In this document: positions 1 through 64,000 of the stretch, piece after piece
How positions within the stretch are numbered: position 1 is the first letter of the stretch
How the letters are laid out: every line of letters begins with the position of its first letter
From: Liolophura sinensis
Taxonomy: Eukaryota > Mollusca > Polyplacophora > Chitonida > Chitonidae
Reading direction: 5' to 3'
NCBI RefSeq assembly: GCF_032854445.1
Contig: NC_088301.1
Span: 54,917,187 to 54,981,186 of the forward strand
Length of the DNA stretch: 64,000 nucleotides
Notes under the pieces: model-generated
Seen by the model: only the letters and a program-made list of their open reading frames with translations
Told to the model about the DNA's origin: nothing
Databases searched by the model: none
Translations under genes and position numbers: made by a program

Positions 1-313
1 TAGCGTAGGCAGTCAGCAAGCTTTTTTTCGATATTTCATATGATGCCCACATCGAATTTGCGCAGGCTGGTCAACCACACTTTATCCTATGAACTTAAAA
101 AAACAATGAGACATGTACAAGGAATTAACAAAGCAGGAAAATTGATACAGCCATCGTTTCTCACTATCTGTCATTATTTTCATCGCCGAAGCACTTGATC
201 GTTCTGCTAGAAATAAAGCACTTTTATTGAAGCTAAAACGATATATATTTTATAAACTGATCGATATAAACGTTTTTATTTCAATCTTAATGAGATATAC
301 ACATAAAAAATCA

Positions 314-449
314 CAACAACCTGCGGATTGTCGTGGGTTTCCCCCGGGCTCTGCTCGATTTCCACCCACCATAATGCTGACCGCCGTCGTATAAGTGAAA
401 TATTCTTAAGTACGGCGTAAAACACCAATCAAATGAATAAATAAATAAT
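314..449 (+). mobile_element. SINE fragment, 5'-truncated (core and tail)
   Basis: The copy starts inside the SINE core at the CAACAACCTGCGGAT segment. It then runs through the conserved CCACCATAATGCTG block, the TATAAGTGAAATATTCTT block and the GCGTAAAACACCAATCAAAT end, and finishes in an AAAT-rich tail. It matches the full-length copy at 12.6 kb closely. The tRNA-like head is missing, and I see no clear target-site duplication. Confidence 0.8.
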
Positions 450-1211
450 CCCGGAGATTTTTGATTATGGTAAGGCGTCAGGCAACCAGGTCAGGTAAGA
501 TCACACCAGTTCAAATTTTAGTTTCGTATGGAATGCCTTATGAAATAGCCATGTCTTAAAAACACAGCCTCAGAAAGAATATATGATCGTTGAAGTTATG
601 CCATGATCACAAGAAGATATAACAGCCACTACCGGTATGGTTAACAGAGCGCAGCAGTTGAATGCTAATTGATATTTTGGTTGTGTCCACAGTCTGGCTA
701 ACGACGAAGGATATGCGTCGAAGCATCAACGTGATGGACGTGCCCGTATCGTATCAACCATAATCGATCTTACTTAACTAATATACAGTTAATGTGGGCC
801 CAGTGTTGGGCGACTGGATATAGTATTTCAATGTTCATTCGGAACATATTTAATGGCTGCTTTTTTTAATGAAACTACAATCCCAAGAAAACGAGGCCTA
901 ACCGATTGAATCACAGACCGGACAACTAATGTGGCTTTGTGTGTGGATGTGGTCCTTGTAATGAAAAGTCAAAGAGAACCGTCGTATTGCTTGTACCTCT
1001 GACACCAGTCAATCCAGTGTCGTGGGTAGATCTGTCGGTGGTAAACTATCACCTGACGCTCACTAAATCGATATGCTTTTTGGTGGGCAGGCTCCTCGAC
1101 TAGAGCCCAGCCCCCTTTCCCTCAGATCAATCCCGGCATGCTCACTCGGTGTAGCCGCTCTTATCACCAGTGGTATCAATTAGCATGAATAATTAATGAG
1201 ACCAGTCAGTA
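450..1211. other. 5' flank of the neuropeptide gene, no gene seen
   Basis: No coding frame, RNA gene or tandem array is visible between the SINE fragment and the putative promoter. Distal regulatory sequence of the neuropeptide gene could lie here, but no motif stands out. Confidence 0.5.
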
Positions 1212-1218
1212 CATAAAT
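1212..1218 (+). promoter_or_regulatory. possible TATA-like element of the neuropeptide gene
   Basis: CATAAAT lies about 200 bases before the neuropeptide ATG. An initiator-like TCAGAGC follows about 20-30 bases downstream, which would leave a 5' UTR of roughly 170 bases. The spacing is reasonable, but such heptamers are frequent in AT-rich DNA, so this is weak. Confidence 0.2.
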
Positions 1219-1414
1219 TCTAGGGAATCTCCGTCAGAGCACGAGACCGGGAGATCAGAAGTTGAGGAACCGTCCTGTTTGTGTGGACTTGAGAGAAACC
1301 CTTCAGAACTCCATCGGTTCCCCAGCCGCTACGCTACAAGCTTCTCCGAAAGCCGCTCAACGGCCACGGTCTCTTGTAGATACTTTTCAAGACTCTGCAC
1401 ACAAAAGCCCGATC

Positions 1415-1759
1415 ATGACTCGACTTTCCTTCTATTTATTATGCGCTGCAACCATCGCCGCTGTTTTACTGCTAACATCCAGCGTGTCCGCTGATCCAGA
1501 AGCTGGCAATTTTCACAGACCCAGAAGAAGTGCCGATGAAATAGAAGAACCAACGTTAGTAGACAAGAGGATAAGAGACTTCCTGGGGAAAAGAATCCGA
1601 GACTTCTTAGGCAAGCGTTTTGACCCAAGATACAGCCCATATGAAAACACACCTGACAAGCGCATCAGGGATTTCCTTGGAAAACGATCGTCATACGGAT
1701 TGGAGAACGAAGAGGACTTGGCCCCTTACGAAAAACGGCTTCGCGACTTCCTGGGCTAA
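1415..1759 (+). CDS. RDFL-amide neuropeptide precursor (IRDFLamide x3, LRDFLamide x1)
   Basis: This is a secreted prohormone of 114 residues, complete from ATG to TAA in one exon. Residues 1-26 form a signal peptide: T-R after the Met, a Leu/Ala/Val-rich core, and an SVSA cleavage site before DPEA. An RPRR furin-like site lies at 35-38. Cassettes follow: IRDFLGKR at 53-60 and 61-68, spacer FDPRYSPYENTPD at 69-81, IRDFLGKR at 84-91, acidic spacer SSYGLENEEDLAPYE at 92-106, then KR and a terminal LRDFLG at 109-114. Family knowledge predicts KR cleavage and use of each Gly for amidation. The last Gly ends the protein and needs no basic residue after it. Cassettes one and two differ in six of eight codons, all synonymously, which is strong evidence of real coding. 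The start is the first in-frame ATG and has A at -3. The pattern resembles molluscan LRNFVamide precursors; the family assignment is inference. Confidence 0.9.
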   Translation: MTRLSFYLLCAATIAAVLLLTSSVSADPEAGNFHRPRRSADEIEEPTLVDKRIRDFLGKRIRDFLGKRFDPRYSPYENTPDKRIRDFLGKRSSYGLENEEDLAPYEKRLRDFLG

Positions 1760-2763
1760 AATACTAGGCCCCAGGCCTCAACGAGGACTGAAAAAAGGTA
1801 ATATCGTTTTTTATTATGTTACCTTTGCACAAACTGTGGACAAAATAACTTTCATTATTTTCGATACATCCCTTTGTGATATGTCCAGCTGACAAGCTCA
1901 CCAAAAATCAATCTCAACCAGAACTTTTGAAAGAACTGATCTCTGATTCCCAGAAACTATTATTTTCATGATGGAGCCTCTTTCACTCATACTCTTCATC
2001 GCCAACACAACCTGACAAGGCGGCCACCCTTCCGAACCTCACAGCGATGAACAGTCAGGCTTGTTTTCCGTGTGTTCCGTCAGAGATCGGGATGGCGATT
2101 TACCACAGCAAGGGATTTTTCGGGAGACCAGTAGCGGGGTTAATTATAGCAAGACACTATTACATGCACATTGATGGATGGAAACAAAAGAGTGGCGTGA
2201 CTGGGTTGTTAGTGAACACTGTGCGTCCAGAAGTCGTGTTCAGGTGTGAGAAAACGCTGTACGTCTTTTTGGCGTAGTGTTACTTACCATGCTTTGAAAG
2301 TGGTCCGCATTAGGAAAGTAAATCTGACGTGTGCGACACTGATAAACAGCCTTTGCCCTATAAAACCCAGGTGGCAAATTCGGATCTAATGAAGGTATGA
2401 AGTACTTTTCAAAACATAGTTTCCAGAATTAATTACGTCTCGGTAGCTTTGGGAGCTGTTCTTTGAAACAATTTCATACCACTTCTAGCCGCTGGCTGCC
2501 TTTCTCCAGGGAGACGGGAAACAATTTATTTTGCAATGAAGAACATATGCTGGAACTCTATCCTAAGTCTGGGAGACGCCGGCTGTAGGCGTCAGGTGGT
2601 ACATATATGTACGGGTTCAGATCCCTTAATTCAATTAACAGTTTATTAATGGACAACTGTCCTCTCAAATATTTCTTGGAAGACGGCTATGTTAAATACA
2701 TTCGCTATTTTCGATCTTCTGTAATCTAAATCAGTGCGCTTTAGAGGGTCGTCTTCTTCCAAT

Positions 2764-2769
2764 AATAAA
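2764..2769 (+). terminator. candidate polyadenylation signal for the neuropeptide gene
   Basis: This is the first canonical AATAAA I find on the + strand after the neuropeptide stop codon, about 1 kb downstream. It would give a long but acceptable 3' UTR. An earlier variant signal cannot be excluded. Confidence 0.2.
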
Positions 2770-5700
2770 GTGTTCCCGCCAAAGGGAACCCCGTCTTAAT
2801 CGTGTCTTTGGGTGGTGTATAAGCAGTCAGAAACAGCCTGGTTACTTAATAAGCAGTTAGCAAACAGCCTAGTTTGTTAATGTAGGATAGCTCCTAATCT
2901 TATTGATCCGCTCTGTAAAAGTGTCGCGCGCTCGTACCGCGTAAGAAGAACCCTGAGGGGACAAGGCGACTCAGGCATCCCCAGAAAATAGTCACTTCAT
3001 GGAATGCTTGTTTCACGACCAATTTGGTATAAAGCGGTTTGACAAGGGGGGTCCTCCTTTTAGCGGTTTATTACAAACAGAGCAGTATTTCACATGACAG
3101 CCTAACACTTGTTAGTTTATACCGTCTTTATCCTTGCGAAAACTGCTCACGTGCGATGGGTACGATAAGACATGTTGCCGCTTGACATTTCGCTTTTAAA
3201 CCTCCATGAGCCAAGTCGGTAAGTTCGCATTGGTTTTCAGCTGACGTTGTCGTTGAGTACAGGATTTTTAGAGGGCAGATTAAGAATTAATTTTGCCCAA
3301 CTATCGTCTGGTCTCCTTCAGTGTCTAACTCGGTTTTGCCATAAACCTCTGTTTTGAGCCAATAGTGTACAGGAGAGAGCTCTTAAGACAAACTCCTCTC
3401 GCTGGTTGGCTCAAATAACACTCTCAAATACTGACCGACCAAGGCGATCTCTTGAATTAGATTAGCACCTTCAAGTGAAGTGAAATGCTGTTCAATCATT
3501 AAATACACCGAGTACTTTTTCTTGCACTGAATCTCACTTTCTTGACAGCGACATTAGACCGTAGTCTCCCCGGAGGGCCATCACACCAGCCACAGACTCA
3601 ATTATTTGTGCATTTGGTCGGAAAAACGATGCCACTACGCCTGTCATTCAAAAACAAATCCAGCTGTTTTTCCAACGTTACGTTCTGTTAAGTGGTTTGC
3701 ACAAAGGTACAGCCTCTTGAGACTTCGAGACGACGGGAAAGCCTTATGCGACGATAAGACAGGCGTAATAAAACATGCACCTATAACTCGCCAGAGAAGC
3801 AGGTATAGAGGATCTCAGCCATCTCATCCGCGCGTACGCATGGTGAATGGTTCCAACCAATATTTTAATGAAGTGTGAATATAAACAATAATTTATTAAT
3901 AACGTGGAAGATTCAGGAACAACATCAAATATAGTATAAATAAACTAGAGTAGACCTGTGTTTGATGAGCGTGTCCAATTGATAGTTTGTTACTCGGGTA
4001 GGAAAACTGTTGAAGTATTGGTGTAAATCGCTTGTCTCGGCGCATACAAAGATCTCTGACAAAACAGACGAAGGTTGTCATATGCCCTTGGACTCGAAGC
4101 TTGCAGCAATAGACAATCTAAATGTATAGAAGTTGAGTGGAGAGAAAGGGTGAACAGTACAGCCACGACCGTGAATTACAAATCGTCAAGGAAACCCTCT
4201 AGGGTTGATAATAGCTTTCTGAATTTTATAACTCGCTTTTCAATGACCAGATTCTCCAGGCTTTCAGATGTCGACAAAGCGGGGACATTGTCTTTGAAAC
4301 GCCGGTTATGAGAGCTAGAAAGCCGTTATTCACTATTACCACGCTATGTGCAGCACACGCAATAAATCCCTCTTCGCGTCGAGGTGTGATGATATTCAGA
4401 AGACAAGCCATTGTAACGATTTCTTTTCTCATGCATGGAACATTTCTGGAAGCAAATTATTGGCTTGTCGTACTTGACATCCCCCAGCATTGCTACAGTA
4501 ACGTCGCTTGCAGGATTGAGGAAATCGTTATATTCACACGCTACAATGCGGTATACATTAGTCTGCTACTTGTCAAATTTTTTAGACGTCAGTAAAAGGT
4601 ATGTGTATTTAATGCTAAAGTAGCCCCAATTAACGACAACTTTATCGTGAACAGTAAAAGACCATTATTTTCCAAAGGATATCAGTGCAACATCGGAGGC
4701 ATTAGTTCCAATTACTATCATTCTAATACCGATGGCTGTGCTGGGAGGCGTATTTTGACTTCTTCAAGAAGACATCAACCATCATCGATAACTCTAAACG
4801 TGTCATTCCAGGACCCACGCTATATCAGCCTTCAATGAAAGGCTCTTCTTATTTTTCAATGATTCTCTTTATACAGCATGTTAAAATACAGCCATAAAAA
4901 GCTATATTTTTTTCCAAAATTGTGAATTACAGGAAACTTCATTGACACTTGTGTTTCTGAAATTGCCTTACGGACGCTGCTAAAGTGACCTTACGATAGA
5001 TTTGTCTCTTCTTGAAGAGAATAGCATGATAACTGAAGGCTGATACGGTCACTTTGGTATAGAAACATGAAATCGATGGTAGAATTAAGATTTTTTTGTG
5101 AGAGAAAATATTGTTCTTTTCATGTGATTAGGTCCTTTGACGAGCATTACTGAAACGGTTTGGACATTGAGTCTTTAAGCACAAGCGTCAAACCTATCTA
5201 ATCTTGTTTGTAAGTCAAGGCCTACAGCCTGTGGTTCAGGAAATTAACAATGTTCCCCCTGATATTGGTGTCGGCGTCATCGACAGATCAAAGACAGCCC
5301 GTCACGGGTATCATTTCAACCTAAGATTTTGTCGATATTTATCTCAACGCATCGGCCATTTCTCCTAGGTTATTAATCTTGCCACCATATGGAAGATGTC
5401 TGTGAAATAGGAGGTTGTGATAGAGGATGGTAATTCGAATCTCTTTTTTTGTCTCTTGAAGAACGGTTCTCTACTAGTCTAGCCAAGGCGATGAGTGACC
5501 AGACGGTGATGACCCCTAACGATATGAGCAGGTCAGATAACGTCCTGGAGGAGACATGGCAGCTGGTCAGCTTCGGTCATCGCGCGGACATACATCTAAA
5601 TCTCACCCATCTTTCTCTTTTCTAACATCCAGATGGTTTAACCAGCGAGATGGTTTATTTACTAACTAATCATACGTAAACACGACTATATCTTTTACTA

Positions 5701-8246
5701 TTTATTTGGACTCTTTTTCTTATTCACTTTTTATTCAGTAGACACTTAATTTTTAATTCCATGAGAAATCTTTTGGGCGATTATATTCCAATGTAAACTC
5801 GTTATTCTTAATGCATTATTTAGTGTTTGATCCGCATGGATTTTTTTAATGTTATTAAGGCACATTTTGGATGTTTGTTTCTCTTCCAAAGATTTTTTTG
5901 AAAAAAGTGAACGATAACAGCTTTTAAAAAGTTATTTGATTCCTGATAATGAAAAAGGAAGCAGATGGAGGTTTTATCTCTAACTGCGCAATGACCATGA
6001 TTTTTAAGCAGTTTTACATCATGAAGTGTTTTTTTTTTCATGTGTTTTGTCATGTTTATTCTAGCTTGAATCAGTGCCACATAGTCACCCCTTCTAAACT
6101 ATTAAGTATTTATGCCCATTTAATCAAGTTTTAATAAAAACAAATGTTGTTTTGCAATTACCCTTTTGAGTGTGCGGTCGATCGCTTCTCTCGCCTTTTT
6201 CACATATATCGGATACCTGAACTGGCTAAAAAAACAATTCCTAGGTTTTTACTACATTCTTGTTAAATATTTGAAACCGTTGCTAGTTCATTTACAGAGG
6301 TAAGTGACGATGTGTACGATGTGATAATAAAGAACCGGTGTGTAGTGACAGGTAAGTGATTGTTTTCAGATGAAATCGCTATTCCGAAACAGGTGAGGAA
6401 TTTACTAACCTGTCTTGTGAGTAAACTGAAAAAGCTTCTGCATAACAGACTGACTGACTGACTGATTCTGAGATACTGGCTTTAATCTTCCATCTCAGTG
6501 GTTTGATTCATGGTAAAGACTGCCCAGATAACACTTTAGCCGTGCATATCTGAAAATCGGTAATGTTTAATTATGCAAAGTGCTATCACCGTATTACATT
6601 ATCCAAAATAATTTGTAACAGGCATGGGGATACATGTCAGACACGTGAGCCCGAATGCACAGAGGATCGTGCTGTAATGCGGTTATGCTGTTGCTCGCAC
6701 ACAAAAGGTTAACCTGTGATTAGCTCCTCGATGTTTGCAGCATGCTAGTTCCAGCTCCTCACATCTGTTGTGTGTCGGCACAGATAGCGGTGGTGCAACA
6801 AACAGTTAGCATTACTCCCCTCCCCACAGCACCATGGATGATAATAATGAAAAGGCTTTAGTTGGCTACATTGTCTTTAATAATACATCGACAAAGGTCT
6901 GTTGTGCCTCGGAACATGAAAATACCATTTGTATGTAATTACGAAGATGGACATTTTCTTTCATATTCCTGCAGCGCCTAGTGTTCTCTTTCAGTGGCAT
7001 TTTCATTCAATTTACGACACTTTCTGCGAAGAGAAGGGAATCCTCTCCGCCGATGTCAAATTATCCTGCGGCCGTCTCGATAGTGGGATAAAGTCTTACA
7101 TATGGGTAATATAAATACCCACAATGCCAAACCGTATCATACCAAATAGGCCTTTTGTCAGTGGATTATAAGATAAACTTGAGAGAGGAAAGAATTCACA
7201 TTTGTATGACACAATGCAAACCGACTGGATAATATCAAGAGTCACAAGGTATGGTTGTTTTTATTTGTAACTTTAAAGCAAAAATCTACCTGAAGCCAAC
7301 AATAAATAATCACGTATAAGAACAGAAAGGAAATGACCAATGTTTCGGAGACGATTTAGCCCCGTTGTAATGAACTAAAGTAAGAAACAAAAAAACGTCA
7401 TGAATTCATTTTCTGGTGTAATTATTGTTTTCAAATGTTTAGTGTTTACAATAACGAATGCCATCATTTGAAGATTTTTCCTGGAATATACAACATGTTT
7501 ATTTCAGTTTAAAATCTTGACATAAATCTGTCATATAGTACAATATCAAGAAGATAACATAACAACAAAAATAGCCTAGGATAATGCAAATCATCTAAAT
7601 AATCTTTCTGAACTACATATTTCTGGTGAAACATAATACCCCTACAATCACCATGTTTCAATGATGTCTTCATAACTCTGGTTCAGTTCATTTTGTACAA
7701 CAGGCAGAGTCCTCAAAGCCATTTCTGAAGTAAGACTGTCTTTGAAAACTCGTCACAATGCTTTTCGTACAGAAATTTGAACTTTTGATATGTTTTAACA
7801 TAAAATTGATGAGGTGGTCAACATTTTGATTTCTGTTGCTGAAAAGTAAGCTCTAAAATCGTATATTAAATTTTCACAGAACTCAAAGTGAATTTCTGGA
7901 ATCGGCCCAAACTTATTACAGTCTAAAGAAAATTCATGAACATCGGTCGGGTATAGTGGACAACACTAGTCAGTTTGAAGCGTTAAATTGACAGATCAGG
8001 ACAATGGGGTCCAGATATTTGACACCCATTGTTCTCCTATAGGCTGCTTCGACATCTGAACGATAGCGGTGTACATCGGCTCCTGAAGACAGCAAGGAGC
8101 ACAGCGAGCCAGTGTGAACAAGTTGTCAATCTGATTGGTTAGTAACTGACATGAGTATGGTTGCTCCAGTGTGACATAATTGTGAGACAAGGCAAGCTGG
8201 ATTTTACACACCGAATGGTGTCCTAAGGATCCAGCCCGAGTGCTTT

Positions 8247-8266
8247 CATCATCATCATCATCGACT
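8247..8266. repeat. (CAT)n microsatellite
   Basis: A short run of CAT trinucleotides (TCATCATCATCATCATC) followed by further CATCATCC-type degeneration. Simple-sequence DNA with no coding context. Confidence 0.7.
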
Positions 8267-10317
8267 TTACCATCATCCTCGTTGTGATCGTCGTCAACGG
8301 AATCATGACCATTATTCCCATTACTATTTATTAATGTTATTTCTATTATCGTGTTTCAGACTACAAAGAATCAGATGTCATTTGTTACTTTGTAAAATGT
8401 CAAGTTATTTTATTAAATATCAAGCTGTAGATAGGTTTACACATCAGCACAGTTTTAATTCCTATGAACTTTAGTATCTACATAATAAAAGAACCTATAC
8501 TGTAGTGCAAGACGTTATGTGGGAACCATTAAATATGTTAAACCTACAAACTGCGTAGCAAGTAAAGGAACTCTTCCCAGCATTTATCTAGTAAATCTTC
8601 CTATGCTTTAGTTTTTATGCTGTGTTATTTTGGTTTGTGTAAATACTTTATAAATGCCACTGTGGGACCACAGTTTATTGCGAAAAAAGGCACATGAAAA
8701 GGTTTTCCTCATACAAGACTCTGGAGCGAATTGTATGCTGTACTTGTAGGCCTATTGTGATCTTATGAATACAAAGAAATCAATCAAATTATTAATAGGC
8801 AGAGTGGTTCTCTTCTCGGATAAATATATTCAGTCGTACACCAAAATACAGTGACACACATCCAAAGGAAATATGGCATATTAATGTTTCGATACCTCGG
8901 GGATAACGTGGACAGAACACATCATCAAAAGGTTGTACAACCAAGTGAAAACTGGTGGATAATGAGCGATATTAGATTGTCAAAGGAAATCTCGAGAAAG
9001 TCATGGGATTTGCAAGAAGGGATAACTTATGATGAGGTGGCCTGTCACTTTACTCTGGATTCCTGCTTTGACATAGGTACCCTCCAGATATGAAATGATA
9101 AATAATCCGCTTTACATCCTTCTAAATCTACGATGTACCCTGCGCATTCACAATCAGATTTGGGCAAGCATTACAAATGAAAACTACAAGCTTTTATTAA
9201 CGGCAACATATTAGTAACAAATTATACATTGTTTGAAAAGGTGTCTAAAAGTGGTCAACAATTTTATAGTAGTGATAGATGTCAAAATAGGGTGTTTGTA
9301 CATTGTCATCAGTTAACCTAGAAAATGTTACATGACCCAGGACAAATCTATACAACCCTCACATCAAATTCGACTGTTATTAAACCATGAACGTCAGACA
9401 TGCAATTTTAGAGGTAGTGCATATATTACAAAAGTGACAGAATATGAAGCCTGTTGGTTGGCGACATGCTCGATAGAAGTGGAATGGTTCCCCGGAAACT
9501 TCGTGATGGTCTGATACCAAGAACTGTAGGGGATGGGGTGTAATAAATTATGCTTTGCGAGTAATAGGTCAGCATAGTGGATAGCAGCGTGAGAAAGGCG
9601 CAGTTGTTGGAGGACTGATCCAGACTCCCAAATGTTACATTACAGCGAGGAATCCATAGGATTCCCACAGAAAACGCAATATTATTCTGGATACAACCAT
9701 AATCAAATGTTTATTCAAGGTGTTATTGACAGTGTTGTGTAAAAGTTAAATTTACATAGAGCTACGAAAGTAAGTCCCCTATGTCGCTTATCAGTTGAAC
9801 AATATGTTTAAACCAAACATGAACATTACACCGTGTAATTGAATATCCTTGTTCGTTATGTGTTGTGCAGCGCTCGATGTAAACTCGACTGTAAGAAGAG
9901 ATATACAAACCAGGGAAATTTTATGCAGACAATAATTAGAAACAAAGTTTGCCCACGGGTAAATGCCAGAAAAGAAATGCTTTATCTGAGACCACCCCCT
10001 CTTCGAGGATTTACAGTGTTTTTGTGGCCCTTCGATTGACAGGAAGCGGCTTCCCATAAATCAGCCGTGGAGTTATTTTTTTTTAAATATAATTAACGTT
10101 TTTTAATCAAACCATATACAGTATACGCTAGCCAAATAAACCTTTTTTCCAATGGTGGCGGTACCTAAACATATTCTGTTTTTATAACCACGTCTTAATC
10201 ACTAGAGCTGAATGGTTCGAATAAAGTCTGAAATTTGATGATGGAGCCCTGCTGGCTTGGTGCTAAAGGCACTGGGCGCTAAAAAGGTGTTGTACTGGGC
10301 CTCTGGCGACTTCAATC

Positions 10318-10941
10318 TGTTCTACAATCTACTACCCATTTTCTCGGTTGAGCCAATACCAGATACTGATTGACACATGTTCTCGTCCACAGACAGAAAA
10401 ACGACGACCATCACAGCCAGTGAAGGGCATATTTCAGGTATAGTAACATAGCAAGTGACTAGTGTTAAGCGATGAAACCGGTTGGACCCACCAGTTCAAA
10501 ACTAGTTGCCCTGTATGTCCAAAAAAACATCTCTCTACATTGATTCTCACGCTAATATCGCTTATGTGACACGTGCTCTTGTCTCCACCTTACAAGAGAA
10601 GGAAGATAGCTGATAGCTCGATGGCATTTAGTCCAGATGACGTGATTCAGGTCTGTCGAGTTGCGTGTAGGAAGCCTTAAGTCATGTTCACAATTCGATT
10701 GGTCCAGTGAAACTACAGGACTAACCTCTGCGTCATAATTGTCAAAATGATGCCATTTACTGAGCACTGCAAGACGTTTGAAATGAAGTTGTTTTTTTTT
10801 TTTTTTCATTTCACATTCGACAGGTCAGTACGACTTTTTCCCCAAATCCCCTATCCTATTATAAATTACCAAGTGTATCCTTCATGCATCTCATATTTCA
10901 GATAGTAGTTTATCAATGTTCTACAATCTACTACCCATTTT
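10318..10941. repeat. 25-bp exact direct repeat bounding ~575 bp
   Basis: An identical 25-base word beginning TGTTCTACAATC and ending CCCATTTT occurs at 10318-10342 and again at 10917-10941, in the same orientation. The enclosed 574 bases show no open frame or tail that would identify an insertion. It is either an unusually long target-site duplication or a local segmental copy. Confidence 0.75.
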
Positions 10942-12570
10942 AAACCTGACTTCATTAAGGTTTGAAATATCAAACCTGATCAAGAGTAGGCTATACACAC
11001 AACCCAGATACAGCTAGGGCACGTGTGTACACCACAATCATATCATATAAACTGAGACTGCACAAATTCAATCAAAGTAATGGGCGAACACGAGAAACAG
11101 GTGTGGATTGTGTTTCTGAACAACTCGCACACAAGGCTTACGTGTTTGTTTCGTAAACTTGGTTTGGCATATTGCATTTGACCAGACATAAATCGCTGTA
11201 TGTGGTGTTTGCTTCGGTAAAGATCAAACGAGACACTACTAGTCTGATTGTCCAGATGCGTAACGTTATTCTCTACCTATCTCGGAGCGCTGGTCAAGTG
11301 GAAATGAAGCGGCCTTCCTGTTTTTTATCCGATTCAAGCAATTATTGACAGCCAAGGCTCCCTTGGCCACCCTGGAACGTTTTCTGACTATGGTTTCTGT
11401 CTTTGTGCATATTAGAAAAACAAAGGCAGAAAGAATTCATACGTTACATGATCGCAGCCACCTTACCAGGTTAACCTTCAATAAGTGTAAGATTTTTGGG
11501 AATGATGTTCTAAAAGCAGAATTGTGCCAGACGATGATTGTGTTTGCACGGTTTTGTTTTTCATGCAATCACTCTTTGCGCACTGGTTTCTGAGACTGAA
11601 AGGGACAGCACAATCATTCTAATCGTCCACATCTGTCATAACATTCCAGAAAGTCCTGTATGAAGTGACTAATCAAAGCGCGATGTAGCATTTCAGTAAC
11701 TGATGAACATATTTATGTCTGTTTCATTTGCACTATTTTTAGAGCACTTGCCTAGATCAGTGGCCGTCTCTTGTCTGATTATATGAGAGTAATTCTGAAA
11801 TACATGCTGGATATAAACATGGCAGGTTGATAGCCTAGGACTACTACTGCATTTTGTAGGCCTACACTAAAATATAAAGTCCTGTCAGCGTGAAGATCAG
11901 AGAATAGCTTAATACTTATATGGATATTTCTCATTTTTGAACCGTTTATTGGTAAGCCTACATAGATAAATGTAGTGTATATCATAAAGAAATAGTCTGT
12001 TTATTCGTGCTTAGGGGGCTATCATTCTTTTTTAATGACGAACGCGTGAGTTATTTGTCTAGAGGCTGGGTGTACAGCGATTTACAAGAATAACCACACA
12101 GGCTGTGGCACACTGTTAATTACCTACGTCCATGTCTGCCACTAAAGTTAGCAACACAAGATACATACACTATATCGCAATCAATCCAGTATCTGGGTAG
12201 ACCCAAGCTTCTTTCTTGTCCTGTTCATTGAGACGTGGAAATGAATTTTAAAATGTTTAGGCTATAACAAATAAATTCATGTGACAGATACCTATTCGTG
12301 GTAAATTATGCCAAACTTGCTCTCAAGTCAGCACCTGCTCTGATGCGGATTAATGACCATTTTTTAAAATACATTCTCCAGCATACATTCTCACCTATGG
12401 AATAGTGCGAAAGACAATAAGTCAAATTTTGACAGCAAATTATCTTTTCAAAATGATTCCTTCCAACGATTAACCCAATCTATTGCACTGTCTGCAACAT
12501 TCATTTTTAGGAAAGTTGTTAACCCGAATCACACCATATCAGATGGTTTTGTCGATTTGTATTTATAAAG

Positions 12571-12863
12571 TTGGTCTAAGGGTGGCCTCCGTGACTGATG
12601 GGGTTAGCGCACTAGCGCGCGTAATGACTCAGGAGCTTCCCACCAAAGCGGACGGTTATGAGTTCAAGTTCAGCTCATGTTGGCTTCCTCTCCGGCCGTA
12701 CGTGGGAGGTCTGGCAACAACCTGTGGATAGTCGTGGGGTTTCCCCCCGAGCTCTGGGCCGGATTCCTCCCACCATGTGATGGCCGCCGTAGTATAAGTG
12801 AAATATTCTTGAGTACGGCGCAAAACACCAAGTATATAAATAAACATATGAATTGGTCTAAGG
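12571..12863 (+). mobile_element. full-length tRNA-derived SINE with target-site duplication
   Basis: The SINE proper is about 12582-12852. It opens with a tRNA-like head: an A-box-like stretch GTGACTGATGGGGTTAGCG and a B-box-like GGTTATGAGTTCAAGTTC, the internal RNA polymerase III promoter of such elements. The core follows (CCGTACGTGGGAGGTCTGGC, then CCTGTGGATAGTCGTGG), then the 3' block ending GCGCAAAACACCAAGTAT and an A/T tail. Both flanks carry the perfect 11-bp duplication TTGGTCTAAGG (12571-12581 and 12853-12863), so this is a retrotransposed copy. It is the only copy here with a complete head. Confidence 0.92.
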
Positions 12864-15800
12864 TACCAGGTGAGATCGTTATATTTCGTCATTCAGTGAG
12901 GAGAGATCAAACCGCCGTGCGCTGTGGTAAGAAAAATAGTCTACTACGAACAGTATGTACTGATAAGATATCTCATGGAACGTTCATTGAGAACATGCGC
13001 AGTGAACATATGTTAGAGAATGGCGATGTCGTTGCCTGTACATGCTACTTTATACCCAAAATACATAGACTCGCAGCCAACGTCAGATTGCTTTTTCCTA
13101 CTAAATTTCCGAATTGTAAAGGCAAAATAAAAAAACAGAGGATCTGTAACCTGAAATGGATCTCAGATATCGAAAAAGAAACTGTTTACAAATTTACTTT
13201 CATGTCCAGATTAACCGAACTATTGGTTTGGGGAAGACATCAGTACAGATTTAATTCCCAATATTAAAACATCGAATCGAGAGAAGGAGGAATAAGGACT
13301 CGTGTAAGGACTCGAACTGAGGACTGCACTACGAAGTCGATGACTGCAACTGCTTGGAGTATCAGATCCTTACGCATCATTTTATAACGCCTGAATATAG
13401 TTAAAGCCCAGCGACATGCAGTCAGCGAATCAAAGTCTGTCAGTAAATTCATTCAATTACTATATGTAATTTGGATTTTGGAATTCCGTGAATAAGTTCT
13501 TGACTAATTAGAAATAACAATACAATTTTGCCCGCTCCTTACGGCGCTTGCCCACTCAACAAATCTCATCTCAGCGATGCTGGCGTCCAGACAAGCAATT
13601 ACAAGCAAACAAAACCCAACAGACTAAAACATTTGGCGTTCGGTATACTTCGCTTGCCTGAATCAGTAACACTGTGTCGCTGGGGCGATTTGTGTGAAAC
13701 GTGTTTTCTCAGCACCCGCCGGAGGCTTTTTCCGGGGCAGAATGAAGTGAATGTGCAATTTTAATAAAGATTGAGATCGATATTTTAGAGCTTGGTCATT
13801 TTTTTACACACTTGGTCTCATTATTTTAATTGCTTGTCGATATTTGTGCATTTGGAATAAAAACAGGCAGCACTGTTCTTAGTCTGTGGGGCAAATAGAT
13901 GGCATGAGCCCAATTTAATGAAATCGGCTTAGATGCTTAGAACCTGGCAAAGTACAATCTGTCTGGTGAGCTGTTACTTCTGCGGTGTTATCGTAGCTTA
14001 TTTCCACCTGGCTCTCACAGAAGAACGGTGTGACTGGCCCAGTGAACATCACCGCATAAAGGACTTAGTGACACCCAGCAAACTTGCAGATGCCGTTCCT
14101 GTTGGCAAGAGTTTTTGACAATCATCCTGCTCAGCACTTGTGTGCGGCAGAATAACTGGTAAAGGGTGTCTGCGTCGGTATGCTGGCGTAGGTTACTTAT
14201 TTTCACTTGAAATTAGGAATTTATATGCCCTAGATCTCCGGATAGCTCGTACATTTACAATAATATACCCATTTGTTGACAAGTCACCCAATTCTTTATC
14301 CAAGGGTGAAAAAAGTACAACTGTCTGGAAGAATTAAATATATGTGACGTATATTTTGAAAGAATTAAAGTCATAGACGTGACCCTGTAAGATTTATATG
14401 AAATCTCTCTGCTTTGGGGTCGATATTTTCAAGATATATAAATAGGGTGTATTCATTATCAATTATTAACAGCTGTAATCCACATACCAGTTTTGTTTGG
14501 TTACATTCATATCCTTCTTAATTATACGTCTGATGTCAGTTGATATAACCATTTTTATTTGACTGTTCTTTTAAGCAATAAAATGATGACAGTCAGTTTT
14601 TTGATGGGTGGAGGTAAACGACCGACCTTGTCAAGTTATACTCACAAGTTTTCACGTGTGACTTATTAAAGGCTTTTACAACATATTGATGGAAGATAAG
14701 TATAGTCTTCTGCAATTAAACATAAGGATGAACAAACGGACCCCGCCAGCGCCGTCCTCCTCTTAGTTATCTCCGTCCATGACAGAAATTGAATTCCACC
14801 ATTCTTTCCTCCTTGTTATTACTTGCGCACCGTACAACTTAACCAGATCCAGCTATCAACATCACGTACTAGAACATTGGGATACAACCTGTATCCATAT
14901 ATGTTTTCATAGTCATTAGTCATTTTGTAGGAGTACAAAAAGAATTTTTGCCGTATGTTTCATAGCTCTGAATTTATATTAAGATGCATGTGGAAATTGT
15001 GCAGTGCGTATACTTAGGGAATTTAGATGTCTTGTTCTTGTATGCTCACCTCTGTGTTCACAAACATCTTCACCCTTTTTTATAACATGACCATTTCCTC
15101 AGGCCGGTGTCATTCTGAGCTATAAGTACTGACTATTATGCAGACCGTGCTTAGTCAAGGAAATATATAATTCTTATCTGCCGAAATCCGTTAAAGAAAA
15201 CCGTATGCAGTAGAAAAACATATATAACGCATTTTTCATTGGTATACAGGTATCACTCCCAAATACTCAGGTGTATGACATGTCATGAATAAGCATCACG
15301 TCATGTAGCTCATAATAATAGATTCTCGAGTGCATGTTAGCGTTGATTGAAAGAAGGGAAACCAAGACGGTATCGAAGGAGTTTTTTTGATTTACTTTGA
15401 ATAGCTGGATCAACGTGTGTTACAAATTACAGCCGCTTTTGGTCCAGATCTTTCATGGACGTCATTATATATAATTGATACATTCTCTCATTTTCACCTT
15501 CCTGTTCCTTTGATCACAGTGCAGTTCCTTACTGCGTCAAGGAGACAAAATGCAAGACGTATCGGTAATACGGGGTGTACAAAACATCCATTGATTGTAA
15601 TTAACCGTCCATGGTCCAAATGGTCATTTGTCATGCCATGCGACATGCATCCGGAAATGGCGCGGGGATAAACAGCACTTTCCTTCTGTTACTTCTTTCG
15701 TGAAAGGTTGTGAAATGGGAGAAAAGCAGTGTAAAGGAATGTGGGGGAGTTTCTATAGGTGATGGTCGTAAAAAAATTTCCCTGTCACAACATCTCCTTT

Positions 15801-17333
15801 AGATTTAACCCTCTGACCTTTTCTTCCCTCCTGTCCGATAGCAGAACTGTAAAACTCATGACACAATTCGACCCGTAAGCCAGGTTTCTCCTTATCAGTG
15901 GAAGCTCTGACCGAGTAGCAGTATGCAGGGTACACTTAGCACTGAAAACGATACTGTCCACGTAGAGTTCTTTCTTCGCAAAAGACTCGAAGATTTCATC
16001 TCGGCTAGCATGTTATAGTTGTTCGATTAGCAGAGTCAGTTAAGCATAAGCAATCAATATGTCCCAAACAATCCGAGTAATATCAAATCCACGTGACTGA
16101 ATTATAGAAATAATATGTGAGAGTTATGAGAAAGGGTTTATTTTCATTGCATTTAGTTATTGATGAAACTGCAAATAAGTATGGCCAGATTTGCCAAGAG
16201 TTTGTGTGGCAGGTGGTACAAAATGTGATATATTAGTTGACTGTATGCTAGAGGTTATTATTTGTCCAGGGCCATTAAACAATAGATATCGGCTGGTTGC
16301 AGCAAGCTAATTATACATCGAGATTTTGTGTATGTCCGCACAGTTGTAGTCGGATTGAATGTATTGGGGTGTTTTTGTAGGGTGAACAAGGGCTATAGCA
16401 TAAACCTACAGATCTCTAGTTGTAAGTGATTCGGGACACGTTGCCCAACCACGGAGCCAATAGATAATGGCATGTTCTCGAATGTAAAGGAAACGTGTCC
16501 ACAGAGAAAATCGGTCGTTAAGCCGTATGATTAAAATACAACAGTCTGATGCATAAATCTTATGAAATGAAGATATAAATATAAAGCCATTTATGTGTAA
16601 AATGAAAGAGAGATTCCATGATCAATCACATCCATACACTCATGCAGTTGTATACCTATACACCTTATTAGTAATGAGAGGTAAGAATGGCCTTCTCTAG
16701 CTTATGTAAACCCACAGTCTACATACAAATTAATATCTCAGGTTTTCTATAATAATTGCACACGGTCCTGTGTGAATCACTTAAAGTGTATGCTACTGAT
16801 ACAGGTCATAAAATAGACTGATTTATCACTGTTATGGAACTGACAAATTGACGAACTGGGCTAGTGGAATGATGCTATAACATCAAACATTAACGGTTAA
16901 AGAAACTGTGCACTTCTTCACCAACTATGAAGAAGGGCCGTGAGTTTGAGTGATGGGTTTATTGCAAATCAACAGGCAGCCGACTGCAAGGGTATAGGGC
17001 GTAGCGAGTGACACCGGAAGCAACGACACTAGGCTATTTACCAGCGCTGCCATAACATCTAATATCCAACTCGCCTTTGATGTTCTGTGTTTGTATTCAA
17101 TAACCGCGATGACCACATGTTATATAAAAGACAGATAATCCATGGACATATGATCAGAATGTAAGAAGATATGGTGATATAGATAAGACCATGTGAACAG
17201 TTACTGGCTAATGCACGTTCGTAAAGGGTTGGCAAAATTTTAACCAAACATTACATCCGTCAAAGGAGATTTTGTTTCTTTATTGGCATAAATAGTGCTG
17301 GAAAAATGATTGGTTGTACAAACAGACAATATT
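12864..17333. other. intergenic, no supported gene; one possible degenerate SINE
   Basis: No gene is supported. A stop-free run of about 138 codons follows the SINE up to 13267 but has no recognisable domain. A short frame at 13933-14118 has a hydrophobic N-terminus and two Cys residues but no further support. The rest is AT-rich unique sequence. Confidence 0.5.
14520..14665 (-). mobile_element. degenerate SINE remnant, minus orientation
   Basis: On the minus strand the order of segments matches the SINE core: a CACGTGAAAAC-like start, a CAAGGTCGGTCG-like middle and a TTTACCTCCACCCATC block equivalent to the CCTCCCACCATAA region. Similarity is loose and there is no tail or duplication, so this is a tentative old copy. 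Confidence 0.3.
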
Positions 17334-18614
17334 ATGCACATCTGTCTGCTACAACATTTATCTGAAATGTGCTTTATTATACAGTAGGGAGACTTTATAA
17401 GGATGTTATAATATAGAAATGCACATCTGTCTGCTACAACATTTATCTGAAATGTGCTTTATTATACAGTAGGGAGACTTTATAAGGATGTTATAATATA
17501 GAAATGCACATCTGTCTGCTACAACATTTATCTGAAATGTGCTTTATTATACAGTAGGAGACTTTATAAGGATGTTATAATATAGAAATGCACATCTGTC
17601 TGCTACAACATTTATCTGAAATGTGCTTTATTATACAGTAGGGAGACTTTATAAGGATGTTATAATATAGAAATGCACATCTGTCTGCTACAACATTTAT
17701 CTGAAATGTGCTTTATTATACAGTAGGGAGACTTTATAAGGATGTTATAATATAGAAATGCACATCTGTCTGCTACAACATTTATCTGAAATGTGCTTTA
17801 TTATACAGTAGGGAGACTTTATAAGGATGTTATAATATAGAAATGCACATCTGTCTGCTACAACATTTATCTGAAATGTGCTTTATTATACAGTAGGGAG
17901 ACTTTATAAGGATGTTATAATATAGAAATGCACATCTGTCTGCTACAACATTTATCTGAAATGTGCTTTATTATACAGTAGGGAGACTTTATAAGGATGT
18001 TATAATATAGAAATGCACATCTGTCTGCTACAACATTTATCTGAAATGTGCTTTATTATACAGTAGGGAGACTTTATAAGGATGTTATAATATAGAAATG
18101 CACATCTGTCTGCTACAACATTTATCTGAAATGTGCTTTATTATACAGTAGGGAGACTTTATAAGGATGTTATAATATAGAAATGCACATCTGTCTGCTA
18201 CAACATTTATCTGAAATGTGCTTTATTATACAGTAGGGAGACTTTATAAGGATGTTATAATATAGAAATGCACATCTGTCTGCTACAACATTTATCTGAA
18301 ATGTGCTTTATTATACAGTAGGGAGACTTTATAAGGATGTTATAATATAGAAATGCACATCTGTCTGCTACAACATTTATCTGAAATGTGCTTTATTATA
18401 CAGTAGGGAGACTTTATAAGGATGTTATAATATAGAAATGCACATCTGTCTGCTACAACATTTATCTGAAATGTGCTTTATTATACAGTAGGGAGACTTT
18501 ATAAGGATGTTATAATATAGAAATGCACATCTGTCTGCTACAACATTTATCTGAAATGTGCTTTATTATACAATAGGGAGACTTTATAAGGATGTTATAA
18601 TATAGAAATGCACA
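17334..18614 (+). repeat. 85-bp satellite array, 15 near-identical copies
   Basis: The unit runs ATGCACATCTGTCTGC through TTATACAGTAGGGAGAC to GATGTTATAATATAGAA and recurs every 85 bases, with anchors at 17341, 17426, 17511, 17595 and on to 18530. Copy three lacks one G (84 bp) and the last copy has CAATAG for CAGTAG; the rest look identical. Each unit contains GCACAT/ATGTGC (6-bp inverted repeat) and TTATAA-5nt-TTATAA. The length is not a multiple of three and stops occur in each unit, so it is not coding. Such uniformity suggests recent amplification or gene conversion. Confidence 0.98.
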
Positions 18615-21600
18615 AATCATATTAGGACAACAAGTCCAGCACCAGTAAATAAAAAATTTCAACTGATTTGGGTACAAATTGGAAATAACATGCATATCTT
18701 GAAGGTGTTTACTACGAAATCTGTGAGATTCAAGAGTAACTGCGCGCACAAAATACATAATACTCAGTGTAGTAGGCACTTAAGCTGATCAGAGTCCAGT
18801 TGTTCAAAAGTATATTAGCTGTTAAGCCTGGTATAAACTTTCCTCAGTAGCCCCATTTGTTTTAATTGGTTTAATGATAACTTAACTTTTCATACACATC
18901 TGAACCACCCGCCGTTCAGCTTTAGAAATCCTGACGGACAAGATCATACACAACATATACCAGCGTTTATAATCTTATGTGTAATAAGGTATACTTCGCT
19001 TCAGTACGTTTTCAAGATACTGAAATGTAGCTACATTGTAGATTCAGCAAGGTAAGAAAAATGTAACTTGTTCCACATCTAGCACGGAAAGGTCTCTGAT
19101 CCTAGCCAAACTGGTGCATTAGTAGTAAGCATATTGCTATATATGGTATACAATTTACAACCCAGTAATATAATAAATAATATAATTTGATACGGATTGA
19201 TATGAGCATTTAATACCTCAAAACCTCTGTATCCTCAGACGGGCTAAGTGGCGTGTTACCTTTTGCTTTCCTTGCACGTTGCAAGAACATCCCAAATGAC
19301 TCAGTATTCACCGATGGAAATTTTTCGGTCAGTTTGTCAAGCGGCTTTGTTTTTTCATCTCTCATTTACGTTTGCCGGGGGTGGGGGAGCTGGAGTGGCA
19401 TGTATATCGCAATTTCCATTAGTCAAAAGTGTCCTTATAATTCCCCCATTACCCAGAGCTGCACCCAGTGTCGTGTCTACTGGCAATAAATATGAGGCCA
19501 TTCAAACTATCCTTTTCCCTCTGACATGGAACGACTCTTATGCTCCCAAATCAGTATAATTTGATTACCACAGATTGCGTATTAAAGATTTACGAAAACC
19601 GAGAAGCCGAAAAATGCATTGATTAAATAAATACAATGATGGATAGCGGTCTGTATTTTAAAAACCTTTTTGCTGCACAAACAAACATCGTCTTTAAGGA
19701 TGCCAGTTATTTGACAATTTTCTCTTGATGTAATTACCATGCGATATCTTGGTCGGCAATTTAACTCCTAGTTCTGAGTGCATCACCAAAAAGGCAGAAT
19801 GCACCAGTTATAAGGTTTCCTGATGATAAAAGCTGTATCCAATTATTTTAGCCCAGACAATCGCGCCTTGATTGCTGTTTTGAAGGTCTTGATCTTGTCG
19901 AGTGGAAATGCTTATCTAGACACAGATCAAGCCATGTTGATGGTTATGTAGTTTGCCCCTTTCATATAACATATTCACGTACAAACTGACGGTCACCATT
20001 TCATTGAAAGAGGACATGGGGAAGCTCCAATTGTAATCAGACAGGCATCAAGGTTTATAACACAATGTACTACGCGTTGACACAAAGACATTCTGCTGTA
20101 TATACGCAGTTGGCCTTACACTGTTCTGTAAAGTCAGTCGAATACACACTAGCCTCAAGAGATTGTTACCATGAGAGTGCCTGTCGCCCATATAAAGAGT
20201 GACTGTCTGTTATCGAGTAAACAAATTACTGACGCTTTGATATTACTAAAACTTTAACAATTAAGGGTAAATGAATTTTTGATTACCAAAATATATTGAG
20301 TTGTAATGAGAAACAAAACACAAGTCTAAAAGTTGAAAGCACGACTTTCGTTGTTTGAGACTCCTAGACCACAAAGGCTGTTCCAAGTCGATAATCGCGG
20401 AATTCCATAACAGCCTAATAGATAACACGAGTTTTCAATCAAATGTGGAAGAAATAATTACGTAAATAGTAAATAAAACTAGTAACATGTAAGACAGAAA
20501 CAGTCATCAGTTTTTAATGCATCGAAATCAAATTTCAAACTAGTTGTCCTCGAACGATTTCCACATCAAATCCAAATAAAAGCATCATGGTTTCGCTTTG
20601 GTGCCAACCGTTCATAAATGTACCATGTTGGAGTACTACATGTGGATGCATATACCTCTCTGATCCCGAGTTAAGCGTAATTAAATACAGCTATATGGTT
20701 TGTAAGCCATGACACACTAACGTTTGCGGCATGTAAACACGACCTTGCATTCTACTCATCACAAATGTTTCCAGACCGTTCAGATGTTTGCTTAACTGTG
20801 GGGGGAAACTCAGGACATATAACAAGGTATAAAAAGATAAGACATGCAGCTTTTTGTCAGCATATGACACAAGTGTAATTTTGTCCATTGTGTTTTATCC
20901 AAAAATAGCTCAGAAGGTAAGGAAAGCATGTAGGCATATATTTCTCATTTATTATAAATGGATTAGCGTGTCCTGGAACAAATGTTGACACTACCAAAGT
21001 CAAACAGACCCGAAGAAAAAGTAAATATAAACCATAAAGCAGGTAAGTGTCGCACTTAAACAGCCACCAAACCAGAACGCAACAAGTACAACGGTATCAA
21101 ACAAACCTTTAACTGACAAATTCTTCACAAAGGATATCCAGAGTCCATAAGTTATTGCAAACAATCTTTACATTATTATTATTATAGCGGAATAAAAAAG
21201 ATTCTTGTCGAAATTAGACTTTTTGTTAAAAATGACTTTTTGCTGAACGGGTAGTTCCAATTGTGACATTGTAATTTATCCTCACGTGGATAGCAATATA
21301 TCGAAAGGTCCTGCGTATGGCAAGTACATTTCTCGCCCTTGAGTATTTGTTACTGTGTTGTATGGCGATCTCAATAAACGTCATACTATTACTGCCAAAA
21401 CTCTGTTAAGAACATTCTGTCAAATGCCTTCACTCTTGAAAGAAAAAACACTAGATCAAATGTATATACATATCTATAAAAACTCACATTTAATGTTTTT
21501 AAAGACTTCACTTTTTATTTTGCTGATGCAGGATAATCGAGATATCGCAGTTAAAAGTAATTAAAAACTCCCACGTAGGGAAAATCGACATTTTCACAAG

Positions 21601-22484
21601 AAAAGAATGGCATGTAACAAAACAATCGTGCTAGAAGAATTTAAATGTGTATCTTATTATATAGCTGAAGACTGCACTGGTCTGACATCTGACCAAAACT
21701 TTTGGAAATTTGGTTCCGAATATCTTGTCGTCGATGGCCCGTTGATATGTGGGGTCAGATATGTCTACTGATGAGGTACTTCTGTCTTCCAATCAATGGC
21801 CTAATATTCGCTATATTTAAACTATAGCAATTGCCAGACCAAGTAAATAGGTGATCAACTTCACAAACTTCCCACAGCTGAGTATAAATATGTGGTATTT
21901 ATATACTGGTGGCATTTTGCAAAATCAATAGAAATGCTGCAAAATTAATAACTGTCGACCAATGGCCATTTTAGGACATCCAGCCTTCTGTGTTCATTCG
22001 AGTGTTCCCTGGTGTCTCTAAATTAATTACCAGAGCCGAGTCTTCCGGCTTATATTGTAAAGTAAATGGCATTCACCTCTCGTGGCGTTATTAAACCGGA
22101 TACTATAGTATACTGAAATGTCCGGCATATACTCTATTCTAATGCTGGAGTATAGCCAATACAATATATAAGCAATAAGTAGCCATTTATTTCACAATTC
22201 ACATTTGCCACGGAACCTGAGTAAGTAGGTGGGACTTTTCCGTGTTATTTTCATTCTGCTGAGTTTTCATACTCAGATACATTAAATACTCAAGATTAGG
22301 TCATGTAACTCAGGTGTAATTATCAATGTGCAACTCATGTTCTGGTAAAATCCATAAAACACCCACTAACATTGCCCGGAACTCTCAAAACAATCGCTAT
22401 TACCTGTGTATTAAACTGCCTGGATATATACTTTGACGAGGTCTAAGCTTATCGCAACGACAATTTTTTATTCACATTGCAATA
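18615..22484. other. intergenic, no supported gene
   Basis: AT-rich sequence with one short interspersed repeat (18796-18890) and a small TTA run near 21175. The frame at 19248-19559 (103 codons) overlaps another frame and shows no motif; I treat it as chance. Confidence 0.55.
18796..18890. repeat. ~95-120-bp interspersed repeat, copy 1
   Basis: The segment CCAGTTGTTCAAAAGTATAT, then TTAGCTGTTAAGCCTGGTAT, ending CTTAACTTTT, is matched by a second copy at 41366-41491 with the same landmarks in the same order. It looks like a short non-autonomous element of a kind common in animal genomes. No protein or terminal duplication is visible. Confidence 0.6.
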
Positions 22485-23054
22485 TTAAAGAAAGAGAAGA
22501 CTTAAATATCAAATAAATACCATTGAAAATAGTATGCATTTCTTTGCAGGTTCATGCCATAAAAAATTCTAATATGTACCTCAAGTTGATAAATTATAAA
22601 TAAAGTCAGCGCCAAAATCCGCTGTGGGCGACTCCATTTTGCCTAAGAACTAGTCCTGAAGTCTTATGTGTTAGGGGGAGAATTGCCGTCGGAAACTGCC
22701 GAAGTGCAGTTCATACATTTCCGGTAGAACTCTTCTTCCCAGAAGGTAGTGAACAGTACAGTTCGTTTTCTGCATGACGATCGGGAAACTGGAATGTTGG
22801 GCATAGGTTCCGAGTTAACACGAACAAGCCGCCAGTTTTTTAGGCTGAGAGGCAACACACCCCCAACATAAATTACAGGGTGTTAAAGATGGAGGACGCG
22901 ATGAATTCAGCGATTTATGCCAGCTTTGCCGTTTTCAGACTTTACGTGTATGGCGAGGAACAATCGCAAAATTATGCAGCAGGCACCACCAGATAGAAAA
23001 AATATGCTCTTTTCGGCCTATAGTGTCATTGTTTTAAGTTTTCCTCTTCTTTAA
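22485..23054 (+). mobile_element. TTAA-bounded non-autonomous element, copy 1 (~570 bp)
   Basis: This interval is about 95% identical by eye to 46684-47259 in the same orientation. It begins and ends at TTAA. The ends are imperfect inverted repeats (left AGAAAGAGAAGACTTAAA, right in reverse complement AGAAGAGGAAAACTTAAA). TTAA target sites are characteristic of piggyBac-type transposition, but the usual CCC terminal bases are absent, so the superfamily is only inferred. No transposase is present. Internally it holds a short frame at 22889-22996. Confidence 0.75.
22889..22996 (+). CDS. 35-codon micro-ORF inside the TTAA element, copy 1
   Basis: ATG to TAG, 35 residues, beginning MEDAMNSAIYASFAVF and ending in GTTR. 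The second element copy has the same frame, length and stop, with LY changed to CN at positions 18-19 and one Thr to Asn near the end. I recognise no family. Conservation is no stronger than in the rest of the element, so the frame may be passive; it is listed because it survives in both copies without a stop or frameshift. Confidence 0.25.
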   Translation: MEDAMNSAIYASFAVFRLYVYGEEQSQNYAAGTTR

Positions 23055-26000
23055 AGGAAGCGAAGCCGTTTTTGGTCTTGAAAACTACAGAAAGACAAAC
23101 TGAATACACGTTATTTAATGTACTGATATTTATTTAAGAAGGGTTTATATTATTTTTTTTAATATTTCGAAAAGCTAGACCTATGGACATTGTAATATAA
23201 AAACACATGCACTATACAACTATGTTTGGGACATTCATCCAGATTCGTCGTGTTCCAGGCAAATTCGCCACGAAAACCTATAACATGTTTTCCAAGAAGT
23301 TCTTACGTCTGTCATTTTAAACCGACATGTTTTTTTTTTTCTAAAAACCTATTTCACGTTTTCAGCAATTCTCGGCGGCATGTAAGCCATATTTGATTCC
23401 CCTACCTCAAAGGACTTTCGAACATTTCCAAACAGCACAAAATACATCTAATCCTTGTCAAAATGTCGGATAATGTTATTCCGACTTGGACTCTGCAATT
23501 AAAGCCGTTCAGGTTTGACGCCGCTGTGGCGTTAAGTGCAAGTAGTGTCTTGTGACGGTCTTCTGGGATATGAGCAAAGACGGATGTTTTCATGCATGTA
23601 GAAAGAACCACCGTCAAACGGCCTCCAAGAACCGCTTCTGGGAGTTATGAGTTGCGCTGGACCAGTAGTAGCAGAAGTCCCCTGCGTGGCAGACCTATAC
23701 ATTCATGCTAGTGTGGTTAGCACTTAGCTGCCGACTTCACTCACATTGTTAAGGTGCCCAGGTGCTCACTATTACTCGCCTACCCAGCGGTACGCTCACA
23801 TATCATCGTCTCACAGCTCTTTCTAAAGTACATGTGCATTCTTACAATTGAATATGTGGTCAGCATATCGAATAGCATTCTATGCTTTCATTTATGTTGG
23901 TGTGTGTATATCTGACAGAGCCTCGCATGTGAAATATCTCAATGAGGTAGCCCAATGCGTCTCACTTGGTCGTCTCAAACTGGATCGCTCATATGTGTAG
24001 AGGATTGTCACATATCAGACAATCCATTCACTCCTGTCCGGCACGATAACGTGTATGTCAGTTCCCTTGAAAACGGTTCTGTAACAGTTCATTCAGTAAT
24101 TGCAGTAGATCATCTGACCTCATCTTTAACACTACCTGAATCGAAACCATCCGTCCTGCACAGTTTTAGGGCCTCTACAGACGTGTGATGGAAAGATAGT
24201 CCTTTCAAGATTACTTTTCAAAGAAAATGATATGAAGCTTAAAGGCAGCGAAGAACCGTTTATCATTACCATATTCACGAACGCTTCAATGGCTTGTCGT
24301 GTTAGATAATTGCTCTTCTGGCCGGCTTTACCGGATTTTGGCATTCAACTTGATGTAGTGCAATACGCCAAGGCATCGTACAAATGTTTGGGTTAGAATC
24401 TGGATGTTTTTCGGTGAATGTATGACTCTGGGAGGCGAGATGCTGGTTTCATCTTAGTGTTTCGTATCAGGTTTGGATACCTACACTACAGAAGATACGA
24501 GTTCTTCTGCTTGTTTACATGGCATTTTTACGCAAATTATCACGAGATAGGCCCTGAAATCCCCTTGGTGGAGATATGTACATTGCACGAAAGGGAGAAG
24601 ATCTAACGCGGTATTGTAGACTTGGCACCCGTTCCGTGATATCTACGCAGAAAACACCATGGGATTACTGTAAAAAACATAACATTCGGAAATAAAACCA
24701 ACGGGGCGTTTATATGGTCTGAATAACTTGTTTTTATTTTGTTGGCATTTTACTTTATATATCAAAATAGAGATTTATCTGTATATTGGCAGAAAAACTT
24801 ATAACTGGTTCGAAATAAGGTGAACATCAAACAACAGTTTCCAGTCTAAACTTGTAAAGGCTAGTAAACACTATTAAAACATGATCTACTATGGCATGAC
24901 CCGACGGTAGAAATTCAGATGGATATGAACTAGCTTCATTAGACTGATATATGCGATTGAATCTATTGATCTGTAGGTACCATGTGAACATTTATTATTA
25001 ATTTAGACTCAGCAGATGCATGGTGATAAGGTTTGCGATTTTCTCGACTACACTCGTCTCTTCAGGTTCTAGATAAATCATCACATTGCTCCACCGCGAT
25101 GATTATGAAATGACACTGGTTACCCTTAATAGAACTTGTCCTACAGAAACTGTAGAACTGTCCACTGTACCCGCAATAGATGTTTCACGCAATTAAACAA
25201 GGACAGTGGATAAGCGAGTAGCTTTCAGTTTTCATGTTATTTCTTTAAGACAGTATTCATTATCTGGCGATCTAGGGTGAATGGATTCAGTTTATTGAAT
25301 GCTGGCTAAAACGCCACCGTGTGTACTTGTATTAGAACATTTCTTGATTCCTTTGGGTTTCTGGTAAAAACCTGGTATTTGTTGGATAAACAGTGTTAAA
25401 TGTATAAACATCTGTACTTATACACCACAAACAAATAAAGTTAAACTTAACTTGAAATTTCATTGTTGTTTATATCCAGGGCAAAACATTGGCAAATGTA
25501 ACATTCTACACCCTCGCTATTTCTCACTAGCAAACGCTGGTTCAAAGGGATTGATTTTAGTCAAAAATTATGTAAATGCCTGAAACATCTGGGATAAATT
25601 AAAATTGCTGAAAAGAGTGTGTGACGAATGTTATGCGGCACAAATAGTTTATAGCTATTAACAGCCTTGAAACTATCGCGTTATTTGTTCAGAAGAAAAT
25701 CTTTGTCAATCTAAGTTAATTCGAACTTTCATACGCCTTGAATAAGCGAACTCAGAAAGGAACAAATAACTGTTCAATGCTTTTACCTAAACATTTCGTT
25801 TGAGACTTGATAACTTAGCTTCATACAACAATTAGTATTCCCTTAAAAATGTGTAGGCCATACTGTGCTGTGTTTGTGAGGAATGATCGATTCATTTTTA
25901 GGGGACTTTCTCAAGTGGACCTAATTTGGTCCCATTGTCTTTGAAATAAAAATTCCGTGAATTGATTCGTAAAAAATAGACGCACATCTTTAAAATACAA

Positions 26001-27590
26001 CGGCTGTTTTATTGACCCAGTAATGCATTGGAAGCACTGAAATTGATTACTACCGATAAATCGACTTATTAAAGCATATTACATGAATAGCTCTGTATCC
26101 ACAAAGTAAGCTTTTGTTAAATACAACCGGTGTACCACAAGTAATCGTTAGACATTCCATTCCAATGTGGGCTCAGGCTTATGAAATGTCTCATGTCTCA
26201 TCAATGTCTGGATAACTTGTTTATAATGAAACAGTGTTAAACAGTTTCTAATCGTGTCAACCAGCATAGGGGTTACTTTTATTGTTCGACTGAACATAGA
26301 TACGCGCCCATTAAGCGTAGGCCAGAAATCAGATGTAAGCAGAAATAGTCCATATGTGATGGTGGATATAGGTTCTGTCGTTTAGTCTGAAGCTAAGTCT
26401 TGTTCTTTTAGTAAACTTTAGCAGCCTGAGCATGCAGCAAAACGATGTAGGACATTGATTACTTGATGTATTGGCCACATGAGTAGGTATTAAGTTGTTG
26501 GATGAGAGGTGACTAGCTAGGGTGATTGACTGATTGGCCGAGAAAAACAATACATACATAGGCTTACATCACTCACAGCTTACATGACTGCCTGTTTGGG
26601 AAGATTCTCATATACATTAATACCTTCTGTGCTGAAATAACAACTGATGGCATTGATCCAGTTATGATTGGTTGATTAGTCAGGTCATTAATTGATCAGA
26701 GTTCCGTTGTGAAAACTGCTGACTATTTTAAGAAAGACTCTGGAATGGTTAAAACTTAAGGCATGAATTGAATTAAATGAACGAAGTATCTATTCATTCG
26801 AACTTTAATCCCTATAGTGATGAAAGTCAGTCTGTCAAAAGTCCATGGAGCCATGTGTACATTGTAACCAAACTTTCCAATTTTGAATGAAAAGCAGATC
26901 TATAGTTCAGTACACAAATCAGCCTCTTCCGCTATTCAATATGGCGTGAACGTTACATGCTTTCCAAGCGTAATGTTTTAATTCCAGGAGTTTCCGCATT
27001 TTTTGTTAAAAGGCTCGCAGAGAGACACGTTAAGCTTAGCAGACGCATCTGCGAGATACGGAGAAATCTGTGTACCTGGAGGGACCCTTGGCGGAGCCGG
27101 CGATTTCCGGAATCCAAGAACCCTTGGATCTCGGTTGTAGGCTCTGTTTGTTCGCTTTCTGGTCTCTACGTTTTCTGCTTTCACCATAAGTCTAAGCTTC
27201 TCCCGCAGCAAGTCATTAACCATAGTGCCTTATAAGTATAACTATTATTCGTCTAGCTACGTCTAAATCTTTCAGGAATGTGAAGTGTGCAATGACTAAC
27301 TTCCTCAGAATACGCCAGCTCTCAACATCGCTCCGAAATCAATATCCGTACATGTATTCTCGACATGCCTGAAAGACTATTAGACTAATAGTTCGTACTA
27401 GTTATTTTGAATAAATAATGCAAGCATAAAACGCGTGCATTTATCAGAGTAAAAACAATTTCGCCTTTGGCTGCCGTGTAATCCATGTCAACTATTAAAG
27501 CCCATCAAAGGGCGTCAAAAAGGTAATATTAGACCCGGATCAATGCTATTAATGTTCTTTATACTAAACGGTTCGATTTTAATACTCCCT
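23055..27590. other. intergenic, no supported gene; one candidate minus-strand exon
   Basis: Mostly unique AT-rich DNA. The only coding-like patch is 27076-27223 on the minus strand (see findings): an ATG frame of 49 codons ending in a good splice donor. It has no homologue I recognise, so it is not called as a gene. Confidence 0.5.
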
Positions 27591-27602
27591 TGGCACAAGG
27601 CA

Positions 27603-27680
27603 TGATTTATTTTATGTCGTGTTTTATGGCGTACTTAAGATTATTTCAAAAGACAGCATTCAGTTCCTGGAAGAAAAACA
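27603..27680 (-). mobile_element. degenerate SINE 3' end, minus orientation
   Basis: Read on the minus strand it gives TGAAATAATCTTAAGTACGC followed by CATAAAACACGACATAAAAT, matching the SINE 3' block TGAAATATTCTTGAGTACGG then CGTAAAACACCAATCAAATA. The core is lost or unrecognisable. Confidence 0.55.
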
Positions 27681-27689
27681 CAAATATCT

Positions 27690-29018
27690 CCTAAAATATT
27701 TGGCACAATTTTTAAGGGTAAAGGAAAAAGAAGAAGTTCAAGAAGATGGATTGGACACGTGGCAAGTATTTTCCTGAGCATCGTGCCTAGCGAGAGGCTA
27801 TGGAATGGATCGGGAAAATGTGTACTACATATATTCCATTTCTAAGGATAAAATCGGCATCAATAGTAAGAACGAAGAACTCCAAGAAAATATCTCAAAG
27901 GCAGCAAATGAGAACACCATGTCATAACAGATAACAGCCGTTTAACAGCGTGGGCACTAGATGCAGAGCAGGCTCTAATGGAAAAACAGGAAACAAGTCA
28001 AAAATACTAGCTGCAAAATGTTGTCACTTATTAAATACAATATTATAGAAGACTTACAGCTCAGAGAGTAAAACCAAAGCAGCTACGACAGCGTGATAGT
28101 CGGCAAATGGTCAGTCGTTGACAAAGATTTTAGTAAGCATAGGCCTGTATAAGACTTCGAACAGGGGATGGTGTAGCAATTAAGTATATTTTATACAATA
28201 GCCCGAGTGCCAGTGAACTGCGTGTATCCCAAATTCACGGAATAGTTTTGAATATAGGCTATTCTGACAATACCACAGTGATGTTGTATCAGGAAAATGC
28301 CCCATTAGATCGTTAGTCAGGATGAGATACAGGAGCGGTGTACTTTACAGCTGAGCGCAACATTTCTGTACATATAAACCCATATTGCACCAGTACTCAA
28401 TTTACGACTGGATAAAATGGATTTTGTTTCATACTATTTTTTGGATGCTGAAATACTCCGGCTACCTCAGAATAAAACGATTTGCTGTCCTTTCCATTTA
28501 ACTGATAGCCTATACCAGGCATATATATGTGATAAGCCAAAGGCAGTAACTAGATTACAGTTCCAGTTTGTGGATTTTTAAAATCAGCTCTTTGTTATTT
28601 GTTGGATTATGTTTTCCCATAGAGAGTTCAGGTCTATATTATCGTCTCATCTTACATTCATAAAAAACAGTGCGTAGAATCATCAGATTTATCACAGTAG
28701 CGTCTTGGAGGCCGTTTTCATGAGAACTGTGACTAACCACTTGTTCAATTCCCTTCAGGATGGCACTAATCAGATGTCATGAATTATTACTAAACACCAA
28801 GAAAGTTATAACCCACCATTAACCATTTCGTGGGCGCATCAACTCCACGCATCGGCAAGCTTGCATGGATGATTGAATAAACCTTTTTAGGTTATATATT
28901 TAGATGTAAAGGGTAACACTCTCCTTATACCAAGGTAACCCGTATGTAGGGGAATGAACGGAAAAACAATACTGACAATGCTCCAACACACCAAATATTG
29001 TATGATATTAACGGCCAA
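27690..29018. other. intergenic, nothing recognised
   Basis: No gene. A short stretch near 27725-27770 can be read as RRWIGHV, a string seen near the C-terminus of some LINE reverse transcriptases, but the context is closed and short, so no element is called. Confidence 0.5.
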
Positions 29019-29208
29019 TTGTGTTTACTCCTGCTGGCTTCCCTATCCAACCGTACATGGGAAGGTCTGTCAGCAGCCTGCGGATGGTCGTGGGTTTCTC
29101 GCGGGCTCTGCCCGTTTTCCTCCCACCATAAATATAAGTATAGGTGAAATATTTTTTGAGTAAGTCGTAAAACACCAATCAAATATATAAATACAAACGT
29201 TGTGTTTA
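29019..29208 (+). mobile_element. 5'-truncated SINE with 9-bp target-site duplication
   Basis: The SINE body (29028-29199) starts at CTGCTGGCTTCCCTATCC, passes through GTACATGGGAAGGTCTGTCA and CCTGCGGATGGTCGTGGG, and ends CGTAAAACACCAATCAAATA with an A/T tail. TTGTGTTTA flanks it on both sides (29019-29027 and 29200-29208). The duplication shows it inserted already lacking the tRNA-like head, so truncation happened at integration. Confidence 0.9.
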
Positions 29209-31090
29209 GAATAATTAATTCTGTGCCGTGTTACTGACTCTCGTAATATATCCTCAGTGGAAAAGCATTGCTCTTTTTACGTTTAACGCTACCTTTGACA
29301 ACTTGTAATATTGGACAGGTCAGATTTGTGTTTACATTTGTAAATGAAAATTATGGAAGCTGCCATAGACTCTTTCCTAAGACTAAACATGGAGCTCTGA
29401 CAGAATACATCCAATGACGTGTGTGTTTAAAGATTTGATGCGACTTAAACGGCAAAACTGTCTTGATTCTGTTTTTCCTGTAAGCTCTTGCTTAAGAAGG
29501 TATTTGATACCTTCATCAGTTTTGACAAAATTGCTCCACGCAGATATTCCTCCGGAGCCTTCGCTAACATGCAGTGACATGTAGGTCATAGTACTGCCAT
29601 ATATTGAGTATCAGTAAAATTATATCTGCGTGTATCTAAACACATGATTTATGCCCGGTTTATTTGAAAGGGTTTTCATCTGATAGAGGAAGTATTGCGT
29701 TTGACACAAATTATTCCACTACTATACCCCATGCTATGGCTGGGTTGTTGCTAGTGTCTGCAGTGCATCCACGGCGGCATCCACATGTCATTGTGTCCCA
29801 ATATCCATCTTCTAGGCATCTTCACGAAAATCACGAAGGCACATGGCACAGGTGAACTATAGGAGGTTATAACATTTAACTCCAATCATTCAAACTTTTA
29901 CTCCCTGACACTCTCTAACTATTACATCTATTTAATTGATTAGTGATTATTTTGTGATCTAAATTAATCCCCTATGAAATAGTGAGTCTTGAAACACCAC
30001 AACCCATGCATACTGACTCCAGGATTAATTGACAACGGAATATGGCATTCTGGAAGGTCAGAAGCAGCCAGGCTGTTTTTATGTTAACCAGTTAAATGAT
30101 TCCTCGCAACAGAGAAAGGATCGACAGCTGAGCGCGTAAGAACAGAAAATCAGTTTGAGCGAGAGCAGCGAAATTTGTAGAGCATGATGGAATCAATAGT
30201 TGTAAAAGAACCCGGCGCCAGCGTGTATCTGCACAGAAGAGCACCTCAACCTTCGTTGAGACATAAGCTACTCGAGAGCGGCGACATTGCGTCCGCATTG
30301 ACATTAAAATTATACGACTAGATCTTGAGTGTATAAATGACTTGGGCCAACGACATCAGAGGTAAATAGTAATATATTATGACGAATAACTCCTAGGGCG
30401 ACGTTTCTGGGATCAGTCAACACAGCTCATTTCCCTGCGCGGCTTCCAACAGCTCCTAACCCTGGACTTGTCACGCCCACTTTCTATACATGCTTCAAAT
30501 CGTTGATCAATCATAAACTTTAGGGATTTTTTGTCATAACTGCCTACAGCTATTTACAAAATAAATCTTTATTTTATCGGAAAGCTTGTGTTTCATAGGA
30601 CTGAAACACAGAACTAAGTCGTTGGTTGTCTCATGTCAAACGTTGCCGTCTGAGTTTATCTTAGGTCCCTCGTGAAAATTATTCTGTCCATAAATGTGTT
30701 TAAAACGTCATGCGGCCAAGTTACTTACACAGACTCAACATCCCGAGGGAAATGAATTCTTTGATCTGGAGTGAGTTGCATTAAAATCTACTTTCGTCTT
30801 CAACTAATTTGTTGAATATGACGACATCCATGTATCTTTTTGTCAGATAAAAATCCATTTTTGTGTCAAAAGAAATGTGTCGTGGTTTGATGTTGACACC
30901 TGTGCGTAACGCTTCATAATTTCAACTCCTGGTTATTCAACTCTGTTTCGACAGACGAGTAATGTAGGCGGATTATTTTTATCTGACAAACTCCTGCAAC
31001 CGATTGTAACCTGCTTATGGCGATCAGAATGCTCAGTCTGTTCTACTGTATGTTTTACGCTGACATCATTCCGTCTTGACTAATTAAGTT
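29209..31090. other. intergenic, nothing recognised
   Basis: No supported gene or array. A small inverted repeat (GTGTTTCA/TGAAACAC) lies near 30589-30610. Confidence 0.5.
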
Positions 31091-31094
31091 GGAT

Positions 31095-31328
31095 TCATTT
31101 TACTATCACCGACCAGGTTTGTCTCCTTTTACGTCACCGATCGGTTTTGTATCCTTTTACCATCATATACATGGGCCTGTTAACGCTCTCCCTTTACATC
31201 ACCGGTCTATTTGTCTCATTTTACCATCACCGGTCTGGGTTTTTTTTCATTTTACCATCAACCGAATGCTTTCTCTCATTTTACCAATAGCCTTTTGTAT
31301 CTCAGTTTACTATCACTGGCTTGTACGT
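31095..31328 (+). repeat. degenerate ~29-bp minisatellite, about 8 units
   Basis: Units share the form TTTTACCATCACCGGTCT followed by a T/C-rich GTTTGTCTCA stretch. Lengths vary from about 26 to 37 bases. A 97-codon frame crosses the array, but unit lengths are irregular and the reading frame is not kept between units, so no protein is inferred. Confidence 0.8.
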
Positions 31329-31329
31329 G

Positions 31330-33970
31330 GAAGAAAATGCCATAGCCTTATAAAAATATCAAGCGGTATAGCAAAACCGTAGAATAAAGCAGAAATGCTC
31401 TATTGTAATATTTTTACATATTCTGATAAACGTTGCACAGCAGAACTCTTACAAATGTTCATATGTCTCATATATTAGTTGCTTTGGATTTAATTAGTAC
31501 AACTGAATATCGGAGCTCTGTATTATTTAGGAACACTTGGGTCCAGTTGAAGGATGACATTCTCTGATCTGCCAATGAACTGCCTTTTAAAGATCGGCTC
31601 TGTGACCCCTTGGTGACGACAGACATGCCTTGCTTGACAGAATTTGTCGTTGTACAACTCACTGTATACGGGGCAGGTGTCTAAAGGACTTCAAGGACCT
31701 ATGCAGATGGCTTCAGGATTGCAACTCTGACATATACTAGTCGCTCCCTGAACATTGCAGTAATATGAACAATATGAACAACATGTATTTCGATGATGGA
31801 CAACTTATAAACTAGCATTGTACACGACTTGGATACTGATTTTATTAATTGGTCTGAATTGTTTCTTGCGTCTTTCCAACATCATTGGACACGGTTGATT
31901 GCTTCTCTGTGTATGAATAAGTTTTAATTTTGTACTTAATGTGCCTTTTTAGTTTGTGGTGAACGTTGTTTTGGGAATTGGTCTTACAACTGTTGACCCC
32001 GTACGTCAATTTTGGTTGACGGCTGGTATGCGAACGTCAAACGTATAGACTTTCTTTATTTCATTTTCTGATTCAGTTAAATACAATTTTGAATGACATG
32101 ATAAGAATGGCTCATATTTGCAGGAATTCCTCGTAGAATCTTTCAAAATTTTCTATACACCTAACCACACTTAGATTCACCTTAAGCAGAACATAGATTT
32201 CATTTGCTACCAACTGCATTGGAGTCGCCGTTGTTAAACATCTAGAACAAGCTACATTAAAACAATACTTGTGAAAGATGTACACAGATTACTGTATAAG
32301 TAAACCCAACTATTATTAAAGGCAAAACGGTATTTTGTGTGTGTGGGGGGGGGGGGTCAAGATTTGCAAGTGTTGCCGTGGCATTTGTTTCAGCTAAATG
32401 ACGTTATCTATACCCTGCAGTAGATCTCTATCGAAGGAAAACAACACCAAAATTGTCTTAAGGTTTCTGGGGAATTCCTGGTCATGAAGATTGGACGGCT
32501 CAGCAAAATCAGTCCTGATCTGGCCTCATCAGTGCGCCTTAATCAGGCCAGGCTGAGAGTGTTTAAGTAGGTGGTTGATCCCAACACCTGTTCCTCTGAA
32601 TAATGACAGGATAATATCAATATACGTCATCGATCATAGATCATCATTTCAGTACAGGCTATCTTGGCTTTTTCTTTTTTGAATTGCAGTATGTTAGCTT
32701 ATCCTAGTCTAGAAAATCTAGCTTTGGGCTAAATGAAATATAACTGCAAATGCCCACTTTACAAGAAAGCTCAACGTTCTGTGTTACTGAAAACATTTGA
32801 GGAAAGAGAAAAGAGACTGGTGAATAGAGACTGAGAGAGAATAGAGAGAATAGACATGATGAATGGAATAGCATGGTGTTTTGGTAGGAACCTTTGATTA
32901 ATGAAATTCTCTTTCTCCTGCCGACTGCCATAAACATTTTTCAAAGTTTACAACAACAACACAAATGTAGCCATTGCAGTTCTACCATTTGTAGTATCAC
33001 GTCAGGTCGATTGGGTGAGATGGATACATAGTAGTGCTTGACGCAGAGAACTGAATTCGTTCTTTATTATTGTCTGGGTAGGGCCTTCGCTGCGAGATGT
33101 ATTAAACACTACATGTATATAGCATATATGGTAATAGTTATTTTGCTAATTTTGGGCTTCCGTATACTGTGAACTTATTGTAACGCTGCGCAATATTCAA
33201 GTCAATAGAAGACCACGTATAATTCTTTCATGTCACCCAAATTTAGCTTTAAAGCGGCAATGGTTTCCTGTCATGTAAACATTCAAAAATGCAATCTGCA
33301 TATTGTGCATCCTGAACGACTGCTAAATACCGAATTGGAGATGTGCATCTTGTTAGTATATGTCCTTAAGCGTTTGTTTTGCTTGACAGCTTATCACCTC
33401 GATTATATATTTCTCTCTTTGCATCCTCAAGCATAGAAGTGCCATCTTCCTGAAAGTAACGCTATACCCCTGTTATTCTCACGTTTTCGAAAGACGATTT
33501 CAAACGGCATCGATATATTCCTCTCGGCTACATTGTAGGATGCTTCTCATCCTCACCAACCGGAAGCATCCTCTACTCGCACTATGGCTATGAATGCTGT
33601 GACAGAAACACCATTCACTCCCCCCATTAAAACTTAACTACTGTATAATCTATATTATATAATATTTTTTTAAAAAATAGATAATATATATTGATATAAA
33701 ATAGTATAACACGCATTTTCTAACAAAATGACTCAAAGGATGATAAGTCTAAAAATCCTAATCTCTAAGGTTTCTGTTGATCGTATTCATAATTTTGTGG
33801 TGGTACACTAAGCACAGCAGAAAGACAAATGCTTGAGAGCCGCCATGTCCGACTGGTTAGCTCTTCAATTAATGTTGTATACATTTCATGTCTCCCCGTA
33901 ATCACCTCGCTGTTTGTGTACTACAATTTGTCAGCTACGAGAGGGCGCCTTGTAACATTGTGTCAGTGAC
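31330..33970. other. intergenic, nothing recognised
   Basis: Unique sequence with a (GT)n followed by a G homopolymer at about 32336-32357 and a very AT-rich palindromic stretch at about 33645-33705. No gene supported. Confidence 0.5.
32336..32357. repeat. GT/poly-G tract
   Basis: A short GTGTGTG run passes directly into about 12 consecutive G residues. A simple tract, likely to be length-variable. Confidence 0.7.
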
Positions 33971-34235
33971 TTAAGAGGATGTCCCGAAATGCTGCTTCCT
34001 CATTGGCTGACGTACTACGGATTATATGTTCACAACAAGACAAATCCGAGAGAAACGCAGATTTTGCGTGTTTTTCTAACTTTGAAGTGTTGTAGTCTCG
34101 CAAAAACAACTTTCTGCAATATTTACTATAAGCAACGAATTTTGAAAGTATAGCCGATCTGTGCGTTTCTATTCCTTTAAATCCTCAACATGCACTTTCG
34201 TGTGTTTGTTTGTTTTACGTGACTAATCCTCTTAA
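33971..34235. mobile_element. 265-bp MITE-like element with TTAA target sites
   Basis: Both ends show the 11-bp inverted repeat CTTAAGAGGAT: forward at 33970-33980 and reverse-complemented at 34226-34236. If TTAA is the duplicated target, the terminal repeat proper is GAGGAT. The interior has no long frame and includes an ATTGGCTGACGTAC stretch. It is distinct in sequence from the 570-bp TTAA element. Family assignment is inference. Confidence 0.55.
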
Positions 34236-34239
34236 GCTG

Positions 34240-37040
34240 AGCGTTAATCGCTAAAGACTATGATTTAGAACTGAACCCTGTTTGGTCGAGGGTGATACGG
34301 ACTCTTCAACCTGTCAACCATCACACTATAGTATCAGAAGCAGTGCCACGTCTGATTACTTCCGCATTCGGGATATCTCACCCATTTTCATCGAGTATAT
34401 TAAGTGAGTCGCTTCCGAACTTTTCAATAATGCCCAAGCTGTCAAAGAGTAAATGGTTTTGCCACAGTTTTATCAGAAAACAGGTCATCAGATTTTATAC
34501 ATCACTAGTGTTAACATAACATGACAGGTGACCTTGATATTATTAAATATAATGATTAAAAAATCCTTTCGAGACAGTCATTGGTATAGCTGCACTACCA
34601 CACTTTCGAGACAGTCAAGAGTTCTAAAAAAACATAAAAACATTTAGAAGTAAGCCAAGTTGTCCCGGTCCACAATACAGTCATGCAGGTGACAAGGTTT
34701 TGAAGATTCTGAACATCCCAAAACTTGACGTTCAAACACACACCAAACACAGGATTTGTTTGCAACTGGGGATTGAAGGATAGGATCCATGCGTCGAAAC
34801 AGACATTCATGTAACAGGCGTCAACCAAAATGGACGTTCCAGGTCAATTACCGCAAGGCCATTTCCCAAAACGACGTTTAACATAAATTTCCAAAGAGCT
34901 ATGAAAGAATATAAAGTATATATGAAATTAGGACGGAGTCGTGCGGTTTTAAATGATGTTGGAATGAATGAGTATGGTTTAACGCCACATCGGCAATAAA
35001 TAATGTTGGAAAGACACAAGGTCAGTTGAGTGAAAATCAGTATCCAGATCGTGTACTATGCTAGTATACAAGTTGTGGATAAAAAAATACGTTATCTAAG
35101 CTGCGCTTTGATTGCAGTTGTCCATATATCTAACTTGGTGACCTAATTCAAGTGGATGAATAGCCTTCCCCTAGCTCTGGTTAAGGGCATTTAAACGCAA
35201 TCATAAAGCAGAGCACTAAATATGCTCTGTCCATGTTTACTTACAAGAGAATTATACTCATTGTTCAACTCAGCCGCTTTATTGAATAACTGACGATCTC
35301 GTGAATGAAGGAAATGACGTCTAATAAATTATAATTATCATCACTGAATTTTTTAACCTAATTATATTGTAAGCATACTGTTTTGTGTACGTTGCTATCA
35401 TTTAGCAGTTACATGAAATATTGGAATAAAGCACAGTAAGTAAAGTGTTAAGAGGCCGTATTTTTGCCTATTACATGTGACCATTTGCCAGCTATTTCAC
35501 TGCTGTCGCTGCTCTAGTATAGCTCTCCACGTTGTAGTCTAGACGTACGCAACACAGTGGCTTAAGTTTATACTTTAGGCTTCATGACAGGTGTGTTTGA
35601 AGTTATGTCGGAAATCCATTTTCAGAGTCCCCCTCGTCGTGATAGTCTGTATGTATATACGAATCTCTGTTGCTTGTACTTCAAGAAACTCGTAAATGTT
35701 ACTCCTCATTGGCCCGGACATTAAGCAGATCGTGGTTGTGGGCTGCATGTGCTAGCTGCTATAATTGGTGTTATTACGACGCTGCCGCACTCAGGCCGTT
35801 CCGCTGAGTGGTCTACGTTGCCTTGGGTACTCAATGGTTTGTTTTGTGTGGAGAAATAATACCTGTATTTTCCTCCCCGCATGCTTTCCGGCATCTTTTG
35901 ACCCTCCCGGTGGTAGCTTTCGTCTAAGTCTAGTTCTTTTGCCCAAATCGTGTCCGCTTGTGACATCTGCTTCCGCGGCATATTCACTCTTGTGGAGAAG
36001 TGACCTCAAATTATTTCAGACTTAAGACGAATCCTCGTGTCTACTGTTGTATACTTGCAGGCGATATGCCCCAAGTCAACCCACACCTTAAAAACGTCAT
36101 CTGTCCGTTCTGCCCCCGCATATAGGATCGTGTGCACGCGAAACAGTTTAAAAAGCAAGCTAGGGATTAGAGCTCTGTCGCTTTGGGCACGAGCAGAATA
36201 TGATCTGTTACAAACAGGATCAACTTCATAGCGGTTATCCTTGCCTGCGGACAGGTAGTTTCCGGTTAGTTCGGGTCCATATCTCTTGTGCCATGTTGAT
36301 GAAACCATTATCAGACACTAACATTGTTCACGCCTGCAAACATACTGCAAAAAGAGCACATACTCCGGACATGCTGAGATACGTTATTGGTGGTCCATAT
36401 TTAAGATTGTAGTTCTAGATTCAGTGTCTATATTGACTGAATAACCATGGAGCTTCGCGACCTTTCTCATGTGTATAAGTGCGCACAGAAGAAGCAGGCG
36501 ATTTTATACATCCGTTTTATTTCGCGTAATATGTCGGCTTATCAGATAATATAGAATATTATATATATAATAATATAATATAGAATGTATACCTATACAG
36601 ATTAAAGTTCAAGTCTGCAACAACCACAGAAATATCCAGTTAACTTTTTTGTCAAGAAGAGGCAATCATAAAATTTTACTTTTGCAAGTTTACTTAATAA
36701 AGTCAATATAGTTGCATACTTTATGTACCAATAAGAAAATGCCGGGCAATTGGGCAGGTTTAGCTAACAATGTTTTAGGGTAATCATGCCTCAAAATGTA
36801 TTAATACATCCATTTAGAATCCATATTAATTACCGAATGTAATCCTCCAGTAATGCACTAAAAACTCAGGGAGGCTTTTACTTTAAGCATATTAATAAAT
36901 CTTCCATAAATACCCTAAAGATATGCAAAATCTGTGTCTATTATCCAAATGCGGTGATTATATATGTGCACATATATTTGTATTAAGCATGCTCCTATTA
37001 CACTGCTATACATTCTCTATAGATATTGGTAAAAGTATAG
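34240..37040. other. intergenic, no supported gene
   Basis: A more GC-balanced block at 35720-36310 has frames of 60-100 codons open on both strands at once. That suggests composition rather than coding, and no motif is present. A short direct repeat TTTCGAGACAGTCA occurs at about 34566 and 34602. An AT-only palindromic stretch lies at about 36545-36590. Confidence 0.5.
34960..35010 (-). mobile_element. possible SINE tail remnant, minus orientation
   Basis: The minus strand reads TGCCGATGTGGCGTTAAACC and then ATACTCATTCATTC. It resembles the GGCGTAAAACCAAACTCACTC type 3' end I recall from abalone SINEs, a relative of the family seen elsewhere here. Short and uncertain. Confidence 0.3.
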
Positions 37041-37044
37041 AAAT

Positions 37045-37140
37045 ACTAAAAGATTTATTCATCTGATTTATGTCGTATTCAAGAACACTTCTCTTATACG
37101 ATGGCGGCCAGCATTGTGGTGGGAAACCATGGAAATAATC
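37045..37140 (-). mobile_element. SINE fragment, minus orientation
   Basis: On the minus strand it reads CCATGGTTTCCCACCACAAT, then GCTGGCCGCCATCGTATAAG, then AGAAGTGTTCTTGAATACGA. These are the SINE core and 3' blocks in the right order. The 5' half fades after about 37140, and the tail end is eroded. Confidence 0.75.
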
Positions 37141-37149
37141 AGATAGGCC

Positions 37150-39870
37150 CAAACGAACGCAGAACATGATCTGTTTGGGTGGACGGAGGACCAAGATAAG
37201 AATCTGGCAGAAATTGGGCGTCCGCTGACATGTAATTAAATAAAAATTCTTAAACTGAAAGGTGCTTTCCACAGAAGGGCGTCAAGGGAATAATGCAAGC
37301 TTTAACTGTGGTACATGTGGGGAGGAAAAAATATTCGGCATAAATCATGTAACACTAAAAGCACTGAGCAAATGGAGTTAATTTTAAGAGCATTTGTTAT
37401 ATTGCTTAGCTTAAACAAATGGGGTATCAGATGTAAGTAAAAAAGTTGTATGCATGCGCAATTATTCTACTCTACATCACGCCTTTAAATGGTTTTGAGG
37501 CATGCGGGAGCGACCTCGTTTGTAGAAACATACCCGTTTAAAGTGGAACATAATAAGTTCTTTGTAATGGCCAAAGCCTTAAAAGCACCTGCGTATCAAT
37601 GCATAATCCGTTCTTAAATGATTTTATCGAAACGCATGGAGAAATTAATGCAAGGACTTAACAGGGAGAAATATTTTATATCTGAATAGCATAATTGATG
37701 TGTGATACACGACACTTGGTCTGTTTCATCAAACAGATACGGAGTGTTTCATTTCCATCACCAACAACGAATGCAACAAACAAATCCATATGGCAAAATA
37801 AACGAAATCTTTCTGACATTCCACAATAAAAAACAAATAAACATTTCTTGTCAACGTTGTTTTTTGGGGTTTTTATCTCATTTATGTTAGAAATAATAAC
37901 TGATGAGAACATTTGTCCTCTTTTTTCTTGATGCCTTGATTCCACTGGGAATCATATGTTTAAATAATTACTGACGAATTTGCCGGACAAATCGCTGTAA
38001 CATCCATCAGCAGAATGATATATGCCAAAGAGAGATGAAGCCAATTACAGACTCGGATGGGAATATAGAATATCAGTGAGCGTACGGTCTTGAGATGTAT
38101 CAATGTCTGTCGCTCTTTAACATGAAACCACAACTGCAAGGAAAAGCCGCGAGTCAGGAAAAACGAGGGGAAAAAGCCTACACCAGGAAGTTGGGAGATT
38201 AAAGATCTGCAGTTTGAAAACAATACCTTACAAATCAAATTAAATATAAAATTAGTCTTTGGACAGAGAGTGCTAATTCCCTGACATCCTAGACAATTTT
38301 AATCGCTGGAAAGCTTAGTTTGTTAAAAAAAAGATCGCTATTGCATAACAGGCTTGTGTTCCCGTGGTACATACATCCAATCCTATTTGTTAACAGATTC
38401 GATAAATAATGCAAGTATTGTTCGGTTAAATAATTCGGAAGTGTTATTCAGTGCCTTTATTACACTAGAAGTTGTTGGTCCGAGAATTGCAGATTCACCC
38501 ACCTCTTTCCTGTTCCCTCCAAATAAAATGATTAGGTCAGTAAGGGGCAAGTCATTTTTAGCTGGAAGGCAGAGAACCACTATTTCAAGTCCAAGTCTTA
38601 CGAAACGCGTCTTTTCCAGCTGCTTAAGAATCAGTCAGTGTCAATTTGTACATGTGTAACATTACTATGTATAAAGCAGCATAATTTACGTTTGAATACT
38701 TCAACAGTTTTATTTGTGGTCTTAAGTATAGGCGTTCATAGTTGTTAAGTATAGAGATAAACTGCCTTTTTGCATTACACATCTGATATTTGCATTTTGT
38801 ATTTGGACCGAACCCATCTTAAGGCCGTTAATAGCGAATCCCATCCATTAAGCCATGTAGTAAAATGTGAAACTCAGTCACCTTAAAACTTTAAAGGCAG
38901 CTTACACTGTACGTCAAATAAGTACAATGAGTATGCTGAATAAACCATGTTTAAGCCGTGCTGACGCGTCAGTGATGTTCATTATCAACATATAATCTAT
39001 GGACTTTCCTCAAAATCAACTGAGAGACGTGCAACTAGATCTAATTGTACCCACATTGCTTAATTCCTCCAGACCAATAAAACAGTGGCTTTTTTGCGTT
39101 AGTTCCCAACAGGGTGTCTTTTTTTCATTCTGCCAACGGTAATGTCTTGTGTTCAGCCTTAGGCTCCGATGTTTGCCAAAGGATCAGGCATGCCCTAGGC
39201 AGATTAGTTAAGTACCAGTCGAGATGGCGGATCAATGACCAGCTTATTGAAAATCGATTATCTGTGATCAGCCGAGAGCCAGTGTTTATTTAATACGACC
39301 AGGAAGTATTTCTTAACAGAGAATCCATTCACATCCGGAGCTGAGCAAACTGCCAGGAGTTTGGGGGACAAAGATCAATAGTCCGTAGTTCGGGTATTCC
39401 GGCAAAAGACAGCAATGTTAGATTAGCCATTACATTAACAGAAAACGATCTCAGGGGTTTACAATCACTCCAACACTCGTACATTGTTACGAAAAGTCAG
39501 ATGAATGTCGAATTCCGTGGCCTAATATCAACATAAACATGTTCATTTTCGCATCGGTATTCTGATCATATATCTATGTTACATATGTAGGTCCATTAAC
39601 TGTTCATAGACTTACACGTTAACTTCTCGTAGGGAGAGGCGCAGGATTTGAGAACTGGTAAAGTCTCCTTTGGACAAACTGAGACGTTAACAAAGACAGT
39701 CAGATGAACAGATCTGTCGATTTTTGGATATTACTCTTCTGTCGTTTAATTAAAGTTACCTCACTCTACAGCATGCCGTCAAAAAATTATGAAGTGCAAT
39801 ACTTGCACCGAACAACCAAGTCTCTCTAACAAAAATTATATTTTACAATGGAAAAATATGCAGATATAAG
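37150..39870. other. intergenic, nothing recognised
   Basis: Frames up to 101 codons (38354-38659) overlap frames on the other strand and show no motif. No array or element is recognised. Confidence 0.5.
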
Positions 39871-39873
39871 TTT

Positions 39874-40486
39874 AAAGGATTGTAGTGGACAGTTTCAGTG
39901 ATTGCAAGGACATGTTTCATGGACTGCAAGGAAGGCTTTCAAGGATTGCAAGGAAGAATTTCAAGGAATGTAAAAAGAGTTGCATGGATTGCCAGGAATA
40001 TTTTCAAGGATTGCAAGGAAGAGTTTCAGGGATTGCAGAGAACAGTTCGAAGAATTGCAGGAAGAGTTTTAAGGATTACTGGGAAGAGTTTTAAGGATTG
40101 TTGAGAAGAGTTGCAGGGATTGCTGAGAATAAATTCGAGGATTACAGAGAAGAGTTTTCATGATTGCTGAGAAGAGTTTAGAGAATGGCAGAGATCTGCA
40201 AGAATTGGCGAGAAGAGTTTCAAGGATTGCAGGAAAGAGTTTTAAGGACTGCTGGAAAGAGTCTCAAGGATTGCAGGAAAGATTCTCAAGGATTGCAGGA
40301 ATGAGTTTCAAGAACTGCAGGAAAATCTTTCGAGGATTGTAGGAAAGAGTTTCAAGGATTGCAGGAAATACTCTCAGGGATTGCAAGAAAGAGTTTCAGG
40401 GATTGCAGGAAATACTCTCAGGGATTGCAAGAAAGAGTTTCAAGGATTGCTGGAAAGAGTCTCAAGGATTGCAGGCAAGTCTCAGC
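39874..40486 (+). repeat. 22-bp minisatellite, about 28 units
   Basis: The consensus unit is AAGAGTTTCAAGGATTGCAG plus GA. Units vary by substitution but keep the 22-base spacing over most of the array. Near 40369-40450 two adjacent units (44 bp) are duplicated together. The unit has no stop in several frames, so frames of 60-69 codons appear with a 22-residue period (DCKEEFQGLQ-like strings). They are a by-product of the repeat, not evidence of a protein. Confidence 0.92.
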
Positions 40487-40502
40487 GATGAACTAATGAT
40501 TA

Positions 40503-40556
40503 CATTATTATTATTTTTTTTGTTGTTGTTGTTGTTGTTATTATTATTATTATTAC
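40503..40556. repeat. compound TTA/TTG microsatellite
   Basis: Runs of TTA, then T, then about six TTG, then TTA again, lying 17 bases after the 22-bp minisatellite. A simple repeat probably formed by slippage. Confidence 0.9.
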
Positions 40557-40559
40557 GTT

Positions 40560-43029
40560 TCATATTTCCAGAATGGGACAAGAGAGACCCAGTTTACAGT
40601 TTATAAGACGAGAGAACAAAGTTGCAATTTTGTGGTAGAAGGTTCTGCAAGGCTTGGAACACACTTAAAGGTATATCCTTTTTTTCTAAAAGGCTCCATA
40701 ATCCCTGTAACCTCACGGTCGTAACTTCACCTTCGTCTTTGCATTGTCCAGAGAGGGTGAGTGAGATGGAATGAAATGACCTGACAGGCTTCCATAATCA
40801 GGTGAACAGCTTGTTCCAAACAAACCCAGGGGATACTTTCTCAGAGATACTTCAATCTCTATTTAGAATGGGGGGTCGGTGATTACTCATAGGTGACCTA
40901 ATTGTCAGATGACCTATATTCTGTGGTGTGCGGGGTAGATCGGCCATTACCAGATGTGCACAGATGTAGTTTTGAGAAAGCCCGACTCCATAATTAATAT
41001 TTCCAACCAAGGAAGATAGTTGCTCTGAAGACTGCAATATGCCTGCGGACAACTGCTACACTGCGGTCTTCAAGTGCCGAATATACCGGTAGTTCTTTCC
41101 TGGCTACGTCGCTTTAAATTTGTCATTTGATTACATGTGAATATGAAAAAATGAAGAGTTTTCCGTCATGTTGGTCCATGGGAATCCTTTAAAGAGTAAG
41201 CCGTGAATTAAAAACGTTGCATCATTGCAGTGCTTAAGGGTGAACTGCAAAAGTTGTTTGATTTGAAACAAAAAAGGTATCGGACTAAAGACATTTTCTA
41301 TTATTTTGTATACGAGTATGCAATTTGTAGCCTAGCTAACATAAGGCCACTAATATGCAAAATCTGGGCTCAGTTATTCAAAAGAGTATTAGCAGTTAAT
41401 AAACCCGGTATTAACTTTAGTCTGGACGAAACTGCCATTAGCTTTGTATTAGGTCTAGACGGTTATTAAGATGAAGCAAGGCTTAACTTTTAGTAAACCT
41501 TCTGGACAGTCTATAGCCTCCACAAAACGCCTTGCATTGTTCCCTTTGAATTTTGGAACGTCGTGACGTCAATGTGGTCATGGTACATTCATCTGACCGC
41601 CAAGGGCGTCATAAAAACTACTACATTTTTTAAACATGCATGACGAGCACCACCAATTACGTCACAATGTCACGAAAACAAAGAGAGACAAGGGATAAAC
41701 ATTTTCCGTACAACGTTACATTGATATTAAAACACTTAACGAAATATTTTTACATAAAACCTTCCATGCAAGATATCAGTAGAAGACTGTCGACATGAAT
41801 GCTCGTAAAAGCGTTGTTCTTTAAGATAATTATAATGCTTGGCCGGCCTATTTTCCGTGACTTGGCACTGACCCAGATTTTTTAGACTTTTAACAATAAC
41901 CCGTGCCATGACAAGTATGAACGTGGCATATATGTCCTGATGAACCATAACTGTTCGCCTCGTATGCCTAGCCAACCATCGACAGCAACTGGTGCTTGAG
42001 TCAGTGTGTCATATAGGCGTAAGGATAAATGCTCATTAAAACAAAACGAAAACAACCAGACATTATGAAATTCAAACCTATTTAACCAAAGATGATTGTT
42101 ATACCAGCATTATGTAATCTATGGAATGAACTACTAGACGCCACAAAGATGGCGTTAAGTACCACATGTTACATGTTGTTTGGTCAGTAAGGAAAAGTAT
42201 GGTAAGGATTCTTTGACAACAGTGTCACTCAAACTTGTTTAGTGCATAACATTTGAGCGTATACACATTTATTCAGATTACAATAAAGCCAGTATACCTA
42301 AGTAGATATTATTACGACTTTTTTGTAGATTGAAAGCATTGATGTAATAACCATCTTTTTTTAATAAAATAAGCATTACGCCTGACTAGTCCAACTCCAT
42401 CGTGGTTTATTGCACTTTCATCTGTAGAGAGTACCTTAAGTTTTTTTAAAAAATATAGTTAATCTTTACATCTAGCAAGTCCATTAACAATCGTCCATCG
42501 TAAACAATGGAGTGTAAATATCGCGTTTTGGTATGATGGGATGTTCCAAGTAGCCGAGCAGAAGGCGTTTCCACTTCTTTAACGCCTAAGGGCGCTGAGA
42601 TGTGTGATGGTCTCCGCTTCAGGGATGCCAATCTCCAATGGCCACATTGAACGTGTTGACTTTCGATTTCTAAGGATCAAATCGCACAGGTCAAACCTGC
42701 TCAACCGGGACCCGAACAAACTAAACTCGGGCGTTCAGCAGCTGCAAGTGACTGGCTATAATTTAGTGCACTGATACAGAAACTGGGCCTTCCAGTTAAC
42801 CTATGTTACCTGCATGGAGGAGTGTTCAGGCTATTTGTGTTACAGGCAAAAAAAATACAACATCTCCGAATTTATAGAATAAAACATTGTGGGTGTACGC
42901 AAAGACGTCACAGATATCCAAATTCGACCCATAGTCTGTGGACAGTGTTTTGTCTACCTGATTCCTTCCAACCACTTGTCACATCGTCTGCCGCCGCTGC
43001 TTATACAACTAATCGTTGTAGGTTAACAT
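40560..43029. other. intergenic, no supported gene
   Basis: Contains one copy of the short interspersed repeat (41366-41491). Frames such as 41230-41469 partly consist of that repeat. Nothing else is recognised. Confidence 0.5.
41366..41491. repeat. ~95-120-bp interspersed repeat, copy 2
   Basis: It shares the landmarks CAGTTATTCAAAAGAGTAT, TTAGCAGTTAATAAACCCGG, TATTAACTTTAG and CTTAACTTTT with the copy at 18796-18890, with some insertions. The direction is the same. It is probably a small non-autonomous element; no terminal duplication is clear. Confidence 0.6.
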
Positions 43030-44425
43030 TACAAGACGCAAATAGTTGCGATAGACAAATATTGACAAGACCAGGCAGACGGTTCTCTTACCACCAGTAA
43101 ACCAGTATGCTTTTCAAATCAATTCCTACCCAAAGAACCATATGTACGTGATAGTATAGACTGCATGTTAGAGAAACGTGGACTATTCCCTGAACCAAAC
43201 TGGATGTTCGAAATATCTAACTTAGCCACATTTAGTTCAAAGTACATGCATCTCATTCACAACATTTGTGGTACAATCTAAAAACATGGGTGCTAAATAA
43301 ACCCATTGAGGATCTTATGTAATCATGGATACCATTTACATATCATTGACATGTTTTAAACAGGCAGATGGGTCCCATTACATGGCACTATTAGCTGTGA
43401 CACACAAATATGGACAAGGACTAGGAAACGGTCTCCATTACTTCACGCCATTAGCTGTGATAGACAAATATGGACAAGGACTAGGAAACGGTCTCCATTA
43501 CTTCACGCCATTAGCTGTGATAGACAAATATGGACAAGGACTAGGAAACGATCTCCATTACATGACGTCATTAGCTGTGATAGACAAATATGGACAAGGA
43601 CTAGGAAACGGTCTCCATTACTTCACGCCATTAGCTGTGATAGACAAATATGGACAAGGACTAGGAAACGGTCTCCATTACTTCACGCCATTAGCTGTGA
43701 TAGACAAATATGGACAAGGACTAGGAAACGGTCTCCATTACATGACGTCATTAAACAAACAAGGGCACGAACAGGCAGACGTTTAACAATTACATGACGC
43801 CATTAGCTAATGTAAACAAATATGGACAAGAACATTAAATGACACAAAACTGGTACAGACAAATACTGACTAGATACCGTTGGCTGTCACAAATATGGAG
43901 AAGAAGAAGGAGACTGTTTCAATTAAAGGCGCTATAAGCTGCTATTGACAAATAGAACAGGCAGACGTTTATTATTACATGACGCCATTAGCTGGTGTAG
44001 AAAAACATGGACAAGAAGAACGAAATGGTTCAAGCTAAATGACAAAATTAGATGGTATAGACAAATAAATGCAAAAACAGGCAGACTGTTCCCATTACTA
44101 GATACCATTAGCTGTGATATACAAATATGGCCAAAAACAGGCAGACGGTTTTCATTAAATGACGCTATAAGGTGTGATAGACAAATGTGGACAAGAAGAG
44201 ACAGACTTTTCCCATTAGATGCCGCAATAAGCCGCTATAGACAAATATGGACAATAAAAGGCAGATGGTGTCCATTACATGACACCATTAATTGCAAGGT
44301 ACAAATATGGACAACAGTTGGGTGAGGCTTCCCAATACAATGATACAGTTTACTGTGGGTGACAAAATACAGATAATAACAAAAGATTACATGACATCAT
44401 TATCTGCGGTTGCACGGAATACACG
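43030..44425 (+). repeat. 60-bp satellite with a homogenised core and diverged flanks
   Basis: The unit is roughly CCATTAGCTGTGATAGACAA, ATATGGACAAG, then a variable stretch and CATTACATGACG. Between about 43371 and 43760 six units are almost identical. Outside, at 43030-43105 and 43780-44425, they are diverged with indels. Within the core the unit type alternates in a period of three (TTCACGCC, TTCACGCC, ATGACGTC), so a 180-bp block has been duplicated. Because 60 is a multiple of three, open frames persist (43325-43786 and 43945-44325), in different frames; these are not taken as genes. Confidence 0.93.
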
Positions 44426-44429
44426 GCAT

Positions 44430-46683
44430 TGAGTGGGAATTTAAAATACATATTGGTACAAAGAGAAAAATCGAATAACACCATTAACAATATGTACTAG
44501 TACCGCTAGACAGATATTGTGAAGCACAGGTTAATATGATGTACAAGGTAGTTTTCTGAGAATGCAAAGTTTCTCCAAGATCTGACAGAAATCGTATACA
44601 AATACGTGTGCATTGAAGATACGCCAATTTTGCCTGTTAAAAAGAGGCTGTATTGTTCACTTTATATTGTAGGAGTTGATTTCATGTCTTACCAGGAAAT
44701 GTAATCAGCCCCTTAACGCAGAATAGTTCTATTACTGGAAAGCTCAAAAGGTTCGACGCCACACGACTTTATCATTTATTTACATGCGATATTAAGTTCT
44801 TTGTAGAAGATAATATACCTCGTGATATTACTCGACGGACAATAAAATCTCCGTCTGAATTTAATAAGATAGCTCTGACAGGCACGATTTAACGAAGTAT
44901 TCTCTGAAAGCTTTAGAGAATCTGTACGCAGGCAGCAATGCTTTGTGTGGAATTAGATTTAGTTTACTTCTCGTTGAAAGCAGGATTAATATTTTACTAT
45001 ATTTTGACGCTGACATGATTCTCCACAGCGTTCTGTTTAATAAAGTGAGTTTTCCAGAGTAAGACACCAATAATAAGCTATGCCTATGAGAAATTCTGCC
45101 AGAACACAACAGCGGGACGGCACCACTTGACCTATGCGGTCTTCTCGCTAATGGGAATGTATCTGTTCATGGCCATTCTTGAGTGTCATTTGTTGCCGAT
45201 ATCTACGATTATAAACGTTAATATAACCAATCTGGTTCTTTTAGAAAACATGACATCGACATAAAGTCGCGCACAAAATTTATCTGTAGCATTCAAAAGC
45301 AAATAAGATGATTCTTGATCTAAGAATACGTGATTAACATATGTCAGTGCTCTAATGTTTTGAAATGCCAGCTGTGAAATGAACTGCACAGGGAATATTT
45401 GACAAAGTTGCAATATATGGTCCAATAAAGCAAAACAAGCGGAACAAAAGATTCATCGGTTGACTTTTATATCCCAATGTGAAAATATAAAACATTTAGG
45501 CAGGTACATGTGACATTCAGTAAAGCTAAATGTTGCACTTGCTTGTCACTACTATAAATACATGCGGTAAAAACTTCCAAGCGCCATTTGAATTCATCAA
45601 AGTAATCGTATACATAAAACACTGGATAGTTTAACTTTGATAAATTATTCGATATATATATATATCGAACAATATATCATAGTAAATATATCGAATAATT
45701 TATCATAGTAAATATATTGATCATCCTCTAAATGTGACAATTTGGAGATAACCCAAATGTGTTCTACAGCATTTTTATGGGTTCGCGATAATGACAGGGT
45801 CGATTAGCACTGTGTCAACATGCAGGACATAGAAAGTTACCATCCAACTTGCTGAAATTGAAACCACAACTTTTACATTCTTCAGATGTATTCCTTGGCG
45901 CTTAAATGATTTTGATACAAAAAAATCAACACGTCTATCCGTCAAATCACAATTTGAACGTTTCAAAAGAAGTGTGTACGTGAAATCAGCTCAGGGAACA
46001 TTTTCATTTTTTATAACATCTCAGCACATAAAATAGGGTCAACCCTCTTACATGCAGTATCTTTGGGGCTGTCCATTTATCTTGAACTATATATTTATTA
46101 TAAGATCAGTCGTCAGGTATTATCTGTTTTTAGTTTTGCCGACTTTAGTTTATCACTGATTAATCCCATTAGCTAGACACAAGGCAAATCAGTAGAAAAA
46201 TAATCACTCTTATTAACTTCCACCTTCACACATATCAAGTGCGTTAAAAGTTACCTGATGCCTGGGAAAAGGTGTTAGGCAACGATGTGCTTTAATAATT
46301 ACATAAGAGATAGTCCATCGGCTCTTGCCCCTAACCATTATCCATGTAAGAAGATCTCGGCTTACTCTGTCAGCTCCGAATATCTCTGAGAATTATGCCA
46401 ATTTGTGCGCGTAGACATTCATTCCTCAGTCGACGCCTCTCGCTTTTCACCCAAAATCCCAGTAACCTGTTTAATTAATTATTCGCCTATTTTGGATTAA
46501 GGTAATTATAACATATATGTATACAGAGTATCCAACTGAATGCGCCATGTCCAGTTCTCGTGATTTACAACTTGGTTAGTAGCGAAGGCAACAATCAGCT
46601 AGTACATGAACATCACACCTGGCAGATCACCTCATACACTGCCTGATTAAAGCCTCTCACAAATAATTTGTAAGAGCTGCATT
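44430..46683. other. intergenic, no supported gene; one long inverted repeat
   Basis: Apart from the inverted repeat at 45639-45704, no structured feature or coding frame is supported. Confidence 0.5.
45639..45704. repeat. AT-rich inverted repeat, 19-bp stem with nested 22-bp palindrome
   Basis: The 19 bases from GATAAATTATTCGATATAT (45639-45657) are exactly reverse-complemented at 45686-45704, separated by 28 bases. A perfect 22-bp palindrome, TTCGATATATA and its complement, overlaps the left arm (45648-45669). A related ATCATAGTAAATATAT word is repeated at the right side. The DNA could form a cruciform. Confidence 0.85.
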
Positions 46684-47259
46684 TTAAATGAGAAGAAAGT
46701 TTAAATATCAAATAAATACCATTGAAAATAGTATGCATTTCCTCGCAGGTTCATGCCATAAAAAATTCTAATATGTACCTCAAGCTGATAAATTATAAAT
46801 AAAGTCAGCGCCAAAATCCGCTGTGGGCGACTCCATTTTGCCTAAGAACTAGTCCTGAAGTCTTCTGTGTTAGGAGAAGAATTGCCGTCGGAAACTGCCG
46901 AAGTACAGTTCGTACATTTCCGGTAAAACGCTTCTTCCCAGAAGTTAGTGAACAGTACAGTTCGTTTTCAGCTTGACGATCGGGAAACTGGAATGTTGGG
47001 CGTAGGTTCCGAGTTTACATGAACAAGCCAGCAGTTTTAATTAATCTCACTGGCTGAGAGGCATCACACCCCCAGCATACAGGGTGTTAAAAATGGAGGA
47101 CGCGATGAATTCAGCGATTTATGCCAGCTTTGCCGTTTTCAGATGTAACGTGTATGGCGAGGAACAATCGCAAAATTATGCAGCAGGCACCAACAGATAG
47201 AAAAAAACGTGCTCTTTTCAGCCTATAGTGTCATTGTTTTAAGTTTTCTTCGCATGTAA
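46684..47259 (+). mobile_element. TTAA-bounded non-autonomous element, copy 2 (~576 bp)
   Basis: Same orientation and end structure as 22485-23054. It begins TTAAATGAGAAGAAAGTTTA and ends TTTTCTTCGCATGTAA, where TTAA has become GTAA. Distances from the TTAA sites to the shared interior are identical in both copies, which fixes the boundaries. A short insertion (about 47038-47050) distinguishes it. No transposase. Confidence 0.75.
47093..47200 (+). CDS. 35-codon micro-ORF inside the TTAA element, copy 2
   Basis: Same start, length and stop as the frame at 22889-22996. It differs at residues 18-19 (CN for LY) and by one Asn for Thr near the C-terminus. It lies about 60 bases from the right end of the element. 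No family recognised; it may be untranslated. Confidence 0.25.
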   Translation: MEDAMNSAIYASFAVFRCNVYGEEQSQNYAAGTNR

Positions 47260-50200
47260 TGGACGTTTTCAAACCACGTTTTCCTGTAGTCCTATTTTTT
47301 GTTTCTTCATCGTTTAAAATTTCTTTTTCACAATGTACATACGAGAAGAGGTCGACTTGACTTACTGATGCATTATTTTTTTCTTTTTCTGTTTGCCGTG
47401 TAAATTGCTGATTCATGAGAGGATGTAGTTATTATGTGCGGTCATCTCTTCATTTTATTGTTCCACAATGTTTCTAGCAAGAATCGTGAATACAAATCTG
47501 TTTCATATTGGGGCGAAATTTGGTCGCGAAGAATTATTCTCGGTTGTAGTTCACAATTTTGATAGCGTGTTTGCCTTTTTAGATGCTTCATTGTTTTCTC
47601 CTAAAGAAGATCTATCCGTGGAGTGATATGCCTTCTTTTGCAAGGCGTGCCTACTATCGCCAGATTCAAACTGTTGCCTCTTGGTGTCACCTGCCGAAGA
47701 ATCCATAAATATCGCCCCACCCAGGTTTAGTTGCACACCACTGATCATAAAGAAGCAAGCTTGCCTTTGTGATGAAAGCTTAGTGAGTTTGATGTATCAC
47801 TTTAAACCTTTCAGAGATCCTGGCTTTGGATTTTGTTTTTCAGGATGATGTTTGAAATAGAAATTAAGGCACTTCGCTTAGTAGGCTACATGATGATGTC
47901 TGGTGAAATCTTGTATTGTATCAGCTGTACGTATCCTTTTATCTTGCCTGACAGATCTAAACGGCAGTAGAGCTAGATTCATATATTTCTTAATGAGAGT
48001 TTAATCAATGACGGTCTTGGAAATCGTGGATGATTAAGATGCAATTTTATCCTTCGCTACGTCAACTCCTTAAAACAGTCATTTGCAATTACGATAATGG
48101 CTTCACATTAAGCTTTAACTATTCTGGTTACATTCCACTCAAAGCATTGCCATTACTTCCCATAAACAAAGACTAGTTAACCCGGAAACGACTGTCACAA
48201 CTCCTACATTACGGTAATTGTGGATGAATTGGGCTAATAATTAAAACCGAGCAATGAAGCCGGTTCGTAAACATTCTAAGTGTGTAATGATGATCCTACA
48301 TACAAAAAAGCCTTGTAGATGTTCGAAAATTAGTGTCCTTCCAGACGAGTCAAACCATAAAAAGAATTTTTTTTCACGTAATAATAAAATAATTGTACAG
48401 AATAAAAAACACTACGCTTTCGCTTCCCACAGTTTATGGCTTAAGTGATAAGCTCAAATATTTGCGGTCTTTATTTCCCACAATACCTAAATTAAAAGTA
48501 GGTCTTGTATGGTGTTAATTGACCACAGAATGGCAACAATTGGCGAATCGATGAACAGAAGCGGGTAACTTTGCTGTGCTTTGCGAACAAGTTCAACTTA
48601 ACTTTGTATTATTTCAAGAGATGAAACATGTCGCAGAATGTCAATGTTCCACTTTAATATGCAGAGAACGTCTTTAACGCAAAAGACAGAGAATGTGATA
48701 ATATTACAGTATGGTCATCACACAGCTGTTGGTGTTTACGGACCCACCGATCTATTTTCATTGGCAGCCTAAAGTGGATTAATAACCGTGGTTGTTGTTG
48801 GGGATCAATATCAGGCTTGCCAGTTCCCCCAAAATAAGGCTGTTTGTATCTCAGCGTCTGTAGATGAAGAATAATCCCCTCCTCAGGGTGGGATAAGTAC
48901 GCCAGCGATAGTGTTGTTAAACATCCAGTCAGTCGTCAGCCCCAACAAATCGGACTTCTATTCCTCGTAAGGGCCCACAGGGATAAACGTCCACTTGATG
49001 GAGGCTGTTCTATAAGTGAAAACAAGGCTATAACAAAGCAGATGAATCACGCTAAATACACCTTGTACTATGGCGTGTTGTCAAGTCAGGTACATGGATC
49101 ATTTTCAACCATGCATAATTCCATGTGTAACTTAGTCTGCCTCTGACATCCCCTCTTGCTCGTGTGACCAATGTAATATTGATCTACGTCACAATAATGT
49201 GGATGTCCAGAAACTATAAGCTGACCGAATACAAGGCTTCGAGGTTTCTAACAAACCTGGCCCTTAACGAAGTGTATAATATCTTATACCACAACCAGCA
49301 ACTCACTTTCTGATTTAGTTAGTTATTTTTATTTTAATCGATGTTATCGCTGTACTCAAGAATATGGTTCACTTTTTAGAGCGTGTGTATGGTCCACCGA
49401 AAGTTATTTTTGGAGCTTTATATTATAATTACATTATGTTGTGGAACTCTGAATATACGAAGACGAAATTGTCTCGTGGAAGTCATTCCAAGCGCTAGGG
49501 CATTCATATTTTGGTGTATTCGCTTTAAAATCAACCGATTTGTTAGATTTGTGGCTTAATGTACCCAGGAAAGGGAACAATTACATTACATATGCCATGC
49601 TGCCACGAACTGATATTTCGAGCAAGAGCTATATTCCCAAATCATCGTCGTCATCATATGACTGAAAAATTGTTACCGGATACAGAATCAGTTCTGATTG
49701 GCTAGTTTGAGAGATAGACGAGTCCAGGCTATGCATCTCCAAAGCTGAATTTTAGGTATGGTACATGTATTCAGGCGTGACCAAGGCTGAAAAATGTAAC
49801 CCAGAAAAACCCAATCTCCACTGTCAACCAATTAGCGTCGATTCTGTATCTCTTTAAGAACGACGTGAAAATCCAAGCATACATACATGCATATTCCGAA
49901 AACGACAATTTTCCAATATTTCCATATGTGCGCGCTTGAGGAGAGATTAAAAACTTCGAAGATGCTCTGCACTGATCCCACATTTATCACATGCTCTTAA
50001 TTATGTATGAAATAAACAATTGCTTACGTGTGATTTGACCTCACAATCAGTCATGCCATGCGTATGAACGTGTCTTCAATAAAAAAAAATGCCTCGGGAG
50101 CCAGGGTACATTAGCTTTGTAATTTAATATTGGAGTGATTTCATCAAAAATGTAGACAAAGCATAATTAGTACAGATATATCAATAGAATGTTAGACACT

Positions 50201-53200
50201 TTATAAACAGCAACTGCAAATAAAGGTCTAGATGCATATGCCTTTGTCGAAATGAAGCTCATGTACATGTAATTAGCACAAAGACAAGCACTAGAACTAA
50301 ACCTTCGTGATCGGCGGAGCACAAAATTTCATACAAAAGCTGGCTTCTTTGCTTCCTGTTATTCAGGCCTTACGATTTATTACTGCCATCCACATATACA
50401 TTCCAGTACTTACCAACCTCTGATTTCCCCATCTGATTTGCCCATTGTTCCTTTTAACGTTGGTTGACTGATGTGTCTTAGTGGGGGATTTAGATTGTCC
50501 ACGTATACTACTTCGCTTTACTTTTTACTGGGAAAAAGGGGTACATAGGCACTATGAAGAGACATTTATATGAAAATAACCCTATTATCAATGAGAGTTA
50601 GAGGGCCATACCAAGGTAATGACTGCCTTGGCGTTAGTAAACAATTCTTCAGTACCCTAAACATCATGGAATCAAAAAACAAAAAAAAAGAAACACATTT
50701 TGCAATAGACACGACATCACCTCGAATATGGGATTTCGTGTAGTTTTCCACTCAAGATCCGCCTTTTGTGAATGGTTTTATGTTGAACGATAAGAGGCAT
50801 ATGCTTAAAGGCTAAGAAAACGCTAACGTGAAGTACATGTCAGATGAGAGGTCATTTGAACACTGTCCACAAAAATAGTTGCATTTATTTTTTTCAATTT
50901 TTTTCAACCCAGTAAAATGCATTTGAAACTTTGGATTCCAGTGTGAGTATTTCATGTTGAGACCAATGACTTCACATCAGGTTTTTACTACATAACACAC
51001 ATATACTGCTAGATTTCAGCATTCTAGAATCCTTCTAACTTGGAAATGGACTTTGGAACGGAATATTTCAACGAAAAAATATGGATGTGAGACGTTTACT
51101 GATACCTTCTGGGTCCCGCCACATTAGAATCTAATGTTTTAAAGCCATTTAATGCTTTGGGAAAATTCTTGAAAAAAAGTAAATCAAGCTATTTTCTTGG
51201 ATATTGTTTTATGATCTTTCATCTGATATATGCTTCATTTTAGTGCTTTCTTGCCTTTAAAGATGAAATGTCAAAAACTTTACAGACTGACCAGCCGAAA
51301 GACAGAACGATGTTTGAACTGGTTACATGTTCGTTACATGTTCGTTACATGTTACCTGTTGAATCAAGAAGGTCAATTATTGTGTGTTCAGTTGAAGCCG
51401 ATTTGTGGCAGTTGGTGTCTTTTGAATTTATATGTGTTCTAGAACATTTCATACGGTACTTCATAGCACAATACAGCACATCCGTGCCATGCACGCCAAG
51501 ATTTGTGATTTGTTATTCTTCCGTGGCGTGAAACAACCCACGGGATTCTAATTGAGTACATTAAAATGAAGCTGATTTGTCGTTGTGCTTTCAAGCCTTG
51601 CTGTGCAAATGTTGCGCCGCTGTTATCAGCTAAACAGTGGATGATGAGGAATGAAGTCGGTGGGGTTAATGGTGAACTTTGTGCCTCACTAAAACCAATA
51701 TGATTGTCTTATTTTCTTGATAAACCTATATATGATTATATATGTCTTTTTCTTTAGTTATAATATTTGTGCTCATGTATACTCTATAAGTCTGTTAGTC
51801 TATATTTTGTCAAATCTATAAACGGGGCATTTGTAAACGGTAAATATTCCCTCAGCAATCGTATTTCAGAAATGTGAAAATGTTATTCATAGAAGATCTT
51901 AAAATTTGGGATTGTAATCCATTCCACTCCTTACAACTTACCACAAATGTGCCGAATCAGTAAGACAGTAATATATATAGTTTTATACTTCAGGTGCTCA
52001 TTAAGGCGCGGTAATTAATAGGCATAATCTGCTACATTTATGATACGCCCTCTTTGATCTGATCCTGATCCATGGATGAGCTGTGCGCCACATTTGAGAA
52101 TAATATTGCTAGTAGATCAGAATAAAAGAACTTTGAAGTGACTGAATTGGATTGGCTCATTAAGCAATTAATAAGCTTTATATCTGCTGAATTAACAATA
52201 CCCCTCTCCTTTCATGTTACGTGTTTGACTGAGATTAATTCAGACTTTTTAAAATGCCTGTACCACGATTATAATAAAATTCACCGTTAAGGCGATTGTC
52301 ATGCGTCTCAACCTCTGAGTATACCATATTCACCTCATGTAACCAGTATAATGCAAATATTTTCATAAAATTATGAGAATGATACCATTTCCTGAATGTC
52401 CCTGATGCCTCAAGTTTCCACATTAACTATACAAAGCATAGCGCCATGAGGGAATCAAAGCATACTTTGATCTACAAAGGAAGGAGTTCATATCAAGGGC
52501 ATCCATGTTCTAACTATAGACCCAGAAAGGAAGGAGCTTCAAGGTAACCCCAAGTAAAGACGAGATCTGCATTTTTGTTTTCAATATTTTCATGTATTTT
52601 AGATTTATGTAATTATCCAGAAAATAAAAGTTAAGAAAACCGATAGAGTTTGCTCATCCCACATAAATTTCTTACCTTGAATACTTCGTTACCTTACATT
52701 GTATTGGATTATACATTATACATACTGATCTGTACACAAACCTAATGAGAAAGCATCGAAAGGATTTTAAACAATTTAAACGTTTTGTATTTATAAACTG
52801 AATGATGCTCCCAAGACAACTCAGATAATTCCACGGTTCCATTTTTGCGTATGAATTTATCTATATTTGTATACCCTATTCATTTAAATAAAACCTTTTA
52901 TTTTTATTTAAAGTTTATGTATGCATCGACATGAAACACTCGCATTCCCATTTCGTCAGGGTGATCCCATTTTATATTCAAGTTTATTTAAATGGTTGAC
53001 GTAAACATCTGACAATTATTCCTAAGCCCTCCTGCAAAAGACACCACTTGTATGAGTATGAGGCTTTAATGTCTTTAAATGATATTTACCCAGATCTGCC
53101 TGTGTGTGGGCGTTTGAAACTTGAGCAAATATTGCCTTAGGGACTGGTGATTATTGCATCATTAAAGATTGTGGTGGACAGACATGTCGACCACATCTCT

Positions 53201-54640
53201 CTAATTCCTCTGCCATCTAATTTGTATTGAATTATACACAATATAATGACTAACTCAATTTTTACTTTATATATTAATTTGATGAGAAATTTAATTATAC
53301 GATGCTATACCACGAATGTCTTTCGGAAGTGTAATGGCAAATTAATATCAATTTAAATATGCTTCTAGGCATTTTTATGATAGTTTTGAGTATCGTTATA
53401 AGATGAAAATGCATTTGGTCACGACTGTTTCTTATTTCATTGACGTACACATTACAGAATAATTCAAACCTTGCAGGCGACTATGGTAAATTATACAAAA
53501 TGAAAAGTGTGTCTTTGAATATGAGTTCTTTGTAATTTCGATGATGACCATTCGAAGAAGTCGCTCCAAGTCATATATAGCCATGGAGCGAAGCCATCAA
53601 TTATTTTAGGAGAGTGATGAAGATATCAATAAGTGTGTGGTATGACATTCACCATGATCGATTTCTGGAGACAAAATTGCCATTTGAAATTAAATGTTTT
53701 AGATTTACCAAACATCAGAATGTTACTGAATCTTTGGAACTGTTAATTCATATAAGTGTTTTTGTTGTCTGTCAAGCATTGTGACAAATATATAATTTTA
53801 GAGGCCATGCTCCCGAAAGGGTGGATTGCTGAATAACCTTATGCATCTTATTTTGGATTGCATCCATCGAACAGAACTTAAGCCACGTACGTACGCACAA
53901 CTAATGCAGTGCTTTAATGTTTATTGCCCTTCTGAAACAATTTTTCATGTGGTAACTCTTTATATCATAATTCCTCGATTAGTTGCATGATATTCATTGT
54001 CGACGAGGCCGAGAATAAAGAAGCATGCAGATCATGTTTCCTGGTAGCTTGTAATACACTGACAATTTATTTACTACGTAGACACCGGTGGCAATTGGGT
54101 TGTATCTATGTAACCTTGGTGTTATATATATTTTCAAAAGGAATATCCGCTGGCTAAAGGCTAAAACAGGAGGTCTATTAAACAGTAAGCTATATGTTTG
54201 CAATGCCCAATGACATAGTTAACGCCAGTTGAAGGGACACAACTCCTTGGCATTCATAAAGCTTTTTTTCATTGCCTTGTATGCTTCTTGTCATATATCC
54301 TATGAACTTTATACACCGGTACTTTGTTTTCCTTATGCTGGAGCAATATGCCCATCAAGCGCCACAGTTACAAAAAATATCACACAAACCGAAATAAAAT
54401 TCATGAATACTCTCAAACCTAAAATAGTTATCTATTTCCACTACATTCCTGTGTATAGGCCTATATACGTAATAATTTAGACTTGAATCTGTTTACCTTA
54501 ATCAAAGATGGTGTACAGGTTGTCAAATTTTATTTTGGTCAAGTCAGTCTCTAACAGCAGTTGATTTCAGGCAACTCACACGCACATTCTCTGAACAAAC
54601 GTGATTTGACCTTCACATGTTAGTTCCCTTACAACTATCA
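47260..54640. other. intergenic, no supported gene
   Basis: Two minus-strand frames at 47551-47748 (65 codons) and 47231-47416 (61 codons) have charged, protein-like composition. They lack splice support and the second overlaps the TTAA element, so neither is called. A degenerate SINE lies at 49323-49400. A GTTACATGTTC triplet repeat lies near 51320-51350. Confidence 0.5.
49323..49400 (-). mobile_element. degenerate SINE 3' end, minus orientation
   Basis: The minus strand reads GTGAACCATATTCTTGAGTA then CAGCGATAACATCGATTAAA, corresponding to the SINE GTGAAATATTCTTGAGTACG then GCGTAAAACACCAATCAAAT. A weak match to the CCACCATA block follows upstream. An old copy. Confidence 0.5.
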
Positions 54641-54644
54641 GTGG

Positions 54645-54685
54645 TGACTCACTGTTTATTGCACGACTCAAGAATATTGAAACAA
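54645..54685 (-). mobile_element. possible SINE 3' remnant, minus orientation
   Basis: The minus strand contains TTTCAATATTCTTGAGTCGT then GCAATAAACA, similar to the SINE TTGAGTACGGCGTAAAACA region. Only about 35 bases align, so this is tentative. Confidence 0.3.
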
Positions 54686-54796
54686 AACAGATGAAAAATA
54701 TCTCTGTATATTTATACTTCATCCTATATTTGGAAATTCTTCATGAACCACCTCTAGTTTCTAAATAGTTCATTTATTGATTTGTTCTTTTATTAT

Positions 54797-54957
54797 ACTC
54801 TCCTGTCGTACGTGGGAAGGTTTGTCAGCAACCTGTGGATGGTCGTGGGTTTCCCCAGTGCTCCGCCCAGTTTCCACCCACCATAATGCTCGCCGCCGTC
54901 GTATAAGTGAAATATTCTTGAGTACGGCGTAAAACACCAATCGAATAAATAAATATA
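54797..54957 (+). mobile_element. SINE fragment, 5'-truncated
   Basis: It starts CTCCTGTCGTACGTGGGAAG and runs through CAACCTGTGGATGGTCGTGG, CCACCCACCATAATGCTC and TATAAGTGAAATATTCTTGA to CGTAAAACACCAATCGAAT and an AAAT tail. It is one of the best-preserved cores in the window. The head is absent and no certain target duplication is seen. It lies about 0.8 kb before the second gene's first coding exon. Confidence 0.85.
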
Positions 54958-55051
54958 AGTCTATACATTGTCATAGCCCTTTGTCCAGTAGGCCTATATA
55001 CACAAATGAATAAAAGAAAAAGAGACAGAGAAATAAAGTATCCGCCAGCAA

Positions 55052-55112
55052 ACCCACCCCACACCCACCGCCACCCCCATCCTCACCCCGCTCTCCCCCA
55101 CCGCCTCCGAAA
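55052..55112 (+). repeat. C-rich CACCC tract
   Basis: About 60 bases of C/A-rich sequence (CACCCCACACCCACCGCC and similar) with almost no G. Simple, low-complexity DNA upstream of the second gene; strand-asymmetric, so it might form unusual structure. Confidence 0.6.
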
Positions 55113-55432
55113 CTTTTTAACAACGAACTATATATTTCGTTTAAATGATTGCCAGGATTCATGCGTAGGTCAAGTGACATTCGGGCCAACTGAACCTACA
55201 CACATGGAGTTGTCGCTTGACGGTGCCAACTTCCGGAAACGTCGAAAGAATGAAAAAAAACCTCTGCCTCTGCAACCTCTGCATGCATATGCCTACTGCG
55301 TTCCGTTAGGCTAACATTTCACACCATACAAAATATACAATTTTCCTTGTCTGTGTTATGTTATGGATATCGGAATGTCTCTTCGTTAGTATAATTAGCA
55401 TTAGTTTTTCTCTCAGCTTTAATTTTCGCGCC

Positions 55433-55482
55433 ATTGGGTACAGTTATGCCGCTGATTGGCTGAGCAGTTCCAAATGACGTCA
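55433..55482 (+). promoter_or_regulatory. CRE/CCAAT promoter of the proline-rich gene
   Basis: Two inverted CCAAT boxes (ATTGG at 55433-55437 and 55455-55459) are followed by a perfect palindromic cAMP-response element TGACGTCA at 55475-55482. There is no TATA box. CCAAT boxes bind NF-Y and the CRE binds CREB/ATF factors in animals generally. The cluster lies about 250 bases before a strong-context ATG, so transcription probably begins near 55500-55530. Regulation by cAMP signalling is inference. Confidence 0.6.
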
Positions 55483-55728
55483 CGACGAAACTTTAAATGA
55501 CAGTCAGTACAGCAGAGGTGACTTCCCTGTCAGAACTCCAGTTCCAACTGAGTGTCGAATGGCCTAATCGGCTAATGGCCGACCTAAGCCAGAAGTAGAA
55601 GTAGAGATTTCTAAAACAAAGTTTACGGTGTCTAAGAATGATAAAGCTGTCAGCACATCTGAGCTTGACCTGAGACAATTTCACGAAAGGTTGTTCTGGT
55701 ACGAGAAAGGCGTCAGTTACGGTGAACT

Positions 55729-55741
55729 ATGGACATTGAAG
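55729..55741 (+). CDS. proline-rich protein gene, coding exon 1 (start codon)
   Basis: The ATG at 55729 sits in strong context (A at -3, G at +4), two codons after an in-frame TGA, and encodes MDIE plus one base before the donor G|GTAAAAG at 55742. The exon's untranslated part would extend back toward the CRE promoter and holds short upstream frames (for example ATGGCCTAA). Phase 1 at the donor matches the exon at 60881-60953 in a frame that stays open. The gene model is inferred from signals only; a missed exon in the 5.1-kb intron is possible. Confidence 0.45.
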
Positions 55742-56457
55742 GTAAAAGTTCCGGTTTATGAGACGTTGTTGTTGTCATTGTTGGTTTAGTAAGCGTAACG
55801 CCTAACCGTATATAAGACGCTCCGTGCCCTTTTGGCCTGTTTATATATTCAAATATGAAACTATAGGTACAATTATTTTTTCACTGACAAATCTTGAATT
55901 GTTAAATATCCTTGTTTTTATGATGTTCACTTTGTACGAACTTGTCGAGAGAGTGTTGTTAAGTCCATGTACGGTGTAGACTCGGTCAGTATCGGATACA
56001 GCGACTGAGTAAATACAAGAGCAACACTAGTATGGCTGATGCAGTGTAGGCGTGTATCTAGTTATTTTAGGCGTAAATAAAACTTAACGTAAGTGTAAAG
56101 AATTGAGGGAAGCCGCCAACTCTTTAGGTGTATGGTTCTGTGCAAGTGAATGTCTCTACTGTAAATTAACTGTTCTTCTGCTCTGTTATTTTTGTTACAA
56201 GTGTTAACAATTACGTGTATCACTTCTTTCATAGAGGTTAGCATGCTAGAGCAGCACAACTCAGGAACCCCTCAATTTTCTTAAAAATGGCACAAAAGGC
56301 CACTCTCATCAATAGATAAATAAATGCATCACTATTTTGTAAAATGTTTCATTGCATTCCACATATTGTAGCTTGCCTGTATAGTGTGCAGGTGTAGCTT
56401 ATGTCGTACCCTGAAAGTCGGCGTCCAGTAATAGAGAAAGTAAGGTTTAACAATAAT

Positions 56458-57280
56458 GTTACGGGTGGCATCTTAAAAAGGACTGCATGTATTGAGGGCA
56501 GGGTTTGCTGACATGTAGAGCACAGTTGCACGATGGGGATATTCCATCGTTGATTGGATGTGTGCAAATTAAGTACTGTAAATTTCTGAATTCCTGACTT
56601 AGTGTATTGTGTGTAGAAATCAATGTTAAAGAAAGTGTTAGGGGTGGTTTCTCAAAAAGTGCTGCGTGTATAGAGCTCAGCATGTAGAGCAGAATAACAC
56701 TAGGATGGGGAGATATTCCATCATTGATTCTGTGTGTACATACATGTATTAATTACCGAGAATTACAGAATTCCTGACTTAGTGTATTGTATATGATAAT
56801 CAATGTTAAACACAGTGTTAGGGTTGATTTCTCAAAAACTATTGCATGTATTGAACTCAGGGTTTGCACAAATGTAGAGCAGAATAACAAGTGGTTAGTT
56901 TGCGGGGGGAGGGGGCGGGGATAATCCATCGTTAATTCTGTGTGTACATACATGTATTAAGTTCTGGGAATTAAAGTCTGAATTCCTGACTTTGTGTATT
57001 ATGTATTGGAATCAGTGTTAAACAGAATGTTGGGGGGTAGTACCTTAAGAAGTATGTATCGAGCTTAGGGTTTGCTCACATGTACATGTAGAGCACAATA
57101 GCATGATGGGGATATTCCATCGTTAATTGGATGTGTGGCAGTGCATATTAAATACTGTATATTATTGAATTCCTGACTTAAAAAATGTATCTTAAAAAGT
57201 ATTGTATGTATTGACCTGAAGTTTTATGTGCATATAAAGCACAATGACGCAAGGGGGTGAGGGTGTTCCATCGCTGAAGC
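56458..57280 (+). repeat. diverged ~160-210-bp tandem repeat, about 4-5 units
   Basis: Each unit carries GTGTTAGGGGTGG, then TCTCAAAAAG, TGCATGTATTGA, CATGTAGAGCA, GGGGATATTCCATCGTT and GAATTCCTGACTTAGTGTAT. Units begin near 56458, 56635, 56815, 57027 and 57187. Divergence and length change show an old array. Minus-strand frames across it repeat LSSIHA-like strings but are broken and are not called. Confidence 0.85.
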
Positions 57281-58979
57281 TTTGGGAGCATATTACTTAC
57301 CGTAATTACCAAATTCACAATTTCAGTTATTTATGCATTGAGCTGAAGTTTTGTATCCATGTGTCTAATGCAGGTGAACTCTTTGGTAGCCTTGCTACCA
57401 ATTCTAAGGTATGTTCAGGAGGTGTAAAATTGATCTGAGTAAAAGTAATTGTCTGTATTATGAAACATTATATATTGTGTGTTGTAGAACTGATTTTAGA
57501 AATTGACATGTTTACCATAATACATTGGTAAATACTATAGTATACATGTTTGTCACTGGCTCAGTCAGTAAAGGTATGAAATCAGGTTGCAATCGCGATC
57601 ATTTCTGTTCAAATTGGCATGATCATTGATGGTGAGACATTAGCTTTGCAAGAAAAACCTTAGTAAGAAGCATTGTTAACTTTTATAACATTCCCATATT
57701 TAGTTATTTCGTACATAAATTGACACTTGTACAATAAAAAACTTTAGTTCAAAAAATACCTCTTTGTGTTACCTGACCAACTTACCTTTCCTATACTTCA
57801 GTTTCGTGCATAGTTTTCTGATGGTCAAACGTAGACTTGCATAAACCAGTTTGTGAAATGCATTATAGGTGACAAATGGCACTATATTTTGGGAACAGTT
57901 TTCTTGGAAGGGAACAATAAAATGTCGCAGAATATTTTTGCAACAAATTGTCACACATTAATTATCTTGTTTGTTAATAAAAACGTGATTATGAGAAGAC
58001 TAGCACATCAATCAATTACTTTCTATATTTAAAGTATTAGTTCTCTTGTTGTATTAGTAAACTATATTTTACCTCATTTTTACTGACCTTTGCTGACTGT
58101 TGGCCTTGTTCCCAGCTCAGCTTCAACCTTAACTGCCTCACATTCACTAACCTGAAACTTGGCCCTGTTACCAGTGTTGTCCTCAAAGTGTCAAAGCTGG
58201 TTTTTAAAGTAATTCTGAATTCATATCATAAATATTAATAACAGGAATAATGTTAGCCTTAATGTAGCAGTTACGCATAGATGACACATCCAATTCAACA
58301 TTAGATTATCAGAACTTTGCAAAACACTATTTTCGAAAAACATTTTCCAAAAACACATTTTTCCCCAAAGTAGTTGCTTAAATAGTTGCTTAAATAGTTG
58401 CTTTTGTTTATTATCAAAACCCAAATTAATGTTAAACATCTCACACATGTTCTCAGTCGCCTCTATTAATGGAGTACATTGGTTTCAATCCAAATGCTCT
58501 TGAGTTTTCTTTTTCAAGACAACACGAAGTGCAGCAGACTCAGATCGAAATAACTATCAGCAAATTTTAGCTTGCTGTCGCTGTGCCTCATACACTTGTG
58601 TTAATTGTGATGTTATAGTCTTTATTATTCATAAGTAGGTGATATGAAGTCAAAATTAATTCAGGTTTAATGGAGGCAAGTTTTTGTAGGGTATAGGATT
58701 GACATATTGAGAACAGCACTCGTGAAAAGATGGAATTCCCATGTTACTGCATAGAAGGGTACAGCTTTTTATTTCTGGAATTATGTAATCATCTCAGTGC
58801 CCAGACATGACGTCCAAAGAGTAATAAAGAAACTGAAACATGAAGGTTAACCTGTGCTATCCAGTGAATGCATGACTAAACCATAGTGCACATGCGAGCT
58901 TTGGCAGGGGATGGGCGTAATATTATGGTCGCTAAGACAACTTGTCTTCTGTTCAGCCTGTATTGTTTGCAAGTTGGCA

Positions 58980-59150
58980 CATGACATATGGGAAGCTTTT
59001 TCAGTAACTTGCCAAAGGTAGGTGGTTTACCATAGGAGATTTGATTTCCTCAGGAGCTTTGGTTTCATCAAACCATAAAGCTGACAGCAGCCAAATAAGG
59101 GAAAAGTTCTTAAGTATGGTGCCAAACAACTGTCAACTAAATTTAAATGA
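58980..59150 (+). mobile_element. highly diverged SINE copy in intron 1
   Basis: Segments follow the SINE order with heavy substitution: ACATATGGGAAGC, TTTTCAGTAACTTGCC, GGTTTCATCAAACCATAAAG, then AAAAGTTCTTAAGTATGGTG and CCAAACAACTGTCAAC. It appears to be an old family member. Confidence 0.5.
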
Positions 59151-59311
59151 AATCTATGGCGAAAAATGGCAGTAAAGGATGGAATGTGGTTAATTCAAAG
59201 GAACCGAAAAACTGTCAACATGCATTTATGATGTCCCTTGTATTCAGTGTAGATAAGTATGATTCATATATCTCAATGAGAGATAAATATTGTAGTCTGT
59301 CCACTAATGTA

Positions 59312-59396
59312 AATATTTTATTTACAAAATTAATTGAGAGTTGGCAAAGAAAGGCACTTCTTCCCAACTCTCCATTAATTTTGTAAACAAAATATT
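59312..59396 (+). ncRNA. candidate small-RNA hairpin (33-bp stem) in intron 1
   Basis: The arms 59312-59344 and 59364-59396 are reverse complements over 33 bases with two mismatches, joined by a 19-base loop (CAAAGAAAGGCACTTCTTC). The arm next to the loop reads TTAATTGAGAGTTGG and pairs with CCAACTCTCCATTAA. The ~85-base size fits an animal pre-miRNA, and intronic location is common for these. The stem is more perfect than most animal miRNA precursors, so an endo-siRNA hairpin or a small foldback transposon remnant are alternatives. Expression is not shown. Confidence 0.4.
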
Positions 59397-60384
59397 CTTG
59401 CAAAATGTTCTCTGTGCACTTTATGCAACTGCCAAGTCTGTTTTCAAGCATCTGAGATTGGCATGATGTTCATATTACAAGATAACATGAATTGTGGAAG
59501 ACATTATTATGTAATGTAAATCTATTAATTGAGGAAATGGATGAACAGGAAGGAAGTTTTAGATACATGCTTTCTGGATGTGTTTTACTCACCCCAAGTA
59601 ATTAAGTGTACAAAACTTAAAGAATGAAATCCATTCTAAAATATTATTAGTTTTAAATACATACACAACATACACTGCAAGTTCTGGAATATATTGCAGA
59701 CCATGAATGATGAACATGGTGCACTGTAAATAGAATGCTGCGACAAAGTGCAGCCATATTGTACCTCTTTTTTATGTATTGGGTCAGAATATCATATGTG
59801 GATTTTTAGCATGTCTCTGGTCTTTTGTGTTTGTTGTCATATGTCAAGTTTGATAGAACGTAGGACAGCTGAAGGCCTTTATATTGGCTATGATGATCAG
59901 TATGGATGGTTATTCTGTGAAGGATTGCTTCTGGAATATTTTACCGTTTCCATATATTATGGCATGTAAGAATTTTAATACTTCTTTTGTTTCCCTCTTT
60001 GAGGCAAGTGAGGACAATTCATGATACTACTGTTTAACTAAAGCACTGAATGATCACTGGCTGATGTAATGCTTCAATCTTTTCACATGTTTGCAAGGTG
60101 TATATGTAAGTATATTCTGGGGGCATTATTCTGTGTAAACTGATAAAATTATACTTTCTATGAAGCCCTGATGTAAGCCAACCTAGCTTATGTAGTTTTG
60201 TCTTAAATCTAAATTAAATGTAAAAGGTGCATAGATTGCAGTGAATGTTGCCCTTTCCTCGAAGGGGTGGAGGTTGGGAATTAAAGGGTTCTGTAGTGAG
60301 AAGCTGATACCCTGCTGCCTCATATACATGTACATGTAGGCATTTTCCTTTCTGTCTAGTTTCACATGCTTTCTATGAACAAGT

Positions 60385-60470
60385 TGTATCCAGATGGTTA
60401 AGACACTCTTTCAGTGGCTTAAACATGTCAGAAGCGGGTTCAATTCCAGCATTGGTAGATTTACCAGCTC
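60385..60470 (+). mobile_element. tRNA-like SINE head or tRNA-derived fragment
   Basis: An A-box-like AGATGGTTAAGACAC and a B-box-like GGGTTCAATTCCAGC are about 40 bases apart, the arrangement of an RNA polymerase III internal promoter. Acceptor-stem pairing is not evident, so a functional tRNA is unlikely. No matching SINE core follows. Confidence 0.4.
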
Positions 60471-60880
60471 TCACTGTTCAAGGGGCTTAAGTGACAGTAA
60501 GTGGCTGAAAAGTAACTTTCATGTTGACCTTTGTCTAGTCAAACGACATGAACTCAGAAAAGGTTTGTCCTCTACAGGTCTGGCAAGATGCAGCAGTCTC
60601 TTCCTACAAACCCTATTTCTCCCTTTTTCTGTTCTCAGGGGAAAAATTATTTTCCACCAAGATTATATTAAACATTTTCCTAATATCCATTGTCTTGTGA
60701 CCTTTACTTTTCAGCACATGCCATTGTCATCATTGTGGTGACAAGAATTTTAACTTTTGTGGTATAATATGTTCTCTTTTAACCCTTATGATGAGAGACT
60801 AGACAAAAGCTGTTGTACATGTACTTCTGGTTAAATAACAAGAAAGAACATTAACCTTGAAATTCTGACTCTGTTTACAG

Positions 60881-60953
60881 GGAATTACCAAAGTTCTGCA
60901 GCACAGCAACGGACATGCCCTCAGTCCAGCACAAAGACTCCTGTCCCCTCAAG
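60881..60953 (+). CDS. proline-rich protein gene, coding exon 2
   Basis: This 73-base exon has a textbook acceptor (CTGACTCTGTTTACAG) and donor AAG|GTAATT. Joined to MDIE-G it reads GNYQSSAAQQRTCPQSS and then TKTPVPS, ending in phase 2. The exon is also open in the frame GITKVLQHSNGHALSPAQ; that frame would pair with an acceptor at 61962. I prefer the first reading because it joins to a strong ATG upstream and continues as a TPVPSR proline-rich string. Function is not identified. Confidence 0.5.
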
Positions 60954-61449
60954 GTAATTGAGAAAAAAAATCCACAGAATGGCATTCAAGAAGACTGTTT
61001 ATAAATGTACATTATATCATATGTTATATATTTGTAGAGGAAAATATATTGGTGAGTTTTTATAGTGTCAAGTAAATGAAATTATAGGTGAATCTTCCTT
61101 GTATATTATAATTTATGCAACTAGTTAATCTGATCTTATGCATGAACTTCATAACGTGTACATCAAGAATATTTGCAACCTTCAAAATTCAATTTCCTGT
61201 AGGTCATTATCCTGTCAGGTTTCTCATTTTCAACACAGACTCATTGGACATATCACTTCGGGCAGCATCAAGAATCCATACAGAGCTACACATGCCAATA
61301 ACTTATACTTTTATATATATACCGGTACTTTGGAAAAACCAAAAACAAATTGTGAAGATAATAACAAAAATCAGTATTGAAGACATGTGCTTGGTGATTG
61401 ACCAGTTGCTAAGCTATGTTATTATGCTAAGTTAACTTACATGTATGAT

Positions 61450-61710
61450 GGCTAAAGTCTCTCGTTGGCTGAGGACAATTGTGACTTTTTATTGGAAATT
61501 CCATAGACTACTGAGGTCACAGGTTCAAATCCAGCTCCGGCTGGTTGATTTGTGGTGTTACTAAGGTGGAAGGTGGGTAAGTCACATGGACCTGGTCATC
61601 GTGCTGCCATGTGCAGGGTTTTTCTCTGATTTCTCAAAGCCATAAACAATTGTCAAATTTGTGAAAAACGTTTTGTGTATATCACACACACCAATCACAT
61701 AAATAATAAC
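61450..61710 (+). mobile_element. diverged tRNA-derived SINE in intron 2
   Basis: An A-box-like TCGTTGGCTGAGGAC and a good B box AGGTTCAAATCCAGC are followed by a core resembling the 12.6-kb SINE (GGGTAAGTCACATGGACCTG, GTGCAGGGTTTTTCTCTG) and an end CACACCAATCACATAAATAA. The layout and tail agree with that family, though many positions differ. Confidence 0.65.
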
Positions 61711-61767
61711 AGTATATGTAAAGTGTGAGAACATCCCCTTTCAACTTCTGATCACGCATCTGACACT

Positions 61768-61815
61768 GAAGGTTAGGAAACCAGTTTTGAGGGTTAGGAA
61801 ACCAGTTTTGAGTGT
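61768..61815 (+). repeat. 22-bp direct duplication
   Basis: GGTTAGGAAACCAGTTTTGA plus two bases occurs twice in tandem in intron 2. A local slippage duplication. Confidence 0.85.
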
Positions 61816-61945
61816 AAGTATAGTACACATGTGTACATGTGATGTTGCAAATGTCATTGATCCTCAAGCAGGCTAACTTTAATAGTGGTTGTATTTTGAC
61901 TTTCCAGTTTATAATATGATATACTGTTTGCTCTTCCATGTTAAG

Positions 61946-62103
61946 AACCGATGGGATCTTAGGCACACGTTCTGGACCTCGACCACCTGTCCCAAAGAAA
62001 CCCCCGATTGCCCATGTCAAACCTCTCATTCCACGGAGCACCTCATCTCCTGGCACTCCTCCTGAGAAACCAGACTCTCCAGGCAATTTGGGAATTTCTC
62101 CAG
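61946..62103 (+). CDS. proline-rich protein gene, coding exon 3 (gene continues beyond)
   Basis: This 158-base exon ends at a consensus donor CCAG|GTGAGTG and is rich in Pro, Ser and Lys: GTRSGPRPPVPKKPPIAH, then KPLIPRSTSSPGTPPEKP. PPVPKKP fits the general PxxPxK/R class of SH3 ligand, so a cytoskeletal or signalling scaffold is plausible; FGD-type Rho-GEF N-termini look similar, but that is a guess. The acceptor TTCCATGTTAAG is non-consensus at its last three bases. The alternative acceptor GATCTTAG at 61962 would need the other frame of exon 2. An in-frame TGA at 61917 excludes an earlier start. Confidence 0.6.
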
Positions 62104-64000
62104 GTGAGTGTTTGTTAATTTATGATTCTTTCTTTAGGAATACTGTTCCACTGCATCAGGACCTGTTCTATCAAAAGTAGAATTTCAGATACACCAATTT
62201 GTTCATGTGAACATATACATTTTGAAATTGTCAGGTGTGCAATGTAATATACAGTACCAGAAATCGCTGTTTTTGAAATTGTCTGTTTTGCAAATCTATG
62301 TCTATGTGAAAGCTGTAATACAGTAAATGTGAAGTATATAATGTAGTGTAAAGTGAATTTACTGCAGATTTCAATATTTGACAACATAGGAATGGGGAGG
62401 TGTCTGTTGTCTTGGGAATGTCAAATATCATCCTCAACCACAGGAGGATTTGGGGGCTTTTTGTGGCAGGTTACCACTGAAAATAACTTTTCTTGCACAT
62501 ATTACACACTTAACATTTTCTGCATGCACACCGTGGAACTTTGTTGTTATCTGAATACAGTAAAGTTTTGCCCATCACAAAGTTCTGTTGGTTTTGTGTA
62601 TTTTGAAGTTTGTTCGGATGCTAGAATGATATCCTAGTGGAAAAATGTAAGTTTCAACACAAACATAATATTTTGATGACATTGATTTGCATGTAAAAGG
62701 GTATTTTTTGGAGAGAAATTTTAGGTCATTTACCGTACATGCAGGTTTTGATTGGGAGATTCCATTGCCATTAACAAAAACCAGTGGGAGCCTAGCCTAG
62801 CCCTAGATACATAGATTGTGTATACATGTACATATAAGGAGATCTACATAATATCAAGCTAATACTCTGGATGACTGGTACATCTGTGTCACTCCAGGAG
62901 TACATTATTATTTCCTGGTTACTCATTACCACCTTGTCGCTACATGTAAAATCCTGTATGCATTGGTTGGGTTTATCCCAGCTATAAGGTATCACAATGA
63001 TAAGTTGAAAGTTTGTGGATTGCTGTACTAGTTATTTTGCCAACTTCTGCAGTAAACTGTTGTGTAGATGCATTCAGTAGTACTCTAATCTACTTGTTGC
63101 TCCCCTAAGCACATTTATATATATGTTATGTGCACATGCACTGTGAAGTACTTTTGCATGGAACTTTTTCCATGGAATTTTTTCGGTATATTATTGACCA
63201 GCAAAAAAAAAAATTCCAATATTGAATCATATACTACAGGTGGTAGTATTAATGAAGTGAAAGCAGGCTGACAGGAGATGTGATAAGAAAGCCCGGCAGG
63301 AGAGCTTAATTTAAACAGCAAGGAGAGAAAATTAGGCTTTAAATATATACAAACTTGGGTGATAGGGCTTGGTGGGTACTATAATGGGTTAAAGTCCCGC
63401 TTCCAACGAATGTTACTTTGATACACGCTGTCCCATTGGCTGTGTCTCTCATGTGGACGAATGAGTGAGCTTCTAACAAATTGTGAACTGTGTTTAACAA
63501 TGGAATGGCTGTTTGAAAGCTACGGCAATGTTAGTAGTTTCTGATCGGCTACAGAGGATGATTAAAACTGAAAACAATCCAAAACTAATTGTATCGCTTG
63601 ATAAAAAACGAATGACTTGTGGCGATAATGGTGAATGCATATGCTTTGCCTTGAAAAGTGCTCAGAAAGTGTCAGATCACTTTGCCAGTTGATTAAAAGT
63701 ACTCAACAAAGGTGCGAAAACAAGTGACACCTCTTTGAATACTGCAATAGGTGCGAAAGTAATCTTCGTTCATAGTGATAATCTAACCCCCTTGTTTTAA
63801 TCTCTGATTCAGATTACAAAGATTAGCGACACCACAGGAAACAAAGGAGGATTAAAGCCACACTTGATAACCCCTGTTTGATGTTCTTCAGTAATTTTGG
63901 CCATATTATAGCAAGGAAAATTAAACAGTTTTTAGATTTTTTTTCGGTATTCCCTTGAGTAAATACATGAAAATTAATTCTCGCAAACATATTTTTGGAG
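62104..64000 (+). other. putative intron 3, runs off the window
   Basis: From donor GTGAGTG to the right edge no further exon is convincing. A pyrimidine-rich acceptor-like TTTTAATCTCTGATTCAG near 63813 is followed by an AGATTAGCGAC stretch that closes quickly in at least one frame. The remaining exons must lie downstream. Confidence 0.35.

What the first reader, a model, noticed from the sequence alone, without database searches (positions are those of the whole stretch)
1415..1759. Neuropeptide precursor with RDFL-amide cassettes
Four X-R-D-F-L-G cassettes with KR sites follow a signal peptide. DNA of the cassettes is strongly synonymous-diverged while the peptide is fixed, so the mature peptides IRDFLamide (three copies) and LRDFLamide (one copy) are under selection. 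The nearest family I know is molluscan LRNFVamide; N to D and V to L at the core would make this a divergent branch or a separate family. A DFL-amide ending is not one I can name.
Basis: partly seen in the sequence, partly recalled or inferred. Interest (0 to 1): 0.75.

Follow-up and report, generated by a model that had tools for sequence, protein, structure and literature searches.

The report
Chiton pentapeptide neuropeptide precursor, IRDFLamide
A chiton gene encodes a small, probably secreted protein that should be cut into four copies of a five-residue neuropeptide; it looks like the chiton member of a known molluscan peptide family, with a core that also resembles the invertebrate counterpart of thyrotropin-releasing hormone.

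Summary
Window 1415-1759 (+) is a 114-residue single-exon precursor: signal-peptide-like start, dibasic sites, IRDFLG three times, LRDFLG once at the stop codon. Cassette copies differ at 5-7 of 18 bases; only I/L changes the peptide.

The assembly matches that of the chiton Liolophura japonica.

In that genome an LRNFVamide/FLamide-type query has the window gene as best match (E 6.5e-6). The only other match at E<=1 was a gene 8.2 Mb away on the same scaffold (E 0.2), whose exons read as the chiton fulicin/EFLGamide (protostome TRH) gene. A looser query ranked the window gene 18th of 150 matches; the 149 other matches, at 65 places, held no amidated R-x-F-[LVI] array.

Most likely this is the chiton LRNFVamide/FLamide-type gene with an unreported RDFL core. 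It has the Arg-2 of LRNFVamides and the acidic residue 3 of fulicin/EFLGamides, groups already linked in print. It is a new member of a known kind; the "DFL-amide ending" matches fulicin/EFLGamide. Expression, processing, orthology and receptor are untested.

The parts
1415..1759 (+). IRDFLamide/LRDFLamide precursor, 114 aa plus stop, whole coding sequence in one exon
   Evidence: the only ATG in the open frame is at 1415; single locus in the genome search
1415..1492 (+). probable signal peptide, residues 1-26, cleavage inferred after ...SVSA
   Evidence: hydropathy maximum 2.74 at residues 8-20; cleavage site read by eye, no SignalP available
1493..1570 (+). N-terminal spacer DPEAGNFHRP-RR-SADEIEEPTLVD-KR, with dibasic sites
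   Evidence: direct reading of the translation
1571..1594 (+). cassette 1: IRDFL-G-KR
1595..1618 (+). cassette 2: IRDFL-G-KR, directly after cassette 1
1619..1663 (+). spacer FDPRYSPYENTPD-KR
   Evidence: direct reading
1664..1687 (+). cassette 3: IRDFL-G-KR
1688..1738 (+). acidic spacer SSYGLENEEDLAPYE-KR
   Evidence: direct reading
1739..1759 (+). cassette 4: LRDFL-G followed by the stop codon, so the C-terminal Gly is itself the amide donor
   Evidence: the fulicin-type exon at C7:46.73 Mb ends the same way...KRGLEFLG stop
1217..1414 (+). probable 5' untranslated region, open in frame but without ATG; transcription start not determined
   Evidence: inference only

Best explanation
This is the chiton (Liolophura japonica) gene of the LRNFVamide/FLamide type, within the broader fulicin-related family of lophotrochozoan pentapeptide F[L/V/I]amides. 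The precursor enters the secretory path through its signal peptide. Prohormone convertases cut at KR and RR, carboxypeptidase trims the basic residues, and PAM converts the exposed glycines to amides. That would give three IRDFLamide, one LRDFLamide and spacer peptides per molecule, released from dense-core vesicles to act on a G-protein-coupled receptor. Shown here: the sequence, the cassette layout, that it is a single locus, and that it is the best match in its own genome to scallop-type LRNFVamide cassettes. Inferred from established neuropeptide biology: secretion, cleavage, amidation, receptor action. Function is unknown; by analogy with relatives (snail fulicin and MIP on reproductive muscle, PMC8398477; Platynereis FLa on larval swimming, PMC7737342) it would be a neuromuscular or ciliary modulator.
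For: Layout and cassettes. A query of scallop-type LRNFVamide cassettes finds this locus best (E 6.5e-6, 64% identity) and the fulicin exon second (E 0.2); these are the 2 of 4 candidates that pass E<=1. A looser LRNFVamide query (293 candidates, 150 scored) also lists this locus. The 149 other scored matches lie at 65 places; all were screened by script and none has even one R-x-F-[LVI]-G-[KR][KR] motif in an open frame. [I/L]RDFL aligns better with LRNFV (BLOSUM62 15/17) and the scallop LRNFVamide list (mean 9.3/9.9, n 9) than with the chiton fulicin cassettes (mean 6.6, n 11). Arg at position 2 is in 8 of 9 scallop peptides and 0 of 11 fulicin cassettes (list from PMC5996578).
Against: Position 3 is acidic as in fulicin/EFLGamide (11 of 11 chiton cassettes) and in only 1 of 9 scallop LRNFVamide peptides. 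The full precursor's only other match in the genome is the fulicin exon (E 0.006), which in turn has this locus as its best non-self match. In the looser LRNFVamide query this locus ranked only 18th (E 7.4e-5), below tandem-repeat frames, which shows how little such E-values mean for KR-rich repeats. Pentapeptides carry little information. No orthologue from another mollusc could be compared. 143 of the 293 candidates were never scored, and a diverged or multi-exon LRNFVamide gene could be missed.
Confidence: 0.68

Rival explanations
1. It is a lineage-specific paralogue of the fulicin/EFLGamide (protostome TRH) gene that acquired Arg at position 2, not the LRNFVamide orthologue, and it would act on a TRH-receptor orthologue.
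For: Same -[D/E]-F-L-amide end; the fulicin exon is its only other match in the genome (E 0.006) and has it as best non-self match (E 5.9e-5); same scaffold, 8.2 Mb apart; both precursors end with a cassette whose Gly precedes the stop. Arg-2 plus acidic-3 occurs in C. elegans TRH peptides (G/A)(R/N)ELFamide, as reported in PMC8398477.
Against: 0 of 11 chiton fulicin cassettes have Arg at 2. The gene structures differ: the fulicin gene has a separate signal-peptide exon and two peptide exons, whereas this coding sequence is one exon.
Confidence: 0.24
2. It is the chiton PRQFVamide/Mytilus-inhibitory-peptide type gene.
For: PRQFVamide shares X-R-X-F-[V/L]amide; family described as present across lophotrochozoans (PMC6425005).
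Against: A PRQFVamide/MIP-style query scores this locus weakly (E 0.4) and the fulicin exon better (E 0.009); the three other places it matched are tandem-repeat frames. No Pro in any cassette.
Confidence: 0.05
3. It is not an expressed gene: a chance frame or decayed precursor.
For: No transcript data were available here; no Pfam match for the protein.
Against: Intact frame with ATG, hydrophobic start, four cassettes and synonymous divergence among them; 4 cassettes in one frame against at most 1 in 200 shuffles.
Confidence: 0.03

Closest known systems
Molluscan LRNFVamide precursors (for example Patinopecten yessoensis, PMC5996578) and annelid FLamide
   Same: Pentapeptide X-R-x-F-[L/V/I]-amide, multi-copy, Gly amide donor
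   Different: Asp at position 3 (scallop list: H, Y, F, and one E); only four cassettes here. That annelid FLamide is the same group is partly recalled; PMC3890597 places FLa with fulicins
Fulicin / EFLGamide (protostome TRH orthologue; C. gigas fulicin, PMC8398477; Platynereis FVa/EFLGa, PMC3890597)
   Same: -[D/E]-F-[L/V/I]-amide ending; last cassette ends at the stop codon in the chiton copy as well
   Different: Arg at position 2 here, aromatic or aliphatic in the chiton fulicin cassettes; single coding exon here, against a separate signal exon plus two peptide exons
PRQFVamide / Mytilus inhibitory peptides
   Same: R-x-F-V-like core (PRQFVamide), amidated repeats
   Different: No Pro; weak match only

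Membership tests
Amidated neuropeptide precursor (general) | Signal peptide, dibasic sites flanking repeated peptides, Gly before the cleavage site | tested here: met
   signal peptide judged by hydropathy, not by SignalP
Amidated neuropeptide precursor (general) | Expression and mature amidated peptide in neurons | not testable with these tools
   no RNA or mass-spectrometry data
LRNFVamide/FLamide | X-R-x-F-[L/V/I]-amide pentapeptides in multiple copies | tested here: met
LRNFVamide/FLamide | Best such gene in its genome, no better candidate found | tested here: met
   (best of 2 matches); one search ranked it 18th of 150, but the 149 others (65 places) hold no R-x-F-[LVI]-G-[KR][KR]; 143 of 293 candidates unscored
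LRNFVamide/FLamide | Neutral, aromatic or basic residue 3 (N, Y, H, F) | tested here: not met
   Asp in 4 of 4 cassettes; the scallop list itself has one E, so I do not treat the feature as strict
LRNFVamide/FLamide | Orthology by synteny or gene tree with conchiferan LRNFVamide | not testable with these tools
   no other mollusc genome held
Fulicin/EFLGamide (protostome TRH) | -[E/D]-F-[L/V/I]-amide ending | tested here: met
Fulicin/EFLGamide (protostome TRH) | Aromatic, aliphatic or small residue at 2, as in the chiton fulicin cassettes and C. gigas (F/Y)S(E/D)FL | tested here: not met
   Arg in 4 of 4; 0 of 11 in chiton fulicin; nematode GRELFamide has Arg at 2, so not strict
Fulicin/EFLGamide (protostome TRH) | Gene with shared signal exon and alternative MIP/FVa and fulicin exons | tested here: not met
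   window coding sequence is one exon; that layout is read instead at C7:46.73 Mb
Fulicin/EFLGamide (protostome TRH) | Activates a TRH-receptor orthologue | not testable with these tools
   receptor not searched; needs an assay
PRQFVamide/MIP | Pro in the peptide core | tested here: not met
   no Pro in any cassette; weak match

The most novel reading that the evidence does not exclude
IRDFLamide is a surviving bridge between LRNFVamide/FLamide and fulicin/EFLGamide (TRH). The two would be paralogues of one ancestral pentapeptide gene, still on the same chromosome in a chiton, with IRDFLamide keeping the acidic TRH-type position 3 and the LRNFVamide-type Arg-2. It could then be the ligand of the TRH-receptor orthologue, or of the second F[V/L/I]amide receptor whose existence is an open question in PMC8557429.
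Probability: 0.22. Interest if true: 0.55.

Novelty: new member of a known kind. Interest (0 to 1): 0.36.

Why it matters
No paper in the library held the RDFLamide-type names or strings searched; the 40 of 159 papers listed for shorter strings are, by title, not neuropeptide reports. In one search (15 of 30 papers listed) no title was devoted to chiton neuropeptides. Thiel et al. (PMC8557429, section 16 read) note that F[L/V/I]amide peptides are widespread in lophotrochozoans while the known receptor group was found only in annelids and brachiopods. A chiton in which two such genes were found, one of each core type on one scaffold, is a tractable case for that receptor question and for whether LRNFVamide and TRH-type peptides share an origin.

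Tried and rejected
Single motif matches elsewhere: rejected, lone motifs in short frames without repeats; the LRDFFGK motif 24 kb from the fulicin gene is one of these. The composite LRNFVamide query was noisy: this locus ranked 18th of 150 scored matches. I first screened 22 places, then on rechecking fetched the rest and screened them. One search confirms that 149 of 149 other rows, at 65 places, lie inside screened loci. One of these loci (L027) holds a lone FVGKR in a 13-aa frame; none holds R-x-F-[LVI]-G-[KR][KR]. One search repeated the test with a cleaner query. The remaining matches were also checked: GYDFTG repeats on C2 (E 0.0025) are a repeat frame without dibasic sites, and the other fetched or cut places hold no F-x-G-[KR][KR] motif of the kinds screened. 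The PRQFVamide/MIP query gave, besides the fulicin and window loci, three places that are tandem-repeat frames. Pfam gave nothing for the precursor and nothing over cut-off for the nine other frames tried, seven from the window and two from L002. Rfam gave 0 matches in the window. The bacterial promoter scan does not apply to an animal genome. ARAGORN found no tRNA in the mitochondrial pieces with the bacterial code. Paper search for short peptide strings: 159 papers held a term, 40 listed, none a neuropeptide report judging by titles. One TRH paper I wanted (PMC5441806) is not held.

Full report
What is there. Window 1415-1759 (+) encodes a 114-residue protein in one open frame. The open frame begins at 1217, and the only ATG in it is at 1415. 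The first 26 residues include a hydrophobic stretch typical of a signal peptide (cleavage site by eye). After RR and KR sites come IRDFLG-KR, IRDFLG-KR, a spacer, IRDFLG-KR, an acidic spacer, KR, and LRDFLG at the stop. The predicted products are three IRDFLamide and one LRDFLamide.

Is it more than chance? Yes. No mononucleotide shuffle of the window (0 of 200) had more than one F[LIVM]G cassette per open frame, against four here. The four cassettes differ pairwise at 5 to 7 of 18 bases. The codon differences over the six pairs sum to 21 synonymous and 3 non-synonymous, all three being the I/L difference of the last cassette. Random placement of as many changes left the peptide intact in 45, 58 and 5 of 200,000 trials for the three IRDFLG pairs. 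This supports old duplication under purifying selection, within the limits of four short cassettes of one gene.

Which animal. The window lies at C7:54917187-54981186 of an assembly of 609,464,459 bases in 632 contigs. Contig lengths 96,433,062, 60,359,117 and 37,343,639 equal scaffolds 1, 3 and 5 of the published Liolophura japonica assembly: 632 scaffolds, 609,495,693 bp, N50 37,343,639 (PMC11068029, passages read). Not everything agrees: the total is about 31 kb shorter here, and contig C6 (82,489,547) is about 3.7 kb shorter than scaffold 2 (82,493,220), which may reflect stretches removed or withheld. The mitochondrial contig C632 has cox3-nad3-nad2-cox1-cox2-atp6 on one strand and nad5-nad4-nad4L-cob-nad6-nad1 on the other (genes recognised by eye from the translations, only COX1 by Pfam). 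I recall this as the ancestral molluscan order kept in chitons. So the animal is a chiton.

A second, related gene. The only other match of the precursor in the genome is at C7:46730293 (E 0.006), 8.2 Mb away on the same scaffold. It reads as a fulicin/EFLGamide gene. A signal-peptide exon (MHVETRWLFLSSLITLYCGALVTGESNAK, then G at a GT donor) can join in phase 1 either to exon A or to exon B. Exon A (C7:46729052-46729884) carries HEFWG-KR, RYDFIG-KR and RHDFVG-KR and ends in its own stop. Exon B (C7:46730201-46730718) carries 11 cassettes such as GFEFLG, GYEFLG, GYDFVG, AYDFIG and GLEFLG-stop. Splice sites were read by eye from the DNA; no transcript was seen, so the alternative splicing is inferred. 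The layout matches the C. gigas fulicin/MIP gene, where alternative splicing including exon skipping yields either precursor, and the Capitella EFLGamide gene as cited there (PMC8398477, passages read). Fulicin/EFLGamide is regarded there as the protostome counterpart of TRH.

Where the window gene belongs. An artificial query of scallop-type LRNFVamide cassettes found the window locus best (E 6.5e-6) and fulicin exon B second (E 0.2); no other of four candidates passed E<=1. A looser query gave 150 scored matches of 293 candidates, with the window locus only 18th (E 7.4e-5). The 149 other matches fall at 65 places. All 149 lie inside loci that I fetched (coverage checked), and a six-frame screen found no R-x-F-[LVI]-G-[KR][KR] in any of them, one lone FVGKR in a 13-aa frame aside. 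So the matches above the window locus are not amidated peptide precursors of this type. A codon pattern of roughly [ILMF]R[ND]F[LVF]GKR gave three matches in this gene and four lone matches elsewhere. At the peptide level, Arg-2 is shared with 8 of 9 scallop LRNFVamide peptides and 0 of 11 chiton fulicin cassettes. Acidic residue 3 is shared with 11 of 11 fulicin cassettes and 1 of 9 scallop peptides. BLOSUM62 sums favour LRNFVamide. Against this, the precursor as a whole and fulicin exon B are each other's best non-self matches. The most economical reading is that this is the chiton's LRNFVamide/FLamide-type gene; the fulicin-paralogue reading remains open.

Relation to the literature. Conzelmann et al. 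group annelid FLa and FVa/EFLGa precursors with molluscan fulicins (PMC3890597, passages read; authors' name recalled). A Biomphalaria table calls LRNFVamide 'Fulicin-like precursor' (PMC5455113, passage read). Thiel et al. note that F[L/V/I]amide peptides are widespread in lophotrochozoans while the known receptor group was found only in annelids and brachiopods (PMC8557429, section 16 and passages read; authors' name recalled). The molluscan survey PMC6425005 (outline, parts 2 and 3 of its results, and passages read) gives no match for LRNF, RNFV, EFLG, TRH, FLamide or fulicin in its main text. Its supplements could not be read, so the chiton sequence may already sit in a supplementary file under another name. 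No paper in the library held IRDFLamide, LRDFLamide, RDFLamide, DFLamide, RDFLGKR, RDFVamide, RDFIamide or RNFLamide.

How it most likely works. By standard neuropeptide biology: secretion, convertase cleavage at KR/RR, carboxypeptidase trimming, PAM amidation, and action on a GPCR. None of these steps was observed. The function is inferred only by analogy: snail fulicin and MIP peptides act on reproductive muscle (PMC8398477), and Platynereis FLa is associated with downward larval swimming (PMC7737342, passage read).

Verdict. It missed the fulicin/EFLGamide (TRH) link that explains the -DFLamide ending. It is a new member of a known kind with a mildly unusual core. The two-gene situation on one chiton scaffold is the most useful by-product.

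Noticed in passing
G000:C7:46726734-46730718 (L036:1735-1822, L002:260-1092, L002:1409-1926): Chiton fulicin/EFLGamide (protostome TRH) gene with one signal-peptide exon and two apparently alternative peptide exons; exon A encodes unusual HEFWamide, RYDFIamide and RHDFVamide forms instead of the PxFVamides of oyster.
   Followed up: partly
G000:C99 (COX1 at about 15.5 kb steps, 7 copies) and C632: Contig C99 looks like a tandem concatemer of the mitochondrial genome (six COX1 matches with identical scores plus one partial), probably an assembly product or a nuclear insertion.
   Followed up: no
window 17334-18614: Tandem array of an 85-base unit, 15.1 copies, 99% matches: a very homogeneous, probably young satellite.
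   Followed up: no
window 43390-43753 and 44057-44288: Similar 60-base tandem arrays that leave long open frames in more than one frame; these look like repeats, not genes.
   Followed up: no
window about 320-450: Stretch resembling a tRNA-derived SINE tail that I recall from mollusc genomes (ends in AATAAATAAATAA); recalled resemblance, not tested.
   Followed up: no
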